Shown here piece after piece: positions 1-64,000 of a DNA stretch of 64,000 bases (position 1 is the first letter of the stretch; each line of letters begins with the position of its first letter). Source of the DNA: Candidatus Desulfovibrio trichonymphae (GTDB taxonomy: Bacteria; Desulfobacterota; Desulfovibrionia; Desulfovibrionales; Desulfovibrionaceae); contig NZ_AP017368.1 of assembly GCF_002355955.1 (NCBI RefSeq), positions 558,001-622,000 on the forward strand. The letters are read 5' to 3'. The notes beneath the pieces were generated by a model. It was not told the DNA's origin. It worked only from the letters and a program-made list of their open reading frames with translations, and ran no database searches. The translations under genes were made by a program, and so were the position numbers.

Positions 1-1788
1 TTCTTCCACTTCGCGGGACAGTCCTGTTATTTTGGCATAATCTAAATCCAAGGGCAAGATTGTTGATTCCAGTTTCGCCGTGCGGGCAATTATGCGTCGT
101 TGGCGTTCCAGATAACCCGCGTATCTGATGTCGGTCTGCACACGCTCCCGCACAGCCGCATTACATTGCGCCATTTCCGCAGCCAGTTTGTCGCCCGTCT
201 CCCGCAGCAGTGTATGTGCCGGGTCGTTGAGCAGATCAAGCATCCGGTCCATGTCCATGTCGGGACGACGTAGAATTTCCGCGAGGTTGCGGTTGTGCCG
301 TAAGGCCGCAATGCGCTCGTCCGCATTCTTATCGGCGGGAATGCGCATTTGCACAAGACTTTGTTTGAGTCGTGCACAGGCTTTTTCCTTGTTGCAAAAA
401 AGTTGCCAGTGCGCGTCGTCCACAAGGCCCAGACAGCGACCGAGCGCGGTCAGGCGCTCGTCAGCGTTATCTTCGCGCAGCAAAAGACGGTTTTCAGCGC
501 GTGAGGTGAACATGCGGTACGGCTCAAGCGTGCCGAGCGTGACAAGATCATCTGTCAACACCGCCATATACGCGCTGTCTCTGCCGGGCAGAAAATACGG
601 CAGACTCCGTATGGCGCAGGAAATATTCAATGCGGCCCACAGCCCTTGGGCCGCCGCTTCTTCATAGCCGGAAGTGCCGTTGATCTGTCCGGCAAGCCAG
701 AGACCCGGCACGGTCTTGCTTTCCAGCGTGGGGGCAAGCTGCACGGGATTTGCGTAATCGTACTCAATGGCATAGCCGGGCCGCACCATAACAGCCCGCT
801 CAAGGCCCTCAATGCTGTGCAGCATGGCCTGTTGAACGTCGAGAGGCAGGCTTGTCGAGATGCCGTTGGCATATATTTCCCCGCTTTCAAGACCTTCCGG
901 TTCCAAGAATATCTGATGGCGCTCCCGGTCGGGAAAACGGGAGACCTTGTCTTCGATGGAAGGGCAGTAGCGCGCCCCTGTGCCCTTGATCACGCCGGTG
1001 AAAAGGGGCGAACGGTCAAAAGCGTCACGGATGATCTGATGGGTACGCGTGTTTGTCCAGGCAATATGGCAGGGAATCTGCGGAAGTTCCGGCCCGTTGC
1101 CGTGAAAGCTGAAACCGGGCGGCGGCGTGTCGCCAGGTTGAACCGTCAGACGGGAAAAATCAATGGAAGAGCGTAAAAGACGCGGTGTGGTGCCGGTCTT
1201 CAGACGACCCAGCGTCAGGCCCAACGAGCGCAAAGAGTCGGAAAGGCCAAGTGACGGCGCATCGCCCAGACGTCCGCCGGGCAGGTTACTCAGGCCGATA
1301 TGGATGCGTCCGTCCAAAAAGGTGCCGGTAGTCAGTAATGCATGACGAGCGGCGAAAAAGAGACCTTGCGCCGTGTGTACGCCGTAAATCCGGCTGGAGT
1401 CGCAAGCGAGGGCGGTGACAGTGTCTTGCCAGATGCGCAAGCCGGGTGTTGCAAAAAGCGTTTTTTTCACAGCACGCTGATAGGCCTCGCGGTCAATTTG
1501 GGCGCGCGTAGCGCGCACGGCCGGGCCTTTGCTCATGTTCAGCCGGCGAAACTGTATGCCCGCCGCGTCGGCCCACAGGCCCATCATTCCGCCAAGGGCG
1601 TCAATTTCACGCGTCAGGTGGCCCTTGGCAAGGCCTCCGACGGCTGGATTGCAGGAGAGATAGCCCAGCCGATCCACATTGCCGGTGATCAGAAGAATGC
1701 TGTGTTCAAGCCGCGCCAGAGCGACAGCGGCTTCACAGCCGGCATGGCCGCCGCCGACGATGATGCAGTCAAAGGCGGCGTTAGGCAT
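1..1788 (-). CDS. mnmG: tRNA uridine-5-carboxymethylaminomethyl modification enzyme MnmG, C-terminus outside window
   Basis: The minus-strand frame is open from the ATG at 1788 to the window edge (596 codons), so only about 30 C-terminal residues are missing compared with the usual ~630. The N-terminus has the FAD dinucleotide-binding motif [15 protein letters not shown], followed by the MnmG signatures [12 protein letters not shown] and GGMMGLWAD. The last visible residues, [14 protein letters not shown], match the conserved C-terminal region of the family. With MnmE, MnmG installs the cmnm5 group on U34 of several tRNAs using FAD, NADH and methylene-THF. The start overlaps the last codons of the broken M20 peptidase gene upstream, so the two were probably co-transcribed. 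Reading frame and motifs look intact. Confidence 0.95.
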
Positions 1789-2663
1789 GGTAAGCGTGCA
1801 TTAGAATATGGGCGAAAACTTGCGCGTCTTTAATGGTCGCGCTGATCATGCTGTATTCGTCCGGTTGGTGACAGGTGTTTGCAAGGCAGCTCCAGACGGC
1901 TGCAGGAAAGCCCCTGTGCCACAACAGCGCGGCCACTGTGGTTCCGCCTATGCCGATAGGGCGGGTGCAAACGTCGTATACGTGCGGAACGGCTTTACGC
2001 AGGGCTTCAACAACAGGCTCTTGCGGAGAGACGGTTGAAGCGGCCTGCTCCCGCACCACGTTTACCACAATGTCCACATTGTGCCGCCCGGCAATTTCTC
2101 TGGTGGAGGGCACGCGTTTTCGCCAGGACAGCTTCAGGGGAGACGTCCAACAGCAGCCGGCAGTCCGCATAAAAGATGACCCAAGCCGTAGTCGCTGCCG
2201 CATTCTTCGTCGGCCATGAAGACAAGGCCAAGGGTGAGACGGGGCCTCATGCGTAGGGCGTGCAGTTCTTCAACCAGAATCAGCATGCCCGCAAGGGCAT
2301 GCTGATTGTCTTCCACGCCGCGACCGTAAAGTCTGTCCTCCGCCTGCCGTACTGTCCAGGGATCAGAACTCCAGGCAGTGGAGTCGCCGGGGGGAACAAC
2401 ATCTGTATGGCCGAAAATCCAGAGCGTTCGTGCAGACTTGCCCGGCACACGGGCCACGAGATTCTGCCGGATCCCGCCAGTGCGTTGCATGTCCCGAACG
2501 CCGCAGGCCGTGAGCGCGGTCTGCAATTCCACAACGCGCACCCGACGACCTGTCAGGGCGACCGAGAGTCTTGTCAGATCATCATTGTCCATACGCCCGT
2601 CTGTTTCTCCATAGCCTTGCTGCGTCAGTCGTTGTGCGCGTTGGGCGGAAGGAGGTTTGATGA
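1781..2663 (-). pseudogene. M20 family metallopeptidase (DapE/ArgE-like), frameshifted and shortened
   Basis: Pieces of one M20 peptidase lie in different minus-strand frames. The N-terminal piece (about 2200-2660) carries the metal-binding motifs FGHTDVVPPGD, GRGVEDNQ and ADEECGSDYG. The C-terminal piece (1781 to about 2150) reads EPVVEALRKAVPHVYD, then GIGGTTVAALLWHRG and ends MHAYHA. Between them the frame changes, and the total length is clearly below the ~400 residues usual for the family, so part of the dimerisation domain is lost. No convincing start codon or family N-terminus precedes the first piece. It sits between the PxxKW gene and mnmG on the same strand. The upstream limit is approximate. 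Non-functional by sequence; the exact former substrate is unknown. Confidence 0.8.
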
Positions 2664-2666
2664 AGG

Positions 2667-2930
2667 TTAACGTCCTTTTGCGGCGCGCTTGGATGCCTTC
2701 AGTGGGTTCACCTTGGCGGCGGCGGTTGTCTGGGTTTTGACGTGTGTGGCAAAGTTGCAGCGACCGCCGGTCCATTTACTTGTGGGGTCCGGGTAACTTG
2801 AACAGAATTCCTGCTCGTCGAACTGACGCACGCGACCACAGCCGGCGCACTGCTCCACAACAGGAGAAAGCAGAAAACCGTTCATAACAATGCCATCAGG
2901 AGTTTTGGCGGCATTTTCCAGCAGACTCAT
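2667..2930 (-). CDS. PxxKW family cysteine-rich protein
   Basis: An 87-residue protein beginning MSLLENAAKTPDGIVMNGF. It has four or five cysteines (EQCAGCGRV, EFCSSYPDP, GRCNFA) and the signature P-T-S-K-W that names this small family, known mainly from desulfovibrios and related deltaproteobacteria. The Cys pattern suggests a metal-binding site; the function is not known. The start at 2930 is chosen over an upstream in-frame ATG (2942) because GGAGG lies a few bases before it. A good promoter lies about 100 bp upstream. Its conservation in an eroding genome suggests it matters to the cell. Confidence 0.85.
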   Translation of the reverse strand: MSLLENAAKTPDGIVMNGFLLSPVVEQCAGCGRVRQFDEQEFCSSYPDPTSKWTGGRCNFATHVKTQTTAAAKVNPLKASKRAAKGR

Positions 2931-3030
2931 ACAAACCTCCATACGCCGAGAAGCGCATTTGTTGCCGTATCAGGCTATGAGTAAATTTGTGTTGTCTGCC
3001 GCGTGACCGGCGGCAGAGATCAGGTTGAGC

Positions 3031-3058
3031 AGTATATTTCGCTTCCTGTTGGTGTCAA
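3031..3058 (-). promoter_or_regulatory. sigma70-type promoter of the PxxKW gene
   Basis: On the minus strand TTGACA (3053-3058) is followed after 16 bases by TATACT (3031-3036), close to the consensus and about 100 bp upstream of the PxxKW start. Confidence 0.65.
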
Positions 3059-3227
3059 GTAAAACATCCCAAAAAATTTTACGGAAAGTCTAAAGCCATC
3101 TAATACAAGAAGCCGACAAGCCTCGAAGATGTAGTTTTGCACACTCTTTTCTGTCGGCGGCGTTTTGTGTCTATCTGTCGTCTACGGCGTTGATTTCTAT
3201 CCATTGCCGCCGCCGCAACACAACCGT

Positions 3228-3262
3228 GAAGCGCCCGAGCCGATATGGGCTCGGCATTTTTT
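3228..3262 (+). terminator. Rho-independent terminator, orphan
   Basis: CCGAGCC and GGCTCGG pair across a short loop and are followed by CATTTTTT. No gene is recognisable directly upstream, so it probably outlived the gene it served. Confidence 0.55.
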
Positions 3263-3785
3263 CAGCGCATTGATAACAGGAAACTGAAGCGCCAGATATG
3301 ACTTTGGTGATCGACGGTTTGAGCCACTGTTGGGCTGGTGAAGGCGGTATCCTGGGTATTCACGATAACGCAGCAAGCTATCGAAACAGCTTTACCGCGT
3401 GGGGGAAGTTTCCTTGAAACACAACGCCATCGTGAATTAAATCCTTGCCGGCAATATGCACATCATCAATTATCCTGCGCACCAAAACCGCGACTGCATA
3501 AACAAAAATTTTAATCTATAACCACGTAGGGCTTGCGCCATGCGGGTTTTTACTCTTACCAGATTTTTACTTTGGATAGCTTGCGCCACATACACAGAAC
3601 AGCCATCACCTAAGCGTATAATGGAAAGTAAATAAAAATTTTTGATAATTTTGTTAAATTTGTTCTTGAAAATAAAGAATGGCTATTCAGTGGATTGGTG
3701 CACTAGCTATTAGTAAGATTTTTTTTAACAAGAAAAAAATTAGATCAGTTAAATAATATTACTAAAGTTCATCAAATTATGTTGT

Positions 3786-3992
3786 TCAAAATTTTATAGT
3801 AAATAATATTGCTATAGATGAAAAAAGAGTACGTGAGATATTTGATGAACAATCTTGTATTGCTCGCAAAAATTTTACAGCTGTTATGTGGTGAGCTTCC
3901 AAGCTTTTCAAATGTTCTTCAAAATTTTCAAGAAGCTCAATAAGTTGCCGGCGGTATTTCTCCGGATTTCCCGGCTTTGTATGCTTTGGCAT
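3786..3992 (-). CDS. Short ORF coupled to the vsr relic, possibly a truncated restriction-modification gene
   Basis: The ATG at 3992 overlaps the vsr stop (TAATG), the usual arrangement of translationally coupled genes. The first ~35 residues (MPKHTKPGNPEKYRRQLIEL and an acidic helix) look like a real N-terminus. The tail (SIAILFTIKF) is AT-rich and loses coding character, so the product is probably truncated. I do not recognise the family. Genes next to vsr are often type II restriction endonucleases or cytosine methyltransferases, so a restriction-associated role is an inference from position only. Confidence 0.35.
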   Translation of the reverse strand: MPKHTKPGNPEKYRRQLIELLENFEEHLKSLEAHHITAVKFLRAIQDCSSNISRTLFSSIAILFTIKF

Positions 3993-4356
3993 TATAACAG
4001 ACTCACAGTATCGTGCAAAAATGCCGACAGTCGTTGTTTCAATACTGCTGTATCCTTCATTTCACACTGCCAAATTATCAAACAACGGTAGCCCAATTGC
4101 ACCAAGTCGGCAAGATTCTGACCGTCACGCTCTTTGTTGCCGTTGATTTTTGTACGCCAAAAATCCGTTCTGGTTGTTGGGATTGTCGCTCGCCTGCACC
4201 CTTCATGCCCGTGCCAAAAATAGCCGTGTACAAAGATTATGGCTATAAGCGGTAATACGATGTCCAGACTACGCGCACCCGTTTTTCAGGCTTGATGTTT
4301 TTGTCTTTGATGCGGGCCATATTGCGGCTGCGTGTTTCCCTGTTGATTTTGTCCAT
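3992..4356 (-). pseudogene. vsr: Very short patch repair endonuclease Vsr, frameshifted with internal deletion
   Basis: The start ATG at 4356 opens MDKINRETRSRNMARIKDKN and IKPEKRVRV, the Vsr N-terminus that includes the conserved N-M-x-x-I-x-x-K. The frame then ends. In another minus-strand frame the rest follows: FVHGYFWHGHEGC (the Zn/active-site HGxFWH motif), TRTDFWRTKINGNKERD, and IIWQCEMKD. About 20 residues between the two parts are missing and the total (365 nt) is not a multiple of three. Vsr nicks T:G mismatches arising by deamination at methylated CCWGG or similar sites, and normally accompanies a cytosine methyltransferase. No methyltransferase survives here; 4357-4608 upstream shows no recognisable gene. 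Confidence 0.8.
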
Positions 4357-4608
4357 GCGGTAAAAATAATCCGCTTATGGTCGATTGCCAACAGCTTTTT
4401 GAGGCGAGGAAAATAGAGCGCGAACTGTCAAGAGCTTCCCGAATCAGTTAACCCCGCCAATTTCAGCAAGTTGAGCGTCCAAATCCTGTGGATCTGTTGC
4501 CGAAAGGAGAAAAAGTACTTGGAAGCGTGATAACGGTTTTGAAAGAATAGAATTTTTATCTCGTCGTGCGGGGCATGCTGATTCCCAATATACCCACTGC
4601 CCTATCTC

Positions 4609-5313
4609 TTAAGCCGGGAGCTTTCCGTTAAAACAAACGCGTTTGCCGGGTTTCATCTCCGTACATCGGCAGTCAAGATGCAGGGCGTCAAGCGCGGTTC
4701 TGAAATCCGCCGCGCTTTGCGCGAGCACAGGGAAGGTGCCCCAGTGCATGGGCACAACCGTTTTGCATTGCAAAAGCCTGCATGCCAGCGCCGCCTGCCG
4801 CGCGTCCATGGTGAAAACGCCGCCGATGGGCAACAGCGCCACATCAATGGCGTACAGGTTGCCCCAGAGTTTCATGCCACTGAAAATACAGGTGTCGCCC
4901 GCGTGGTAGACGGTCAGCCCGTCGGGCATGGTGATGATGTAGCCGCACGGCGCGCCCGATGCGCTTGAGTGGTATGCCTGCGTCATGGTGACGCTGACGC
5001 CCTTGTGTTCAACTGTGCCCCCTATATTGAAGCCGATGCCGTTCAGGAGCAGATGTTCTGGTATGCCGGCGGCTTGCGTCAGCTTGTCGGCCGTGCCGAC
5101 AATGGTGCCCAGCAGGGCGCCGGTGTTGCGGCACACGGCAACGGCATCGCCCACGTGGTCGGCGTGGTCGTGGGTGACAAGCACGATGTCCGCAGGCCCA
5201 ACTGTTTCCGCGGTCACGCCGGAAACGGGCGTGAAAAAAGGATCCACCAGCACGGCTGCTGCTGGAGAACTGATTTTGAATGCTGAATGACCGTACCAGG
5301 TGATGTCGCTCAT
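4609..5313 (-). CDS. Metal-dependent hydrolase, MBL fold (UPF0173-like)
   Basis: A 234-residue metallo-beta-lactamase-fold protein. It starts [14 protein letters not shown] and carries the metal motif [10 protein letters not shown] (about residues 47-56), a later AYHSSAS, HAGDT and the C-terminal PMHWGTFP. This is the full UPF0173 pattern (WYGHSaF, DPFF, HxHxDH, HAGDT, HWGT) at the usual length. AAGGA lies 8 bases before the start. Substrate unknown. It follows ubiX on the same strand by about 60 bp and may share its transcript. Confidence 0.85.
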
Positions 5314-5372
5314 GGCAGTCTTCCTTGTTTTGCTTCTGTGCAGTCCGCTCCTGATCCGGATATCGCGGCGGA

Positions 5373-5936
5373 TCAGAGCCAGCGCGTCAGATTGTGCGTC
5401 AGTCCGAGCTGGTCAAAAATTCTGCCGCTTGTTTGCAGCAGCATGTCTTCCAGTGATTGCGGGCGCAGGTAAAAGCCCGGAGAAAAAGGCATAATCACGG
5501 CACCGCCCCTGCACAAGACAAGCATGTTGCGCAAATGTACGGCCGAGAGCGGACTTTCGCGGGTGACAAGCACAAGACGCAAACCTTCCTTCATGACAAC
5601 ATCTCCCGCGCGGTGCACAAGATTGCGCGTGACGCCGCTTGCCAGTGCGCCCAGCGTCGCCATGGAACAGGGCACAACCAGCATGGCGGCGTTTTCTCCG
5701 TGCCACCATGATCCGCTGGCCGGTCCGGCGGCCAGATCGTCCGCGTCGTAGACGCTGTCCGCATACGTTGTGAGCATTTCCGCCCCTGCGCAGCACTCCG
5801 CTTTCAGTACCGCTACAGCGCTACGCGAGACGACACAGTGGGTCTGCACATCGGGCATAGCGGCAAGGCCGCGCAGTACGCACGCGGCTAACGGCATGCC
5901 GCTCGCGCCGCTGACGCCCACCAGAATTTTGCGCAT
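5373..5936 (-). CDS. ubiX: Flavin prenyltransferase UbiX/Pad1
   Basis: 187 residues beginning [18 protein letters not shown], the nucleotide-binding start of the UbiX family. Also present are the conserved [20 protein letters not shown], the basic segment [15 protein letters not shown] and the C-terminal [13 protein letters not shown]. It makes prenylated FMN from FMN and dimethylallyl phosphate, the cofactor of UbiD-type decarboxylases. The start at 5936 follows GGGGAGG; the longer in-frame start at 5951 has none. An LpdD-like protein (possible prFMN chaperone) is at 23.3 kb, but no UbiD is in the window. Confidence 0.9.
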
Positions 5937-6095
5937 TGTCAGCCTCCCCACAGCTGTTCTTTATTGGTTCATATTCCCAAAAAACAGGAGGGAGGCAAAT
6001 CCTCAATAACAGCAACCTTTGCCTTGCAGTCGCCCGGAACAAGGACGCGTACTTCGTCAAATTTCATGATAAGCCCGTGTTTCCGATAAAAATGG

Positions 6096-7544
6096 TTATT
6101 TTTTTCGGCAGACTGCTGTCAGCAAGATTTTCAAACGGCTCAGCGCAGTCCGCGCTTCAGCCGAAAGCTGCAATTCGTCGTCCGGTTGGGCAGTTATTGC
6201 CATTGCCGCTTTTTCTTCACACGGCTCCCTTGCCGGCTGTGTGCCCGGCAAAATCAGGATTTTGTCCGCCGGATACCCAGGCAAACATTCACGCACGGTC
6301 TGACAGGTCTGCTCGCTGTCGCAGCACACAAGCGCGGCGTCTGCGCAGTCGCCGATGGCAAGCGCCGATTCTCGGTCGTGCGCGACAGCGACAAAAGGCA
6401 GGCCGGTTAGCCGCACGGCGCCCCTGACTGCCGCTAGGGGCGCTCGTCCCGGCGCGGCAAAAAAGAATTCCAGATGATCCTCATGCGCCCAGCGCGCCAA
6501 AAGCGCCCCGATGCAGAGCGCGCGCAGACGCGTCAGGCCGTCGTCCCCTGCAGTAAGGCGCAGCAATTCCCGAAGATCTCGGGCTGCCTTGCGCGGTTGA
6601 CGAAAAAGCGCGCATAGGGAGAAAAACGGCCCTATGCCAAAACTGCGTACCGCAAGAGGCAAAACATAGTCGTCGGCAGTGCCTTCAAGAGATCTGCCAC
6701 ACAGGGCGTATACGCGCGAAAGTAGACCTTCTGCATGCAGACAGCGCGCCTGCCCTGTCGAGAACCGGCCGATGTCGCCCGCGAAATGATCCGTCACAAA
6801 CGCGCCGCGCATTGCAGCTTCGTCCTGCGCAAGAAAGTTTTGCGGCCGCGCGGCAGCAAGCGGTGTGAAGCCGCGCTTGCTGCAATGCAGCACGCCTTCT
6901 TCAAGCGTATACACAGTGTCGCAGTATTCCGCCATCTTGGGGTCATGAGTAACCATGATCATGCACACGCCGCAGGTGTGGCAGAGCGTGCAAAAATTTT
7001 CCATGATGTGCTGGCTTGTACGGGCGTCCAGCGCTCCTGTCGGCTCGTCCGTCAACAGAATACACGGGTTGTTGACCATCGCCCGCGCGATGGCGGTACG
7101 CTGCTGCTCACCGCCGGAAAGATGGTTGCTGCGGTAATGCACCCTGGCGGAAAGCCGCACCAGATCAAGCGCCCGTATGACGCGCGCCCAGCGTTCCTGC
7201 GGAGCAACGCCCTCATAGAGAAGGGGGAACTCAACGTTTTCAAAGACAGTGGAATGATCGAACAGATTGGACGACTGCATCACAAAGCCCATGTTGACGC
7301 GACGGAAAGCGGCAGCCTGCTCCCGGTTGAGCGATGCCACATCCGTGCCGAGAATGGCAAGTTCACCGGAATCCGGCGCGTGCAGCATGCCCAGTATATG
7401 CAACAAGGTGGATTTGCCGCAGCCGGATGGCCCCATGATGGCCACCATTTCTCCGGCGTCGGCTTCCATGTTCACGCCGCGCAGCACCGGATCAAAACCG
7501 GCGTAGCACTTGTAGATATCTTTTGCGGTGATGACAGGGGTCAT
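6096..7544 (-). CDS. MacB/LolD-type ABC ATPase fused to a glycosyltransferase-like C-terminal region
   Basis: Residues 1-225 form a complete ABC ATPase of the LolD/MacB group: Walker [10 protein letters not shown] (38-46), Q-loop VMQSSN (88-93), signature LSGGEQQR (142-149), Walker B ILLTDEP (162-168) and VTHDP (198-202). LolD-type ATPases usually stop near residue 230; this one runs on to 482. Residues ~270-430 ([58 protein letters not shown]) read like the N-terminal half of a GT-B family-4 glycosyltransferase, but no second Rossmann half or E-x7-E donor-binding motif follows. The permease gene ends 3 bases upstream, so the two form one transport unit. The extension could be sensory or scaffolding; its role is unknown. 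Confidence 0.8.
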
Positions 7545-7547
7545 ATA

Positions 7548-8738
7548 TCACTCAAAGCGCAGGGCGGCAACAACGTCCATGCGGCTTGCCTGGACTGCAG
7601 GGTACAGCCCGCCGGCCACACCTATGGCGGCGGAGAAGATAATGCTGCCGAGACTGCTCAGCCAGAGCAGCGAATACGAGAAGCCTGTAGCGAGCGTCCA
7701 TGAACCGGCCGCCACCAGAAGTGCGCCGACCACAATGCCGAGCACGCCTCCGACCATGGCCTTGCAGAGCGCCTCGGCCAGAAACTGCACCAGGATGTCA
7801 ATATCTGAGCCGCCCATGGCCTTTTTAAGACCGACTTCACGCGTGCGTGCGCGCACGGCGGCAAAAGTGCCGGACCATATTCCGAAACCACCCAGCATGA
7901 GCGACGCGACAATGCTGAGCCACAACAGCGCCTCCACCCATATGAAGGTGAACTGTATGCGTTTGAGCTGTTCATCCTGAATGCGCAATACCACATAAGG
8001 GGCGGACTGCTTCTCGCGTACCAGAGCAGGTATTTGCTTCACAAGTCGGGACACGTCTTCCCAGCCGGTGGCGCGTACGTAAATGCGACTTATCTTGTCC
8101 CCAGCCCATTTGCGGTCAATCATTGTGGTGCAGGGTAGAAAGCCGTTCTGTTTTTCCGAGCCGAGCATCACGCCGGTGATCACACCCACCACCTCAAAAA
8201 CCTCTTTCTGCAAAAAAACCAGCTTGCCGACAGCCTGTTCCGGATCGCCGTACAGATTGCGCGCGGCGTCGATCCCCAGCATGCAGACTCTCCGGCGGCG
8301 GTCAATATCTTCACTTGTGAAAATGCGGCCAGCCACCAGATCCAGCGAAAAAACATCGGTGTACTTCTCGTCCACGCCGCTGAACAGCACGTTTAGCGAA
8401 CGTTCGCCTACGCCGCGCAAACCGAACAACTGCCCGTCGCGCACGTTGCGGCTGATTATCGAAACGCCGGGCAATGCGGCAATGGCTTGTATTGTTTCAG
8501 GGTAAAATTCACGCAGGGGCTGGCCGGGATACTGTGTATCTTCCATATAGACATGGATGACGTTCACTCCGCCCATCAGTAGCATGTCTTGGCCGATCTT
8601 GTAGCGTATTTCGCGGCCGAGCACAGCCAGCACTATAAAGGCGGTGATGCCGAGCGCAATGGAAATCACCACGCCATAATTGCGCTGGCGTATCACCTGC
8701 CTCAGACTTACGTGAAAAAGATCCGACATGGTTATCAT
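7548..8738 (-). CDS. MacB/FtsX-type ABC transporter permease
   Basis: About 396 residues: an N-terminal membrane helix (VISIALGITAFIVLAVLG), a MacB-like periplasmic domain (~40-260, with SGVDEKYTDVFSLDLVAGR and VVGVITGV), then three C-terminal helices with the FtsX signature RTREVGLKKAMGGSDIDILVQF and a C-terminal ASRMDVVAALRFE. MacB/LolC-type permeases do not pump through a channel but couple ATPase strokes to periplasmic partners. The start is uncertain: ATG codons at 8738 and 8729 are both possible and neither has a strong ribosome site. The partner ATPase is directly downstream; no TolC or adaptor gene is adjacent. Confidence 0.88.
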   Translation of the reverse strand: MITMSDLFHVSLRQVIRQRNYGVVISIALGITAFIVLAVLGREIRYKIGQDMLLMGGVNVIHVYMEDTQYPGQPLREFYPETIQAIAALPGVSIISRNVRDGQLFGLRGVGERSLNVLFSGVDEKYTDVFSLDLVAGRIFTSEDIDRRRRVCMLGIDAARNLYGDPEQAVGKLVFLQKEVFEVVGVITGVMLGSEKQNGFLPCTTMIDRKWAGDKISRIYVRATGWEDVSRLVKQIPALVREKQSAPYVVLRIQDEQLKRIQFTFIWVEALLWLSIVASLMLGGFGIWSGTFAAVRARTREVGLKKAMGGSDIDILVQFLAEALCKAMVGGVLGIVVGALLVAAGSWTLATGFSYSLLWLSSLGSIIFSAAIGVAGGLYPAVQASRMDVVAALRFE

Positions 8739-8971
8739 GACTGGGAAGTATATAACGGAGCACGGCACGTGTCAAAACAAGCTGGTGGATTTCCTGGCAT
8801 TTCGGCGCAATGTCCCGCTTGCCCTGCAGATTCCTCAAGGCAGGCGCCCGGACTTTGACATTTTTAATAAAGGATTGATGTGTACTTTGCTGTCGTCATT
8901 GGCCGGATTTTTCGCCTGTTCAAGGGATGCGGGCATGTTTTGCGCAACAGGTAAATTTTCCTTGGCGTCAC

Positions 8972-9463
8972 TCAATATTGTTTCAGCATTTGCCAGTTCC
9001 TGCCGGCGGCTCTCCGGCGTATTGGTTCCGCACCCTCCATAACCGCCTGCCACTGCCACACGCTCACTGCATATTTGTCCATAAAATAATAGAAAAAAAT
9101 TTCCTTACCCTGTTTTAATGCATTGCGCCATTTCCCGGGCAGTTCTTTCAGCGTAAAGGGGCCGCTTACATAGCCGTCGCGCGCGTGTTCGTAAATCTCA
9201 CGTTGTGGGTAAGGCTTCTCACGCACACCCATCTTGATTCGTCTGTCAGAAAGCACATCCTTGGCAGGCACGCCTACAGCGCGGAACACCATCTGCCCGC
9301 CGCACGGCATGCGCAGCGTCAGATTTTCTGCGTGGTGATTTTTCTTTGGGTTCCACGCTTCCTTCGGGCTGATGCCCCCGCCGGAGGCTTTTAACCCGGC
9401 GGCGAATGCGGCTGAAGACAGGCAAAGCATGGCGCACAAAGCAAAAAGCACACAAAAACGCAT
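8972..9463 (-). pseudogene. Secreted SUMF1-like (formylglycine-generating-enzyme fold) protein, truncated
   Basis: It starts MRFCVLFALCAMLCLSSAAFA, a clear signal peptide, then runs through MPCGGQMVFRAVGVPAKDV, an R-E-I-Y-E-H-A-R region and YYFMDKYAVSVWQWQAVMEG. The last motif resembles the F-M-D-x-Y-E-V-T-x-x-Q-W start of SUMF1-type domains. The frame closes shortly afterwards (stop at 8972), leaving about 160 residues instead of 250 or more. Another minus-strand frame continues to 8835 without recognisable motifs. The family call rests on one motif. 8739-8971 holds nothing else supportable. Confidence 0.45.
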
Positions 9464-9695
9464 GATAACATTCCTCAGATTATACATCGCGCACCACTGA
9501 ACAATTGGAACAGCCCGCAGCACTTTTACCCGAATTGCCCAAAGGACATTGTGGACAAGGCAGACTCGGCAATGACCAGCACTCCGTTTTAAATGGCCGG
9601 CGATGTGCTTGATTCCGGATTTTTTTATATATTCGTCAAACATCGCACGATCAACTATTATGGAGAGCATTCGATATCGTCAGTTCAAAAAATCC

Positions 9696-9716
9696 TTGAC
9701 TCGGGGTGTCTATACA
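9696..9716 (+). promoter_or_regulatory. Promoter-like element TTGACTC...TATACATGCCCTG upstream of the cbiK operon
   Basis: TTGACT (9696-9701) and TATACA (9711-9716) are only 9 bases apart, too close for a normal sigma70 promoter, yet the same pair with other spacings occurs upstream of tRNA-Arg and behind the 5-FCL gene. It lies directly before the cobalamin riboswitch and may be the decayed promoter of this operon. Confidence 0.35.
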
Positions 9717-9750
9717 TGCCCTGTCGTCATCATGGATGACGCCTTGACTT

Positions 9751-9950
9751 TCGGTTCTCAGAAGGTTTAACTGTGCCCGCGGCGGGGAATTCCATGCCAA
9801 TCGGAAACAGTCGCGCTGCGGTAAGAGGGTACAGAGCTTCCGTGGTCCTTACGGTTCACGACAGCCAGTCGCGTCTACGCGCGGTGAAGGCGAAGCAAAG
9901 GCGCAGAGCACATGCCTGCAATCCCTCAAGTCCGAATACCCGCCGGGCGC
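9751..9950 (+). promoter_or_regulatory. Cobalamin (B12) riboswitch
   Basis: The leader carries the ordered conserved blocks of a cobalamin aptamer: GGCGGGGAA (~9781), GCCAATCGGAAACAGTCGC (~9796-9814), GCTGCGGTAAGAGGG, CACGACAGCCAG (~9857), GAAGGCGAAGC, and near the 3' end AAGTCCGAATACCCGCC (9928-9944), which resembles the typical AGTCCGAAGACCTGCC. It ends about 85 bp before the cbiK start. Cobalamin riboswitches usually lower expression when adenosylcobalamin is plentiful, so the operon below should be on when corrinoid is scarce. Confidence 0.85.
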
Positions 9951-10034
9951 ATTCTGAAATTTCTCCGTGGTTATGGAGACGTTCTGAGCCGCGTCATTCA
10001 CAAACCTAATCAACGCACGATTGAGGAGGCCGCC

Positions 10035-10928
10035 ATGAAGCGGTTATTTCCGCGCATTTTTCTGCTGTTTCTCAGTATAGCGCTTGCTGCGACTGTTCGT
10101 CCCGCCGAAGCTGTTGACGCCCCGAAAGAAGGGATATTGCTTGCGGCCTTCGGCACCACTGTGCCCGAGGCCATGAGCGTCTATACAGATATTGAGCAAA
10201 CATTTAAGGCCGAATTTCCGGGCTCGTCTGTGGAATGGGCCTATACCTCGCAGATTATCCGCCGCAAGCTTGAAAAACAGGGCCGTCCCGTGGGTGGCGT
10301 CAGCGACGGGCTGGCCGCGCTGGCCGCGCGGGGTGTGAAAGTTGTGCGTGTGCAGTCGTTGCACATCATGGCCGGCGAGGAATTTGCGGAACTTGCGCGC
10401 GCCGTGCTTATTGACGTGCAAAAAAATCCCGGCCGTTTTAACGCCGTATATCTGGGCAGACCCCTCCTTGAATCCCGTCAGGACGCGCTGGAAGCAGCCG
10501 CGGCTCTGGTTGGGGACACAAAGAAAGCGGGCGGCGAAGCGCTGGTGTTCATGGGACACGGGCAGAGCCAAGGCAGGGCGGATTTGGTTTTTGAAGGCGT
10601 GCGTGCTGTGTTCAGGGAAATTGATCCGCGTTTCTTTATGGCCACAGCGGAGGGTGCACGGAATTTTGACCGCCTTCTGCGCGACCTCAAGTCCGGCAAG
10701 GTTCGCCGCGTACGGCTGCAGGCACTGATGCTTGTGGCCGGAGAGCACGCCCGCAATGATCTGGCCGGAGATGAAAAGGATTCCTGGGCGTCCAGGCTCA
10801 AAGCAGTCGGTTTTCAGATAAAGGCCGATTTGCGCGGCCTTGGAGAAATGGACGGCATACGCAGTATTTTTGTGCGCCACGCCAAAGAAAGCGGCGACGA
10901 TCTGACGAAGGAGCCGAAAAAACAATAG
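10035..10928 (+). CDS. cbiK: Periplasmic sirohydrochlorin cobaltochelatase CbiK (CbiKP type)
   Basis: 297 residues; the first ~25 (MKRLFPRIFLLFLSIALAA) form a signal peptide, so the enzyme is exported, as for the D. vulgaris CbiKP form. The mature part has the class II chelatase motifs LLAAFGTTVPEAM, VVRVQSLHIMAGEEF, EALVFMGHGQSQGRAD and LQALMLVAGEHARNDLAG; the His residues in GHG and GEHA are the likely metal ligands. The family inserts Co2+ (also Fe2+) into sirohydrochlorin; the periplasmic form is thought to serve metal or haem handling. GAGGAGG precedes the ATG at 10035; a longer frame back to 9912 overlaps the riboswitch and is not used. First gene of a five-gene operon. Confidence 0.92.
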   Translation: MKRLFPRIFLLFLSIALAATVRPAEAVDAPKEGILLAAFGTTVPEAMSVYTDIEQTFKAEFPGSSVEWAYTSQIIRRKLEKQGRPVGGVSDGLAALAARGVKVVRVQSLHIMAGEEFAELARAVLIDVQKNPGRFNAVYLGRPLLESRQDALEAAAALVGDTKKAGGEALVFMGHGQSQGRADLVFEGVRAVFREIDPRFFMATAEGARNFDRLLRDLKSGKVRRVRLQALMLVAGEHARNDLAGDEKDSWASRLKAVGFQIKADLRGLGEMDGIRSIFVRHAKESGDDLTKEPKKQ

Positions 10929-12002
10929 ATGTCAATTAAAAAACTGCCGCTCATACATAACACGACGCCAGCCGTAAGGCGACATACGCCCGTTCTTGTC
11001 TTTTTGGCCGGGATATGGCTCTGCTCGCTGCCGGTGGCCTGTCTTTCCGGCCCCGTGCCCATAAGCGCGGCGGATGTGTTTTTGGCTCTGGCAGCTCGTC
11101 TTGGCCTTGCAGATGCCCCGGCGGAAGCGGCGAACCTGCTTGTGGTGGGCGACATACGTCTAGCGCGTGTTGTCATGGCGGCATTGTGCGGCGGCGCTCT
11201 TTCCACGGCCGGCGTTACATTGCAGGGCGTTTTGAGAAATCCCTTGGCGGATCCCTTTACGCTGGGCATTTCCGCAGGCGCGGCTTGCGGAGCGAGCATG
11301 GTAATCGCGTTTGGCGGCGCGATTGTGCATACCGGCATCTCTGCTTTCTCACAGGCCGGCCTTGTTGCGCCCGCCGCCCTCACAGGAGCGCTGCTGGCGC
11401 TGTTCGGTGCGCTCTGCCTTGGTGCCGGGGGGGAGGAAGCGTTGCGCCGCGAACGCGTCGTGCTTGCCGGCATTGCCGTCTCCGCGTTTCTGGGGGCACT
11501 GGTGGCGCTCGTCAAAGCGCTGAATGAAGAATCCGTCACCAGCATTGTTTTCTGGATTCTGGGTTCGCTGCAGGGCCGCGGATGGGACAGTCTGCCAATG
11601 CTGCTCTGCACGCTGCTGCCCGGATTCGCACTGGTGTGCATAAATTGGAGAAAGCTCGATGTGCTCTGCCTTGGCGATGATACGGCAGCCCATCTAGGAA
11701 TTTCTGTGGGAAGCGCCCGTTTCTGGCTTTTGGCCGGCGCCGGCTGCATGAGCGCCGGTTGTGTGGCTGTGGCGGGGGTCATCGCTTTTGTAGGACTGGT
11801 TGTCCCGCACATACTGCGTCTTGTGCTGGGGGCCGGGCACGGCCCGCTGCTCACTGGCGCTTTTTTCGGCGGCGGTCTTATGCTTGTATGGGCCGACGCG
11901 CTGGCCCGCAACCTGCCGGGCGGCGGACAGGAATTGCCTGTCGGCGTCGTCACTGCCCTGTTGGGTGGACCGTTTTTCGCTCTGCTGGTGGGCAGACGCT
12001 GA
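10929..12002 (+). CDS. FecCD/BtuC family ABC transporter permease (corrinoid, haem or siderophore)
   Basis: 357 residues with about ten hydrophobic segments and the family motifs RLARVVMAALCGGALSTAG, GVTLQGVLRNPLADPFTLGISAGAACGA, WILGSLQGRGWDSL and FVGLVVPHILRLVLG. It directly follows cbiK with no gap, and its stop overlaps the ATPase start (TGATG). Family members import cobalamin, haem or ferric siderophores. The B12 riboswitch and the corrin genes on both sides favour a corrinoid or tetrapyrrole substrate, which is inference. Confidence 0.92.
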   Translation: MSIKKLPLIHNTTPAVRRHTPVLVFLAGIWLCSLPVACLSGPVPISAADVFLALAARLGLADAPAEAANLLVVGDIRLARVVMAALCGGALSTAGVTLQGVLRNPLADPFTLGISAGAACGASMVIAFGGAIVHTGISAFSQAGLVAPAALTGALLALFGALCLGAGGEEALRRERVVLAGIAVSAFLGALVALVKALNEESVTSIVFWILGSLQGRGWDSLPMLLCTLLPGFALVCINWRKLDVLCLGDDTAAHLGISVGSARFWLLAGAGCMSAGCVAVAGVIAFVGLVVPHILRLVLGAGHGPLLTGAFFGGGLMLVWADALARNLPGGGQELPVGVVTALLGGPFFALLVGRR

Positions 12003-12868
12003 TGCTGCGTGTGCGTGACCTCACAGCATGGTATGGCGAACGGCTTGTGCTGCGCGGTTTGAGTTTTGACATAGGTGCCGGCGAATGCGTGGCCTTGCTC
12101 GGGCAAAACGGCAGCGGCAAAACTACGCTCCTGCGGGTGATTTCTGGCGTGCTGCGGCACACGGGCGGTGCGATCTCGCTGCAGGGCACTCCCCTGCAGA
12201 ATATTAAGCCGCGTTTACGCGCGCGACTTTGTGCGGTTGTGCCGCAACGCGAAGAAATTCCTCCAGGACTGACGGCGCGCGAAATGGCGCTGCTTGGCCG
12301 CTACACCTGGCTTTCCTGGCTCGGCGTTTACAGCCGTAAAGACTACATTGCGGCTGACGCGGCATTGACGGCCGTTGGAGCTCGTGAATTGAGCGGAAGA
12401 GCCGTCTCCGGACTTTCCGGCGGAGAACGACAGCGGGTTTTACTCGCGCGAGCGTTCGCGCAGGAAAGCCCCCTGCTCATGCTGGACGAACCGGCGACTG
12501 GCCTTGACCCGGCGCACATGACGGAAATTTTTGACCTGCTTGAACGCCGCCGTGCCGCCGGCACCTGTGTGTTCATGGCCGTGCACGACTATAATCTGGC
12601 CGCGCTCTATGCCACGCGCCTGCTTGGCCTGAAAGGCGGCCGTCTGCTGTTTGACGGGCCTGTGGAGGAGATGATGACCGAGGCGAATCTCAACGCATTG
12701 TACAAGGCTCCTTTTTGCGTTATGCCGCATCCGAAATTCGAACTGCCGCAGGCTTTGACGGGAAGGGCCAATGGGCCGTGGAATCATGCTCCCCATCATA
12801 CCCGCAAAGGCGGAAATCCGGCGTCTTTTCAAAACACGACAGAATTCCTCTGGCAAAACAAGGAATGA
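12002..12868 (+). CDS. BtuD/FepC-type ABC transporter ATPase with repeat-derived C-terminal tail
   Basis: 288 residues. Walker A GQNGSGKTT (~36-44), signature LSGGERQRVLLARA (~138), Walker B LLMLDEPATGLDPAH (~159) and the H-loop AVHDYN are all present. The start ATG at 12002 overlaps the permease stop. The ordinary family end is near NLNALYKAPFCVMPHPKFELPQ. The last ~30 residues (from about NHAPHHTRKGGN) are encoded by a palindromic intergenic-type repeat that has run into the gene, replacing its natural stop. The ATPase core is intact, so it probably still works. Confidence 0.9.
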   Translation: MLRVRDLTAWYGERLVLRGLSFDIGAGECVALLGQNGSGKTTLLRVISGVLRHTGGAISLQGTPLQNIKPRLRARLCAVVPQREEIPPGLTAREMALLGRYTWLSWLGVYSRKDYIAADAALTAVGARELSGRAVSGLSGGERQRVLLARAFAQESPLLMLDEPATGLDPAHMTEIFDLLERRRAAGTCVFMAVHDYNLAALYATRLLGLKGGRLLFDGPVEEMMTEANLNALYKAPFCVMPHPKFELPQALTGRANGPWNHAPHHTRKGGNPASFQNTTEFLWQNKE

Positions 12869-12872
12869 CGCT
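12788..12872 (+). repeat. Palindromic repeat element at the 3' end of the ATPase gene
   Basis: CATCATACCCGCAAAGGCGG at one end and GGAATGACG at the other resemble the short mobile repeats with ends like CGTCATACCCGCGAAGGCGGGAATCC found between genes in many proteobacteria. Here the element supplies the last ~28 codons and the stop of the ATPase gene. No second copy was seen in the window. Confidence 0.45.
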
Positions 12873-12920
12873 GCTTGCATGACAACTTTACGGATCGGCA
12901 AAGAGCCTTTAGGAGCAAAA

Positions 12921-13823
12921 ATGAAAAATACTGCAACAGGTCTCGCGTTCCTGTGCCTGCTGCTCAGCCCGTTTATGCCTGTTGCATCAGACGCGGCGCA
13001 CATCACTGACGACACGGGCCGCAGCGTGACGCTGAACACGCCTGTCACACGCGTTATCGCGCTGTACGGCGCTTTTAATGAATTATTGATGGCGATTGGC
13101 GCGGCCGATTGCCTTATCGCCCGCACAGCGGCTGACGCGGAATTTCCGGCCATAGCCCACCTGCAGGCTATCGGCACGCACATGCGCCCCAATGCTGAAC
13201 TGATTGTGGCCCAAAAGCCGGATGTGGTTCTGCAGCTTGCCGGGCGTCAGGAAGCGCTGATGCAGACAGAATCCCTGCGCGCGCTGGGCCTTGATGTGTT
13301 GACTTTTACCATGGAGTCTTTTGAAGACATATTTCGCGTCACCTCCGTCTTGGGAGAACTTGTCGGACGACAGGAGCAGGCAACCGGGCTTGTCGCCGGT
13401 TTTCGCGCGCGACTCGCGACTCTGTACGCGCGCTGTAGTGGGCAAAAACAACCGCGCGTGTTTTATGAAGTGCGTTACCCCAATCTGCTGGCCGCCGGAA
13501 CGTGCGGTATTGTAAATGAAATCATCACTGCTGCCTGCGGGAAAAATGTGATGCGGGAACCAAAAAAACTGGTGCGCTGTAATGAGGAAACCCTGATTCT
13601 GTCTGATCCGGACATCTACATAGTGCAGCAAGGTCCTATGAACCCTGCGCCGCCGCCGCCAGCAGACCGCCCTCACTACAGAGATCTGCGCGCCGTACGC
13701 GCGAGCCGGGTGCTGGCGGCGGATGAAAAACGCTTTGCCAGGCCTGGACCACGCGCCATTGACGCGGCTGAAGAACTGTCGGACAAACTGCTCGCATACC
13801 CGATTCGCCAGAGCAGCCAATAA
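12921..13823 (+). CDS. Periplasmic substrate-binding protein of the corrinoid/iron ABC transporter (BtuF/FecB family)
   Basis: 300 residues beginning with a signal peptide (MKNTATGLAFLCLLLSPF, cleavage near VASDAA). The mature protein opens ITDDTGRSVTLNTPVTRVIA, the type III binding-protein start, followed by KPDVVLQL, TFTMESFEDIFRVTSVLGELVG and a C-terminal lobe with EVRYPNLLAAGTCGIVNEII. AGGAG lies just before the ATG; a longer frame back to 12771 overlaps the ATPase gene and lacks a signal peptide. It is the third transporter part after permease and ATPase. The ligand is not deducible from sequence; a corrinoid or tetrapyrrole is likely from the riboswitch and neighbours. Confidence 0.9.
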   Translation: MKNTATGLAFLCLLLSPFMPVASDAAHITDDTGRSVTLNTPVTRVIALYGAFNELLMAIGAADCLIARTAADAEFPAIAHLQAIGTHMRPNAELIVAQKPDVVLQLAGRQEALMQTESLRALGLDVLTFTMESFEDIFRVTSVLGELVGRQEQATGLVAGFRARLATLYARCSGQKQPRVFYEVRYPNLLAAGTCGIVNEIITAACGKNVMREPKKLVRCNEETLILSDPDIYIVQQGPMNPAPPPPADRPHYRDLRAVRASRVLAADEKRFARPGPRAIDAAEELSDKLLAYPIRQSSQ

Positions 13824-13862
13824 CTGGCTTTCCTCTGAAACTGCCGATACGGACAAAAAATC

Positions 13863-14597
13863 GTGTGCAAACAAAACTCGCTCTCCGGAACTCTCTACGG
13901 CGTGGGCGTTGGGCCCGGCGCTCCGGATCTGCTGACGATCAGGGCAGTGAACGTGCTCGCGAAGGTGGACGCCATTCTTACCGCCGCATCGCCCCTCAAC
14001 GATTATTCAACAGCACTCAACACTGTATGGACCTGGTTGCGACCGGATGTGCAGATCGTGCGTCTGGAATTTCCCATGACGCGACAGACCGATGTATTGC
14101 GGCAGGCATGGCGCGAAGCGGCACGGCGCACACTGGAAACGCTGAATGAAGGGAAGAGTGCAGCTTTTTTAACCATCGGCGACCCGCTCATTTACAGCAC
14201 ATTCGGCTATCTTTTGCGCACGCTCAAAAAAAGCGAGCCACATGTGTCCGTAGAGATAGTGCCCGGCGTCGCCTCATTTCAGGCGGCCGCCGCACGCGCC
14301 GGCACTGTGCTCTGCGAAGGCGGGCAGAGTCTGCGCCTTATATCCGGCACCAACAGTGCGGCAGAACTCACAAAAGAACTGACCGGAGCTGACACGGCCG
14401 TTATTTTAAAAGCCTACCGCAACATAGCGGGGATACATGATGCCCTGCGCGCAAGCTGCCGCGACAAAACCTGCCTTATGGCCTGTCATGTTGAGCAGCC
14501 CGAAGAACGCATTACGCTGGGACTAGATGAAACTGCGGGCACGCCGCCTTATATGTCGTTGATTATAAGCAGAAAGGACGAAGAAGTTCAACAATGA
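13863..14597 (+). CDS. cobI: Precorrin-2 / cobalt-factor II C20-methyltransferase
   Basis: 244 residues starting at GTG 13863. TLYGVGVGPGAPDLLTIRAV is the SAM-binding start of tetrapyrrole methylases; SAAFLTIGDPLIYSTFGYLL and VEIVPGVASFQAAAARAG are the specific CobI/CbiL signatures. It methylates C20 of the corrin precursor using SAM. Because the operon encodes a cobalt chelatase, the substrate is likely cobalt-factor II (CbiL function). Same strand and spacing as the transporter genes, so probably under the B12 riboswitch. The order cbiK, transporter, cobI matches the known desulfovibrio arrangement. Confidence 0.9.
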   Translation: MCKQNSLSGTLYGVGVGPGAPDLLTIRAVNVLAKVDAILTAASPLNDYSTALNTVWTWLRPDVQIVRLEFPMTRQTDVLRQAWREAARRTLETLNEGKSAAFLTIGDPLIYSTFGYLLRTLKKSEPHVSVEIVPGVASFQAAAARAGTVLCEGGQSLRLISGTNSAAELTKELTGADTAVILKAYRNIAGIHDALRASCRDKTCLMACHVEQPEERITLGLDETAGTPPYMSLIISRKDEEVQQ

Positions 14598-14763
14598 TTT
14601 TCAGGTCGTCCTGACGGAGAATGTCGCCGACTATGAAAAATTGACGCATTGATTGAATCTCGCAGAAAACACGACGCCAACATGGCCAAGCCCCTGCCAA
14701 GCAACCAGAAAAATCAATTGGTTAAGCTCAAAGAGTCAGCCTCTTTTCTGTGCATTGTCTATT

Positions 14764-14899
14764 TTGTCCCTGCTCTGTCCCCATTTTTGTATAAAGGGGG
14801 CAGTGAAGCCCCCGACGGGAACTTGCCAGGTATGTCATGCCTGACGAACGTTTGGACGGAACTGATAGCTCCTGGCGAGCTCCTCTTATAAAAATGGGG
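14764..14899. repeat. TGTCCC pair and inverted repeat in a 335-bp gene-free stretch
   Basis: Between cobI and the DUF927 relic (14598-14933) no gene is seen. TGTCCC occurs at 14766-14771 and 14777-14782, and CCCCATTTTT (14779-14788) pairs with AAAAATGGGG (14890-14899). The hexamer is the same one that clusters at 15.65-15.72 and 16.41-16.51 kb, so this may be the left end of the same relic element. Confidence 0.45.
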
Positions 14900-14933
14900 T
14901 GGGCTGAGCGCAAGAAAGGAGCGCGAGCTTTTA

Positions 14934-15644
14934 TTGCGCTATCTTGAGAACATACAGCCGGTGCGGCGTTTTTTGGGAGTCGACCGCACCGGCTGGCATG
15001 ATGCTGCCTTCATCCTACCGGGACAAGTATTTCCTGAGGAGAAGAGCTCTGAAATCATACTCCAGTCGATGCCTTCACGCAACCCTTACACACAAGGAGG
15101 TTCGCTGGAAGGGTGGAAAGAGACGATAGGTACCTGGGCTGAGGGTAACAGCCGGGTTATGCTGGTAATATGCGCGTCATTGGTGGGATCGCTTCTGAGG
15201 CCACTGGGGCAAGAATCAGGCGGTTTTCACCTTTTTGGCACCAGTTCAACGGATAAAACCATTAACGATGGCTTTATTCATGGCGAGCAACTGATAACGG
15301 CCTTGCGTTCGGATACCTTTCTCTGTCTCGATGAAATATCTCAGGCCGAATGGAGGACTTTGCAAATCGTGCAGCGGTTCCAACTCTTCATTGAAAAGCA
15401 CGGCGCAAGCAGGTTTCAGGTTTTGACTCGGGGCGGAGTGATGGGCGAGACCTGTCGAGGCCGTGCAGGATTCCGCTATGAAAATGGGGAGGGCCGGACT
15501 ATTTTTTATTTTCTTGATGAAGTTTTTAAGGAGGTCGGACTTCTTATAAAATACAAGCTGCCTCAAACAGTGGCAGATATTGGGGGGCGTCCAAGACTCT
15601 ATGCAGTATCTATCCCTGATGAAGCGGAGAGTAGGACTACATAA
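14934..15644 (+). pseudogene. DUF927-type phage/plasmid helicase-primase remnant
   Basis: An open frame of 236 codons holds scrambled pieces of a DUF927 replication protein: GWKETIGTWAEGNSRVMLVICASLVGSLLRPL, then HLFGTSSTDKT, LRSDTFLCLDEIS and FRYENGEGRTIFYFLDEVFKEV. In intact members the Walker A is G-x-S-S-T-G-K-T; here the Gly is Asp. The segment between Walker A and the LDE Walker B (normally with W-x-x-T-x-N-A-L-E) is missing, and the protein is far shorter than the usual 500-800 residues. It is thus a dead replication gene of a prophage satellite or integrative plasmid. An iteron cluster begins at its stop. Confidence 0.65.
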
Positions 15645-15750
15645 AAGCGGGACAAGAACCATGACAGGGACACATGGCGGGACAGCGGAAACATAGGCGC
15701 AGCAACGACCCCCCCTTGTCCCGCTAAAAAATAACATATATCTGTATCTC
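15641..15750 (+). repeat. GGGACA iteron cluster, left copy of a ~110-130-bp inverted repeat
   Basis: GGGACA occurs three times in direct orientation (15650, 15667, 15679) and once inverted (TGTCCC, 15717). The block, including GCGCAGCAACGA and TAAAAAATAACATATA, reappears in reverse complement at 16390-16522 with gaps. It starts at the DUF927 stop codon, the usual place for a replication origin next to its initiator gene. Confidence 0.65.
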
Positions 15751-15838
15751 GCCCTTGCTATGTTTTTCGGGTTGTGCTGCGAAAAAAATTAACAGGTGCA
15801 TTCCAAAAATCAGGGAGGGGGAAATTTCTTGGCAGGTT

Positions 15839-16278
15839 TTATTTCCCAGCCTCTTTTTTTATTGTGGCCTTACGCGTTTTTTCATTTTTCAGGTTGTTTA
15901 CAATTTCCTTTGCTGCTTCTTTAAAAACATATTCCCATGCGCCTATTGTAAAGGCACCACCGAAGGCAATAGATCGTTACAAAGGCGTTAGCAGCAAGTT
16001 TTGTTTCACCTGCGCCAGGCATTAGCCAACGCTTGAAAGCGTTTCCAGGTTCATATTTTAGAATATTTACATTTATTATGTAGTTCCCCTGTTCTGAAAA
16101 GGAACTGCGGTTTTTGAGTTCAAACTGTAAGGCATCCCCCATGGCTTGCGCAAGGTCAATCATCCGGCTTGAATTTAAAGCCGGACATATCTTTATTATA
16201 GGAGATTTTTGTAGCACACCCACCAAGCATACCCGCAATCAGAACCATTGACGCCAGAATCGTGCCTAGTTTACACAT
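15839..16278 (-). pseudogene. DUF4410-family lipoprotein, two frameshifts, nested between the inverted repeats
   Basis: The ATG at 16278 follows GGGGAGT and opens MCKLGTILASMVLIAGMLGGC, a lipoprotein signal peptide with lipobox L-G-G-C, then runs to a stop after about 40 codons. A second frame supplies MIDLAQAMGDALQFELKNRS and NVNILKYEPGNAFKRWLMPGAG, the core of DUF4410 proteins. A third gives GAWEYVFKEAAKEIVNNLKN up to the stop at 15839. All three pieces are collinear, so the gene died by small indels. It fills the space between two inverted iteron blocks, apparently as cargo. Confidence 0.65.
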
Positions 16279-16389
16279 GAATACTCCCCTTGTTTTATCA
16301 AGCTGCCCCCGGGTCTGCCAGCAGGGGTACCACCTTCCCTTCTGGTCAGGTTGAACATTTTTCCCCCTTCCCTCTCCCCTTACAAATTT

Positions 16390-16522
16390 AGATACAGGTA
16401 TATGTTATTTTTCACCGGGACAGGCGGGACACCGGGACAGAAAGTGGTTTTTCGTTGCTGCGCTCAGCTATCCGCTGTCCCGTTTTCTTGGCCCGGTCAT
16501 GTCTCTGTCCCGTTTTTTTATG
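16390..16522 (-). repeat. GGGACA iteron cluster, right inverted copy
   Basis: Read on the minus strand, the stretch gives GCGCAGCAACGA and GAAAAATAACATATACCTG as in the left copy. Three GGGACA in plus orientation (about 16417, 16426, 16434) and two TGTCCC (16476, 16506) are present. The two copies face each other around the DUF4410 pseudogene. Confidence 0.65.
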
Positions 16523-16780
16523 GTTTGATATGATACCAAAACTCCAGCATGGTCCCGGATAATGTCACATATGACAAAAAATTATAGGTCGGGAAGATGG
16601 CGGAATTGCTTATACACTATCAGAAAACACGGAGGCCTGTCAAAGCCTGATGCAGAAAGCGCTATTGGAACTCTCACGGCGGTGGCGCTGGTTGCCCATG
16701 CAAGTGATGTCAGACATTTCAACAATGATAAAACAGCTCAAAAATTTAAATGCGTTTGCCTTGGTTCGCGCACGCCTTGT

Positions 16781-17794
16781 TCAAAAGTGGTACAGGAAAA
16801 TCGGTGTGTGCCAGTTCCCTGCCGCAGCGCCGTCAATGTCCAGCCCGAACCAGGCTTTCAGTTTGTCCTTCAGCCAGAAGGTCTTCTTTTTGCGCGCCAA
16901 CAGGTTGCGTTCAAAGGGCACGCCTGTTTGCCTGGCAAGCCAGCGATGGGCGGAATCCTGCCCGCCCAGTTCGTCCTACCAGACCGAGCTGTTTAGCTTC
17001 TCGCCCCGTAAAGATTTTGCCCTTGGCGAGCTACGCCACTTGTTCACGCGGCATGTGCCGCCCCTGTGCCACGATATCGGTAAACTGCGTGTGCATGTCT
17101 GCAAGCACGCCCTCAAAATAGCTTTTTTCTTCGGAAGTCAGCTCCCGCAGATAGGAGCCGGCGTTTTTGTAGGGCATGGTGACAAGCGTTTGCTGCCCTA
17201 TGCCGATTTTATCAAACATGCCCTGCAACTGCGGTATGTCCATGCGCACGCCGATGGAGCCTGTGACTGTGGACGGACTGGCAACACCCTATTCCCGGCC
17301 ATGCTGATCATAAGACCGCCAGACGCGGCAACGGCGCCCATGCTTACAGCCACTGGCCTGCTTTCGGCGAGCTCGGCTAGAGCGGAGTAGACCTCTTGTG
17401 AGGTCGCCGCCCCGCCGCCGGGTGAATCCACCCGCACAAGTACGCCTCCGATGTTCAGGCGGCATTCAATATCGTGTATCCATTGCAATTCGTCGCTGAC
17501 GTCCATGATCGGCCCGCATACCGTGACAAGGGCAAGGCGCTCCCCGCTATTGAGCAGATCACCGCCGTCGTCATTGAGGCTGAACAGGAGTCCTGCGGCA
17601 AGCGCCGTCACAACAGCCGTCGTCCAGAAGATGACGGGATACCGCCTGCGAAATGGCCGCCGAAAAAGATGCCGCCAGACATCGCCCGGAATTTTAGCGA
17701 GCGGACAGGCGCCGGCACAGTTTTCGCGTGAAGCGGGAGCGTCTGTCAGGGCGTCGCCGCGTTTTTTTTCAAAAGAAAACTGATCGGTTGTCAC
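16781..17794 (-). pseudogene. sppA: Signal peptide peptidase SppA (S49 family), broken by several frameshifts and a stop
   Basis: The ATG at 17794 overlaps the acyl-CoA synthetase stop (ATGA). The first frame gives a membrane helix (FWTTAVVTALAAGLLFSLN), VRVDSPGGGAATSQEVYSAL and MGAVAASGGLMISMAGNRV, the S49 nucleophile region. The frame then shifts; RMDIPQLQGMFDKIGIGQQT and KSYFEGVLADMHTQFTDIVA lie in a second frame. After a stop, KGKIFTGREAKQLGLV and WLARQTGVPFERNLL appear in further frames up to 16781. The pieces are collinear and cover the family length of about 330 residues. SppA clears cleaved signal peptides; this copy cannot make an intact protein. 16523-16780 holds nothing recognisable. 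Confidence 0.82.
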
Positions 17795-19467
17795 TGCAAA
17801 GCCTCCGGCCAGTGTTCCGCAGCCAGTTCCCGCAATTTGTATTTTTGAATTTTGCCGCTGGCTGTGAGCGGAAATCTTTCTATTATTGTGATATATTTAG
17901 GAATTTTAAACCAGGATATTTTGCCGCGGCAAAAATCGCGCACATCTTCGGGCAGCACATCCGCTCCTGTACGGGGGATGACAAATGCCCCGACTTCTTC
18001 ACCGTACCTGCGGCTCGGTACGGCCACTACCTGTACGTCCAGCACGCCTTCCATCTGCAACAGAAATTCTTCCACCTCGCGCGGATAGACGTTTTCTCCG
18101 CCGCGGATGATCATGTCCTTGATGCGTCCGGTCACACGCACATAGCCGTGCTTGTCCATAACGCCCAGATCTCCGGAATGCAGCCAGCCTTCCGGGCTGA
18201 TGGTCTTGGCCGTGTCTTCGGGCATTTTATGATAGCCTTTCATGACATTGTAGCCCCGGCAGAGAATTTCACCCACTTCGCCACGGGGCAGTTCCTCACA
18301 TGTGTCCGGGTCGCCTATGCGCACTTCAATGCCGGGCATGGCGCAACCCACAGTTTCGCACCGCAATGTGAGGGGATCACTGATGTCCGACTGCGTCATC
18401 ACCGGCGAGCCTTCTGTCAGTCCGTAACAGATGGTGATTTCTTTCATGTACATGTCTTCCACAACACGGCGCATGAGCGGCTCAGGGCAGACGGAACCGG
18501 ACATGATGCCGGTGCGCAGACTTGAAACGTCAAAGCGTTTGAAAAGCTTGTGTTCAAGCTCGGCCAGAAACATGGTGGGCACACCGTAAAGCGCGGTGCA
18601 GCGTTCGCTGTCCACAGCGATCAGGGCTTTCAGGGGATTGAATGTTTCCAGAATGACCATGGTTGTGCCGTGGTTGACGCATGCCATAACGCCCAGCACA
18701 CAGCCGTAACAGTGAAAAAGCGGTACAGTGAGGCACAGGCGGTCTTTTTCTGTAAAACCCTGATGCCGGCCTATCCAGTAACCGTTCAGACCCACGCCGA
18801 CATGCGTCAGCATGACGCCGCGAGGAAAGCCTGTGGTGCCTGATGTGTATTGCATATTGATCACTTCCCACGGGTCAAGGGAGGCCTGGCGGGCTTTATA
18901 GTCCTCATCGTCGGTCATCACAGACATGGCCAGGATTTCCGGCACGGAATACATGCCACGGTGTTTTTCAGCCCCCAGAAAGCACACCCGTTTCAGATGC
19001 GGCAGCGCTACGCAGCGTATATCTGCGCGCGGCCGCGTGCGCAGTTCCGGGACAATATCATAGAGTGTGGCCAAAAAATCGTGGTCGCGCAGTCCGTCGA
19101 TAATAAAGATATTTTCGCATTCGGAGTGATGCAGCAAATAGCGCAGCTCGTGTTCACGGTAGTTGGTGTTGACCGTCAGCAGAATGGCCCCTATCTTGGC
19201 AGTGGCAAATTGCAGCGTCACCCAGTAGGGCACGTTTGTGGCCCATACAGCCACTTTTTCGCCTTTTTCCACGCCAAGAGCCATCAGCCCTTTGGCAAAC
19301 TGATCCACTATGGCGGCAAATTCCCGCCAGGTTTTTCGGTAGTTGCGGTCAGCGTAAACCACTGCTTCCACATCGGGGAAGCGCTCCACCGTATGGTCGA
19401 GAATCTGCCCCACAGTCCATTCGCGCAGCTCAAACTGCGCCTGACGTTCGCGTACTTTTTTGTCCAT
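17791..19467 (-). CDS. Acyl-CoA synthetase (AMP-forming), FadD-like
   Basis: 558 residues of the ANL adenylating superfamily. The phosphate-binding motif YTSGTTGFPRGVMLTH, the A5 motif CYGLTEGSPV, GWLHSGDLGVMD, GRIKDMIIRGGENVYPREVEEFL and the catalytic C-terminal Lys in PLTASGKIQKYKLRE are all present, at normal length. It activates a carboxylic acid to the acyl-CoA through an acyl-AMP; medium- or long-chain fatty acids are most likely, but the substrate is not readable from sequence. It lies downstream of a cupin-type regulator on the same strand (15-bp gap) and is followed, with overlap, by the dead sppA. Confidence 0.9.
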   Translation of the reverse strand: MDKKVRERQAQFELREWTVGQILDHTVERFPDVEAVVYADRNYRKTWREFAAIVDQFAKGLMALGVEKGEKVAVWATNVPYWVTLQFATAKIGAILLTVNTNYREHELRYLLHHSECENIFIIDGLRDHDFLATLYDIVPELRTRPRADIRCVALPHLKRVCFLGAEKHRGMYSVPEILAMSVMTDDEDYKARQASLDPWEVINMQYTSGTTGFPRGVMLTHVGVGLNGYWIGRHQGFTEKDRLCLTVPLFHCYGCVLGVMACVNHGTTMVILETFNPLKALIAVDSERCTALYGVPTMFLAELEHKLFKRFDVSSLRTGIMSGSVCPEPLMRRVVEDMYMKEITICYGLTEGSPVMTQSDISDPLTLRCETVGCAMPGIEVRIGDPDTCEELPRGEVGEILCRGYNVMKGYHKMPEDTAKTISPEGWLHSGDLGVMDKHGYVRVTGRIKDMIIRGGENVYPREVEEFLLQMEGVLDVQVVAVPSRRYGEEVGAFVIPRTGADVLPEDVRDFCRGKISWFKIPKYITIIERFPLTASGKIQKYKLRELAAEHWPEALQ

Positions 19468-19481
19468 GCCGTTTTCTGTGT

Positions 19482-20051
19482 TCAGGAACTGTAGATGACT
19501 GCCAGAATCTGCGCCGGTTCATTGCTCGCCGCGCCCGCGTAGTGCGGTACTATGGAATTGTAATAAATGGTTTCGCCGGCCCTGAGTATATGCTTTTCAC
19601 GCCCGTAAATCACAAGCATTTCGCCCTCAAGCACCAGCATGAACTCTTCGCCCTGATGGGAAATGAGCTTGTATTCTTCGCCTGCATTGGGGAGCATTGT
19701 GATGAAAAAAGGATCCATGTTGCGGTCGCTCTTGCCCTGGCCGAGGGAGCGGTGCACATACGTCGGGCGCGCCGCATGGCCGGTATGAAGAGCGTTGGCT
19801 TCCTTCCCCTCGCCGATTCTGGAGATGGCGGGATCGCGCGTTTCCTGATCGTCCATAAATGTGCCCAGACGCACACCGAGGGTACGGGCCACTTTTTGCA
19901 GCGGACCAAGACTCGGGTAAATTTCGCCGTTTTCCAGCTTGTCAAGAAATTCAACGCTAAGCCCCGTGTTGTCTGCCAGATCAGACAAACCGATGCCGCG
20001 TTCCTGCCTGAAAGAGCGTATTCTCGCGCCAATGCCGGATTCAGTAGACAT
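19482..20051 (-). CDS. XRE-family transcriptional regulator with C-terminal cupin domain
   Basis: 189 residues. Residues ~6-65 form a Cro/C1-type HTH (IGARIRSFRQERGIGLSDLA, then LSVEFLDKLENGEIYPSLGPL) and ~110-185 a cupin barrel (KLISHQGEEFMLVLEGEMLV, LRAGETIYYNSIVPHYAGAA). The start at 20051 follows CAGGAG; upstream in-frame codons lack coding character. HTH-cupin proteins sense a small ligand and control nearby operons, so it probably controls the acyl-CoA synthetase gene 15 bp downstream. The pairing with AMP-binding synthetases is common in deltaproteobacteria. Confidence 0.88.
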   Translation of the reverse strand: MSTESGIGARIRSFRQERGIGLSDLADNTGLSVEFLDKLENGEIYPSLGPLQKVARTLGVRLGTFMDDQETRDPAISRIGEGKEANALHTGHAARPTYVHRSLGQGKSDRNMDPFFITMLPNAGEEYKLISHQGEEFMLVLEGEMLVIYGREKHILRAGETIYYNSIVPHYAGAASNEPAQILAVIYSS

Positions 20052-20277
20052 ACACAGGCTCCTGGTTTGCACTGCGGGTTGACTGGTTAAATTATAGATC
20101 GGCACAATAGCGAAAAGTTGATTTCCCCGCAAGCCTACTGCAGCGCCTTCACCTTTTTTAGCGAAATAACAATATACCAAAATGGTTATATATAACAATT
20201 ATTAATTATTGTCTTTTCTTTGTTTGGCCTGCACGGCATTTTGTGTTAATAACGCCGGAAACCACACCGGAGGCGGC

Positions 20278-21555
20278 ATGTCGGATATGAAGGCCATCTA
20301 CAGCACTGTTCATAAAGATGCTTTTCCCGAGACAATGACCATTTTGCTCGGGGAAGAAAAACTTGTTTATAAAAAGCGCGTCTGGACGATTGATAACGAA
20401 GAAAAAGGCCTCCGTTACGGCGAAAATCCCGATCAGCCGGCCGCGCTCTATGCCCTGCGGGATGGTGCGATCACCTGCGGCGGGCTTGCCTGGCGCGGGC
20501 CTGAACACGGCATTGTCTCTGTGCTTACCGAAGCGCAGATAATTCAGGCGGGCAAGCATCCGGGAAAGATAAACCTCACGGATGTGGACAACGGCGTCAA
20601 CATACTCCAGTATCTTGCAGAACGCCCGGCCGCGCTTGTTTTGAAGCACAACAATCCCTGCGGCGCCGCCTGGACTGAGAAGGGCGTGGCGTGTGCGCTC
20701 ACGCGTGCCGTCATGTGCGACCGCATTGCCGCTTTCGGAGGCGCGGTAGTCGTGAACCGGCCGTTCAGCCGTGAGGCGGCGGAAATTGTAGCTTCAGCGT
20801 ATTTTGAAGTGGTGGCCGCGCCTGCCTTTGAAGAAGGCGTGGTACAGATTCTGAAAAGCCGTAAAAATCTGCGCATTATGGAGCTTCCCGGTCTTGCGCG
20901 TCTTGAGGAACTGACGCGTTCTGCGTTTCTGGATGTCAAAAGTCTCTCTGACGGCGGCATTATTTTGCAGAAATCTTTTGTCAGCCGCATTCGCGCCGCT
21001 GAGGACTTTTTGCCCGCCAAGGCGACCACGCGGGAAGGCCTTGCCGTTACGGCGCGCCGCCCCGCAAAAATGGAGCTGGACGATTTGCGTTTTGCCTGGG
21101 CCGTGGAGGCGGGTGTCACGTCCAATTCCGTTATTTTTGTCCGCAACGGGGCCACGCTGGCCATCGGCACCGGTGAACAGGATCGTGTAGGCTGCGTGGA
21201 ACTGGCTATCCACAAGGCGTATACAAAATATGCCGATGCGCTGGCGTTCAGAGAACTTGGGCTTTCTCTCTACGAACTCAAACAAAGGGCTGCCGAGGAT
21301 CCGGCTATGCAGGAAAAACTGGCGGATATTGAGCGCCGCACGCGTGGATCCCGCGCTGGTCTTGCCGGTTCAGCTCTGATTTCCGACGGCTTTTTCCCCT
21401 TCCGTGACGGGGTAGATGTGGCTGTATGCGAAGGAGTTTCGGCCATTGCCCAGCCGGGCGGCTCGCTGCGCGACGCGGAAGTGATTATGGCTTGCAATGA
21501 GGCAAAGCCACAGGTGGCGATGCTGTTTACAGGTCAGCGCTCGTTCAGACATTAG
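20278..21555 (+). CDS. purH: AICAR formyltransferase (PurH without IMP cyclohydrolase domain)
   Basis: 425 residues matching only the formyltransferase half of bifunctional PurH. Motifs include LRYGENPDQPAALYA, the catalytic LVLKHNNPCGAA, RIAAFGGAVVVNRPF, GVTSNSVIFVRNGATLAIGTGEQDRV and SALISDGFFPFRDGVDVA. The N-terminal MGS-like IMP cyclohydrolase domain (~200 residues) is absent, so ring closure to IMP must come from another gene. The ATG at 20278 follows GGAGGCGGC; an earlier in-frame ATG at 20209 has no such site. cbiA starts 8 bp after its stop. Confidence 0.92.
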   Translation: MSDMKAIYSTVHKDAFPETMTILLGEEKLVYKKRVWTIDNEEKGLRYGENPDQPAALYALRDGAITCGGLAWRGPEHGIVSVLTEAQIIQAGKHPGKINLTDVDNGVNILQYLAERPAALVLKHNNPCGAAWTEKGVACALTRAVMCDRIAAFGGAVVVNRPFSREAAEIVASAYFEVVAAPAFEEGVVQILKSRKNLRIMELPGLARLEELTRSAFLDVKSLSDGGIILQKSFVSRIRAAEDFLPAKATTREGLAVTARRPAKMELDDLRFAWAVEAGVTSNSVIFVRNGATLAIGTGEQDRVGCVELAIHKAYTKYADALAFRELGLSLYELKQRAAEDPAMQEKLADIERRTRGSRAGLAGSALISDGFFPFRDGVDVAVCEGVSAIAQPGGSLRDAEVIMACNEAKPQVAMLFTGQRSFRH

Positions 21556-21563
21556 TCGGCGTT

Positions 21564-23084
21564 ATGTTGACAGATTGTGGTCTTTCCGGCGTGAACACAC
21601 CCGCGGTCACAGCGCGGGTGTGCGTCTCCGCGCTTTCCGGCGGCGGCGGCAAAACTCTATTTTCTCTGGGGCTGGCGCGTGCGTTGACGCAGATTGGCCA
21701 GACAGTCAAACCCTTCAAGAAAGGGCCGGATTATATTGACGCGGCTTGGCTTGCACTGGCGGCAGGGCAACCGGTGACCAATTTGGATCCTTATTTTCTG
21801 TCGCCCGCGCGTCTGCGCGATCTTTTTGTTCACGCCGTCACACAGGCAAAAGCCGTCGAAAAATCCGGAAAAACAGTGCTTGGGCTTGTGGAAGGCAACA
21901 GGGGGCTGTATGACGGTCTGGACACGGCAGGCTCCTGTTCTACGGCGGCTCTGGCCCGCGCTCTTAATTGTCCCATACTGCTCAGCCTTAACTGCACCAA
22001 GATGACCCGCACGGCAGCGGCCCTCGTCCAGGGCGTGTGTAATTTTGAGCCTGGGCTCACGTTCTGCGGCCTTGTGATCAGCCATGTGGGTTCTGCCCGG
22101 CATGAAACCGTTCTGCGCCGGGCGCTAGAATATTATACGGATATGCCCGTGCTGGGCGCTTTGCCGCGTCTTTCTGAAAATCCTCTGCCTGAACGGCGCA
22201 TGGGCATAGCCAGCTTTGGCGAGCGCCTGTCCGCAACGGCGGAAAACGCGCTTGCCGTGCTGGCGTCTTTTGTGCGCGAGCATGTGGATGTTGCCGCTGT
22301 GCTTGCCGCGGCTCACTGTGCGCCGGCGTTGAGGGAAGAAATGCCCTTTTGGCGGGAAGATGCAGCGCGCTGCCTGAGCGTCACTTCTGGAGATGACGGA
22401 GACAAGCTGGCGACAAGGCGGACGCCGCTCTGCAAACCGCGTATAGGCTATGTGCACGATGAGGCACTGTGGTTTTATTATCAGGAAAATTTGGATGCCC
22501 TCTCCCTGTCAGGCGCAGAATTGACGCGCCTTTCATTGCTTGACGGCGCGGCGTGGCCGCGACTGGACGGTCTGTATCTGGGCGGCGGCTTTCCGGAAGA
22601 CATGGCCGCCGAACTGAGCGTTTCGCCTCATCTGTCAATGCTCGTTGCGCTTGCGCAAAGTGGCGTGCCCGTCTATGCGGAATGTGGCGGTTTTATGCTG
22701 CTGGCGCGCGGCATTGAGCGGGATGGCCGCTTGTGGAAGATGAGCGGCGTTTTTCCTGTGACAGCCCGTTTTTGCGAAAAACCGCAAGGGCTTGGTTATG
22801 TGAGCGCCAGAGTGGTGCGGGAAAATCCTTGGTTTCCTGTGGGGCTTGCGTTGCGCGGGCACGAATTTCATTATTCCCGCTGTGAATGGACGGGAGAAGC
22901 TCCTTCATGCGTTTTTTTACTTGAGCAGGGAACGGGCATGGGGGCAATCGGGGGCACGTTTCATGACGGCCTTGCGCATAACAATGTCTTTGCCGCATAC
23001 ACGCATATTTTTGCGCCGTCCGTGCCCTGCTGGGCTCACAATTTTACACGTATGGCCCTCAATTGTCAGCGTGAACAACTCTAA
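21564..23084 (+). CDS. cbiA: Cobyrinate a,c-diamide synthase family protein (CbiA, or DsrN-type sirohaem amidase)
   Basis: 506 residues: an N-terminal dethiobiotin-synthetase-like ATPase domain with P-loop SALSGGGGKTLFSLGLARAL and KPFKKGPDYIDAAW, EGNRGLYDGLD, and a C-terminal class I glutaminase-like domain with LYLGGGFPEDMAAEL, the nucleophile Cys in VPVYAECGGFMLLARG and RGHEFHYSRCEW. The family amidates the a and c carboxylates of cobyrinate with glutamine and ATP. In sulfate reducers a close relative, DsrN, amidates sirohaem for sulfite reductase, and sequence alone does not separate them. No dsr genes are in the window and corrin genes are present, so CbiA is slightly favoured. Probably co-transcribed with purH. 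Confidence 0.87.
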   Translation: MLTDCGLSGVNTPAVTARVCVSALSGGGGKTLFSLGLARALTQIGQTVKPFKKGPDYIDAAWLALAAGQPVTNLDPYFLSPARLRDLFVHAVTQAKAVEKSGKTVLGLVEGNRGLYDGLDTAGSCSTAALARALNCPILLSLNCTKMTRTAAALVQGVCNFEPGLTFCGLVISHVGSARHETVLRRALEYYTDMPVLGALPRLSENPLPERRMGIASFGERLSATAENALAVLASFVREHVDVAAVLAAAHCAPALREEMPFWREDAARCLSVTSGDDGDKLATRRTPLCKPRIGYVHDEALWFYYQENLDALSLSGAELTRLSLLDGAAWPRLDGLYLGGGFPEDMAAELSVSPHLSMLVALAQSGVPVYAECGGFMLLARGIERDGRLWKMSGVFPVTARFCEKPQGLGYVSARVVRENPWFPVGLALRGHEFHYSRCEWTGEAPSCVFLLEQGTGMGAIGGTFHDGLAHNNVFAAYTHIFAPSVPCWAHNFTRMALNCQREQL

Positions 23085-23325
23085 AAACAACGGCGCGGCA
23101 ATCCGTCTCATTTCATATCTAATGTGCTTAGCCCCAAAGTGAATCTGATGAAATCTTTTGGGGTGTTTGCAGCCGTTGGCAAGATTATAACCCATAAGAA
23201 CGCGTGCAAATGCCTTTTGAGTTCTTCATGCTTTTTGTACAATGGCAACGGCCGACAGTGGCTTCTTTGACAGATCTGTTCATTCGTTTCCACTTGCCCA
23301 TAATTATGACCTTCGGGGGAACATG

Positions 23326-23697
23326 ATGCGGCGTTTTACCGCGAAATGCGGAAGAATAGCGATAACTCTGCACCTGTTGCGCATGGGGCCGGACGCGCAG
23401 GTGGTTATCAGCGGCGGCCGCGCCCATCTGGGCGCCGTTGCGTTGGCATTCCCCACCGCAGACGGCACGCGACCGCGGGAGCAGGCCATCCGCCTGCCCG
23501 GTCACAGAGAAGACAACTTGGCCGCGCACGCGGCGCGGCGCATGGCGACAGCACTCGGCTGCGCCGTCTGCGTGAGCGCGGGCATACATTACGAGCATAT
23601 CACGCAGGAAGAAATTGCCCTTGCGGAAAACCTCGCGGCCGACCTGACCGAGCGTTGCCTCACAGCGCTGGCGAACAGGGGGGTCACGCCGTGCTGA
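23326..23697 (+). CDS. LpdD-like protein (possible prenylated-flavin chaperone domain)
   Basis: About 123 residues: MRRFTAKCGRIAITLHLLRM, VISGGRAHLGAVALAFP, HREDNLAAHAARRMATALG and a tail CVSAGIHYEHITQEEIALAE with a long acidic helix. The GG-x-H-x-G-A-V-A core, the H-R-E-D and the G-I-H-x-x-x-I pattern fit the small LpdD family, whose members help load prenylated FMN into UbiD-type decarboxylases. ATG at 23323 or 23326 follows GGGGGA. No UbiD gene is adjacent; ubiX is 17 kb away. The family call is from memory of the pattern and is moderately secure. Confidence 0.5.
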   Translation: MRRFTAKCGRIAITLHLLRMGPDAQVVISGGRAHLGAVALAFPTADGTRPREQAIRLPGHREDNLAAHAARRMATALGCAVCVSAGIHYEHITQEEIALAENLAADLTERCLTALANRGVTPC

Positions 23698-23901
23698 CTT
23701 GTCAAAGAACTGGAAGAATTATGCATTTCAGCTGGCTAGAAAAAAGTTTCAGAGGAGGCTGCGGAAAGAACCGTTTTTATCTGTTTGAAAGCTTATGGAC
23801 GTGCGGAGACGGTCGACGCTGCAGCCACACGGCTCATGCGCACGTCCGCTACGCCCGCAGATCGCGGCATACTGGCGGCTTCCAGAGTCATCCTTAGCTG
23901 T

Positions 23902-24951
23902 TCATGGGCGTACGCAGTCCGCCCACGACCCTCCAGCAGCAGGAGATCCGCCGTGCGTTCCCTTGTCCAGCCGCCGTATTTCCTCACTCGGCGCAGAGGA
24001 TTCAAGACGCGCACCGCCGGCGCCAGCGGCCTCCAGCCCCTGCGCCGACAGCATGTCCATGTCCTCGTCTACGCCCTGTCCCTGCTTCGTAGTAAGATAA
24101 CCGCCCGTCAGCATGGCGTTGGCGCCGGCGGCAAATATCTCGTGCTGTCGGCCGCCGAGAATCAGGGGGCGGCCGCCGCAGACGCGCAGAGTTGCTTCGG
24201 GCAGAATATGGCGGAACACGGCAATGATACGCAGAGCTTCGTCAGCAGCCAGCGGCTCTTGCCCTGCCAGCGGCGTTTGCGGGTGGGGGTGCAGAAAATT
24301 CAGGGGAATATGGCACACGCCCAGCTCTTTGAGGCTGAAGGCAAAATCAATGCGCTCCCGCCATGTTTCGCCCATACCGAACAGCCCGCCGGTGCATGCC
24401 TGAAGGCCAGCGCGTGTGGCCCGCAGCACGGTGTCGCGGCGTTGCGCCCAAGTCTGCGTGGTGCAAATGCTTGGGTACAGGCTTTTCGCCGTTTCAAGAT
24501 TGTGATGATACCGCCGCACGCCGGCGCGGACCAGATCGTCAAACTGCCTGTCCGCAAGTCTGCCGAGCGAGACGCAGACACGCCGCCGCACGTCCTCAGG
24601 CAAGGCGGCCAGTAACGCGCACAGGCGCGTAAATTCCTCCCCACCGAGCGCAGCACCGCTGGTCACAATGCCTATATGCCCGACCGGTAGTGCCGCCAGG
24701 GTCAGAATACGGGCGCGCAAAACATCATCAGGCAAAAAATCAAAGACCTCAATGGGCGTGCTGTTGTGCCGGCTTTGGGAGCAAAAGCGGCAGTCCATGG
24801 CGCAATTGCCGCTACGGGCATTGATGATCGCGCACAAATCCACCTTGCGGCCGAACGCCGCTTCCCGCAGCCGCCCGGCGCCAGCCGTCAGTTGCGGCAG
24901 AGGCAGGGTCGAGAGTTCCAGCGCCTGCTCGCGCGTCAAAGACGTATTCAT
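23902..24951 (-). CDS. bioB: Biotin synthase
   Basis: 349 residues of the radical-SAM BioB family. ARSGNCAMDCRFCSQSRHN carries the C-x3-C-x2-C cluster ligand motif; HNLETAKSLYPSICTTQTWAQR, GLQACTGGLFGMGETWRERI, NFLHPHPQTPLAGQ and LTGGYLTTKQGQGVDEDM follow in order and supply the auxiliary [2Fe-2S] and substrate residues. It inserts sulfur into dethiobiotin. The ATG at 24951 follows AAGGGGCAG; the 22-codon in-frame extension upstream is not supported. The C-terminal ~35 residues are low-complexity. No other bio gene is adjacent; 23698-23901 shows only a shifted-frame reading. Confidence 0.93.
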   Translation of the reverse strand: MNTSLTREQALELSTLPLPQLTAGAGRLREAAFGRKVDLCAIINARSGNCAMDCRFCSQSRHNSTPIEVFDFLPDDVLRARILTLAALPVGHIGIVTSGAALGGEEFTRLCALLAALPEDVRRRVCVSLGRLADRQFDDLVRAGVRRYHHNLETAKSLYPSICTTQTWAQRRDTVLRATRAGLQACTGGLFGMGETWRERIDFAFSLKELGVCHIPLNFLHPHPQTPLAGQEPLAADEALRIIAVFRHILPEATLRVCGGRPLILGGRQHEIFAAGANAMLTGGYLTTKQGQGVDEDMDMLSAQGLEAAGAGGARLESSAPSEEIRRLDKGTHGGSPAAGGSWADCVRP

Positions 24952-25035
24952 GATCTGCCCCTTCTGTTGCCCGGAGCAGGAACCCCGCGCCCGCAGGCAA
25001 TGTTGAATCCGCCGCACGCCGAATTTGACGGAGCT

Positions 25036-25443
25036 CTATTTTTTTCTGATTTTACGACGCTTTTCCCACAGTTTCATGTCTTTCATCTTCCTGCGGCGTT
25101 CCCGCTGCAGTGCCTTGCATACCAAGGGAAAATTCTTTTTGAAGCCCCATTTCACCCTGTATTCGACAGAATCCATGCTATGGTTCGCCAGATGGCGCTT
25201 TGTCAGAATTTTGAAAACCTTTCCGCATTCAAGACACACAATGGATTGCTCTTTGACGGACTTGCGGGCTTCAACAAGCAATTCCGTGCTGTCCATCTCC
25301 ACAGGGGCGTTGCCGTCCATAACAGCGCGGATGCCGCCCGCCACCTTTTGAATAAAAGTTGTGATTTCCTCTTCTGTCATCACGCGAACACCAGCCTGCG
25401 CCCGTGTAATTTCCAAAGCCTCTTTCAGATAATCGTCCATCAT
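25036..25443 (-). CDS. MucR-family zinc-finger transcriptional regulator
   Basis: 135 residues starting MMDDYLKEALEITRAQAG after AGAGGT. The MucR/Ros signature is clear: VCLECGKVFKILTKRHLANH (C-x2-C ... H-x3-H zinc finger), then SMDSVEYRVKWGFKKNFPLV and a basic tail RERRRKMKDMKLWEKRRK. Such proteins bind AT-rich DNA and are abundant in desulfovibrios, where they act as global or phage/exopolysaccharide regulators; the target here is unknown. Upstream in-frame codons to 25560 lack coding character. Confidence 0.9.
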   Translation of the reverse strand: MMDDYLKEALEITRAQAGVRVMTEEEITTFIQKVAGGIRAVMDGNAPVEMDSTELLVEARKSVKEQSIVCLECGKVFKILTKRHLANHSMDSVEYRVKWGFKKNFPLVCKALQRERRRKMKDMKLWEKRRKIRKK

Positions 25444-25625
25444 TGACCTCTTCTGTGACAGTCTGAATATACAACACAGACACTTGCTGTGCTCATTCTG
25501 TATCGCAAAAAATGCCCTCACCGGATTAAGATGGGCGCATGTTATACAATGCGCTTTCACGCGTCAATATATTATGATATTATGGAACCATTATTACAGC
25601 GGCAAGTGTTTTTTTATGCAAAAAA

Positions 25626-26366
25626 TTAACGTCGAGTAAAATTTTCATACTTTGACGCTGTTCCAAGAAATTTTTCATTCATATATCGCCACTGTATATC
25701 ACGGGAATAACCAAGCCGCTCCGGCGTCACTTCAGAGGGAGCGGGGCCTTCAATAAAACTCTCTCTGGCCCGCTGTTCAAAGCCCCTGACAAAATCTCCC
25801 AAGCCCATCGGCATGGTGGAAAGCGAGACAATGCCTTCCGGAAGCGGCTCACGGTATTCCAAAATTATTTTATCTGTATAAAAGTTTGTCCTGGCCGCAA
25901 AGCCGCGGATTATCCACCGGGCGGGCGCGCCTTGCTCCACGCCTGCGACAAGCTGTGTGAAGGGGTCGCGGGCGCCGTCTACAATATAGGTACAGGCCTG
26001 AAATTCCATATTGTTCACAATCTCGACACCTTCATTCACGCTGAATGGCCGGCGCATAATGCCGTCCCAGTACCAGCCGTACGGCACCTCGGCATGCGCC
26101 GCAAGCGCCACAGGGCTTCGGGCATTGCCGTCACCGTACGCCACAAGCCACACGCGCGTCGGCAGCCCGCTCACCATGTTGCCGGCCATCGGACGGGCCG
26201 TGCCCTCCGCCCTGGCAAGCACAGGCATATTTTTTGCTTGAAAGGAAACAGCCGGCCTTGCCGTTGAAACATAAGCGGAACCGCTTATGCCCCGCCGTTG
26301 CGCAGCGGCGCAGCCGACAAGAACCGCGGCAAACAGAACAAAACAGCTGATGTGCAACCAGTTCAT
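25626..26366 (-). CDS. Predicted lipoprotein, possibly DUF4851
   Basis: About 246 residues beginning MNWLHISCFVLFAAVLVGCAA, a lipoprotein signal peptide with lipobox V-L-V-G-C. The rest contains LPTRVWLVAYGDGNARSPVAL, GWYWDGIMRRPFSVNEGVEIV and a C-terminal GYSRDIQWRYMNEKFLG. I associate it with the desulfovibrio lipoprotein family DUF4851, not securely. It probably sits in the envelope; function unknown. An upstream in-frame ATG at 26393 would weaken the signal peptide; neither start has a strong ribosome site. Frame intact. Confidence 0.65.
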   Translation of the reverse strand: MNWLHISCFVLFAAVLVGCAAAQRRGISGSAYVSTARPAVSFQAKNMPVLARAEGTARPMAGNMVSGLPTRVWLVAYGDGNARSPVALAAHAEVPYGWYWDGIMRRPFSVNEGVEIVNNMEFQACTYIVDGARDPFTQLVAGVEQGAPARWIIRGFAARTNFYTDKIILEYREPLPEGIVSLSTMPMGLGDFVRGFEQRARESFIEGPAPSEVTPERLGYSRDIQWRYMNEKFLGTASKYENFTRR

Positions 26367-26389
26367 TTCACATCGGCTAAATCGCACGT

Positions 26390-26614
26390 TCATTTGTGCA
26401 CGCGTAGGCGATGGCGATAGTCCGCCTGACGTGTCAGCAGCGAGGCCGGACTCGCCGCGAAGATGCTCTGCTCCACCGTGATGGCGTGCACCACGGTGCG
26501 GCCGAGCATGAAATCGGAGCGTTCCTTCGCGCTGCGCATGCCTATGGTCTGCTGCGCCAGAAGCCAGCGCGCCTCCCTGCCAAGCTTCCTGATCGTCAAT
26601 ACGTGTCTCAGCAT
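26390..26614 (-). pseudogene. Short fragment, possibly the N-terminus of a carbamoyltransferase-like protein
   Basis: 74 codons: MLRHVLTIRKLGREARWLLA, MRSAKERSDFMLGRTVVHAI, SLLTRQADYRH. The pattern recalls the first ~65 residues of ornithine/aspartate carbamoyltransferase-like proteins (L-x-I-x-x-L ... L-x-G-R-x-V), but the S-T-R-T-R carbamoyl-phosphate motif is not present. It ends just before the DUF4851-like gene. It may be a stub left by deletion, or a chance frame. Confidence 0.3.
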
Positions 26615-26924
26615 ATGCGCCCTCTAAAAAATGTCATCTCGTCAACGCAATGACAAAAACCTGACCTGCGTTTACAATAATAGCGCGGAACGCCCTTCAA
26701 GGCAAGTGACAACCCGCGAGATTGCCGCAAGGCGAATTCATTTCGCCACAACACGGCAAAAAACTTTGAATACCTCATGAAGGTCAGGCAACTGTTGCGT
26801 GGAATCAAGGCAAAAAGCAATAAAGACTTGTCTTCCTCCGCCGGGCTGTTATGAAGATAATTACGTCGGAAGACGCCGGGGGCTGGTTCAACTGGTCATG
26901 TGCAATCTCACAAGTTAAACAACT

Positions 26925-27719
26925 CTACTCCCCGCCGACAACAAAGGCGTGGGGATAAAGTGTCCTGAATGCCCCAAGCATCTGTTGCGCGCTGGCGGAA
27001 TTTTGCCACGGGCCTACCTGCACATTCCACAGGTTGTTGCTGCCGAACTGAAGACGCCCCTTGTGCCCTGACTGCATCAATATGCTGATCAGCTTCCAGG
27101 CATTTTCCTTGTCGGCAAAGGCTCCCACCTGCACATAAAATTCTCCCTTCATGGCGCCGTCTTCCCGCAACTGCGCAATGACGTCCAGACTTTGCACGCG
27201 CACACGCGCTGTGCCCTTACCCATCATCTCCAGACGTGTTGCGGCCGTGCGCGAAAGGTCAATGACGCGATCCTCCACAAAAGGACCGCGATCATTTATT
27301 TCAACAAGAACAGCGCGTCTGTTGGCGAGGTTGGTGACGCGCACTTTTGTGCCGAGGGGCAGGATTTTATGCGCCGCCGTCATCGCATATTGATTGTAAC
27401 GTTCGCCGCTTGCAGTTGTTTTGCCGTGAAAACCCGGCCCATACCAGGAAGCTGTGCCTTCTTCCACAAAACCGTGGGCTGATTTGAGCGGATGGTAGGT
27501 TTTGCCGCGAACGGTGTACGGCTTGCTGCCGGGCACTCTCCCTTTGCGCCAGGATCCGCGCCCCCCGCAGCCTGTCAGCACGACGGCGCACAGCATTGTA
27601 ACAAGGCAGAACCGCGCCGCACGGGCAAGGTGTTTTACGCTGCCGATATTTGCCATAAAAATTTTCTGCATGCATGCCCGCGCCGGAGCAGAGTGAGTGT
27701 CGGGCAAGGTGCGTTCCAT
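26925..27719 (-). CDS. rlpA: Septal ring lytic transglycosylase RlpA-type lipoprotein with SPOR domain
   Basis: 264 residues. Lipoprotein signal ending ...CAVVLTGCGGRG (lipobox L-T-G-C), RlpA double-psi barrel ~90-180 (EEGTASWYGPGFHGKTTASG, AAHKILPLGTKVRVTNL, VEINDRGPFVEDRVIDLSR) with the catalytic Asp and His, and a C-terminal SPOR domain (GEFYVQVGAFADKENAWKL, VQVGPWQNSASAQQML) that binds denuded septal peptidoglycan. The enzyme cleaves peptide-free glycan strands at division. The start at 27719 has a GAGAAGAG site; MANIG at 27656 would put the signal nearer the N-terminus and is possible. Confidence 0.9.
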   Translation of the reverse strand: MERTLPDTHSAPARACMQKIFMANIGSVKHLARAARFCLVTMLCAVVLTGCGGRGSWRKGRVPGSKPYTVRGKTYHPLKSAHGFVEEGTASWYGPGFHGKTTASGERYNQYAMTAAHKILPLGTKVRVTNLANRRAVLVEINDRGPFVEDRVIDLSRTAATRLEMMGKGTARVRVQSLDVIAQLREDGAMKGEFYVQVGAFADKENAWKLISILMQSGHKGRLQFGSNNLWNVQVGPWQNSASAQQMLGAFRTLYPHAFVVGGE

Positions 27720-27977
27720 GCTCTTCTCACCCTGATAATTTTCGTCAAAAATGCACCCACTGCAAGATAAATTTTGCAGACAGTCTGTTTGTGCAATCAA
27801 ACTTGTTCAGAAACAGAACATGACGGTTTAATTCTTTGCGGCCACGGACCGCATAAACAACGAAGGCATTAACGTTTTTGAGTGCGTGTTGAAGGCAAAT
27901 GAAGGCTTCACTTTGTACGATATGGCTATACGGCGCGGCATACACTGTATTATCATAAATATCAAAGTGGAAGAGCC

Positions 27978-29339
27978 TTAAAAACGCAGGGTCGTTCGCG
28001 AGGAGGCAAGCCATTGCGTAAAAGCCGCTTCAGCGCGGGCGGCATACAGAGCCTTGCGGTCTTTTTTATGAGCTTTTTTGCCAAGTTCCGGCATAAGACC
28101 AAAGTGCGCGTTGGAAGGTTGGAAATATTTTACAGGCCGTTGCAGATGCCTAAGCAGCGCGCCGAAGGCGCTTTCGGGCGGCGGCGGTGTCAGTGCAAGG
28201 CCGCGTTGCCGCGCAGCGAGCACAAGCCCCAGCCAGAGGCCTGAAGCTGCGGATTCAACATAGCCTTCCACGCCGGCAATTTGCCCGGCCAAAAAAACAT
28301 GCGGCCGTTTTTTCATGGAACAGTCAGGAGCAAGCACCTCGGGGGCGTTGACGTAAGTATTGCGGTGCGTGCTGCCGAAACGGGCGAATTCCGCATGCGC
28401 CATGCCCGGCACAAGGCGGAAGACCCTCTCCTGCTCGCTCTGGGCCAGCCGCGTCTGGCAGCCAACCAGATTACAGGTTTCGGCATTGACGTTTTCCGCG
28501 CGAAGCTGCAATACTGCCCACGGACGGCGCCCGCTACGCGGATCCACAAAACCAACAGGCTTGAGCGGCCCGAATGTCAGGGTGCGGGGGCCTCTGTCGG
28601 CAAGGGTCTCCACAGGCATGCAGCCCTCAAAATACAGCATTTGTTCAAAGTTGTGCCTTTCAACCCTGAGGGCTGTACGTAAGGCTTCATAAAAACGCTC
28701 GTATTCCTCCCTGGTCATGGGGCAGTTCAGATAGTCGCCTTCGCCGTTCGGCCCGCCGTTTTCCACGCCGTAGCGCGATGCCCGGAAGACAATGCTGCTA
28801 TTCAGGGAATGCGTCCAGACAATGGGCGCGACAGCGTCGTAAAAATAACAGTGTTCAGCCCCCGCCGCCTCTGCCAGCGAGACGCAAAGCTCCCCGGAGG
28901 CGAGCGGCCCGGCCGCGATAACCACGCATTCAGCTCCGGCCAACATGGGGTCATCAAGAGAAGCAATACAACGTTCCTGCAGGCGGATATGCGAATCATT
29001 CTTCACGCGCGCGTTCATGGCCGCAGCAAAAGCTTCACGATCCACGGCCAGAGCCTTGCCCGCCGGCACACGGCAGTTGTCCGCCGTTTTCATGAATTCG
29101 CTGCCCAATGCGCGCATTTCCGCTTTCAGGAGGCCAACGCCGGACGTGCGTTCGTCAGACCGCAGGGAATTGGAGCAAACCAGCTCGGCCAGATAGTCAC
29201 TTACGTGCGCGGGCGAACGCAGCCCCGGCTTCTGCTCAAAAAGGGTTACGTCAACACCGGTGCGGGCCAGCACAAGGGCGCATTCACATCCGGCAAGCCC
29301 GCCGCCGACTATGGTTACGGTTGTAGATGGCTGTGTCAT
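27978..29339 (-). CDS. trmFO: Methylenetetrahydrofolate-tRNA-(uracil-54-C5)-methyltransferase TrmFO
   Basis: 453 residues. VTIVGGGLAGCECALVLART binds FAD; VCSNSLRSDERTSGVGLLKAEM, YYDA-like YFYDAVAPIV, CPMTREEYERFYEAL, FEGCMPVETLADRG and GQIAGVEGYVESAASGLWLG are TrmFO signatures, including the catalytic Cys of CMPVE. It makes ribothymidine at tRNA position 54 using methylene-THF and FADH2. Start 29339 (MTQPSTTV). It is paralogous to MnmG at the window start, but the TrmFO-specific motifs separate them. Divergent from rplU, about 115 bp apart. Confidence 0.95.
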   Translation of the reverse strand: MTQPSTTVTIVGGGLAGCECALVLARTGVDVTLFEQKPGLRSPAHVSDYLAELVCSNSLRSDERTSGVGLLKAEMRALGSEFMKTADNCRVPAGKALAVDREAFAAAMNARVKNDSHIRLQERCIASLDDPMLAGAECVVIAAGPLASGELCVSLAEAAGAEHCYFYDAVAPIVWTHSLNSSIVFRASRYGVENGGPNGEGDYLNCPMTREEYERFYEALRTALRVERHNFEQMLYFEGCMPVETLADRGPRTLTFGPLKPVGFVDPRSGRRPWAVLQLRAENVNAETCNLVGCQTRLAQSEQERVFRLVPGMAHAEFARFGSTHRNTYVNAPEVLAPDCSMKKRPHVFLAGQIAGVEGYVESAASGLWLGLVLAARQRGLALTPPPPESAFGALLRHLQRPVKYFQPSNAHFGLMPELGKKAHKKDRKALYAARAEAAFTQWLASSRTTLRF

Positions 29340-29455
29340 ATTCTGCAGATTGTAAAAAAAATGCGGCAAAAGCAAGCGGGAGGATACGCGTATTGCGGGC
29401 TTGACATTTTACCGCTGATGGTGCAAATAATTTTTTCTTTTTTTGGAGGTTGACT

Positions 29456-29764
29456 ATGTATGCGATTATAGAAACCGGCGGCAAGCAGTTCCGTGTCGAG
29501 GAAGGCTCAAAGCTCGCTGTTGCAAAACTCGCAGCGGAAGCCGGAAGCGCAATTTCCCTTGACAGGGTGTTGATGATCGGCGGCGGCAAATGCAAGGTGG
29601 GATATCCCTGTCTTGCCGGCGCTTCTGTGACGGCGGAGGTGACAGAACACGGGCGCGCTCCGAAAATCAAGGTGTTCAAGCGCTGGAGGCGCAACGACTC
29701 GCGCAAGCTGCGCGGGCATCGTCAGGACTACACAACCATTCGTATTACAGGCATTAACGGCTGA
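29456..29764 (+). CDS. rplU: 50S ribosomal protein L21
   Basis: 102 residues, MYAIIETGGKQFRVEEGSKL through VFKRWRRNDSRKLRGHRQDYT to the end TIRITGING, matching L21 over its full length. GGAGG at 29445-29449 marks the ATG at 29456. rpmA follows by 27 bp in the standard rplU-rpmA order. Confidence 0.97.
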   Translation: MYAIIETGGKQFRVEEGSKLAVAKLAAEAGSAISLDRVLMIGGGKCKVGYPCLAGASVTAEVTEHGRAPKIKVFKRWRRNDSRKLRGHRQDYTTIRITGING

Positions 29765-29791
29765 CACCGTCATGCGGTGCAAGGAGGCGAT

Positions 29792-30061
29792 ATGGCTCAT
29801 AAAAAAGCAGGGGGATCCTCGCGTAACGGTCGCGACAGCGCGGGCCAGCGGCGCGGCGTAAAACGTTACAGCGGGCAGCGCGTATCGGCGGGCGGAATCA
29901 TTGTGCGCCAGCTGGGTACAACAGTTTACCCAGGTGTCAACGTGGGCATGGGCAGGGATTATACTCTCTTTGCCAAAACAGCGGGCGTTGTGCGTTTTGA
30001 AAAATATGTTCGCAAACGTCATACCCGTGTGCGTGTACACATAGATAAGGCCATAAAATAA
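29792..30061 (+). CDS. rpmA: 50S ribosomal protein L27
   Basis: 89 residues beginning [20 protein letters not shown], the L27 N-terminus that reaches the peptidyl-transferase centre, with [19 protein letters not shown] and a C-terminal [15 protein letters not shown]. The ATG at 29792 follows AAGGAGG. The obg GTPase gene that often follows rpmA is absent here; a 330-bp non-coding stretch comes instead. Confidence 0.97.
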
Positions 30062-30390
30062 ACGCCGTGGCGCATGATGTTTTTTGGACTAGGCGCCCGG
30101 CTTCCTCAGGGCATGTGTGGACGCCATCCGAGTCAAGGATTTTTAAACCGACGGTATCGAATATTGTCCATGTATCCGGCATCTTTTCAGGAAATTTTCT
30201 CGGTGCCATGATGTAATCCGCTGATACACTACAATGCCTCCTGTCATGTTATAATTTGGCCGATCCTTGCTGTGGCCCTGTCGCATCCGCTTCGATCGTG
30301 TTGAAGAACGCGTATTTTGCAAGAGCCGCTGTGCCGAAAAGACTGTGTTGCCGGCCTTGCGCCGCAATGCTACTTTTTCTGTGGGGGATT
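30062..30390. other. 329-bp intergenic stretch with a minus-strand TTGACTC...ACATGCCCTG copy
   Basis: No gene is supported. On the minus strand TCCTTGACTCGG (about 30125-30136) and ACACATGCCCTG (about 30100-30111) form another copy of the bipartite element seen at 9.7 and 50.5 kb, here between two genes that both run on the plus strand. Confidence 0.4.
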
Positions 30391-31452
30391 ATGGCGCACG
30401 TACTTTACGGCATTCACGGCACGGGGCATGGACACGCCATGCGTGGTTTGACCATTGCCCGCCGCCTGTCACAGCACAATTTTCTTTTTGTCGCGTCAGA
30501 TGACGCGACAAAGGTGCTGGAGCGGGAATTTCCCGTACGCCGTCTGCCCAATTTAGGCACGGTATTTCACAATTACAAAGTGGACTTCAGCGCCACCATT
30601 GCCCGCGCTACGCCCCTGCTACTGAAACAGCAGGGCTATATACGCCAGGCGTTGAGCATTATTGACGAATTCAAGCCTGACGTCTGCATGACAGACCTGG
30701 AGTATTTTGTGCCGCGCGCGGCAGAGCGGGCGGGCCTGCCCTGTCTCACGCTCGATCACCAGCACGTCATTACCTGCTGCCGCCACTGCCTGCCGCCCGG
30801 CATGTGGGCGGACGCATTGCTGCAAGGCATAACGCCGCGCTGGCTCTTCAGGCCTACAAGCGACAATCTGATTGTTTCTTTTTACGCTCCGCCGGTGTTG
30901 CCACGCTGCAAGGCGCGCGTGGCACCGCCCATTCTGCGCGACAGCGTGCTGGCCCTGTCCTCAGGTGACGAAGGCCACATACTGGTCTACCAAAGCAATT
31001 CCATCCACAGCAACCTGATTGATTTTTTGCGCCGCGCGACGGACCGCCTGTGCTATGTTTACGGCTACCGCCGCGCGGAAGGCCGTGAAGGCAATGTCGT
31101 TTTTATGAAAAAAAACGAAGAAGTTTTTTTACGTCTGCTTGCAGGCTGCGCCTATGTTATCCAGGGCGGCAGCCACACCCTGATGAGCGAGGCGCTTCAC
31201 CTCGGCAAGCCCATACTTGCCCTGCCGATCGGCGCCATGGTGGAACAGCGCCTCAATGCCCTGTATGTGGAGCGCCTGAACTACGGCATGCAGGCGGACA
31301 TACGCACCCTCACGCCGGACATGCTCAAAAAGTTTGAAGGCCATCTGCCCGCATACCGGGCCGCCATCGCCGCCGGTAATTTTTGCGGCAACGAGATCGT
31401 GTTCGGACTGACAGACGCATTTATCAAAAGCGGCGCGTTGCCGCTTGCCTGA
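30391..31452 (+). CDS. MJ1255-family glycosyltransferase-like protein
   Basis: 353 residues. MAHVLYGIHGTGHGHAMRGL is the N-terminal motif of the MJ1255/VC2487 family, related to GT28/MurG-like UDP-sugar transferases. The C-terminal half has GCAYVIQGGSHTLMSEALHLGKPILALPI and EQRLNALYVERLNYGM, the GT28-like donor-binding region. The acceptor is unknown. GGGGGATT lies just before the ATG at 30391; an in-frame ATG at 30256 is unsupported. Its last codons overlap the decayed permease on the opposite strand. Confidence 0.8.
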   Translation: MAHVLYGIHGTGHGHAMRGLTIARRLSQHNFLFVASDDATKVLEREFPVRRLPNLGTVFHNYKVDFSATIARATPLLLKQQGYIRQALSIIDEFKPDVCMTDLEYFVPRAAERAGLPCLTLDHQHVITCCRHCLPPGMWADALLQGITPRWLFRPTSDNLIVSFYAPPVLPRCKARVAPPILRDSVLALSSGDEGHILVYQSNSIHSNLIDFLRRATDRLCYVYGYRRAEGREGNVVFMKKNEEVFLRLLAGCAYVIQGGSHTLMSEALHLGKPILALPIGAMVEQRLNALYVERLNYGMQADIRTLTPDMLKKFEGHLPAYRAAIAAGNFCGNEIVFGLTDAFIKSGALPLA

Positions 31453-31665
31453 GTGCCGCCGGAACAAAAAATGGGGCATGCCCAGCAGACGCAAGGCCGC
31501 CTGCCAAGTCTTTTCCGGGACAAAATACGCGGCAATGGGTGTGCCGTCTGCCAATAAATGCGTTACGGCCCACCAATGGATGCACACGAAGCAGATCGGG
31601 CCGGCCAGAGGCAGCAAGGCATACAGGATACGTCGATACCCGGATCTTTTTCCGGGCAGGTTCAT
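31440..31665 (-). pseudogene. ABC transporter permease N-terminal stub (SsuC/TauC type)
   Basis: The ATG at 31665 overlaps the end of the substrate-binding gene (ATGA). The fragment reads RRILYALLPLAGPICFVCIH, then ADGTPIAAYFVPEKTWQAAL and RLLGMPHFLF, the first helix and following region of a nitrate/sulfonate/taurine-type permease. After ~70 codons the family sequence stops at a junction with the 3' end of the MJ1255-type gene. About 180 residues including the EAA loop are gone. Confidence 0.65.
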
Positions 31666-32744
31666 GCCTCAATGAGTTCCGTTCTATCCCAGCCGCCGGT
31701 CACGCCAAAGGCCTGTAAGCCGCCCGCGTTGTCAACGGCCTTGCGCACAAAGCGCTCATCCACCAGATCCTTGACGGCGAAGACGGGATCCAGTGTCTGC
31801 AGGAAGGCGTTCTCCCCTTCCACAACTGTTTCCCGCAGCGCCTCGACAAGCGCCTGTGTATATATGAGGGAAAAGGATAGGGCTGAAAGTCGATGCGCTC
31901 GTGGTTCCAGTTCTTGTGTATATTGGCTCTGGTTGCGAAGTATTGCGATTCCAGGTCAGAGTTCGGTGTCAGGACGCGTTCCAAAACCGGCATGGGGAAA
32001 GGCGTGTATCTGCCGACCCCGTCATCGGCCAAAAGCATTGCGAATTCTGCGCGGTGCGTACGCATCCAGAGCTGGGCATTGACAATGGCGTTCACTACCT
32101 TTTGGGACCATTCAGGACGTTCGTCCAGATCCTTCTGATGCTGAAAGATGACGCAACAGGCGTGGTTATTCCAGACATCGCTGGTAAAACGCAGGATTTT
32201 GCCGATGTTTTTAAGTTCCGCCGCAGCATTGAACGGCTCAGCCACAATGAAGCCGGCAATGGATTTTTGCGCCCATGCCCCATATCCGCCGGCGCCATGA
32301 CCACCAGGGCGACCTCGTCTGCATCCAGAACAGCTTTGGGTGTGGTCACGATGCGCAGGTTTGCCCTCCGTAATATTTTTTCCAGTACCACATTATGGAT
32401 GGAATACCAGAATGGTATGGCCACTTTTTTGCCGCCCAGATCGTTTACGGAAGCAATTTTGTGGGCTACGCTCAGGCCGGATCCGGCCATGTGGTTCCAG
32501 GCGGTTGACGCGGGCCGGAAATTTTGAGCCGAATCGCGCCCACACGGTAATAGGCGACAGCAGGTGCACAAGATTGACCTGCCCGGCCATAAAAGCCTCT
32601 ACCACCTGCGACCAGGAACGGAACATGCGGGGTTTTTCAACAGATAGCCCTTCCGCTTCAAACAATTTGTTGGCATGGGCAATGAGCAGCGGAGAACTGT
32701 CCGTGATGGGCAGATAGCCGATGCGTACAGACTGCGCCGTCCCT
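31663..32744 (-). pseudogene. NMT1/THI5- or SsuA-type ABC substrate-binding protein, multiple frameshifts
   Basis: Collinear pieces in three minus-strand frames: SVRIGYLPITDSSPLLIAHA with LVHLLSPITVWARFGSKFP; then VAHKIASVNDLGGKKVAIPF and VLDADEVALVVMAPADM; then FNAAAELKNIGKILRFTSDV with SQKVVNAIVNAQLWMRTHR; and finally DPVFAVKDLVDERFVRKAVD up to the stop. This is an SBP of the NrtA/SsuA/THI5 family, which binds nitrate, sulfonates or thiamine pyrimidine precursors. Position beside thiD suggests a pyrimidine precursor, but this is inference. No signal peptide remains because the 5' end is joined to the ATPase gene. Confidence 0.75.
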
Positions 32745-33010
32745 GTTTCCGCCAGGATCAGCCGATCCGCCAGCATGATCCCTTCATCCATATCATGGGT
32801 CACAACCAGGGCGGAGCTTCTGTATTTGCGCGTAATGCTCAAGAGATGCTTCTGCATTGTTCCGCGCGTAATGCCGTCTAGGGACGAAAAGGGTTCATCC
32901 AGTAAAAACAGCTCCGCCCGTCGCGCCAAAGAGCGCGCCAACGCCACGCGTTGGGCCATGCCGCCGGACAGCTGCACCGGGTATCTGTGCGCCGCATCTT
33001 CATGAGGGTC
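32737..33010 (-). pseudogene. ABC transporter ATPase C-terminal fragment fused in frame to the SBP
   Basis: QLSGGMAQRVALARSLARRA, LFLLDEPFSSLDGITRGTMQ and VVTHDMDEGIMLADRLILAE form the signature, Walker B and H-loop of an SsuB/TauB-type ATPase. The Walker A half is missing at the 5' end, and within about 10 codons after ADRLILAE the SBP begins in the same frame. Two deletions have thus removed the front of the ATPase and the ATPase-SBP boundary. NrtC-like natural ATPase-SBP fusions exist, but the missing Walker A shows this one is a relic. Confidence 0.75.
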
Positions 33011-33137
33011 TTTTTTAAAAAAGATTGGGGCTCATGCTTGGCTGACTTGCCAAAAAAATGCCTGAAGAGCCAGGTATGCCAATGCAAAACAAGTATGCGC
33101 TCATTCAAGAATCAGGAAGACAAAAATCCGGCACATA

Positions 33138-33938
33138 TCATACTGTCATGCCGTCCGCGTGATTGACAGGGCCACAGCCCTTGCCCGGATTATAGCTTTG
33201 CCGCAGGGCGCGATTTAAAAATTCCTGGGCTTCTTTCACTGCCGCCGGCAGGGGCAGCCCTCTGCCGAGGCCTGTTGCTATGGCCGCCGACAGCGTGCAG
33301 CCCGTGCCGTGATTGTTTTCGGTATCCACCTTTGCCTGCGGCAAGATTTTCGGCTCTTTGCCCGCTGCACATAAAACATCTGTCACAACAATGTCGCCCG
33401 GCATATGCCCACCCTTGATCAGAACGGCCCTGACTCCCATGTCCAGCAGTTTTTCGCCGGCGGCGCAGGCGTCCTCAATGCCGGAAACGCTCACACCTGA
33501 GAGCAGTTCCGCTTCCAATCTGTTGGGCGTCAGCAGGTCACAGCCCGGCAAAATTTCCTCCTTCAATGCGGCGACGGCATCCTCCTGCAGCAAAAGGCTG
33601 CCGCTCTGACTCACCGACACAGGGTCCACCACAAGAGGAAAAGCGCGCTCGCGCAGCACAGGTGCTACAGCACGAATAATCGCGGCTGAATACAGCATGC
33701 CGGTCTTGGCGGCCGCCACGGGAAAGCCTTCCAGCACCGCCGCGAGTTCAAGCGCGACAAAGTCGGGGGACGGCGCGTGAATGCCCGCGACGCCCATGCC
33801 GTTCTGGGCGGTGAGTGCGGTGATGACGCTCATGCCGTAGCCACCCAAGGCCATAATGGTTTTCAGATCTGCCTGAATGCCGGCCCCGCCCCCGGAGTCG
33901 GACCCTGCGATTGTCAAAATATTCGGCGGACGCAACAT
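33138..33938 (-). CDS. thiD: Hydroxymethylpyrimidine/phosphomethylpyrimidine kinase
   Basis: 266 residues of the ribokinase-like ThiD family: [88 protein letters not shown] and [18 protein letters not shown] with the catalytic Asp/Cys-type anion hole. It phosphorylates HMP and HMP-P in thiamine synthesis. The ATG at 33938 follows GAGG. Upstream of the dead ABC operon on the same strand; intact. Confidence 0.93.
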
Positions 33939-33998
33939 ACAATGCCCTCATTCAGCATCGTTAAATTTTGAAAAAAACACTGTGCGGGGATCAGAATT

Positions 33999-36641
33999 TT
34001 ATGGAGTCAGCTGCACTTCATAGGAATCATCGTCGTTCAGGTACTTGCGGGCTGCGGCCTGCACGTCTGCGGGCGTCAGTTTGGCGGCATTTGCAATCAG
34101 CGTTTTCTGAAAATCCCGCGGATTGTGCAAAACAGCGTCCGTGGCCGCTTCTCCTGCGCGTGAGGCCAAGCTTTGGCGTTGCCTGTAGAAATCGCCTACA
34201 AGCTGATTATAGGCCGCTCTGAGCAATTTTTCCGGCAGAGGTTTTGTTTTGACGGCGGCAGTCACCCCTGCAAAGCCCTGTTTGGCCTGCTCCATCCTGT
34301 CAGCGGTCGTGCCGATATAAAACGCCATAAATCCCGACTCCGGCATGGCGCGGTAAAAGGCCGTCACAGAATATCCCAGGCCCTGATCATCACGCAGAGA
34401 GGAGAACAACAGTCCGCTCTGGCCGGAAAGAGCCTCCCGCAGCAGCAACAGGGCCGGCGCATCCGGGTGGCTTAACGGCACGGCTTTAAACAACCGCAGC
34501 AGATGGGCCTGATTGCGGCCGGACAGATTGAGCGTCAGCTTATGCGCGTTTCCCCATTCCGGCTGCGTCACCAAAACCTCCCCGTCGGGACGAAAAGATA
34601 TTTTTGCCGGTTCAGGCAGACTTTTCACAAAAGCCAGCACGTCGTCCCTGTCAAAATCTCCGGCCACGGAAAGCACCCACGGCTGAGCAGACTGACGCTT
34701 CCAGAATTCACGAACATTTTTGCCGTCAAAACGATCCAGACCGGCCGGCGTGCCCAGACCGTCAAATCCATACACATGTCCGCCAGGGAAAAGGAAAGGA
34801 TTCACCTTGGCAAAGAGATAGGCCAACGGCCTGTCCGCGCGCTGCCGGATGGCGGATTTCATATCTTCCGCCTCACGCCGCACTTCATTTTTCTCAAAAC
34901 GCGGCTTTCGCATCATGTCGCCGAGTATGGTGAAATAGTCCGCATTGAAGCGCGAGTGCCCTGTCAGCGACACACCGAACGTCTGCAAACCCGCCCTGGC
35001 GTCGACAGAAGCGGCGCGTTCAGAAAAATACCGTTCTATGCCCTTGGCGTTAAAACCGGCACACCCTGTCGTGAGCGCGCGCGCCGTCAACTCGGCCAGA
35101 CCCTGCTCCTCCGGGCTGATCAGGGCATTGCCGCCCGGCATCATCAACTCCAGAGAAATATAGGGCACAGTGGCGTCGGGAATCAGCACAAGCGTGCGCC
35201 CCATGCCCAGGTCGAGCGTTTCACGCTGCCCGGCATGGCTTTGTCCTGTCGCGACTGCAGACACATTACCTGCGCCGGGCCAGTTTTGCTGGAGCTGCGC
35301 TTCAAAATCCGGCAGCGCCGCATTTTGCGGTGCCAGCACGCGAACGCGCGCGCGCTGCGGCACAAGCCAGTCACTGATGGCGCGCTGCAGACGGTTCTCG
35401 TCCACTGTACGCTGGCTGAAACGCAGGTTCCGCTCCGCCTCAAGCCCGCCCAGATCAAATTGCACTGCCCCGCGCCACGAGGCGAGACCATTCAGCGTTT
35501 CGCCCGCCCTGTCCATCTCGTCTTCCAGATTAAATTTGGCGCGCTGCAGGGATGCGGCACTGAAATCCTTTGCCCTGAGTTTCGCCATATCCCTGATAAA
35601 TTCCTGCCAGAAAAACGCTGCCTTGTCTGCGTCCATCGTGGCCGTAATGGTCAAAAGCCCCACGTGCGCCATACTCATATTGTGCACGCTTATCTCATCC
35701 ACCAGATGTTTGTCGTACTTGTACTTATTCCGCAAAAATGACGTGCCGTCCCCGCCGAGCAGATACGAAAGAACATCCAGATCCACAGAGCGCAGATCGC
35801 GCAATCCCGGCACGGGAAAGGAGATTCCAAGATAAACCTTGCTCCAGGGGCCTCTGTGCACTTCAACACGCGGACCGCCCGCCGCATTGCAAAGATCGGG
35901 GGTTGCAACTGCAGGTAAAGCCTCACTGTTTTTCAAACCGCCGAAGAGCTTTGCCGCATAGGCATGCACCGCGTCCTCATCAATGTCTCCGGCCACCAGC
36001 AGGAGCATGTTTTGCGGCTGATACCAGCGTTTGACATACGAACGCAGATCCTCGGCGGAAAAAGCCCGCACCGTGTCCCGGTAGCCGATGATCGGCCGGC
36101 CGTACGCGGTATTGTGCAGGCCGGCTGTCTGAAGTTCTTCAAAAAGCCTGCGCATGGGCGAATCTTCGCCGATTTCCAGCTCGGAAATGATGACATTTTT
36201 TTCAGTTTCCAGATCTTTCGCGTCAAGTTTTGCCTGAAAAGCCATGTCTTTCACAACATCCAGGCCGGTACGCCAATGCGCTGCCGGCATATCCGTGATA
36301 TAGGTGGTTTTATCAAAACCGGTGGTCGCGTTCAGATACCCTCCCAACGCCTCAACCTCACGTGCCGCCTGCCCCTTGGGGCGATGATCCGTACCTTTGA
36401 AAACCATGTGCTCAAGCGCATGGCTGATTCCCGCCTGACGCCGTGTCTCATTGACAGAGCCCGTACCCACATAGAGCCTGACACAGACAAGGGGGAAGCG
36501 CGTATCCTTGATAATATAGACGCCAAGCCCGTTCGGAAGGCGGGTCAAACGCCCTTCGCCGGCAAACGCGAGGCCGGCTGACCCGCATGACGAGACAGCA
36601 ATAACCAACAGTAGTACCGGAACAAAAAGCAGGCAACGCAT
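33999..36641 (-). CDS. M16 family zinc peptidase, two-domain, exported
   Basis: 880 residues with a secretory N-terminus (MRCLLFVPVLLLVIAVSSCG; a lipobox-like S-S-C is possible). Domain 1 has the inverted zinc motif H74-A-L-E-H78 in GISHALEHMVFKG and the distal glutamate in TEKNVIISELEIGEDSP, with ALGGYLNATTGFDKTTY. A second M16 pair occupies ~480-880 (VPYISLELMMPGGNALISPE, LREALSGQSGLLFSSLRDDQ) without an HxxEH, as usual for the inactive half. AAGGAG precedes the ATG. It degrades or processes periplasmic peptides. It is the only intact peptidase gene in the window, next to two dead ones (M20, S49). Confidence 0.92.
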   Translation of the reverse strand: MRCLLFVPVLLLVIAVSSCGSAGLAFAGEGRLTRLPNGLGVYIIKDTRFPLVCVRLYVGTGSVNETRRQAGISHALEHMVFKGTDHRPKGQAAREVEALGGYLNATTGFDKTTYITDMPAAHWRTGLDVVKDMAFQAKLDAKDLETEKNVIISELEIGEDSPMRRLFEELQTAGLHNTAYGRPIIGYRDTVRAFSAEDLRSYVKRWYQPQNMLLLVAGDIDEDAVHAYAAKLFGGLKNSEALPAVATPDLCNAAGGPRVEVHRGPWSKVYLGISFPVPGLRDLRSVDLDVLSYLLGGDGTSFLRNKYKYDKHLVDEISVHNMSMAHVGLLTITATMDADKAAFFWQEFIRDMAKLRAKDFSAASLQRAKFNLEDEMDRAGETLNGLASWRGAVQFDLGGLEAERNLRFSQRTVDENRLQRAISDWLVPQRARVRVLAPQNAALPDFEAQLQQNWPGAGNVSAVATGQSHAGQRETLDLGMGRTLVLIPDATVPYISLELMMPGGNALISPEEQGLAELTARALTTGCAGFNAKGIERYFSERAASVDARAGLQTFGVSLTGHSRFNADYFTILGDMMRKPRFEKNEVRREAEDMKSAIRQRADRPLAYLFAKVNPFLFPGGHVYGFDGLGTPAGLDRFDGKNVREFWKRQSAQPWVLSVAGDFDRDDVLAFVKSLPEPAKISFRPDGEVLVTQPEWGNAHKLTLNLSGRNQAHLLRLFKAVPLSHPDAPALLLLREALSGQSGLLFSSLRDDQGLGYSVTAFYRAMPESGFMAFYIGTTADRMEQAKQGFAGVTAAVKTKPLPEKLLRAAYNQLVGDFYRQRQSLASRAGEAATDAVLHNPRDFQKTLIANAAKLTPADVQAAARKYLNDDDSYEVQLTP

Positions 36642-36671
36642 GAAAACTCCTTCGGACAGCTTCAGTGAACT

Positions 36672-36869
36672 TCAACTCAATGCGACAACCAACTCATTCA
36701 GCGCTCTTTCCGCCTGATCCCGCGACAAAATGCCCGCTGCCGCCAAAATGCTCATAAACAATCCGCGCGGCCGACGGGCTTCGGGATCAATAATACAGTT
36801 GTCTGGCCGCGCGCCGCCAAGACGCAGTGTTTCAAAAAGACTGGTCACAAGACGATACTTCTGCAGCAT
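36672..36869 (-). CDS. Small hypothetical protein
   Basis: 65 residues, MLQKYRLVTSLFETLRLGGA ... DPEARRPRGLFMSILAAAGI ... QAERALNELVVAL. AGGAG 6 bases before the ATG at 36869 supports translation; the frame also opens at 36905 without such a site. It is about 30 bp upstream of the M16 peptidase gene on the same strand, so likely in its operon. Family not recognised; no signal peptide or membrane helix. Confidence 0.55.
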   Translation of the reverse strand: MLQKYRLVTSLFETLRLGGARPDNCIIDPEARRPRGLFMSILAAAGILSRDQAERALNELVVALS

Positions 36870-36959
36870 GTCGATCTCCTGTGAGTTAGAGATACAACAG
36901 GGCAACGCCGAAAAAGCAGCCTGAACAAACGGGGAATTCAGCCTCCCAGATACACTTCC

Positions 36960-37171
36960 TTACAAGTTCAACAGGCCTGTCCAACACGGCAGGCATTTCT
37001 CTATGAGCCAGGCGCACGCCTTCAAGCTCTAGTTGACCGCCAAAGGCATTCTGTCCCTGTCAACGGAAGATACACGCCAATCTTTATGGCTTCACCAGCC
37101 GCCACGGCCTCGCCCGTCAAAGCGGTAAGCGCCAGTACGGCCAGCAGCGCACAATATTTGCCGAACCTCAT
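36960..37171 (-). pseudogene. Branched-chain amino-acid-type ABC substrate-binding protein (LivJ/LivK), N-terminal stub
   Basis: GGAGGAATACA precedes an ATG at 37171 that opens MRFGKYCALLAVLALTALTG with a full signal peptide, then IKIGVYLPLTG, the typical mature start. After a frameshift the family continues as QNAFGGQLELEGVRLAHREM and RPVELV, then stops matching. Only ~65 of ~380 residues remain; no liv permease or ATPase genes are near. Confidence 0.7.
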
Positions 37172-37663
37172 TGTATTCCTCCAAAAAATTGTAAAAATCC
37201 AGAGAACAGCGACACAATGCGCAATCCTTTTTCATCAGTATAAACAAATTGCTTTTTTGCCGCAATAAAAACACATTGCAGCAAGCTGTCATGACACATG
37301 ATAAAATAACGGGTAAACTAATTGTTCATTCATTTATGTCGGCAGCCGCCGCCATCTGACGCCATTATCAAAATGCCCGGCATGGCGCTGTCATGACTGC
37401 TGCTCAGGACCAAAGCCGCTTATCCGCACAAGACGTTTACATGCATCGGAGCGCTTTGCCCGTGTCGCGATCAGCGTGTCTCGTCTCTCAATTTTCTTCG
37501 CAATCTCTTGATACTCTAAAAAATTGTCAGTCAGCACGATCTGAAAATCCCCTTTGCGCTTGACAGCCACCGCGTTTTGTGTGTAAAAGAAGCAACTACT
37601 TCACCGGACTGTTTTTTGCATTGTCCGGCTTTGGTTTTCTTAAAGGACGTAAAGGCATAGTGC
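37172..37663. other. 492-bp gene-free stretch with a small minus-strand coding remnant
   Basis: On the minus strand about 37420-37590 reads GDFQIVLTDNFLEYQEIAKK and IERRDTLIATRAKRSDACKR, coding-like but without start or stop context. A similar piece, DFQVVLTENVADYEK, follows cobI at about 14590. Family unknown. Confidence 0.3.
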
Positions 37664-38002
37664 ATGTGGTCATGGCAAGGACAAATTCTCCCGCGCGGAT
37701 TTGATCCGATTGATTCTCATCGTCTGCGTGGCGGAGCTCGATTTGCCTATGCAATCAACGAGTATATCAGCCCTTATATCGGTGCGGCCTTCGAATATGA
37801 ATTTGACGGCAAGGCAAGAGCGTCTGTATGGGGCTATGATCTCAAGGCTGCGAAGTTCGAAGGAGAAACGGGCATTGGTGAAGCGGGTTTGGTTTTTAAA
37901 CCTTCCAGCAAATCTCCGTGGCTCGTTGATCTCGGCGTGCAGGGCTATGTCGGCAAACGCGAAGGCGTGAGCGGTTCCCTCCGCGTGGGACTGGAATTCT
38001 AG
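37664..38002 (+). pseudogene. Autotransporter beta-barrel C-terminal fragment
   Basis: RLRGGARFAYAINEYISPYI, GAAFEYEFDGKARASV, GEAGLVFKPSSKSPWLVDLG and the C-terminal strand SGSLRVGLEF ending in Phe are the last ~100 residues of an autotransporter outer-membrane barrel. The passenger domain, signal peptide and most of the barrel are missing, and the ATG at 37664 has no ribosome site. It is the tail of a lost surface protein. Confidence 0.7.
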
Positions 38003-38034
38003 AATGGTTAGCATAACTGTCGGCAACCGGAAAA

Positions 38035-38070
38035 CAAAAAAAGGCTTATAGTGTTATCTATAAGCCTTTA
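38035..38070 (-). terminator. Terminator of tRNA-Gly
   Basis: AAAGGCTTATAG and CTATAAGCCTTT pair as a 12-bp stem and are followed on the minus strand by a run of T. It lies directly behind the 3' end of tRNA-Gly and can also stop transcription from the other side. Confidence 0.75.
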
Positions 38071-38077
38071 ATTTTCT

Positions 38078-38152
38078 TGGAGCGGGAAACGGGATTCGAA
38101 CCCGCAACTTTCAGCTTGGGAAGCTGACACTCTGCCGTTGAGCTATTCCCGC
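38078..38152 (-). tRNA. tRNA-Gly(CCC)
   Basis: A 75-nt cloverleaf with acceptor GCGGGAA/TTCCCGC, D-arm GCTCAACGGCAGAGT, anticodon stem TCAGC/GCTGA around loop TTCCCAA (anticodon CCC), T-arm GCGGGTTCGAATCCCGT and encoded CCA. Confidence 0.95.
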
Positions 38153-38363
38153 GACAGTGGATGCAAGAGCCTGTTCCGGTCAAATTCTGTAGCATGTTTA
38201 AGCTGTCCTACCGTTTTTGACAAGGATAAAATTCCGATCCCACGGCAAACCGGGCAGTTGCCACGCTGTGCGGACGCGACAGGGGCATGCAGACGCTCTC
38301 CCCCACTATTTATCACGATACCCTGTGCAAGCAGCCATTCGGTAACAGACGTCACCTAAATCC

Positions 38364-38390
38364 TTGACTCGGAGGGGCGGGGTCTATATC
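38364..38390 (+). promoter_or_regulatory. Promoter-like element upstream of tRNA-Arg
   Basis: TTGACT (38364-38369) and TATATC (38385-38390), 15 bases apart, about 65 bp before tRNA-Arg. It is a member of the TTGACTCGG... family seen at 9.7, 30.1 and 50.5 kb, and the best placed to act as a real promoter. Confidence 0.5.
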
Positions 38391-38455
38391 TGCACTGACT
38401 CCCGCGGCTACCGCGCTTGACAGCGCACAGTGCAAGGCATATTCAAACGAAATCT

Positions 38456-38532
<77 letters not shown>

Positions 38533-38625
38533 AATAATTCCTGGCGTAGTATTCCTTAGACTGCTCCTTTTTTGTCAACAATACCTCAGATTGTTTGTGT
38601 AAATACAAGCCCTCGGCCGAGTACC

Positions 38626-38842
38626 TCAGGCGGAAGAACCTACAAGTGACATATAGTCCCGCGGACTCAAGAGATGTGACCTGTCTGCACCGGGTTCCAG
38701 TTCAATCTGCAGCATCCAGCCTTCTCTGTAAGGATCTATGTTAATCAAGGAGGGTTCCGCTGACAACACCGCTGTCTTGCATTCGCAGCCAGGTGTGCTC
38801 CGGGTGATACAGGAGGTCGTCTGGAAAGTTGAGTTCACTCAC
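38626..38842 (-). pseudogene. gcvH: Glycine cleavage system H protein, central part deleted
   Basis: From GTG 38842 the frame gives VSELNFPDDLLYHPEHTWLR, the GcvH N-terminus, up to MQDSGVV. It then shifts to SAEPSLINIDPYREGWMLQI and the C-terminal LLSPRDYMSLV. About 70 central residues are gone, including the lipoylated Lys in the E-S-V-K-A loop. GcvH carries the aminomethyl group between glycine cleavage enzymes; without the lipoyl Lys it cannot work. The intact lpdA (its usual partner) is about 200 bp upstream on the same strand. Confidence 0.8.
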
Positions 38843-39045
38843 GGTAATCCCCTTTTTGACAGCCATAGGAGTCTGGTGAAAAAGTCTATTACGGACTCTT
38901 TCACTTCAGGTTCGAAAAAATAGTGTTGCCTGTCTTCCAAAATAATTTGCACTTTTCAAGTTTGCCGCATTGCGGTTGGCTATTTTGATATATCTGGTTT
39001 TATTTTCAGACGAATAGGCACAAGTGAACTCTCAGCTAAAGCGTT

Positions 39046-40467
39046 TTAGCCTCGCAACCAAGCTTTGGCGGCTTCATAGAGCCCTTCAGCAAGCGTCGGA
39101 TGAGCATGCATGGTATTGGCCAATTGTGCGACGCTGAGACTGCTTTTCATGGCCAGTGCTGCTTCGGCGATAATATCCGTGGCATGCGCGCCTGCTATGT
39201 GCGCACCAAGGATTCTGCCGCTGCTCTCCTCACAGACGAGCTTAAACAAGCCCGGCAGTTCGCCCATGGCATGGGCTTTGCCCAGTTCGCGAAACTGGAA
39301 AAGGCTTGAGCGGACAGCCATTCCTTGTTTTTTAGCCTCTGCTTCTGAAAGTCCCACAGTGCCGATTTCCGGCGAGGTAAAAATGCCGGAAGGTATCACG
39401 CTGTAATCAAGTCTCTCTTCTCGGCCGAAGCAGTTGGCTACCGCGCACTCACCTTCGAAAGAAGCCACATGAGCCAGCATAGCACGCGCGGGACCGAGCG
39501 CGTCTCCAATTGCGTAGACGCCGTCAGCAGATGTGCGCATCCAGCCGTCAGCCATTATCCAGCCCTGTCTGTCAGTTGCCACCCCTGCTTCTTTCAGCTT
39601 CAACCCTGCCGTATTAGAAGAACGCCCCACAGTAACCAGTACTACATCCGTTTCAATGACCTCTTCCTGACCACCAGCACTCTCCACAAAAGGTGATGCA
39701 GATAAAATACAGGCTACCTTGCTGCCGGACAGTTCCGCGCTTTTCACTATCCTGGCGAGCTCTACACGGATGCCGCGCTTTTTGGCCTCACGTTGCAACA
39801 GCCGGCTTACCTCTTCATCTATGGAAGGGAGCGGGAGCAAACGGTTCAGACCTTCCACCACAGTCACTTTCACGCCAAAAGCCCGAAAAATAAAGGCCAG
39901 TTCGCAGCCGATGACTCCACCACCTGCGATGAGCATACGCGTTGGAAGCTGTTCGAGATGAAGCGCGTCATCGCTGTCGATGATGTACCGATGATCTATT
40001 GAAAGAGAGGGTAAAGTCATGATTTTTGAACCGGTGGCGATAATCACGGCATCGGCGCACAGTTTTTCCACGCCCTGTCCGGTATACACCAACACTTTGC
40101 GGTCGGGTGCGAGTTCAGCCTGCCCGTGCAGCAGCTTGATCTTGAGACCGGTGCACGTTTTTTCCAACCCACCACGAAGTATTTTGCACACACGTTCCTT
40201 GCGGGCCACGATGGATGGCATATCCGCCCGGAATGATGCCGAATGAGCGCCATCGTTGGAGACAAGACCGAATTCCGCCAGACCCCCGGCTGTTTCCAGT
40301 GCATCGGCAGAGGCTTTGATGGTTTTAGTGGGAATACAACCGGAATTGAGACAGGTTCCCCCGAGTTCCGCCTTTTCCACCAAGGTAACGGAAGCTCCGC
40401 GCCTTGCCGCGTCAAAGGCAGCGGCATAACCGCCTGGGCCAGCACCTATAATTGTAATGTCGTGCAT
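39046..40467 (-). CDS. lpdA: Dihydrolipoyl dehydrogenase
   Basis: 473 residues: FAD motif ITIIGAGPGGYAAAFDAARRG, redox pair in GGTCLNSGCIPTKTI (C-x4-C), NAD motif MLIAGGGVIGCELAFIFRAF, YAIGDALGPARAMLAH, and the C-terminal dimer base HAHPTLAEGLYEAAK with the active-site His. It reoxidises dihydrolipoyl groups of glycine cleavage or 2-oxoacid dehydrogenase complexes. AAGGA lies 7 bases before ATG 40467; an in-frame ATG at 40473 is too close to it. Intact although the adjacent gcvH is dead, so it may serve another lipoyl protein or be next to decay. Confidence 0.93.
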   Translation of the reverse strand: MHDITIIGAGPGGYAAAFDAARRGASVTLVEKAELGGTCLNSGCIPTKTIKASADALETAGGLAEFGLVSNDGAHSASFRADMPSIVARKERVCKILRGGLEKTCTGLKIKLLHGQAELAPDRKVLVYTGQGVEKLCADAVIIATGSKIMTLPSLSIDHRYIIDSDDALHLEQLPTRMLIAGGGVIGCELAFIFRAFGVKVTVVEGLNRLLPLPSIDEEVSRLLQREAKKRGIRVELARIVKSAELSGSKVACILSASPFVESAGGQEEVIETDVVLVTVGRSSNTAGLKLKEAGVATDRQGWIMADGWMRTSADGVYAIGDALGPARAMLAHVASFEGECAVANCFGREERLDYSVIPSGIFTSPEIGTVGLSEAEAKKQGMAVRSSLFQFRELGKAHAMGELPGLFKLVCEESSGRILGAHIAGAHATDIIAEAALAMKSSLSVAQLANTMHAHPTLAEGLYEAAKAWLRG

Positions 40468-40497
40468 ATGCATATCCTTAGTAACGGAACGTGACCA

Positions 40498-40922
40498 TTA
40501 AAATTCGTGGTGCATAGAATAAGTTATCGGAAAGGCGGCTTCAAGAGAGGCTGTAACCAAGCATCCCTGCTGCATGATCCTTTCCACCCGCTCGAAAATA
40601 AATTCATATTCCTCATCCATATACACAGTAATATCCAAGATTATCCCGATGACACGTGCACGTTTTTTTGAATCCAAGCCAGTCTTCAGTGTCGCCGTGC
40701 CTTTGATGCTCTCATATTTCGCGCCGCGCGTTTCAAGGGCTTTGCCCAGGCGCCACAAAAGCAGTACAATGCCGAAGAAGCCAGCAGTTGTTTGGCTGTC
40801 CCCCCTCGTTCGTCTTCAGGAATTCCTGTATAATCAATGGTAAAATCACCCAACGCTTTAGAGCCGGTATGAATTTGCTGTTGCCCGCTTCTGTTTTCAT
40901 AGAAAACAACGATTTTGGCCAT
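40498..40922 (-). pseudogene. OsmC family protein, single frameshift
   Basis: MAKIVVFYENRSGQQQIHTG, DFTIDYTGIPEDERGGTAKQ and LLASSALYCFCG from one frame, then LGKALETRGAKYESIKGTAT and ITVYMDEEYEFIFERVERIM in the next, ending QGCLVTASLEAAFPITYSMH. The two parts join into one OsmC-fold protein of ~141 residues, with the redox Cys in LYCFC and in QGCLV. Only one indel near 40750 separates them, so decay is recent (or it is a sequencing error). AGAGAG precedes the start. Confidence 0.75.
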
Positions 40923-40994
40923 AATTTCTCTCCAGTACAATTTTTTGGCATGAAGCAGCCAGACTTGGCTCAGTCTTTGCTCTTTGTATCACTA

Positions 40995-41671
40995 TGTTAA
41001 AGATAGCACATTCTATACCAAAGCCGGTTCATTGGCATTTTTTTTGCTAGGTAGTCAGCTTCTGACCAATTGGCTTGACAGACGAAATGAAATAGACGAT
41101 GAATGCGACATCTTTGTCGTGTCGTTCCCAGGTGCAACCTATGGAAAACGATCTCTCCCGACTTTTACAAAAAAGTCTACTTCAGGTGGAAAATAGCCTT
41201 AGAAGGTTTCTCAACCTCCTTCCCGGCATGGCGTATCGTTGCGTAGTAGAAAATAATTATGAATACCGACTGGCGGTCATGTTTCTGCTGGCCGCCGGCG
41301 CAGCTCTGCTGTTCGCCCGATTCTCTACGCAAATCTATCTTGTTGCGCTTTGCGGTTTTCTGCTCAGCGTATTTAATATGGCTGGCGGCTTTATTCTTTT
41401 TTCCTATACCGCCGAATCATATCCCACGCACATGCGTAATACCGCCACCGGCACACACAACGGGCTGGCCAGACTTTCCGTTTCCGCCTTTCAGTATGCG
41501 ATACCGGTTATTCTGGCTTCCTTCGGCGGGACAGTTGGACTTGTCAATTATGATATCCCGGCTATATTCACCACATTCACCACCTGCGCGGCGCTGTTTA
41601 TTCTGCCCGTGCCCTTTGTGCTGATGTTCGGCAGACGGACAGGAGGCAAGTCTTTGGAGGATATAGCCTGA
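40995..41671 (+). pseudogene. MFS transporter C-terminal fragment joined to a PAS-domain fragment
   Basis: Plus-strand pieces: AGSLAFFLLGSQLLTNWLDRR, an MFS-like helix with a basic loop; then in another frame QVENSLRRFLNLLPGMAYRC, the start of a PAS sensor domain; then without a break RLAVMFLLAAGAALLFARFS, FSYTAESYPTHMRNTATGTH and helices to the end, the last four helices of an MFS sugar/organic-acid-type transporter. PAS and MFS do not belong together, so deletions have brought parts of two genes into one frame. Confidence 0.6.
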
Positions 41672-41695
41672 AGCTGTTTCTCTCACCTGTTGGGA

Positions 41696-41740
41696 ACCTC
41701 TTGCCGTTAAGCGTAACATGCTTCACGGCGAGAGGTTTTC
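41696..41740 (+). terminator. Terminator behind the MFS relic
   Basis: CCTCTTGCCGT and ACGGCGAGAGG pair around a ~16-base loop and are followed by TTTTCTT, 25 bp after the MFS stop codon. Confidence 0.65.
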
Positions 41741-41781
41741 TTACATTTCCCAAGGAGTCATATCCCACCTAGAGCATAGAT

Positions 41782-42372
41782 ATGGATATACATCCTGAAT
41801 TTCCCCCGATAATTCTCACCGGACTTAATAAACCCTGGGAGACGGTGTTGGCCTGCGGCACACCGATCTCCCTTGCCGCTAAAAGCGTCATCTCGGGTAC
41901 TATAGGCCTATATTTTATAAAACGCGGGGGGCATCAGGCTTTCCAATACTTTTTTGAATGGAAATGAAAAAGGCATGCTTTATATGGGGTCAGGGGCTTT
42001 ATTTGCTGAGGTTCCCATGTTCCAGACAAGCGAAGAGTATCTTTTCACAAACATAGAACAAACAGAAGCCGTATACTGTCCAAAGCAATTCATCACTACG
42101 GATTTTATCGCTGAATATCCCGATCTGGTGCTCAATATGCTTCAGTCCTTGAGCATAAAGATCAGAATTTTATATTCGCAGATTTCCTGCGGATTCGCAT
42201 TTGACTCCTTTATAACCGGGAAGGCGGACTTGTTGTGCCTCACCTGACGCAACAAGACCTCGGCGTATTCTCGGTCTGCATCGCAGTTCCCTGCACAAGG
42301 CTCTGGCCCGTCTGAAAGATGAGGGAGTCATCTGCAGCTGTAGTAAGAAGGCGCTCTCCATTCATGACACCG
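41782..42372 (+). pseudogene. CRP/FNR-family transcriptional regulator, frameshifted
   Basis: MDIHPEFPPIILTGLNKPWE starts the gene, followed by VLACGTPISLAAKSVISGTI and, in the next frame, GMLYMGSGALFAEVPMFQTS, the cyclic-nucleotide-binding barrel of CRP/FNR proteins, then the dimer helix. After further shifts the HTH region reads HLTQQDLGV and SSLHKALARLKDEGVICSCS. At least two indels separate these parts. Its target is unknown; HcpR/FNR-like regulators of this type control anaerobic and nitrosative-stress genes in desulfovibrios. Confidence 0.65.
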
Positions 42373-42477
42373 GATGTCTTTTGTCTCATGCCAGGAAACA
42401 ACGCGTGATACCGACGGACAGTTCACACGACAGGCGGGGTCACCCTCTTTTTACTCGGCAAGAATATAAAACAGCAA

Positions 42478-43938
42478 CTATAAATCTGGCGTGCCGATGC
42501 GCGGCACAGACTGTTCAAACGCATGGGCATAAGCCAAAAGATCCGCTTCGCCGAAAGCCCGGCCTATAAGCTGCATGCCTATAGGCATGCAGCTTTCCGC
42601 TCCCCTGCCCACAGGCAGGGAAAGCCCCGGCAAACCAGCCAGATTGAGCGAGAGGGTATAGGCGTCCATCAGATACATGCGCAACGGATCGGCGCTGTGC
42701 GCCCCCAAATCCCAAGCCGTCTCAGGTGAAACAGGCGCGCAGATAACGTCACAAAAATCCAAGGTGGCCAGATATTCATTGCGAATCAGACGCCGCACCT
42801 GAGCTGCCTTGCGGTAATAGGCGTCATAATACCCTGCGGAAAGCACATATGCCCCCAGCATAATGCGGCGTTTCACCTCCTCTCCGAAACCTTCGGAACG
42901 CGACCGTACATAAAGTTCTTCCAGATGCTGCACATTCGCGGCGCGATGGCCATAGCGCACTCCGTCAAAACGGGCCAGATTGGAGCTGGCCTCAGCCATG
43001 GCGATGATATAATAGGTGGCGACGGCCGCGCCGGTGTGCGGCAGGCTCACCTTCACAAGTTCCGCGCCGCAACGCTCCGCCGCGCACAAGGCTGCATCGC
43101 AGGCAGCGCGCACTTCCGGGGCGGCACCCTCGCCGAAAAATTCTTTGGGCAGGCCAAAGCGCGCGCCCTTGAGCGTTTTACCGCCAAGGGCGATTGTGTA
43201 ATCCTCTACCAGCCTAGGATCGCTTGTGGCGTCGCGCGGGTCATGCCCGGCGATCACGCCAAGTACGCGGGCACAGTCCGCAACAGTGCGCGTGAACGGA
43301 CCTATCTGATCCAAAGAAGAAGCATAGGCAATAAGACCGTAGCGGGAAACTCGCCCGTATGTGGGTTTGAAGCCCACACAGCCGCACAGCGACGCCGGCT
43401 GGCGGATAGAACCGCCCGTGTCTGACCCCAGAGAGGCAAAGCACTGCCCTGCCGTGACAGAGGCTGCGGAACCGCCGCTTGAGCCGCCGGGCGTTTTTGC
43501 TGTATTCCAGGGATTGTGGGTTAGTTGAAAGGCAGAGTTTTCCGTGGAAGATCCCATGGCAAACTCGTCCATATTGGTTTTACCCAAAATCACAGCCCCT
43601 GCGGCGCGCAGTTTTTCCACGGCAAAAGCGTCAAAAAACGGCGTGAATCCTTCCAAAATACGCGAACCGGCCGTAGTGACAATCCCTTTTGTACAAAGCG
43701 CGTCCTTGACGGTAACAGGAATGCCGAAGAGCGGCAGGGCCTTGTCCGGCCCGGTACTGTCGAGATCGCGGGCGCGAGCGAGCGCATTTTCTCTGTCTAT
43801 GCACAGCATGGCGGCAATTTTCGGCTCGGTTGCGTCAATGCGGTCAAGGCATGCCTGCGTCACCTCTTCAGCGCTGATTTCCTTTTTTTGCAGGGCCGTT
43901 GCCGCGGCAGCAAGCGAAAGCGAACATATATCTGTCAT
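42478..43938 (-). CDS. gatA: Glu-tRNA(Gln)/Asp-tRNA(Asn) amidotransferase subunit A
   Basis: 486 residues of the amidase-signature family. The Ser-Ser-Lys triad is visible: Lys in [15 protein letters not shown], the cis-Ser and nucleophilic Ser in [19 protein letters not shown] and [17 protein letters not shown]-terminal [20 protein letters not shown] and a final [11 protein letters not shown] are typical. With GatB and GatC it amidates Glu-tRNA(Gln). Start 43938 (MTDICSLSL); gatC lies 85 bp upstream on the same strand. gatB is not in the window. Confidence 0.95.
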
Positions 43939-44022
43939 ATTTCTTTCCGGAAAGCGGTGTCGCAACAGCGGCTGCTTTAGAAGCCGTCCGCAAATTATCC
44001 TCAATTATCTGCGGATGATGGA

Positions 44023-44316
44023 TTATATAATACGCGGCACTATAAAATATTCACCGTTCTGCGCCGGCGCGTTGACCAGTGCTTCTTCCCGCCCGCGCAA
44101 CGCGGCGGGCACATCCTCACGGCAGCGGCCGGAGTGCACTGCCGGACTGTACAACGGGAGCACGCCGTCTGTATTCACCCCGGCCAACGTATCCATAGAG
44201 CCTAAAATATCCTGAAACTGACGGGAAAAGAGGGTCTGCTCCTCTTCGCCAACGCGCAGACAGGAGAGCGCCGCCATTTTGACAACGTCTTCACGGCTGA
44301 TGTGTTTGTCTGACAT
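44023..44316 (-). CDS. gatC: Glu-tRNA(Gln)/Asp-tRNA(Asn) amidotransferase subunit C
   Basis: 97 residues, MSDKHISREDVVKMAALSCL, EEQTLFSRQFQDILGSMDTL, then GREEALVNAPAQNGEYFIVP ending RII; the C-terminal N-A-P-x-x-x-G-x-F-x-V-P is the GatC signature. AAGGAT precedes the start. Scaffold subunit that ties GatA to GatB; pairs with gatA downstream. Confidence 0.93.
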   Translation of the reverse strand: MSDKHISREDVVKMAALSCLRVGEEEQTLFSRQFQDILGSMDTLAGVNTDGVLPLYSPAVHSGRCREDVPAALRGREEALVNAPAQNGEYFIVPRII

Positions 44317-44437
44317 GGCTTATCCTTGTTCGTTATGCTGCGTTGCTGAAAATCAGGATTGAACGGCGGCCATGCCCTGGCAGAAGGCCGTTCGGCACAA
44401 GGGGCATAAACAGTTATAAGCCCTCCGGGGCGGCGGA

Positions 44438-44475
44438 TAAAAAAACCGGCTCCATAGAAAGGAGTCGGCTCTTTT
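44438..44475 (-). terminator. Terminator of dnaK
   Basis: On the minus strand GAGCCGACTCC and GGAGCCGGTT pair, with a run of seven T after the stem, about 45 bp behind the dnaK stop. The A-rich other side allows it to act in both directions. Confidence 0.8.
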
Positions 44476-44519
44476 TAGTATAGTTGGCACTTCATAACAA
44501 GCCGGGTTTTCCTGACCTG

Positions 44520-46430
44520 TTATTTCTTCACTTCCGTATAGTCCGCATCCACCACGTCTTCCACATCCTGCCCGGCGGCCCCGGCATTCTGTCCGGCGTC
44601 GGCCGCGCCAGCCCCGACGGTCTGCCCCGCCTGTTGCTGATAGAGCTGCTCCGCGAGCTTGTGCGAGGTCTTGGCGAGTTCCTCCGTGGCGTTTTTGACG
44701 GCGGCCGTATCGTCACCTTCCATCACCTTGCGCAATACAGCGATTTTGTCTTCAATGTCGCTCTTGACAGCCGCGTCGGGCTTGTCGCCCAAATCGGCCA
44801 ATGATTTTTTCGTGCCGTAAATCAGGCTGTCCGCGTGGTTTCTGGCTTCAATGAGTTCCTGTTTCTTCTTGTCGTCGCTCGCGTGGGTCTCCGCCTCACG
44901 CACAAGACGCTGGATGTCCTGCTCCGAGAGACCGGAAGACGCCGTGATCTTGATAGACTGTTCCGTGCCGGTACCCATGTCTTTGGCGGAAACATTCACA
45001 ATACCGTTAGCGTCAATATCAAACGAAACCTCAATCTGCGGCACGCCGCGCGGAGCCGACGGAATGCCGGTCAAGTCAAAACGGGCAAGCGTCATGTTGT
45101 CGTTCGCCATAGGGCGTTCGCCCTGCAGCACATGAATGGACACTGAGGGCTGATTGTCCGCCGCTGTGGTGAACACATTGCTCTTGCGTGTGGGAATGGT
45201 GGTGTTACGCTCAATAAGCCGCGTGAACACGCCGCCCATAGTTTCAATACCGAGTGAGAGCGGGGTCACGTCGAGCAGAAGCACATCTTTGACGTCACCC
45301 GCCAGAATGCCGCCTTGAATGGCAGCGCCGCGCGCCACAACTTCGTCGGGGTTGACAGAACGGTTCGGCTCTTTGCCGAAAAATTTGCCCACCACCTGCT
45401 GCACAAGCGGCATACGCGTCATGCCGCCCACCAGAATAACCTCGTCAACCTGACCGGCGGAAAGCCCTGCGTCAGCCAGCGCTTTTTCGCAGGGCGCAAT
45501 GGTGCGGTCAACAAGGTCACTCACCAGAGATTCCAGTTTGGCGCGGGAAAGTTTTATCAGCAAATGCTTCGGCCCGTTCTGATCCGCTGTGATGAAGGGC
45601 AGGTTGACCTCCGCCTCCATAGATGTGGAAAGGTCTTTTTTTGCTTTCTCCGCTGACTCTTTCAGACGTTGCAGAGCCATGCTGTCTTTGGAAAGGTCAA
45701 TGCCGTTGTCCTTTTTAAACTCCTCCACAAGCCAGTTGATGACGCGCTGATCAAAATCTTCGCCGCCCAAAAAAGTGTCGCCGTTGGTGGCGCGCACTTC
45801 CACCACGTTGTCGCCCACTTCCAGAATGGAAATGTCAAAGGTGCCGCCGCCGAGATCAAAAACAGCGATCTTTTCATTGGCCTTTTTGTCCGAACCGTAG
45901 GCCAGCGACGCGGCCGTGGGTTCGTTGATGATGCGCTTGACTTCAAGGCCTGCTATGCGGCCGGCGTCTTTGGTGGCCTGCCGCTGCGCGTCGTTGAAAT
46001 AAGCGGGCACGGTAATGACGGCTTCCGAAACCGGCTCGCCCAGGTACGCCTCAGCGTCAGCCTTCAGTTTGGCAAGGATCATGGCTGAGATTTCCGGCGC
46101 GCTGTACACGCGCCCATCTGCCTCCACCCCTGCGTCCTCATTGGCTGATTTGGCTATGGCATACGGGGAGTGTTCTTTCCAGCGGCTTACTTCGACGCTG
46201 TCGTATTTTCGGCCCATAAGACGTTTGATGGCAAAAATGGTTCGCTTCGGGTTGGTCACGGCCTGACGTTTTGCTATCTCGCCCACCAGGCGCTCTTTGT
46301 CGGTAAAGGCCACCACAGAAGGTGTTGTGCGGCCGCCCTCAGGGTTGGTGATGCACTTCGGATCCTTGCCTTCCATGACGTACACACAGGAATTCGTGGT
46401 ACCAAGGTCGATTCCGATAATTTTAGACAT
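44520..46430 (-). CDS. dnaK: Chaperone protein DnaK (Hsp70)
   Basis: 636 residues. [40 protein letters not shown], the phosphate motif [32 protein letters not shown], and the substrate domain with [17 protein letters not shown]. The C-terminal tail ends [14 protein letters not shown], the usual DnaK end. It is an ATP-driven cytosolic chaperone working with GrpE (present at 60.8 kb) and DnaJ (not in the window). GGAGGATG precedes the ATG. TTGACA at 46514-46519 on the minus strand is a possible -35 box, but no clear -10 or CIRCE element is seen. Confidence 0.97.
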
Positions 46431-46698
46431 ATCTGCATCCTCCGGGAGAAATTATATTTCACAAAAAGGCGGCCGCATATTTCAGACCGCGTAAGACATA
46501 TCTAAGTCTTTCTTGTCAATCGTCCACTCCCCCGGAATAAATTTTTACATAAAATTATAGATGCGCCCGGCAGACAACCCGCAACGCACAGACGTCATTG
46601 CCACCTTGCGCTATGCCGTCGCAAGGCTGACTGCGAAGAAACGCGCCCCAGACAATCCCCTCTTGCCTGACAGGAACAATCAGGATATTTTTCAGTAC

Positions 46699-47700
46699 AT
46701 GATTACTGTGCGTAACATTGAAAAACGCTATGGCAATGCGCCTGTTTTACGCAATTTGTCCTTTTCTGTGGAAGCCGGAGAAATTTTCGGCATTGTTGGA
46801 CATTCCGGCGCGGGCAAGTCAACGCTGTTGCGCTGTCTTAACGGCCTTACGACATATGAAGGCGGCAGCGTGAAAGTAATGGACAGGGAAGTTGCTGATC
46901 TCAACGAAGATGGCCTGAGGGAGCTTCGCCGCGACATGGGCATGATTTTCCAGAACTTCAGCCTCATGAGCCGCAAAAACGTGTTTGAAAACGTGGCCTT
47001 TCCCCTGCAGATCTGGAACAGCCGCAAACCCGGGCGCGCTCCGGAAATCACCGGCAGGGTCATGGAACTGCTTGAACTCGTCGGTCTGGCGAACAAACGC
47101 TGTGAGCGCGTGCAAAATCTCTCTGGCGGGCAAAAACAACGCATAGGCATCGCTCGGGCGCTGGCGCTGAATCCGAAAATTCTCCTGTGCGACGAGGCGA
47201 CATCCGCCCTGGATCCCAAAACGACACTGAACATTCTGGATTTGCTGCAAAGCATCAACGACCGCTTCAACCTCACCATCGTTTTTGTCACACATCAGAT
47301 GGAGGTGGTCAAACGCCTCTGCCATCGCCTGCTGCTCCTGGACAAAGGCGTCAGCCGGTGCATGGGCAAAACAGAAGAACTTTTCCTCGCGCCCCCGGAA
47401 GGACTGAAAGATCTCGCGGGAGAAGAATACGCGCTTGTCCCTTCCGGCGCAAATATCCGCATCTTGTTCCCCCGCGAAATTTCACAACAGTCCGTCATTA
47501 CCGACATGGCCCGCGAGCTTGACATCAATTTTTCCATTGTGGGCGGCAAGCTGGAACGCTACATCAACGATGTGCTCGGCTTTCTGGTAATCAACGTGCC
47601 GGACGAACACTTTGAGAGAGTATGCCACCATATGCGTCAAAAAAATCTGCACTGGGAGATTCTTGCCGATGATAACAACGCTCTTCAGCGCCCTCAATGA
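46699..47700 (+). CDS. metN: Methionine ABC transporter ATPase
   Basis: 333 residues: VRNIEKRYGNAPVLRNLSFS, Walker A GHSGAGKST, Q-loop MIFQNFSLM, signature LSGGQKQRIGIARAL, Walker B ILLCDEATSALDP, VTHQME, and the C-terminal NIL regulatory domain (ISQQSVITDMARELDINFSI through VINVPDEHFERVCHHM) that binds methionine for trans-inhibition. The ATG at 46699 fits the family N-terminus; the frame is open back to 46561 without support. First gene of metNIQ. Confidence 0.93.
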   Translation: MITVRNIEKRYGNAPVLRNLSFSVEAGEIFGIVGHSGAGKSTLLRCLNGLTTYEGGSVKVMDREVADLNEDGLRELRRDMGMIFQNFSLMSRKNVFENVAFPLQIWNSRKPGRAPEITGRVMELLELVGLANKRCERVQNLSGGQKQRIGIARALALNPKILLCDEATSALDPKTTLNILDLLQSINDRFNLTIVFVTHQMEVVKRLCHRLLLLDKGVSRCMGKTEELFLAPPEGLKDLAGEEYALVPSGANIRILFPREISQQSVITDMARELDINFSIVGGKLERYINDVLGFLVINVPDEHFERVCHHMRQKNLHWEILADDNNALQRPQ

Positions 47701-48304
47701 AACCTTGTATATGGTCTTTCTTTCCACTTTGTTTTCCGCCGTCGGCGGTTTCGGCCTTGCCCTGCCGCTGATCCTGACCGGCCCCCACGGTCTGCGGCCC
47801 AACGCCGGAATTTACACGGCACTGGATGCCGCCGTGAACCTGCTCAGATCCTTCCCCTTCATGATTCTGATGATCGCCCTTATCCCGTTCACCCGGCTTG
47901 TTGCGGGAGTTGCTTACGGCAGTACGGCGACTGTCGTGCCGTTGACCATTGCGGCCATCCCCTTCATGGCGCGCCTTGTTGAAGGAAGCCTGCTGGAAGT
48001 CGACCCCGGTGTTGTGGAAGCGGCAAGAGCCTTCGGCGCATCCGACAGCCAGATCATCTGCCGCGTCATGGTGAAGGAAGCATTGCCTTCCATCATTCTG
48101 AATCTAGCGGTGCTGGCCATAACCCTGCTCGGGTATTCGGCTATGGCCGGCGCCATCGGCGGCGGCGGCCTCGGCGCGCTGGCCTATAATGAAGGCTACA
48201 TCCGCTTTAGGGCAGACATCATGTTCTGTGCCGTGACCGTGCTCATTGTCGTGGTGCAGTGCCTCCAGAGCGGAGGAAACTATCTTTACAAAAAATTGCG
48301 CTGA
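47669..48304 (+). CDS. metI: Methionine ABC transporter permease
   Basis: 211 residues with five membrane segments and MetI signatures: NLLRSFPFMILMIALIPFTR, PFMARLVEGSLLEVDPGVVE, the ATPase-coupling EAARAFGASDSQIICRVMVK and GYSAMAGAIGGGGLGALAYN. It starts inside the metN end (32-bp overlap), indicating translational coupling. It forms the inner-membrane channel for D/L-methionine. Confidence 0.93.
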   Translation: MITTLFSALNETLYMVFLSTLFSAVGGFGLALPLILTGPHGLRPNAGIYTALDAAVNLLRSFPFMILMIALIPFTRLVAGVAYGSTATVVPLTIAAIPFMARLVEGSLLEVDPGVVEAARAFGASDSQIICRVMVKEALPSIILNLAVLAITLLGYSAMAGAIGGGGLGALAYNEGYIRFRADIMFCAVTVLIVVVQCLQSGGNYLYKKLR

Positions 48305-48325
48305 ATGGCGCAGAAAGGACTACGT

Positions 48326-49108
48326 ATGAAACATCTGCTCACCCCCCTGCTGCTCACAGTATTTTTCGCGCAGTACACGCCGGCCGCAGAAATATTCCCA
48401 CTGACCGTCGGCGTGACGCCCTTCCCACACAAGGACATCATGCTTGTCGTCAAAGATGTGCTGGACAAGGAAGGCGTCGTCTTGACCATCAGGGAATTTT
48501 CCGACTATGTGCAGCCGAATCTGGCCCTTGCGGACAAAGCGCTGGACGCCAATTTTTTCCAGCATATTCCCTATGTTGAAAATATGAATATGGAAAAGGG
48601 CCTGAACCTCGTCTGGGTGGCCAAGGTGCACATTGAACCACTGGGTCTGTATTCGCAAAAAATCAAAAGCCTTGATGAACTCAAGAAGGGAGACGCTCTG
48701 GCCGTGCCCAACGATCCCACCAACGAGGCGCGTGCCCTGCGCCTTTTGGAGACGCATGGCCTTATCAAGATTCAACCCGGCGAACTGGTAACGGTGCGCG
48801 ACATAAGGGACAATCCGAAAGGTCTGAAATTCGTTGAGATGGAAGCTGCGCAACTGCCCAGAATACTGCAGGATGTACGCGCGGCAGTGATCAACACAAA
48901 TTTTGCTTCCGAAGCGGGACTGATTCCTTCGCGGGACGCCATTGTCATTGAAGACAGGGATTCTCCGTACGCCAACGTAGTGGTTGTGCGCGGAGAAGAC
49001 GTTGACCGCCCGGCGATCATAGCGCTGAGCAAAGCCGTCAACTCCCCCGAAGTCAGAGCGTATATTGAACAGAACCTGACGCCCAAAGGGATTGTGCCGG
49101 CGTTTTAA
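48326..49108 (+). CDS. metQ: Methionine-binding protein of the ABC transporter
   Basis: 260 residues: signal peptide MKHLLTPLLLTVFFAQYTPA, then PLTVGVTPFPHKDIMLVVKD, VQPNLALADKALDANFFQHI, LGLYSQKIKSLDELKKGDAL and the NlpA/MetQ motif AVPNDPTNEARALRLL. Many MetQ proteins are lipoproteins; this one has no lipobox Cys, so it is probably a soluble periplasmic protein. AAAGGA precedes ATG 48326. No S-box or other methionine riboswitch was recognised before metN. Confidence 0.92.
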   Translation: MKHLLTPLLLTVFFAQYTPAAEIFPLTVGVTPFPHKDIMLVVKDVLDKEGVVLTIREFSDYVQPNLALADKALDANFFQHIPYVENMNMEKGLNLVWVAKVHIEPLGLYSQKIKSLDELKKGDALAVPNDPTNEARALRLLETHGLIKIQPGELVTVRDIRDNPKGLKFVEMEAAQLPRILQDVRAAVINTNFASEAGLIPSRDAIVIEDRDSPYANVVVVRGEDVDRPAIIALSKAVNSPEVRAYIEQNLTPKGIVPAF

Positions 49109-49127
49109 AACTGAATAAACGCCGCGT

Positions 49128-49814
49128 TTATTTCTTAAGCACGCGCAGTTCCGCCGTCAACCGGCCGTCAGCACAGGACAAAACCGCATAGCCGCCCTGG
49201 GCGAGCGGGCCGGGATTGACCACTGCGGTACGGCCTATCTTGTCCACAGCCCGCGCCTCATGTATATGCCCGCAAAGGCAGACATCCGGCTGGGCTTTTT
49301 CCAAAAAGGCGCGCACCGCCGTGGATCCCACATGCACATTGCCGGAAACAAGGTCGCAAGCTGTGTCTTTGGGCGGATTGTGCGAGACAAACGCCGCGTG
49401 CTGCCAGGCTTGCGCCTCACGCCACAATGCCGTAAGCCAGTCCGCATAGGCGGATTCAGGAAATTCGCTAGGAGTTGAAAAAGGCGTTGTCGTCGAGGCT
49501 CCCACGCCGAAAACGGCAATGCCCGGCGCGAGCTCGCGGACGGCAGTGTGCAGGTTGACTCCCTGCGCGTTGAGCCAGTCGTTCACTTCCGGCTTGTCCA
49601 TATTGCCGATCTGCGCAAGTACGGGTTTGCCGCTTCGGTGCAGTGCGTCCAGCACAAGACCGGCCTCGCGGACGCCGCCGACAACGGTCAGGTCTCCTGT
49701 GACGATAACCCCTTCGGCCTTCGCCAGTTCGGGAATACGGGAAAAAAGAGACGTGTCGTCGTGAATATCTCCCACGACAATCCAGAGGCGATCCGGCACA
49801 GTTGCGCTTGGCAT
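49128..49814 (-). CDS. Metallophosphoesterase family protein
   Basis: 228 residues of the calcineurin-like fold: WIVVGDIHDDTSLFSRIPEL (D-x-H), GVIVTGDLTVVGG (G-D), LAQIGNMDKPEV (G-N-x-D), HAAFVSHNPPKD and CLCGHIHEARAVDKIGRTAV (G-H-x-H). All metal ligands are present. Substrate unknown. It converges with metQ and is divergent from the 5-FCL gene. Confidence 0.88.
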   Translation of the reverse strand: MPSATVPDRLWIVVGDIHDDTSLFSRIPELAKAEGVIVTGDLTVVGGVREAGLVLDALHRSGKPVLAQIGNMDKPEVNDWLNAQGVNLHTAVRELAPGIAVFGVGASTTTPFSTPSEFPESAYADWLTALWREAQAWQHAAFVSHNPPKDTACDLVSGNVHVGSTAVRAFLEKAQPDVCLCGHIHEARAVDKIGRTAVVNPGPLAQGGYAVLSCADGRLTAELRVLKK

Positions 49815-49889
49815 AACAGCCTATCCTTTGCTAGAAAAAACGGCAGAACGATATTGCCACATCTCGCGTCACATGAAAAGGGAAGAAAT

Positions 49890-50525
49890 ATGCCCGCAGA
49901 AACAACACGGAGCGCGACATCATCAACAAATTTCACCGCGAAAAAAAACACCCTGCGCGAACGCATACGCATTTTGCGCAACAGCCAGTATCCATCATCG
50001 TCGCTTGAGTGCAGCCAAAGGGCGCAGGAAAGGCTCGCGGCGACAAAATACTGGCAGTCATCGCGGTCTGTGGCCCTATATGTATCCTGCGCAGGCGAGA
50101 TGTCTTCCGACATGCTGCTCAAAACCGCTTGGCAGAGCGGGCGCATTGTCTACCTGCCGCGTATACGCCGCACTGAGCGCGGCGTCATGGACTTTGTGCC
50201 CTGCTCCGGGCCGGGGCAGTTGCGGCCAGGCCCTTTTGGCCTGCGCGAACCACTTGACAGCCTGCCGGGTTTTAACGCTGCAGACGTCGGCAAAACTTTT
50301 GCCCCCGACCTCCTGATAGCGCCCGGCGTTGCTTTTGACAAACGCGGCTCACGGCTGGGCTGTGGGGGGGGCTTTTACGATCGATTTTTACACAAAAATC
50401 TCGTCTGCCCACGCATGGGCCTTTGCTTTGAATTTCAGCTCGTTGAGAGCCTGCCCGTGGAAAAATGGGATCAATCTGTGCAGTATATTTGTACGGAAGA
50501 GCGCTTTTTTGATGTAATTCCATAA
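49890..50525 (+). CDS. 5-formyltetrahydrofolate cyclo-ligase
   Basis: 211 residues: LRERIRILRNSQYPSSSLEC, VALYVSCAGEMSSDMLLKTA, RIVYLPRI, FGLREPL, DLLIAPGVAFDKRGSRLGCG and GGFYDRFL, which is the family signature G-x-x-x-D-x-x-G-x-R-L-G-x-G-x-G-x-Y-D-R. It converts 5-formyl-THF to 5,10-methenyl-THF with ATP. The ATG at 49890 follows GGGAAG; a longer in-frame opening to 49548 overlaps the phosphoesterase gene on the other strand. Confidence 0.9.
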   Translation: MPAETTRSATSSTNFTAKKNTLRERIRILRNSQYPSSSLECSQRAQERLAATKYWQSSRSVALYVSCAGEMSSDMLLKTAWQSGRIVYLPRIRRTERGVMDFVPCSGPGQLRPGPFGLREPLDSLPGFNAADVGKTFAPDLLIAPGVAFDKRGSRLGCGGGFYDRFLHKNLVCPRMGLCFEFQLVESLPVEKWDQSVQYICTEERFFDVIP

Positions 50526-50713
50526 ATGTTTGACTCAAGGGGGCTGGTTATACATGCCCTGTCATGACAGACGAAATCTGTTTACAATTTACGTTTCGCT
50601 GACTAACATGTCACAATAGAAAGGCGGACCGACCGTTTCCGTTTTTTTACTCGTCCGGGTTTCTCCCGCTGTGGGTCAGGCCATTCCCTTACGAACGGGT
50701 CTCAGAGGCAGCT
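50526..50713 (+). promoter_or_regulatory. Leader region with TTGACTC...TATACATGCCCTG
   Basis: TTGACT (50530-50535) and TATACA (50549-50554), 13 bases apart, begin the gap, followed by about 150 bases before the next start codon. The leader contains CGGACCGACCGTTTCCGTTT, a T-run and a GC-rich GGGTCAGGCC...GGGTCTCAG segment that could fold. Loci behind 5-FCL genes sometimes host 6S RNA, but I cannot match its conserved bulge here. Confidence 0.35.
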
Positions 50714-50896
50714 ATGGACAAGGTTCAAAAAGAAATTCTCATGATGGCCAAGGAGCTGGCCGCAAAATTTATTGAAACGCGCACCGTTTCACTCGGCAAC
50801 TTTGTGGAAATTTTCCCCGCTGTCTATAGAGTGGTCTATGACGTCGTGCTTGCCGACGATCGACAGGACGACGAAAGCCGCAGGGCAAGAGCGTGA
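50714..50896 (+). CDS. Small conserved-looking protein upstream of menG
   Basis: 60 residues, MDKVQKEILMMAKELAAKFI, GNFVEIFPAVYRVVYDVVLA, DDRQDDESRRARA; mostly helical with an acidic tail. Its stop overlaps the GTG start of menG by 4 bases, so the genes are coupled. CAGAGGCAG lies before the ATG. Family not recognised; it looks like a typical short desulfovibrio protein. Confidence 0.6.
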   Translation: MDKVQKEILMMAKELAAKFIETRTVSLGNFVEIFPAVYRVVYDVVLADDRQDDESRRARA

Positions 50897-51603
50897 ACGC
50901 AGTTCCGCCCCGGCATGACGCTGCTGTGGCCGGCATGTTCGGCCGCATCGCGCGTTTTTATGATCTGCTGAACCACATCCTGAGCCTGGGTATTGACCGG
51001 AACTGGCGGACCACGCTTGCCGTCACCGCGCTGGAAAACGGCGGATCAGTAACGCTGGATCTGGCCGCCGGAACCTTGGACGTGGCACTGGCCCTGCACC
51101 GCCTACATCCTGAAATTCTGGTGCCGGCTCTAGATTTCTGCCCGGCAATGCTGGGCGGCGGGCGGCGTAAACTCAGACGGGACAATGCCGTGCGCATTCT
51201 GCCTGTCGCCGCGGACGCAAAAAAACTGCCTCTGCGGGCAGATTCGGCGGACTGCATAACCATGGCCTTCGGCATACGCAACATCCTGCCGCGCGAAGCC
51301 GCTTTCGCGGAAATGCTGCGAGTGCTCAAGCCCGGCGGACGGGCCTGCATACTGGAATTCGGCTCCGGCCGCGAGCGCATATGGGGCGGGTTGTATAATT
51401 TCTATCTGAACCGCATCCTTCCCTGCGCCGGGAGACTGATTTCCAAAGACAAAGCGGCCTATGCCTATCTGACGGAGACCATACGCGCCTTCCCCACAGC
51501 GCGAAAATTTGAAGAAGAACTCCTAAATGCCGGCTTTGCGCGCGCCTGGTATAAAAAACTCACTTCCGGCATCGTCTGCCTGCATGTAGGAGAAAAAGAA
51601 TAA
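50893..51603 (+). CDS. menG: Demethylmenaquinone methyltransferase (MenG/UbiE family)
   Basis: 236 residues with the UbiE/COQ5 signatures MFGRIARFYDLLNHILSLGI (start box), VTLDLAAGTLDVALAL (SAM motif I), ITMAFGIRNILPREAAFAEM and LKPGGRACILEFG. It methylates demethylmenaquinone with SAM. GTG start at 50893. Two genes further on lie futalosine hydrolase and a polyprenyl synthase, so the block gathers menaquinone functions. Confidence 0.9.
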   Translation: MNAVPPRHDAAVAGMFGRIARFYDLLNHILSLGIDRNWRTTLAVTALENGGSVTLDLAAGTLDVALALHRLHPEILVPALDFCPAMLGGGRRKLRRDNAVRILPVAADAKKLPLRADSADCITMAFGIRNILPREAAFAEMLRVLKPGGRACILEFGSGRERIWGGLYNFYLNRILPCAGRLISKDKAAYAYLTETIRAFPTARKFEEELLNAGFARAWYKKLTSGIVCLHVGEKE

Positions 51604-51614
51604 ATGAGGCACAC

Positions 51615-52928
51615 ATGGTGAATTTTGAAGATCTGCGGCAGCGTAAACAGCCGGTAGCCGTCGTCGGACTCGGCTATGTAGGCCTGCCGCTGGCGGTTGC
51701 CCTTTCACGCCGTGCGGATGTGCTTGGTTTTGACATTAGTCAACACCGCATTGCGGAATTGCGGCTCGGCCATGACCACACGCGGGAAGTCGGCAAAGAA
51801 GCCCTTGCTGCAGCGACAGTACGCTACACTGTCAATCCCGCTGAACTCAACAAGGCGGGCGTTATCATTATTGCCGTGCCCACGCCCATTGACAATCACC
51901 GCTCCCCTGATCTGACGCCGGTTGTGAGTGCAACCGTCACCGTGGGGCGCAACCTCGGCCGAGGTTGCGTGGTAGTGTATGAATCCACAGTCTACCCTGG
52001 CTTGACGGAAGAAATCTGCGTGCCTGTGTTAGAGCGCGAATCCGGCCTGCACTTCGGCAAAGATTTCAGCGTGGGCTATTCCCCTGAACGGATTAACCCC
52101 GGCGACAAAGTACATACGCTTGCATCCATTACGAAAATTGTTGCCGGGTCGGATGCAGCTACGACAGACCTGCTGGAGAAGCTTTACGGCACCGTTGTGA
52201 CGGCCGGCATTCACCGCGCCTCCAGCATCAAAGTGGCGGAGGCCGCCAAAATTATTGAAAATACACAACGCGACCTAAATATCGCCCTGATGAATGAACT
52301 GGCCGTTATTTTTGAACGGCTCGGCATTGACACTATGGAAGTGCTGGAAGCCGCCGGCAGCAAATGGAATTTTCTGCCTTTCAGGCCGGGTCTTGTCGGA
52401 GGGCACTGCATAGGCGTCGACCCCTACTACCTCACGTTCAAGGCGGAAGAGCTGGGTTTTCACCCGGAAGTCATCCTGGCGGGCCGCCGCGTCAACGACG
52501 GCATGGGCAAATATGTTGCGGAATGCGCGGTCAAGCGCCTGATCAAACACGGCCGCGTCGTCAACGACGCGCGGGTAGGTATCCTGGGTTTCACTTTCAA
52601 AGAAAATGTTCCGGATTTGCGCAATACCCGCGTGGTAGACGTGGTGCGCGAACTTGCGGACTACGGCGTGACTGCGCTTGTCAATGACGCGCAGGCCGAC
52701 CCGCGGGAGGCGCTTGCCGAATACGGCCAGAAACTCCTCTCTCTGGACGAGATGCGCAGCCTGGACGCGCTGATTCTGGCTGTAGGGCACAGAGAATACG
52801 CATCACTCACGCCGGGAAAGCTCAAAACATTTTTTGCGGATCCGAAAAACGCGCTGCTGCTGGACGTAAAGGCTTTTTTTGACCCAACGGCCATGCGCGC
52901 AACGGGCTTTGATTATTGGAGGCTGTAA
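51615..52928 (+). CDS. Nucleotide sugar dehydrogenase (UDP-GlcNAc 6-dehydrogenase, WbpA/TviB type)
   Basis: 437 residues. NAD-binding VAVVGLGYVGLPLAVALSRR, VPTPIDNHRSPDLTPV, VYESTVYPGLTEEICVPVLE, YSPERINPGDK, KVAEAAKIIENTQRDLNIAL, the catalytic Cys in GGHCIGVDPYYLTFKAEELG and VGILGFTFKENVPDLRNTRV. The GGHCIGVDPYYL and PERINPGD forms point to the UDP-HexNAc dehydrogenases rather than UDP-glucose ones. It makes a UDP-uronic acid for capsule or O-antigen. Transcribed with menG (11-bp gap), though the pathways differ. Confidence 0.9.
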   Translation: MVNFEDLRQRKQPVAVVGLGYVGLPLAVALSRRADVLGFDISQHRIAELRLGHDHTREVGKEALAAATVRYTVNPAELNKAGVIIIAVPTPIDNHRSPDLTPVVSATVTVGRNLGRGCVVVYESTVYPGLTEEICVPVLERESGLHFGKDFSVGYSPERINPGDKVHTLASITKIVAGSDAATTDLLEKLYGTVVTAGIHRASSIKVAEAAKIIENTQRDLNIALMNELAVIFERLGIDTMEVLEAAGSKWNFLPFRPGLVGGHCIGVDPYYLTFKAEELGFHPEVILAGRRVNDGMGKYVAECAVKRLIKHGRVVNDARVGILGFTFKENVPDLRNTRVVDVVRELADYGVTALVNDAQADPREALAEYGQKLLSLDEMRSLDALILAVGHREYASLTPGKLKTFFADPKNALLLDVKAFFDPTAMRATGFDYWRL

Positions 52929-53010
52929 AGCATACTCCGCAACTGGCGTATATATTGATATCTTGTTGTAACTGAATAGTATCCAAACATGATGAATCGG
53001 GGTATACGCT

Positions 53011-53730
53011 GTGGCACTGCTGATCTGCGCCCCAACAGGCAAGGAACTCAACGCTCTATTGCCGAACCTCACGCCTGAAGTCGGCGAAGAAATGTGTCTT
53101 TTGCCCGTACGCCTGAAAAAAGGCGGAGCTTTTGCCTGCGCAACCGGCGTAGGGCCGATAAACGCTGCCCTTGCGCTCGGCAAATGCCTTGCTGAAGCCG
53201 AAGCAGGCAAAACACCCATACACGCTGTGCTGCTGGCAGGGCTAGCCGGCGCGTTTGATCTTGATCGGCTGCCGCTACGCGCTCTCTGTCTGGTGCGAGA
53301 AGAAATCTGGCCGGAATACGGGCTGCACGACGGCACAAGCGTCACGGCAAAGGCGTTCAGTTTTCCTCTCTGGCAACGGTATACCAAAGACGGCGGCGAT
53401 GTGTACGACAGGCTGCCGCTCGACACGCCTGCCGCGCTGAGCCTGTCAACAGCAGGACTGGCCGGAATGCTGACGGAATGTGTGTCGTTGACCGTGGCCG
53501 GCGTCAGCTCCGCGTTTGTACGGGCAAGAGATCTGGTGCAGCGGCATCATGCGGATCTGGAAAATATGGAAGGTTTTGCCGTGGCCTATGCCTGCGCACG
53601 CGGCGGCATCCCCTGCGTGGAACTGCGCAGCGTGTCAAATAAAGTCGGCCCGCGCGCAAAAGATGAAAAAGATTTCCACGGCGCGCTGCAGAGTCTTGCA
53701 CGTGTGCTGCCGGGCCTGAACCTGATCTGA
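53011..53730 (+). CDS. mqnB: Futalosine hydrolase
   Basis: 239 residues of the purine nucleosidase-like MTAN fold: LLICAPTGKELNALLPNL, CATGVGPINAALALGKCL, VLLAGLAGAFD, LCLVREEIWPEYGLHDG, ADLENMEGFAVAYACARG with the nucleosidase E-x-M-E segment, ELRSVSNKVGPRAKDEKDFH. The E-N-M-E-G-F and S-N-x-x-G-P-R forms fit MqnB. It splits hypoxanthine from futalosine in the alternative menaquinone pathway. GTG start at 53011. Together with menG and the prenyl synthase it shows menaquinone is still made. Confidence 0.87.
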   Translation: MALLICAPTGKELNALLPNLTPEVGEEMCLLPVRLKKGGAFACATGVGPINAALALGKCLAEAEAGKTPIHAVLLAGLAGAFDLDRLPLRALCLVREEIWPEYGLHDGTSVTAKAFSFPLWQRYTKDGGDVYDRLPLDTPAALSLSTAGLAGMLTECVSLTVAGVSSAFVRARDLVQRHHADLENMEGFAVAYACARGGIPCVELRSVSNKVGPRAKDEKDFHGALQSLARVLPGLNLI

Positions 53731-53739
53731 AATGACGCC

Positions 53740-54705
53740 ATGAAAACACTGAAAGCACATCTTGCCAAAGAGCTGCCGCGTATCAACACGGCGCTCGACA
53801 AGGCCGTACAGGATCTGCCGGAACCTGTGCGCCCTGTGGCGCGGCATATTCTTGACGCCGGCGGCAAACGTCTACGCCCTCTGCTCACGCTTCTTACAGC
53901 GCGCCTGTTCGACTGCGCGGCGGAAAACATTGACAGGCTTGCCGTGACAATAGAAATGCTGCACGCTGCCACGCTGTTGCACGACGACGTGCTTGACAAC
54001 GCTCAAAGACGCCGCGGCGCGCCGGCCGCCCATATTTTATATGACGTGCCTGCCGTCATACTGGCCGGGGACGCCTTGCTTGCGCACGCAAACGCTCTGG
54101 TGGCCGACTTCGGCGACACGCGTTTGACGCGCTGCTTTTCCGCGGCCACCAGCCGCACGGCCGCCGGCGAAATTTTGGAAATTACAGTCAAAGGCCGTAC
54201 GGATATTTCCGACGACGACTATGAAAATATCGTGCGCGGCAAAACGGCGTGGCTCATCCGCGCCTCCTGTGAAATGGGAGCGCTCGCCGCCGGAGCTGAC
54301 GACGCCTATGTTGACGCCGCCGCAACATATGGCGAAAATCTGGGCATGGCTTTTCAACTGGTAGACGACGCGCTTGATCTCACGCCGACCTGCGTGACCG
54401 GCAAGCCGACAGGCGGCGATATGCGCGAGGGGAAACTGACCCCGCCGTTGCGGATCTACCGGCTGCACCTGCCCCCGGAAGAACAGGCCGCTTTTGACGC
54501 AGCTTTCACATGCGGGCTGATAACGGAGCACGACGCAGAAACTATTGCCGAACACATTTGCGCGGCGGGCTATGAAACGCAATCGCTTCTGCAGGCGGAC
54601 AAATATCTGCACGCAGCGCGCACAGCGCTGGAAGCCCTGCCGGACAGGCCGGAACGCGAGATATTGCGCCGGATGACCGATTATGTACGCGACAGGAAAA
54701 AGTGA
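53740..54705 (+). CDS. ispB: Polyprenyl diphosphate synthase (octaprenyl/heptaprenyl type)
   Basis: 321 residues of the trans-prenyltransferase family: ILDAGGKRLRPLLTLLTARL, first Asp-rich motif LLHDDVLDNAQRRRGAPAAH, ILAGDALLAHANALVADFGD, GKTAWLIRASCEMGALAAGA and the second motif AFQLVDDALDLTPTC. It builds the long isoprenoid tail, here most likely for menaquinone given its neighbours. Starts 10 bp after mqnB. Its stop is followed at once by an IS605-like end sequence. Confidence 0.9.
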   Translation: MKTLKAHLAKELPRINTALDKAVQDLPEPVRPVARHILDAGGKRLRPLLTLLTARLFDCAAENIDRLAVTIEMLHAATLLHDDVLDNAQRRRGAPAAHILYDVPAVILAGDALLAHANALVADFGDTRLTRCFSAATSRTAAGEILEITVKGRTDISDDDYENIVRGKTAWLIRASCEMGALAAGADDAYVDAAATYGENLGMAFQLVDDALDLTPTCVTGKPTGGDMREGKLTPPLRIYRLHLPPEEQAAFDAAFTCGLITEHDAETIAEHICAAGYETQSLLQADKYLHAARTALEALPDRPEREILRRMTDYVRDRKK

Positions 54706-54709
54706 AACG

Positions 54710-54834
54710 CCACCTGCTAAAGCTTGTGACCTCAATCAACAGCACTCACACTTTGTTTGGCACCACAGCTCAAGCAAAAGGAATGTTGAAGCTGCCCTGA
54801 AGGCGGGGACTTAACCTTCCCAATGTGGGTCAAT
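54710..54834 (+). repeat. IS200/IS605-like end sequence, copy A
   Basis: CCACCTGCTAAAGC begins 4 bases after the prenyl-synthase stop and is followed after ~75 bases by GAAGCTGCCCTGAAGGCGGGG, ACTTAACCTTCCCAATGTGGG. Copy B at 62568-62650 has the same blocks in the same order. The palindromic CCACCTGC and the GAAGGCGGGGA...ACC-TCC-GTGGG pattern resemble the right-hand ends of IS200/IS605 and IS1341/TnpB elements. No tnpA or tnpB gene is present. Confidence 0.55.
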
Positions 54835-54846
54835 CAAAGGACAAAC

Positions 54847-57846
54847 ATGCTTTACCGTATCGAAGTCGGGCCGCAGTCTTACGTGGATGATACCCAAGGC
54901 CGAAAAACGGCCCTGCAGCTGCAAAAAGCGTTGAACCTCACGGTGGACTCTGTGCACAGCATCAAAGTTTTTACCATGGACGGCCTTGACAGGGAGCAGG
55001 TCTCGCGCTTGCTGGACGAAGGCATTCTGCACGACCCCATTCTGCAACGCGCGGCCATTGACGTTCTTGAACCGTTTGACCCAGCGCCCGACTGGTTTGT
55101 GGAAGTGGGTTTTCGCCCCGGCGTCACGGACAACGAAGCCCGCACAGCCCGCGACACCGCAGCTCTTGTGCTCGGCATCCCGCGCGAAAATATTAATGTA
55201 TACACTGCTGTTCAGTACCGTGTCCGCAACGACCCCGCTGCTCCCCTGAACCGCAATCAGGTGGAAAACGCCAGCCGCGGCCTGCTCTGCAACACATTGA
55301 TCCAGAGAAGCAGAATCAAAAGTCTTGAACAGTGGCAGGCCGAACCTGGTTTTACGCCTGAAGCCGCCAGAGTCACGGGACAAACCGACGACACAGTCAC
55401 AACCGTACCGCTTTCCGTCATGGACGACGCAGCCATGATGAACGCAAGCCGTGAAAACACCTGGGCGCTGAACCTTGACGAACTGCGCCGCATCCGCGAT
55501 GCTTTCAATACGCCTGCGGAACAGACCCGGCGTGCAGCGCTTCGTCTGCCGTCAGACCCGACGGATGTGGAAATGGAAGTGCTGGCTCAAACTTGGTCCG
55601 AACACTGCAAACACAAAATTTTTGCCGCGCGCATCGCCTACGAAAACAGGGAAACAGGCTTGAACGAAGATGTGGACAATTTGTACAAAACCTGCATCCG
55701 CGATGCAACCGCGCTTTTGCGCGAACGCATGGGCGAAAACGATTACTGCAAATCCGTGTTCAAAGACAACGCGGGAGTTGTTGCCTTTATTAACGGCTAC
55801 GACGCCTGCATCAAAGTGGAGACGCACAACAGCCCTTCTGCGCTTGACCCTTATGGCGGCGCGTTGACCGGCATTGTCGGCGTCAACCGAGACCCCATGG
55901 GAACCGGCCTCGGGGCGGAACTGGTCTGCAATACAGATGTCTTCTGTTTTGCCTCGCCTTTTCATGACACGGTCCTGCCGCCGCGTCTGCTGCACCCGCG
56001 CCGTGTGCTGGTGGGCGTATGCAAGGGCGTGGAGCACGGCGGCAACAAATCAGGAATTCCCACCGTCAACGGCTCACTTGTATTTGACGAGCGCTACCTC
56101 GGCAAACCCTTGGTGTTTTGCGGAACTGTGGGCATTATTCCCGCAGAAATCAACGGCCGCCCCGGCTGGCAAAAAAAGGCCCGTGCGGGCGACATCATTG
56201 TGATGACTGGCGGCCGCATCGGCAAAGACGGCATCCATGGGGCTACCTTTTCCTCTGAAGAATTGCACGAGAGTTCGCCGGCAACAGCCGTACAGATAGG
56301 CGACCCCATCACACAGCGCAAAATGTACGACTTTATTCTGGCCGCACGCGATCTCGGCTTGTATACGGCCATAACGGACAACGGCGCGGGCGGCCTTTCA
56401 TCTTCTGTGGGCGAAATGGCGGAAGCCACAGGCGGCTGTGTTCTGGACATCAGCAAGGCTCCGCTGAAATACGACGGCCTTAGACCTTGGGAAATACTGC
56501 TTTCCGAGGCCCAGGAACGCATGACGCTTTCTGTGCCGCCGGACAAGCTCGACGAATTTCTGCAACTGGCCGCCCACATGGATGTGGAGGCTACTGCGCT
56601 GGGGCATTTTACAGACTCAGGTTTTTTTGAAGTGCGCAGCAAAGAACGCCTTGTCGCCTCCCTGCCCATGCCGTTCATGCACGACGGCGTGCCGCAGCTT
56701 GAGCTTGAGGCCGTATGGCAAACGCCCAGTGTGCGGGACATTTGCGTGGAAACAACAGGCATGGCGGAAGGCTCATTTTTGCGGCGCATGCTCGGCCGCC
56801 TGAATATCTGCTCCAAGGAATATATTGTCCGCCAGTATGACCATGAGGTACGCGGCGGCAGCGTTATCAAGCCTCTTGTCGGCGTGCTGTGCGATGGCCC
56901 GTCCGACGCGGCCGTGCTGCGCCCCCTACTTGAGTCGGACGCGGGCATCGTCGTCGCCCACGGCATCTGCCCCAAATTCAGCGATTACGACACCTACTGG
57001 ATGATGGCCAACGCCATTGATGAAGCCATACGCAACGCCGTGGCCGTGGGCGGCAACCCCGATGCGTTGGCTGGCGTGGACAATTTTTGCTGGTGCGATC
57101 CTGTGACGAGCGAAAAAAACCCGGACGGCCGCTTCAAACTGGCCCAGCTGGTACGCGCCTGCAAAGCTTTGAGACATTTTTCGCTCGCGTTCGGCCTGCC
57201 ATGCATTTCCGGCAAGGATTCTATGAAAAACGATTACACCGGCGGCGGAGAACGTATTTCCATTCCGCCGACAGTGCTGTTTTCCGTTCTGGGCGTCATG
57301 AACAACGTCACCTGCGCCCAAAGCTCTGATTTCAAGCAGAAAGGCGAGCATATCTATCTTTTGGGCGGAACCTGGCGCGACATGGCGGGCAGCGAGGCGG
57401 CCGGCGAACTGGGCCTTGCTGGCGGCAGCATACCGCATGTTGATGCCGGCACAGCCCTGCACCGCTATCGTGCCGTACACTCCCTCATGTCAAAACGCGC
57501 CGTCGCCGCCTGCCACGACTGTTCTGACGGCGGTCTGGCCGTAGCGCTGGCGGAGATGTGCATCGGCGGGCGCCTTGGCGCCGATGTGGATATCAACGCC
57601 GTGCCATCTATGGAAGCAATGACGCGCACAGAACTGCTGTACAGCGAATCCGCGAGCCGCCTGCTTGTCAGCGTGCGCCCCGATCTGGCGCCCCTGCTCG
57701 ACGTTGTATGTCACGGGCAGTTGTGCCGCCGCATCGGCACTGTCACCGGCGACGGACAGGTAACCCTCAGAAGCAGAGACAGCGTTTTTCTGCGGGAAAA
57801 TGTGGAGGATCTGGCTCGCGCGTTCAGGCAAACGCTTGACTGGTAA
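54847..57846 (+). CDS. purL: Phosphoribosylformylglycinamidine synthase, PurS-PurL fusion without glutaminase
   Basis: 999 residues. The N-terminal ~200 contain two PurS-like segments (YRIEVGPQSYVDDTQGRKTA; VEVGFRPGVTDNEARTARDT). The synthase follows: VEMEVLAQTWSEHCKHKIFA, VETHNSPSALDPYGGALTGI, PTVNGSLVFDERYLG, DNGAGGLSSSVGEMAEATGG and CHDCSDGGLAVALAEMCIGG, i.e. both ATP-binding halves. The glutamine amidotransferase (PurQ) domain of the 1300-residue enzyme is absent, so a separate PurQ is needed. The start ATG at 54847 follows AAAGGAC; an in-frame ATG at 54823 lies in the IS605-like repeat and is not used. Confidence 0.92.
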   Translation: MLYRIEVGPQSYVDDTQGRKTALQLQKALNLTVDSVHSIKVFTMDGLDREQVSRLLDEGILHDPILQRAAIDVLEPFDPAPDWFVEVGFRPGVTDNEARTARDTAALVLGIPRENINVYTAVQYRVRNDPAAPLNRNQVENASRGLLCNTLIQRSRIKSLEQWQAEPGFTPEAARVTGQTDDTVTTVPLSVMDDAAMMNASRENTWALNLDELRRIRDAFNTPAEQTRRAALRLPSDPTDVEMEVLAQTWSEHCKHKIFAARIAYENRETGLNEDVDNLYKTCIRDATALLRERMGENDYCKSVFKDNAGVVAFINGYDACIKVETHNSPSALDPYGGALTGIVGVNRDPMGTGLGAELVCNTDVFCFASPFHDTVLPPRLLHPRRVLVGVCKGVEHGGNKSGIPTVNGSLVFDERYLGKPLVFCGTVGIIPAEINGRPGWQKKARAGDIIVMTGGRIGKDGIHGATFSSEELHESSPATAVQIGDPITQRKMYDFILAARDLGLYTAITDNGAGGLSSSVGEMAEATGGCVLDISKAPLKYDGLRPWEILLSEAQERMTLSVPPDKLDEFLQLAAHMDVEATALGHFTDSGFFEVRSKERLVASLPMPFMHDGVPQLELEAVWQTPSVRDICVETTGMAEGSFLRRMLGRLNICSKEYIVRQYDHEVRGGSVIKPLVGVLCDGPSDAAVLRPLLESDAGIVVAHGICPKFSDYDTYWMMANAIDEAIRNAVAVGGNPDALAGVDNFCWCDPVTSEKNPDGRFKLAQLVRACKALRHFSLAFGLPCISGKDSMKNDYTGGGERISIPPTVLFSVLGVMNNVTCAQSSDFKQKGEHIYLLGGTWRDMAGSEAAGELGLAGGSIPHVDAGTALHRYRAVHSLMSKRAVAACHDCSDGGLAVALAEMCIGGRLGADVDINAVPSMEAMTRTELLYSESASRLLVSVRPDLAPLLDVVCHGQLCRRIGTVTGDGQVTLRSRDSVFLRENVEDLARAFRQTLDW

Positions 57847-57868
57847 TCTACCGGCATCAGCAACGGCT

Positions 57869-59218
57869 TCACCTCGCTCCCTTGGGAAACAGCACAACAC
57901 CCACCGTTTTGAAAATAATGTGCACGTCCAGCAGAATGGACATATTTTTTACATAATAGAGATCGTATTCAAGCTTGCGGCGGGCGTCTTCTTCAGACGC
58001 TCCGTAAGGGCAGCAAACCTGCGCCCATCCCGTGAGGCCAGGTTTGACGGTGTGCCGCAGGCTGTAATAAGGAATGTTCCCCTTTAGTTTTTGCACAAAG
58101 GGCATACGTTCCGGCCGCGGACCTATAAAGCTCATGTCTCCTTTGAGTATGTTCCATATCTGGGGAAGCTCGTCAATGCGCACTTTGCGGATCAATCTGC
58201 CGAAACACGTCACCCGACTGTCATTGGCGCCGGCCCAGACAGCGCCGTTTTTTTCGGCGTCGGCGCACATGGATCGAAATTTGTAAACCGTGAATTCCTT
58301 TTCGTGCAGCCCCACGCGTTCCTGACGGTAAATAACCGGTCCGGGCGATTCAAGGCGCACAATAACTGCTGTAATCAGCATCACAGGGGCTGCCGGAATC
58401 AGAAGAACAAGAGAAATCAGCATGTCCAGCGCCCGTTTGAAGCGTCTGAGCGATCCTCGCGTGTTCAACGAAAAGCCTTCCGTTTGCAACAGCCATTCAT
58501 CATTGATTTGTGAAAGCGGCAGGCGCTGTGCCACCTTTTCATAAAACGTGCGTATGTCCACCACCATTCTGCCCCACAATTTGGCTTCCAGCAGTTCGTG
58601 GGCGCTCTCGTCGTCAATGGGGGCGTCCGGCAGCAGAACAATCATGGTTACATAATTTTTTTCAGCAATTTCAAGTGATTTAAATATGGGGCCAAGACAA
58701 TGGCCTGTGTCCGGCCCCTGATCCGGCTCACCCGCATACCCGATGATCTGCGCATTGGGAAAACCCTCGGCAAGCAGTCTGCGCACTTTGCCGGCGCGGT
58801 CCACGCCCACCAGCAGAACGCGGAGCGGATGCGTCAGCTTGTCCGCATTACGGTGGTATAACCATCGCCAGCCGAGTGCAAAACAGAAAGAAAGGGCAAA
58901 GAGCGCCAAGAGGGTTTCGCGGTCAAAGCGCCAGTGCTGGAAAGAATAGGAGGCTGTGCTGGAAGAAATGATGCCGAGCACACAGGCCAGCAGCACCCGA
59001 CCAATTGTTTCTTTGAAATCTTCCAAACCGACGCTGTAAGCATCCAGAATATAGAAAAAGAGCATGTAGAAAAAAACAGTGAACAACGACGCGCCGGTGT
59101 AATCGTGAAAGACCCTTAAATCCGGCTCTATGGTGGCCAGGCCCGCCACAAAAAGCGCGAGCAGCAGACAAAAAATATCCAGTGCCTGCAAAACCGCTCT
59201 TCGATATATGCTGATCAC
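57869..59218 (-). CDS. Undecaprenyl-phosphate sugar phosphotransferase (WbaP/EpsB-like)
   Basis: 449 residues: four or five N-terminal membrane helices, a Rossmann-like middle (PLRVLLVGVDRAGKVRRLLA), then a fifth helix and the bacterial sugar transferase domain with RRFKRALDMLISLVLLI, SPGPVIYRQERVGLHEKEFT, KVRIDELPQIWNILKGDMSF and IGPRPERMPFVQKLK, KPGLTGWAQVCCPYGAS. It transfers a sugar-1-phosphate to undecaprenyl phosphate, the first step of exopolysaccharide or O-antigen. Similar to the EpsB group found in exosortase loci, though no exosortase is here. Its start overlaps the end of the next gene. Confidence 0.9.
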   Translation of the reverse strand: MISIYRRAVLQALDIFCLLLALFVAGLATIEPDLRVFHDYTGASLFTVFFYMLFFYILDAYSVGLEDFKETIGRVLLACVLGIISSSTASYSFQHWRFDRETLLALFALSFCFALGWRWLYHRNADKLTHPLRVLLVGVDRAGKVRRLLAEGFPNAQIIGYAGEPDQGPDTGHCLGPIFKSLEIAEKNYVTMIVLLPDAPIDDESAHELLEAKLWGRMVVDIRTFYEKVAQRLPLSQINDEWLLQTEGFSLNTRGSLRRFKRALDMLISLVLLIPAAPVMLITAVIVRLESPGPVIYRQERVGLHEKEFTVYKFRSMCADAEKNGAVWAGANDSRVTCFGRLIRKVRIDELPQIWNILKGDMSFIGPRPERMPFVQKLKGNIPYYSLRHTVKPGLTGWAQVCCPYGASEEDARRKLEYDLYYVKNMSILLDVHIIFKTVGVVLFPKGAR

Positions 59219-60345
59219 GACGTTACTCCGGCATTGACGTTCATATCACACAACATGCGCGCCGCCACTTTTTCCGCATCAAACTCCTGAACGGCCATTG
59301 CACGGCCGGTCGCGCCCATGCGGACAATGTTTTCAGGATACAGAATATATGTCTCCATGGCACGCGCCAGCGCTTCAGGATCCCGCAGGGGTGTCAAACG
59401 GCCATTTATGCCGTCCCGCACCACCTCCCGGCAACCGGGAGCGTCTGTCACAACAGCAGGACGGCCCATGCTCATCCCCTCCATAATGGATGTGGGCGTG
59501 CCTTCCCGCCAGGAAGGCAAGACCAGAACATGCGCGGCGGCTATATATGGACGTACGTCTGCTGTTTCACCCAGATATTCCAGATCCCCCGCCTCCTCCC
59601 AAGCGCGCATCCGCGCTAAACTCACGCTGCCGAGACCCTGTTCCGGCGGTCCCAGCACCTGAAAACGGACTGTTGGATAACGGGCTTTCAGAACGCTGGC
59701 TGCGTCTGCATATTCCGACAAGCCCTTGGCTTCCAGCAAACGCCCAATCAACAAAAAAATCGGTGGCAAGGGCGGCTGCGGCGCCTGCGCAAAACGTTGT
59801 ATATCCACTCCCGTACCGCGCGACATAAGCACACGAGCACCGGACGCAAGGATGTCGAGCCGGCGGAATTCAGCCACATCATCCTGATTTTGAAAAAAGA
59901 CGCCTTCCGCGCCGCGAAGCGCAAGACGGTAAAGGCGCACGCCGAGCTGATTGACGCATTTTTTAAAAAAATTGTCCGCCTCAAACGCGTAGCCAAGCCC
60001 GGTAATGGCCGCGTAAATATGCGGCACGCGCGCAAGCCGGGCGGCCATGCAGCCGTAAATGACAGGTTTTATGGTGGAGGCGAAGAGCATCTCCGGCCTT
60101 TCCTTTTTAAAAAGCCTCGTCAGATCAACAAGGGTCCACAAGTCCCGCAGGGGATTCAAGCCCTTGCGGTCCAAGGTATAATGAATGAACCGCGCGCCGG
60201 TTGTCCGCGATGTCTCGCCGGATTTTGCATCGCCGTCAGGAACGCAGCAGACAACTTCATGACCGTCCCGCAGCATCCTGTGTATGAGCACACTCCAGAA
60301 ATTGGCCAATGCTCTTGCCTGATTACCGAGAACAATAATTTTCAT
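59215..60345 (-). CDS. Glycosyltransferase family 4
   Basis: 376 residues with a GT-B fold: N-terminal MKIIVLGNQARALANFWSVL, ATGLGYAFEADNFF-like AAITGLGYAFEADNFFKKCV, then IFLLIGRLLEAKGLSEYADA and the donor-binding LVLPSWREGTPTSIMEGMSM with E-x7-E, followed by GRPAVVTDAPGCREVVRDGI. It adds a sugar to a lipid-linked precursor; the order with the phosphotransferase (4-bp overlap) fits the second step of one polysaccharide pathway. Specificity unknown. Confidence 0.9.
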   Translation of the reverse strand: MKIIVLGNQARALANFWSVLIHRMLRDGHEVVCCVPDGDAKSGETSRTTGARFIHYTLDRKGLNPLRDLWTLVDLTRLFKKERPEMLFASTIKPVIYGCMAARLARVPHIYAAITGLGYAFEADNFFKKCVNQLGVRLYRLALRGAEGVFFQNQDDVAEFRRLDILASGARVLMSRGTGVDIQRFAQAPQPPLPPIFLLIGRLLEAKGLSEYADAASVLKARYPTVRFQVLGPPEQGLGSVSLARMRAWEEAGDLEYLGETADVRPYIAAAHVLVLPSWREGTPTSIMEGMSMGRPAVVTDAPGCREVVRDGINGRLTPLRDPEALARAMETYILYPENIVRMGATGRAMAVQEFDAEKVAARMLCDMNVNAGVTS

Positions 60346-60836
60346 GTCCTTTTCTCGCCATGATGCCTGATATAGGGCCGGTTATGCCTTGGGATACCGG
60401 ACGATGAATGCTGTTTTTTACTGTATGGCTTTTGCATATATTTTTGTAAGCTGCTGGCGACAGAAAGATTTTCCTGACTGTGACAGACGGCGCGCCGCGC
60501 TGAACATACAACAATCGCTCTTTGCTGGAAAGAGTGTGAAAAATATTGAGAAAGTCGCGCAGCAGCCGGATTATCTCAAAAAAATATTTAAGCATACCGG
60601 CAGAAAGGACAATGAGCATGTGGGGCCGTTTCGCGCTTTTGCGGATGCCGCCGCCATGCATGAAGCTCTGTGTCAAGTTCACCCGGAAGCGGAAGCTGTG
60701 ATAGACAGCACCCGTTAGAGCGGGTTTTACATTTGGAAATATCACATTGCCCAAGCTGTTTCGGGAATGATACCTCGTGCCTGAATGCAGGTGTGGCTCG
60801 CGTTTCTGCGGGTTTGTTCTGCTTTCGGCGCGACGG
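60346..60836. other. 491-bp stretch with one doubtful ORF
   Basis: A plus-strand frame at 60389-60718 (109 codons) includes NIQQSLFAGKSVKNIEKVAQ, PDYLKKIFKHTGRKDNEHVG and EALCQVHPEAEAVIDSTR. It has partly coding-like composition but no family I recognise and no clear ribosome site. It may be a relic; nothing else is seen here. Confidence 0.3.
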
Positions 60837-61472
60837 CTACTGATTGATCATTACCTTGGCCGGGCGCAGCAGGCGTTTGCCCAGCTTGTAGCCGTGCTGC
60901 AGCACGCGCGACACAACGCCGGCAGGGAGATCTGGTCTGTTTTCAAATCCCACGGCTTCATGCGTTTCCGGAGTAAATTCCTCAGCTTCCGCGCCAAGCG
61001 GCGTAAGTCCGTGTTTTGTCACCGCAGCAAGCAGCAGTTTATGCGTCATGGCCACGCCCTGAAACATGTCGCGGCAGGTTTCATTTTGGCTGCCGTATTG
61101 CAGCGCCAGATCCAAATTGTCCAAGGTAGGCAAAAGATCGCTTAACACCGTTTCGGCCGCATAGCGCAATTGTTCCTGATGTTCGCGGCTCAGACGCTTT
61201 TTAAAATTTTCCATTTCAGCGGCGGAGCGCAGGCGCATTTCTTCCACTTCCGCCTTATAGAGCGTTTTTGTGTCTTCTGGCGGCTCTTCCGTTTTGTCCG
61301 GAAGAACCTGCTTGTCACGACAATCTTCTCCGTCTCGCGTGGTATCCCCCTTCGTCCAGGAATCTGCAAGAGGATCTGTCCAAGAATCAAAAAGATCCGT
61401 AGTTTCAGGCCGCGAATTGTTGTCTGGTTCTTTGTGCGGGTATTCATTTGTGGATATTTTGTGGCGATGCAT
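60837..61472 (-). CDS. grpE: Nucleotide exchange factor GrpE
   Basis: 211 residues: a variable acidic N-terminus, a long coiled coil (EVEEMRLRSAAEMENFKKRL), and the head domain with LLPTLDNLDLALQYGSQNET, QGVAMTHKLLLAAVTKHGLT, TPETHEAVGFENRPDLPAGV and GYKLGKRLLRPAKVMI, the GrpE signature. It speeds ADP release from DnaK. Usually beside dnaK; here 14 kb away. Confidence 0.94.
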   Translation of the reverse strand: MHRHKISTNEYPHKEPDNNSRPETTDLFDSWTDPLADSWTKGDTTRDGEDCRDKQVLPDKTEEPPEDTKTLYKAEVEEMRLRSAAEMENFKKRLSREHQEQLRYAAETVLSDLLPTLDNLDLALQYGSQNETCRDMFQGVAMTHKLLLAAVTKHGLTPLGAEAEEFTPETHEAVGFENRPDLPAGVVSRVLQHGYKLGKRLLRPAKVMINQ

Positions 61473-61791
61473 GCTTCCTCCTGGAACTTCCCACCCTGTG
61501 CATTCCGCGCTTCAGACGGCTGCTGGCGGCACTAAAGAGCGCCTGCCGCCAATCTTGGGATAAGGCCGCCTTGCAGCCCTGTCAAGACGCGCTTAAAAAC
61601 GAAGAAGCTCTTTTGCAAAATTTTTTGGAAATTATATCCTAGACCGTGAAATTTTAGTAATGAGGCGGAAACATGCGTATCTTTCATTGCTACTTTTTTA
61701 TCTTTCGTGTTACTAATTCTCTGCGTACGCATTGTGGTGGTTTTATGCGCACCAGCCGTCATATTTACACATTTTCATTAAGGATGAGGCT
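61473..61791 (+). promoter_or_regulatory. Intergenic region before the nickel operon, with a GTGTTAC half-site
   Basis: 319 bp without a gene. GTGTTAC at 61707-61713 equals one half of the NikR operator described for desulfovibrios (GTGTTAC, 13-14 bases, GTAACAC), but the second half is not evident. GTAATGA (~61657) and TCATTGCTAC (~61684) form another imperfect inverted pair. Control by nickel through NikR is therefore only a possibility. Confidence 0.25.
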
Positions 61792-62562
61792 ATGTGGAAA
61801 ATTTTTTACTCAATCCTGTCGCTGGTTTTGTTTTGCGCCGCGCAGGCCGAGGCGCACTTCGGCATGGTTATCCCTTCTGCCGCTACGATAACGGAAAAAA
61901 AGGACGCGAATTTGAAAATTGACCTCGCCTTTGCCCACCCCATGGAAATGAAGGGCATGGACATGGCGGCACCAAAGGCCTTTACCGTGACCGTGGACGG
62001 CAGAACAGAAGACGTCAGATACTTGCTCAAGCCCTCCGTCATTTTGGGTCACAAGGCCTGGCAGGCCGCGTATGCCGTTAAAAAACCCGGCGTCTACCAG
62101 TTCGCCGTAGCACAGGCGCCCTATTTTGAGCCGGCCGAAGACACATATATCGTTCACTACACCAAAACCGTGACGGCGGCCTTTGGCGGCGAGGACGGCT
62201 GGAATGAGCCCTTGGGGCTGAAAACGGAAATCGTGCCGCTGACCAGACCTTTCGGCAATTATGCCGGAAACATTTTTCGCGGGCAGGTGCTGTTGAACGG
62301 CAAACCAGCTCCCAATACGGATGTGGAAGTAGAATTCTGGAATACAGATGGTCGCCGTACGGCTCCCAATGAATATTTTCTCACCCAGATAGTCAGGACA
62401 GATCAGAACGGCGTTTTTGCCTTCGGCGTGCCTTGGGCCGGCTGGTGGGGTTTTGCAGCTTTGAGCACGGCTGATGAAAAACTGGATTACAAGGGCGAAC
62501 AAAAGCCCATTGAACTCGGCGCCGTGTTATGGACGGAGTTTGTCGCGCCAAGGACAAAGTGA
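61792..62562 (+). CDS. nikK: Periplasmic DUF4198 protein of a nickel ECF transporter (NikK)
   Basis: 256 residues: signal peptide [20 protein letters not shown], mature start [10 protein letters not shown] with the N-terminal A-H-F-G-M expected for the DUF4198/NikK family (the exposed His helps bind Ni), [20 protein letters not shown], and a C-terminal Ig-like [27 protein letters not shown] precedes ATG 61792; an earlier in-frame ATG (61732) gives no signal peptide. It heads the operon nikK-M-L-Q and probably delivers nickel. Confidence 0.83.
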
Positions 62563-62567
62563 ATACT

Positions 62568-62650
62568 CCACCTGCTTTAGCAGGTGGCCATTGTGAGCTG
62601 AAGCTGCCGTCTGAAGGCGGGGATTTTTACCATCCTCAAGTGGGATAATA
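62568..62650 (+). repeat. IS200/IS605-like end sequence, copy B
   Basis: CCACCTGCTTTAGCAGGTGG is a perfect palindrome 5 bases after the nikK stop, followed by GAAGCTGCCGTCTGAAGGCG, GGGATTTTTACCATCCTCAA and GTGGGATAATA. The blocks match copy A at 54.7 kb. It lies inside the nik operon between nikK and nikM and might form a hairpin in the mRNA. No transposase gene is near. Confidence 0.6.
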
Positions 62651-62667
62651 AACAGGGCGCAAAAGTT

Positions 62668-63273
62668 ATGCATATTGCGGATGGTGTCCTTTCCCCGGCC
62701 GTGCTCGGCACGGGTGCCGCGCTGGCGGCGGTGGGCACGGCCGTGGGCCTTCGCAGGCTTGATTATGACCGGCTTATGACGGTCGCCATGTTGTCAGCCG
62801 CTTTTCTTGTGGCCTCGCTTGTGCATGTGCCTGTCGGTTTCTCAAGCATGCATTTGATTTTGAACGGACTGTTGGGCGTATTGCTCGGCTTTGCGGCATT
62901 TCCCGCCATTCTTGCAGCGCTTGCATTGCAGGCTCTTCTTTTTCAGTATGGCGGCCTGACCATACTGGGCGTTAATACGTTTTGCATGGCTTTTTCCGGC
63001 GTACTGGCAGGGTATTGTTTCAAGGCAGTTGCGCGCATCTGCCCGGGACCAAAAGGTCAAAAGGCCGCGGCCTTTTGCGGCGGCGCGCTGGGGGTTGCGC
63101 TGGCCGGCCTGTTTACTGCCTCGGCGCTGGCTTTCAGCGATGAGGGCTTTATCACGACGGCGCAACTTTTGTTTTTGACGCATCTGCCCGTTATGCTGGT
63201 GGAGGGAATAATCACCATGTTCATGGTTTCGTTTATCGCGCGTGTTCGTCCTGAAATGCTTCACTGGCGCTGA
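62668..63273 (+). CDS. nikM: Energy-coupling factor transporter S component for nickel/cobalt (NikM/CbiM)
   Basis: 201 residues with about six helices. The N-terminus MHIADGVLSPAVLGTGAALA has the metal-binding Met-His-Ile (His2 is a ligand once the N-terminus is free). VPVGFSSMHLILNGLLGVLL has the conserved His in S-x-H-L, and FLTHLPVMLVEGIITMFMVS ends the protein. It is the substrate-specific subunit; the companion NikK and NikL genes make nickel more likely than cobalt. Confidence 0.9.
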   Translation: MHIADGVLSPAVLGTGAALAAVGTAVGLRRLDYDRLMTVAMLSAAFLVASLVHVPVGFSSMHLILNGLLGVLLGFAAFPAILAALALQALLFQYGGLTILGVNTFCMAFSGVLAGYCFKAVARICPGPKGQKAAAFCGGALGVALAGLFTASALAFSDEGFITTAQLLFLTHLPVMLVEGIITMFMVSFIARVRPEMLHWR

Positions 63274-63299
63274 ATGCCCATAAAAATCGGACGCTCTAC

Positions 63300-63896
63300 A
63301 TGAAACTCATCCAATTTTGTCTTGTTTCTGTGTTCCTTGCAATATTGCTCGCGCCGTCGTCCGCAGTTGCCCATCGCGTCAATATCTTCGCCTGGCTGGA
63401 GGGCGACGACGTGGCTGTAGAATGCGGCTTCAGCCGGGATTCGCCTGTCAGGAATGGGCGCATTACGGTGTTTGACGCGAAAAGCGGCAAAGAGCTTTTA
63501 CAGGGCGCTACCGACAAAAAGGGACATTTCCGTTTCCCCGTGCCTCAAAGCGTCCGTCGCAACGCCCACGGTTTGCGCATACGCGTCAACGCCGGCGAAG
63601 GGCATCAGAGTGAATGGCTTATAGCTGCTGATGAATTGATGCTTTCCGGTGATGTTCCCGACGCGCGAACACAGCCCTCAGCAACAGAAGCATCTCTCCT
63701 GTCCACGTCGGGCGACGGCGTCACGCAGGAAGCTGTACGACGCATTGTCAATGAGGTGCTGGACACTAAACTTGCTCCAATACGACGCGATTTGGCAGCC
63801 GCATCAGAGCCGGGCATTCAGGAAATCATCGGCTGCGTCGGCTGGCTTCTGGGGCTTGCCGGTATAGCTTTTTACTTCAAAGGGCGGCGCGGCTAA
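63300..63896 (+). CDS. nikL: Additional nickel-transport component (NikL/CbiN-like role)
   Basis: 198 residues: signal peptide MKLIQFCLVSVFLAILLAPS, then HRVNIFAWLEGDDVAVECGF, a beta-rich domain (GRITVFDAKSGKELLQGATD, GHFRFPVP), a helical linker and one C-terminal membrane helix (IIGCVGWLLGLAGIAFYF). This matches NikL, which replaces CbiN beside NikM in some nickel transporters. The start has no strong ribosome site but follows nikM by about 27 bp. Confidence 0.8.
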   Translation: MKLIQFCLVSVFLAILLAPSSAVAHRVNIFAWLEGDDVAVECGFSRDSPVRNGRITVFDAKSGKELLQGATDKKGHFRFPVPQSVRRNAHGLRIRVNAGEGHQSEWLIAADELMLSGDVPDARTQPSATEASLLSTSGDGVTQEAVRRIVNEVLDTKLAPIRRDLAAASEPGIQEIIGCVGWLLGLAGIAFYFKGRRG

Positions 63897-63908
63897 CAAA
63901 AATGTATT

Positions 63909-64000
63909 GTGTTTGATCAACCGTTTGTCCACGACTGCCCGATACAGGCTATTGACCCGCGTGTGCGCCTCGGGCTTGCGGGCCTTGTCGCCGTATGCTT
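63909..64000 (+). CDS. nikQ: ECF transporter transmembrane protein (NikQ/CbiQ), 5' end only
   Basis: From GTG 63909 the frame reads VFDQPFVHDCPIQAIDPRVR and LGLAGLVAVC to the window edge. I-x-x-I-D-P-R-V-R is the usual N-terminus of CbiQ-type T components. It follows nikL by 12 bp. The ATPase (nikO) is expected just beyond the window. Confidence 0.75.
   Translation, partial: MFDQPFVHDCPIQAIDPRVRLGLAGLVAVC

Follow-up and report, generated by a model that had tools for sequence, protein, structure and literature searches.

A replication-helicase gene in ruins, crowded by copies of the hexamer GGGACA (TGTCCC on the opposite strand), raises the question of what kind of element left such a combination in the genome of 'Candidatus Desulfovibrio trichonymphae', and whether the repeats once served as its replication origin. 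The genome of strain Rs-N31 has a size of 1.4 Mb, and every CRISPR-Cas and restriction-modification system in it is pseudogenized (PMC7608387). The host genome analysed here is a single contig of 1,410,056 bp, from which a stretch of 64,000 nucleotides (the window) was taken; the positions given below are those of the window. The features of the locus are listed in Table 1.

Table 1 Features of the island and its surroundings (window positions; a dot stands for no assigned strand).
Feature	Position	Strand	Basis and remarks
Strain-specific island, ~2.1 kb	14583–16676	.	flanking genes: cobalamin-type methyltransferase on one side, disrupted sppA-like gene on the other
DUF927 replication-helicase pseudogene	14625–15644	+	tblastn with L048, L053 and L057 proteins; Pfam for the open part
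Still-open part of the DUF927 pseudogene, 236 codons	14934–15644	+	ORF list, Pfam
Two TGTCCC	14765–14781	-	inside the pseudogene; aligned coding region 14625–15362
Copy A, origin-like iteron array	15645–15749	.	CGGGACA-type repeats at 15648, 15666, 15678 (+) and 15717 (-); AT-rich stretch after
DUF4410 (putative lipoprotein) gene remnant	15921–16280	-	ORF 15921–16238 matches PF14366, E=2e-8; between arrays A and B
Copy B, origin-like iteron array	16390–16522	.	inverted relative to A; repeats at 16416, 16425, 16433 (+)
Copy B, minus-strand repeats	16476, 16489 (one mismatch), 16506	-	AT-rich on both sides

The window contains 35 copies of GGGACA/TGTCCC where 24 are expected. Twelve were found within 1760 bp from position 14765, while 200 dinucleotide shuffles gave at most six per 1760 bp, and the densest 150 bp held five copies compared to a shuffle maximum of three. 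The clustering noticed in a preliminary description of this DNA is therefore real. Its statement that the hexamer is not spread over the rest of the window holds for density, but single copies and loose pairs do occur outside the island. A scan of the whole contig for the triple GGGACAN{1,5}GGGACAN{1,5}GGGACA revealed a single match, at 16417-16439 in copy B, where the reversed control pattern gave none; thus, shuffles and genome search agree that the hexamer is not equally dense elsewhere. Another hexamer, TTCGAA, has six of its seven copies in the window inside 1.76 kb (37790-39550).

Comparison with the closest genome, G085, defined the borders of the island. Window positions 12000-14582 and 16677-20000 match G085 at 93-94% DNA identity and the proteins of the flanking genes are 91% and 85% identical, but in between G085 has 163 bp in place of the ~2.1 kb, showing that the island is strain-specific. 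Since these 163 bp are unrelated to the island, the comparison fits an insertion in the window genome and a loss in G085 equally. The G+C content of the island is 0.43-0.51, that of the flanks 0.56-0.58. The sppA-like gene next to it (17198-17794), which is disrupted in the window, lies within a 371-codon open frame in G085. None of the 78 other genomes of the genus has a homologue of the DUF4410 relic, which was probably cargo of the element. At the island itself, neither an integrase nor an att repeat, as expected of a PICI or another satellite, could be recognised, and a tblastn search with the proteins of 39 relative loci revealed no relaxase, as expected of an integrative mobilizable element. 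There is no tRNA gene within 10000-22000, and phage records contained no DNA relatives of the island. A 12-bp perfect direct repeat (TTCAACAATGAT) lies near both island ends, at 14587-14598 and 16718-16729; it was considered as an att site and rejected because it does not fit the island borders, and is probably due to chance.

The still-open reading frame matches Pfam DUF927 (PF06048) with E=6e-24 (85.6 bits, gathering cut-off 22.6) over profile positions 95-206 of 284. Alignment to intact relatives showed that the pseudogene starts further upstream, near 14625, without a change of frame but interrupted by stops, so that the dead gene recognised before is confirmed in its identity and extended by this analysis. 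The Walker A motif is degenerate (SSTDKT for SSTGKT), ~190 amino acids of the ATPase core are deleted, leaving no intact core in the alignment, and the C-terminal domain is shortened. The in-frame stops, the degenerate motif and the core deletion demonstrate that the gene is dead. A primase-polymerase domain was not found in the pseudogene by tblastn with the proteins of L048, L053 and L057. Since the pseudogene starts near 14625, the TGTCCC pair as well as a GGGACA at 15020 read as decayed coding sequence, and the pair is probably not an iteron cluster. Accordingly, two of the three clusters reported before, copies A and B, are real, the first one being part of the gene; and the helicase gene is not bracketed by the hexamer, as had been thought, since both arrays lie 3' of it.

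Copies A and B are inverted versions of one ~110-bp array and ~85% identical. Two segments carry the similarity (15711-15749 and 16390-16428 with 87% identity, 15678-15708 and 16452-16482 with 84% identity), and the likeness extends to sequence outside the hexamers. A genome-wide search revealed no third copy. The first repeat of copy A starts 4 nt past the stop codon of the pseudogene, and copy A thus has the position that is characteristic of SaPI/PICI-type origins, immediately 3' of the initiator gene. Repeats in both orientations and AT-rich edges are thus present, though spread over two separated copies, where PICIs have two iteron sets around an AT-rich region. When aligned to the origin of L048, the closest homologue among the family genomes searched, in which the AT-rich parts lie outside the repeats, copy B scored 35 (shuffled maximum 25) and copy A 31, which is borderline given a shuffled maximum of 30.

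Next to intact genes the arrangement is conserved. Searching 288 genomes of the family revealed a DUF927 match in 76, the window's genome included, and 39 stretches were fetched, 37 because of their DUF927 match and two (L055 and L056) because of a GGGACA array. Eight intact DUF927 genes of Desulfovibrionaceae (L048-L054 and L075) have symmetric GGGACA arrays which lie 0-35 nt 3' of the gene or overlap its end; other DUF927 genes have dense arrays of GGTGACA, GGTTACA, GGCGACA, TCCGACA etc. at the same position. The expectation voiced earlier, that relatives would carry the same iterons downstream, is therefore borne out directly behind or across the gene end, with the restriction that many use a different repeat. 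One of the TCCGACA arrays is found in G085 (L066:8192-13400), as two direct copies of ~120-130 bp each, together with an intact-looking DUF927 gene and an integrase near tRNA-Ser.

Palindromes right behind stop codons often terminate transcription. The arrays could, therefore, serve the helicase operon as terminators or regulatory hairpins and not be an origin, and the L048 array, a near-perfect inverted repeat between A/T runs ~30 nt past the stop codon, looks the part. However, most arrays comprise 9-13 short repeats across ~200 bp and not one hairpin, the same position is occupied by wholly different repeat sequences, and four DUF927 genes (L049, L050, L051 and L075) include the array in their coding 3' end, observations which together make a role in termination very unlikely. 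In these four genes the array is translated as GDTGDT- or VPSVP-like tails.

Almost all relatives carry a single array, two inverted copies being unusual. This leaves little of the earlier comparison with phage P4 and its two iteron regions. P4 has the primase-helicase alpha and an origin with short repeats (ori, crr), and to that extent it resembles the system described here, but the relatives of the window normally have one array, which is located directly 3' of the helicase gene. The alpha protein and its cognate ori are named in PMC6092414.

Two histories can be written for the second array. Copies A and B each have all or most of the layout of the L048 origin, three repeats in one orientation followed by three in the other, and they share non-repeat sequence too, as would be left by a duplication of the first array. 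Alternatively, both could be the iteron sets of one PICI-like origin with an AT-rich core in between, which was split later by a 640-bp insertion carrying DUF4410. This variant differs from an origin with a duplicated array only in the history of the second copy; it would account for the inverted orientation of A and B with their AT-rich edges facing each other, and L053 indeed has two mirror-image array halves within 215 bp. Given the complete or nearly complete layout and the shared non-repeat sequence of the copies, we regard a split origin as possible but the less probable course of events.

What the intact element may have looked like can be read from the relatives. L048, which is located in genome G188, encodes a protein with a Prim-Pol domain fused to DUF927. 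The element has a size of 7.48 kb, carries a tyrosine integrase gene upstream of the helicase gene and is bounded on both sides by a 49-bp tRNA-Asn repeat; no structural genes were recognised in it. Just beyond its left tRNA-Asn repeat lies a gene for an AAA_25 helicase (L048:2-2167), possibly part of a second, adjoining element. Likewise, 48-bp tRNA repeats enclose the islands of L049 and L065, each with a DUF927 gene, an array and an integrase homologue. Of the 39 fetched stretches, 30 contain an integrase homologue, and the integrase and att sites for which a search around intact homologues had been suggested are thus present there. MobV relaxase homologues are encoded in seven of the 39; in L053 (11154-12338), as well as in L063 and L065, the array is followed directly by the gene of a MobV (Mob_Pre) relaxase, which gives these apparently mobilizable elements a PICI-like origin arrangement.

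These relatives also bear on the question of whether the island is what remains of a full prophage and not of a satellite or mobilizable element. Viral contigs do bear DUF927 genes with 3' arrays, and GGGACA arrays adjoin primase-helicases on them; but the island yielded no remnant of a capsid, tail or terminase gene, structural genes likewise went unrecognised in the 7.5-kb element of the closest intact homologue, L048, and other relatives carry a MobV relaxase. A prophage is, therefore, an improbable source. Taken together, the island is very probably what is left of a small integrative mobile element with a DUF927 helicase and a GGGACA origin 3' of its gene; the remains are compatible with a phage satellite, an integrative mobilizable element or, less probably, a prophage. 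The product of its replication gene was a DUF927 helicase to which, as in L048, a primase-polymerase was probably fused. By analogy to known initiators, this protein would bind the GGGACA repeats immediately behind its gene, melt the neighbouring AT-rich DNA, load itself as helicase and unwind the excised circular element for replication. In the reduced genome the element has lost its integrase and primase, and the helicase its ATPase core. A portion of the helicase gene is left, together with the origin array in two inverted copies, the second of which may have arisen by duplication of the first, and the relic of a probable lipoprotein cargo. The heavily reduced 1.41-Mb genome of this group thus took up replicating mobile elements, and their kind is now identified.

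The unit of helicase gene and origin has well-described counterparts. In SaPIs, the iterons that Rep recognises follow its gene directly (PMC7581432), and PICIs have their origin 3' of rep, an AT-rich region between two sets of iterons; a Gram-negative pri-rep-ori supported plasmid maintenance (PMC6092414). With these rep-ori systems (SaPIbov1 Rep, EcCICFT073 pri-rep-ori) the window shares the initiator helicase gene, the iteron origin immediately 3' of it, short repeats in both orientations and AT-rich DNA. In contrast, the window holds a fossil with two inverted array copies, some of its relatives carry a MobV relaxase, and it gives no sign of helper-phage induction or packaging. The DUF927 protein Cch of SCCmec is related to SaPIbov1 Rep, and the binding site of Cch2, a set of direct repeats, lies downstream of its gene (PMC7581432). 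Thus, Cch shares the DUF927 domain and Cch2 the location of its site with the system described here, but the repeats have another sequence, Cch2 does not belong to DUF927, and the relatives of the window have a fused primase domain. Passages of PMC5862659 describe primases fused to interchangeable helicase domains (DUF927, DUF3987, VirE/VapE, RepA) in mobile elements; these are the same helicase domains, and several types adjoin GGGACA arrays, but 3' iteron arrays are not described in these passages. The island is, therefore, one more instance of the known SaPI/PICI-type helicase-origin unit. Accordingly, the preliminary description of the locus as an undescribed satellite or integrative plasmid stands as far as the mobile-element fossil is concerned, whereas "undescribed" applies to this instance only, as the unit itself has been reported for SaPIs and PICIs (PMC6092414, PMC7581432). 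Among literature titles, none on such elements paired GGGACA with a phage replication origin or TGTCCC with an iteron.

To see how general the arrangement is, viral contigs were scanned for GGGACA triples, with 120 loci listed for the hexamer and 120 for its reversal. Among the matches listed, symmetric arrays were found at 37 of 120 loci compared to 3 of 120 for the reversed hexamer (Fisher p ~1e-9). A primase-helicase was encoded within 600 nt of 41 of 120 GGGACA triples and 3 of 120 reversed ones among the matches listed (Fisher p ~4e-11), the reference helicases for this count being drawn from the tested loci themselves. The helicases beside GGGACA arrays belong to several families (DUF927, VapE, AAA_25 and DUF3987). 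Because of the origin of the reference helicases, a second census was started from DUF927 proteins alone, with 60 shuffles per region and gene-internal regions as control. Indeed, 44 of 57 distinct 3' regions of viral DUF927 genes contained a repeat array above all 60 shuffles, but only 5 of 57 controls did. GGGACA was used by only one of the 57, and the idea of GGGACA as a universal origin code was rejected. Judged from these sequences, the constant of DUF927 loci is the position of the array and not the letters of its repeat. We consider it rather likely that DUF927 replicons in general, those of relaxase-bearing integrative elements and of viral contigs outside PICIs among them, combine an initiator helicase gene with a private iteron array directly 3' of it, and that, with the repeat differing from element to element, origin and repeat can be read from the sequence. 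The origins of many uncharacterised small replicons would then be predictable. A shared domain for reading GGGACA was also considered and rejected, as hhalign detected no homology between the C-terminal regions of DUF927, AAA_25 and VapE helicases located beside GGGACA arrays (probability <1%). As to the idea that the choice of repeat is set by the C-terminal domain, this domain is more similar in pairs with the same repeat (46% vs 38%), and the ATPase core rises equally (59% vs 51%).
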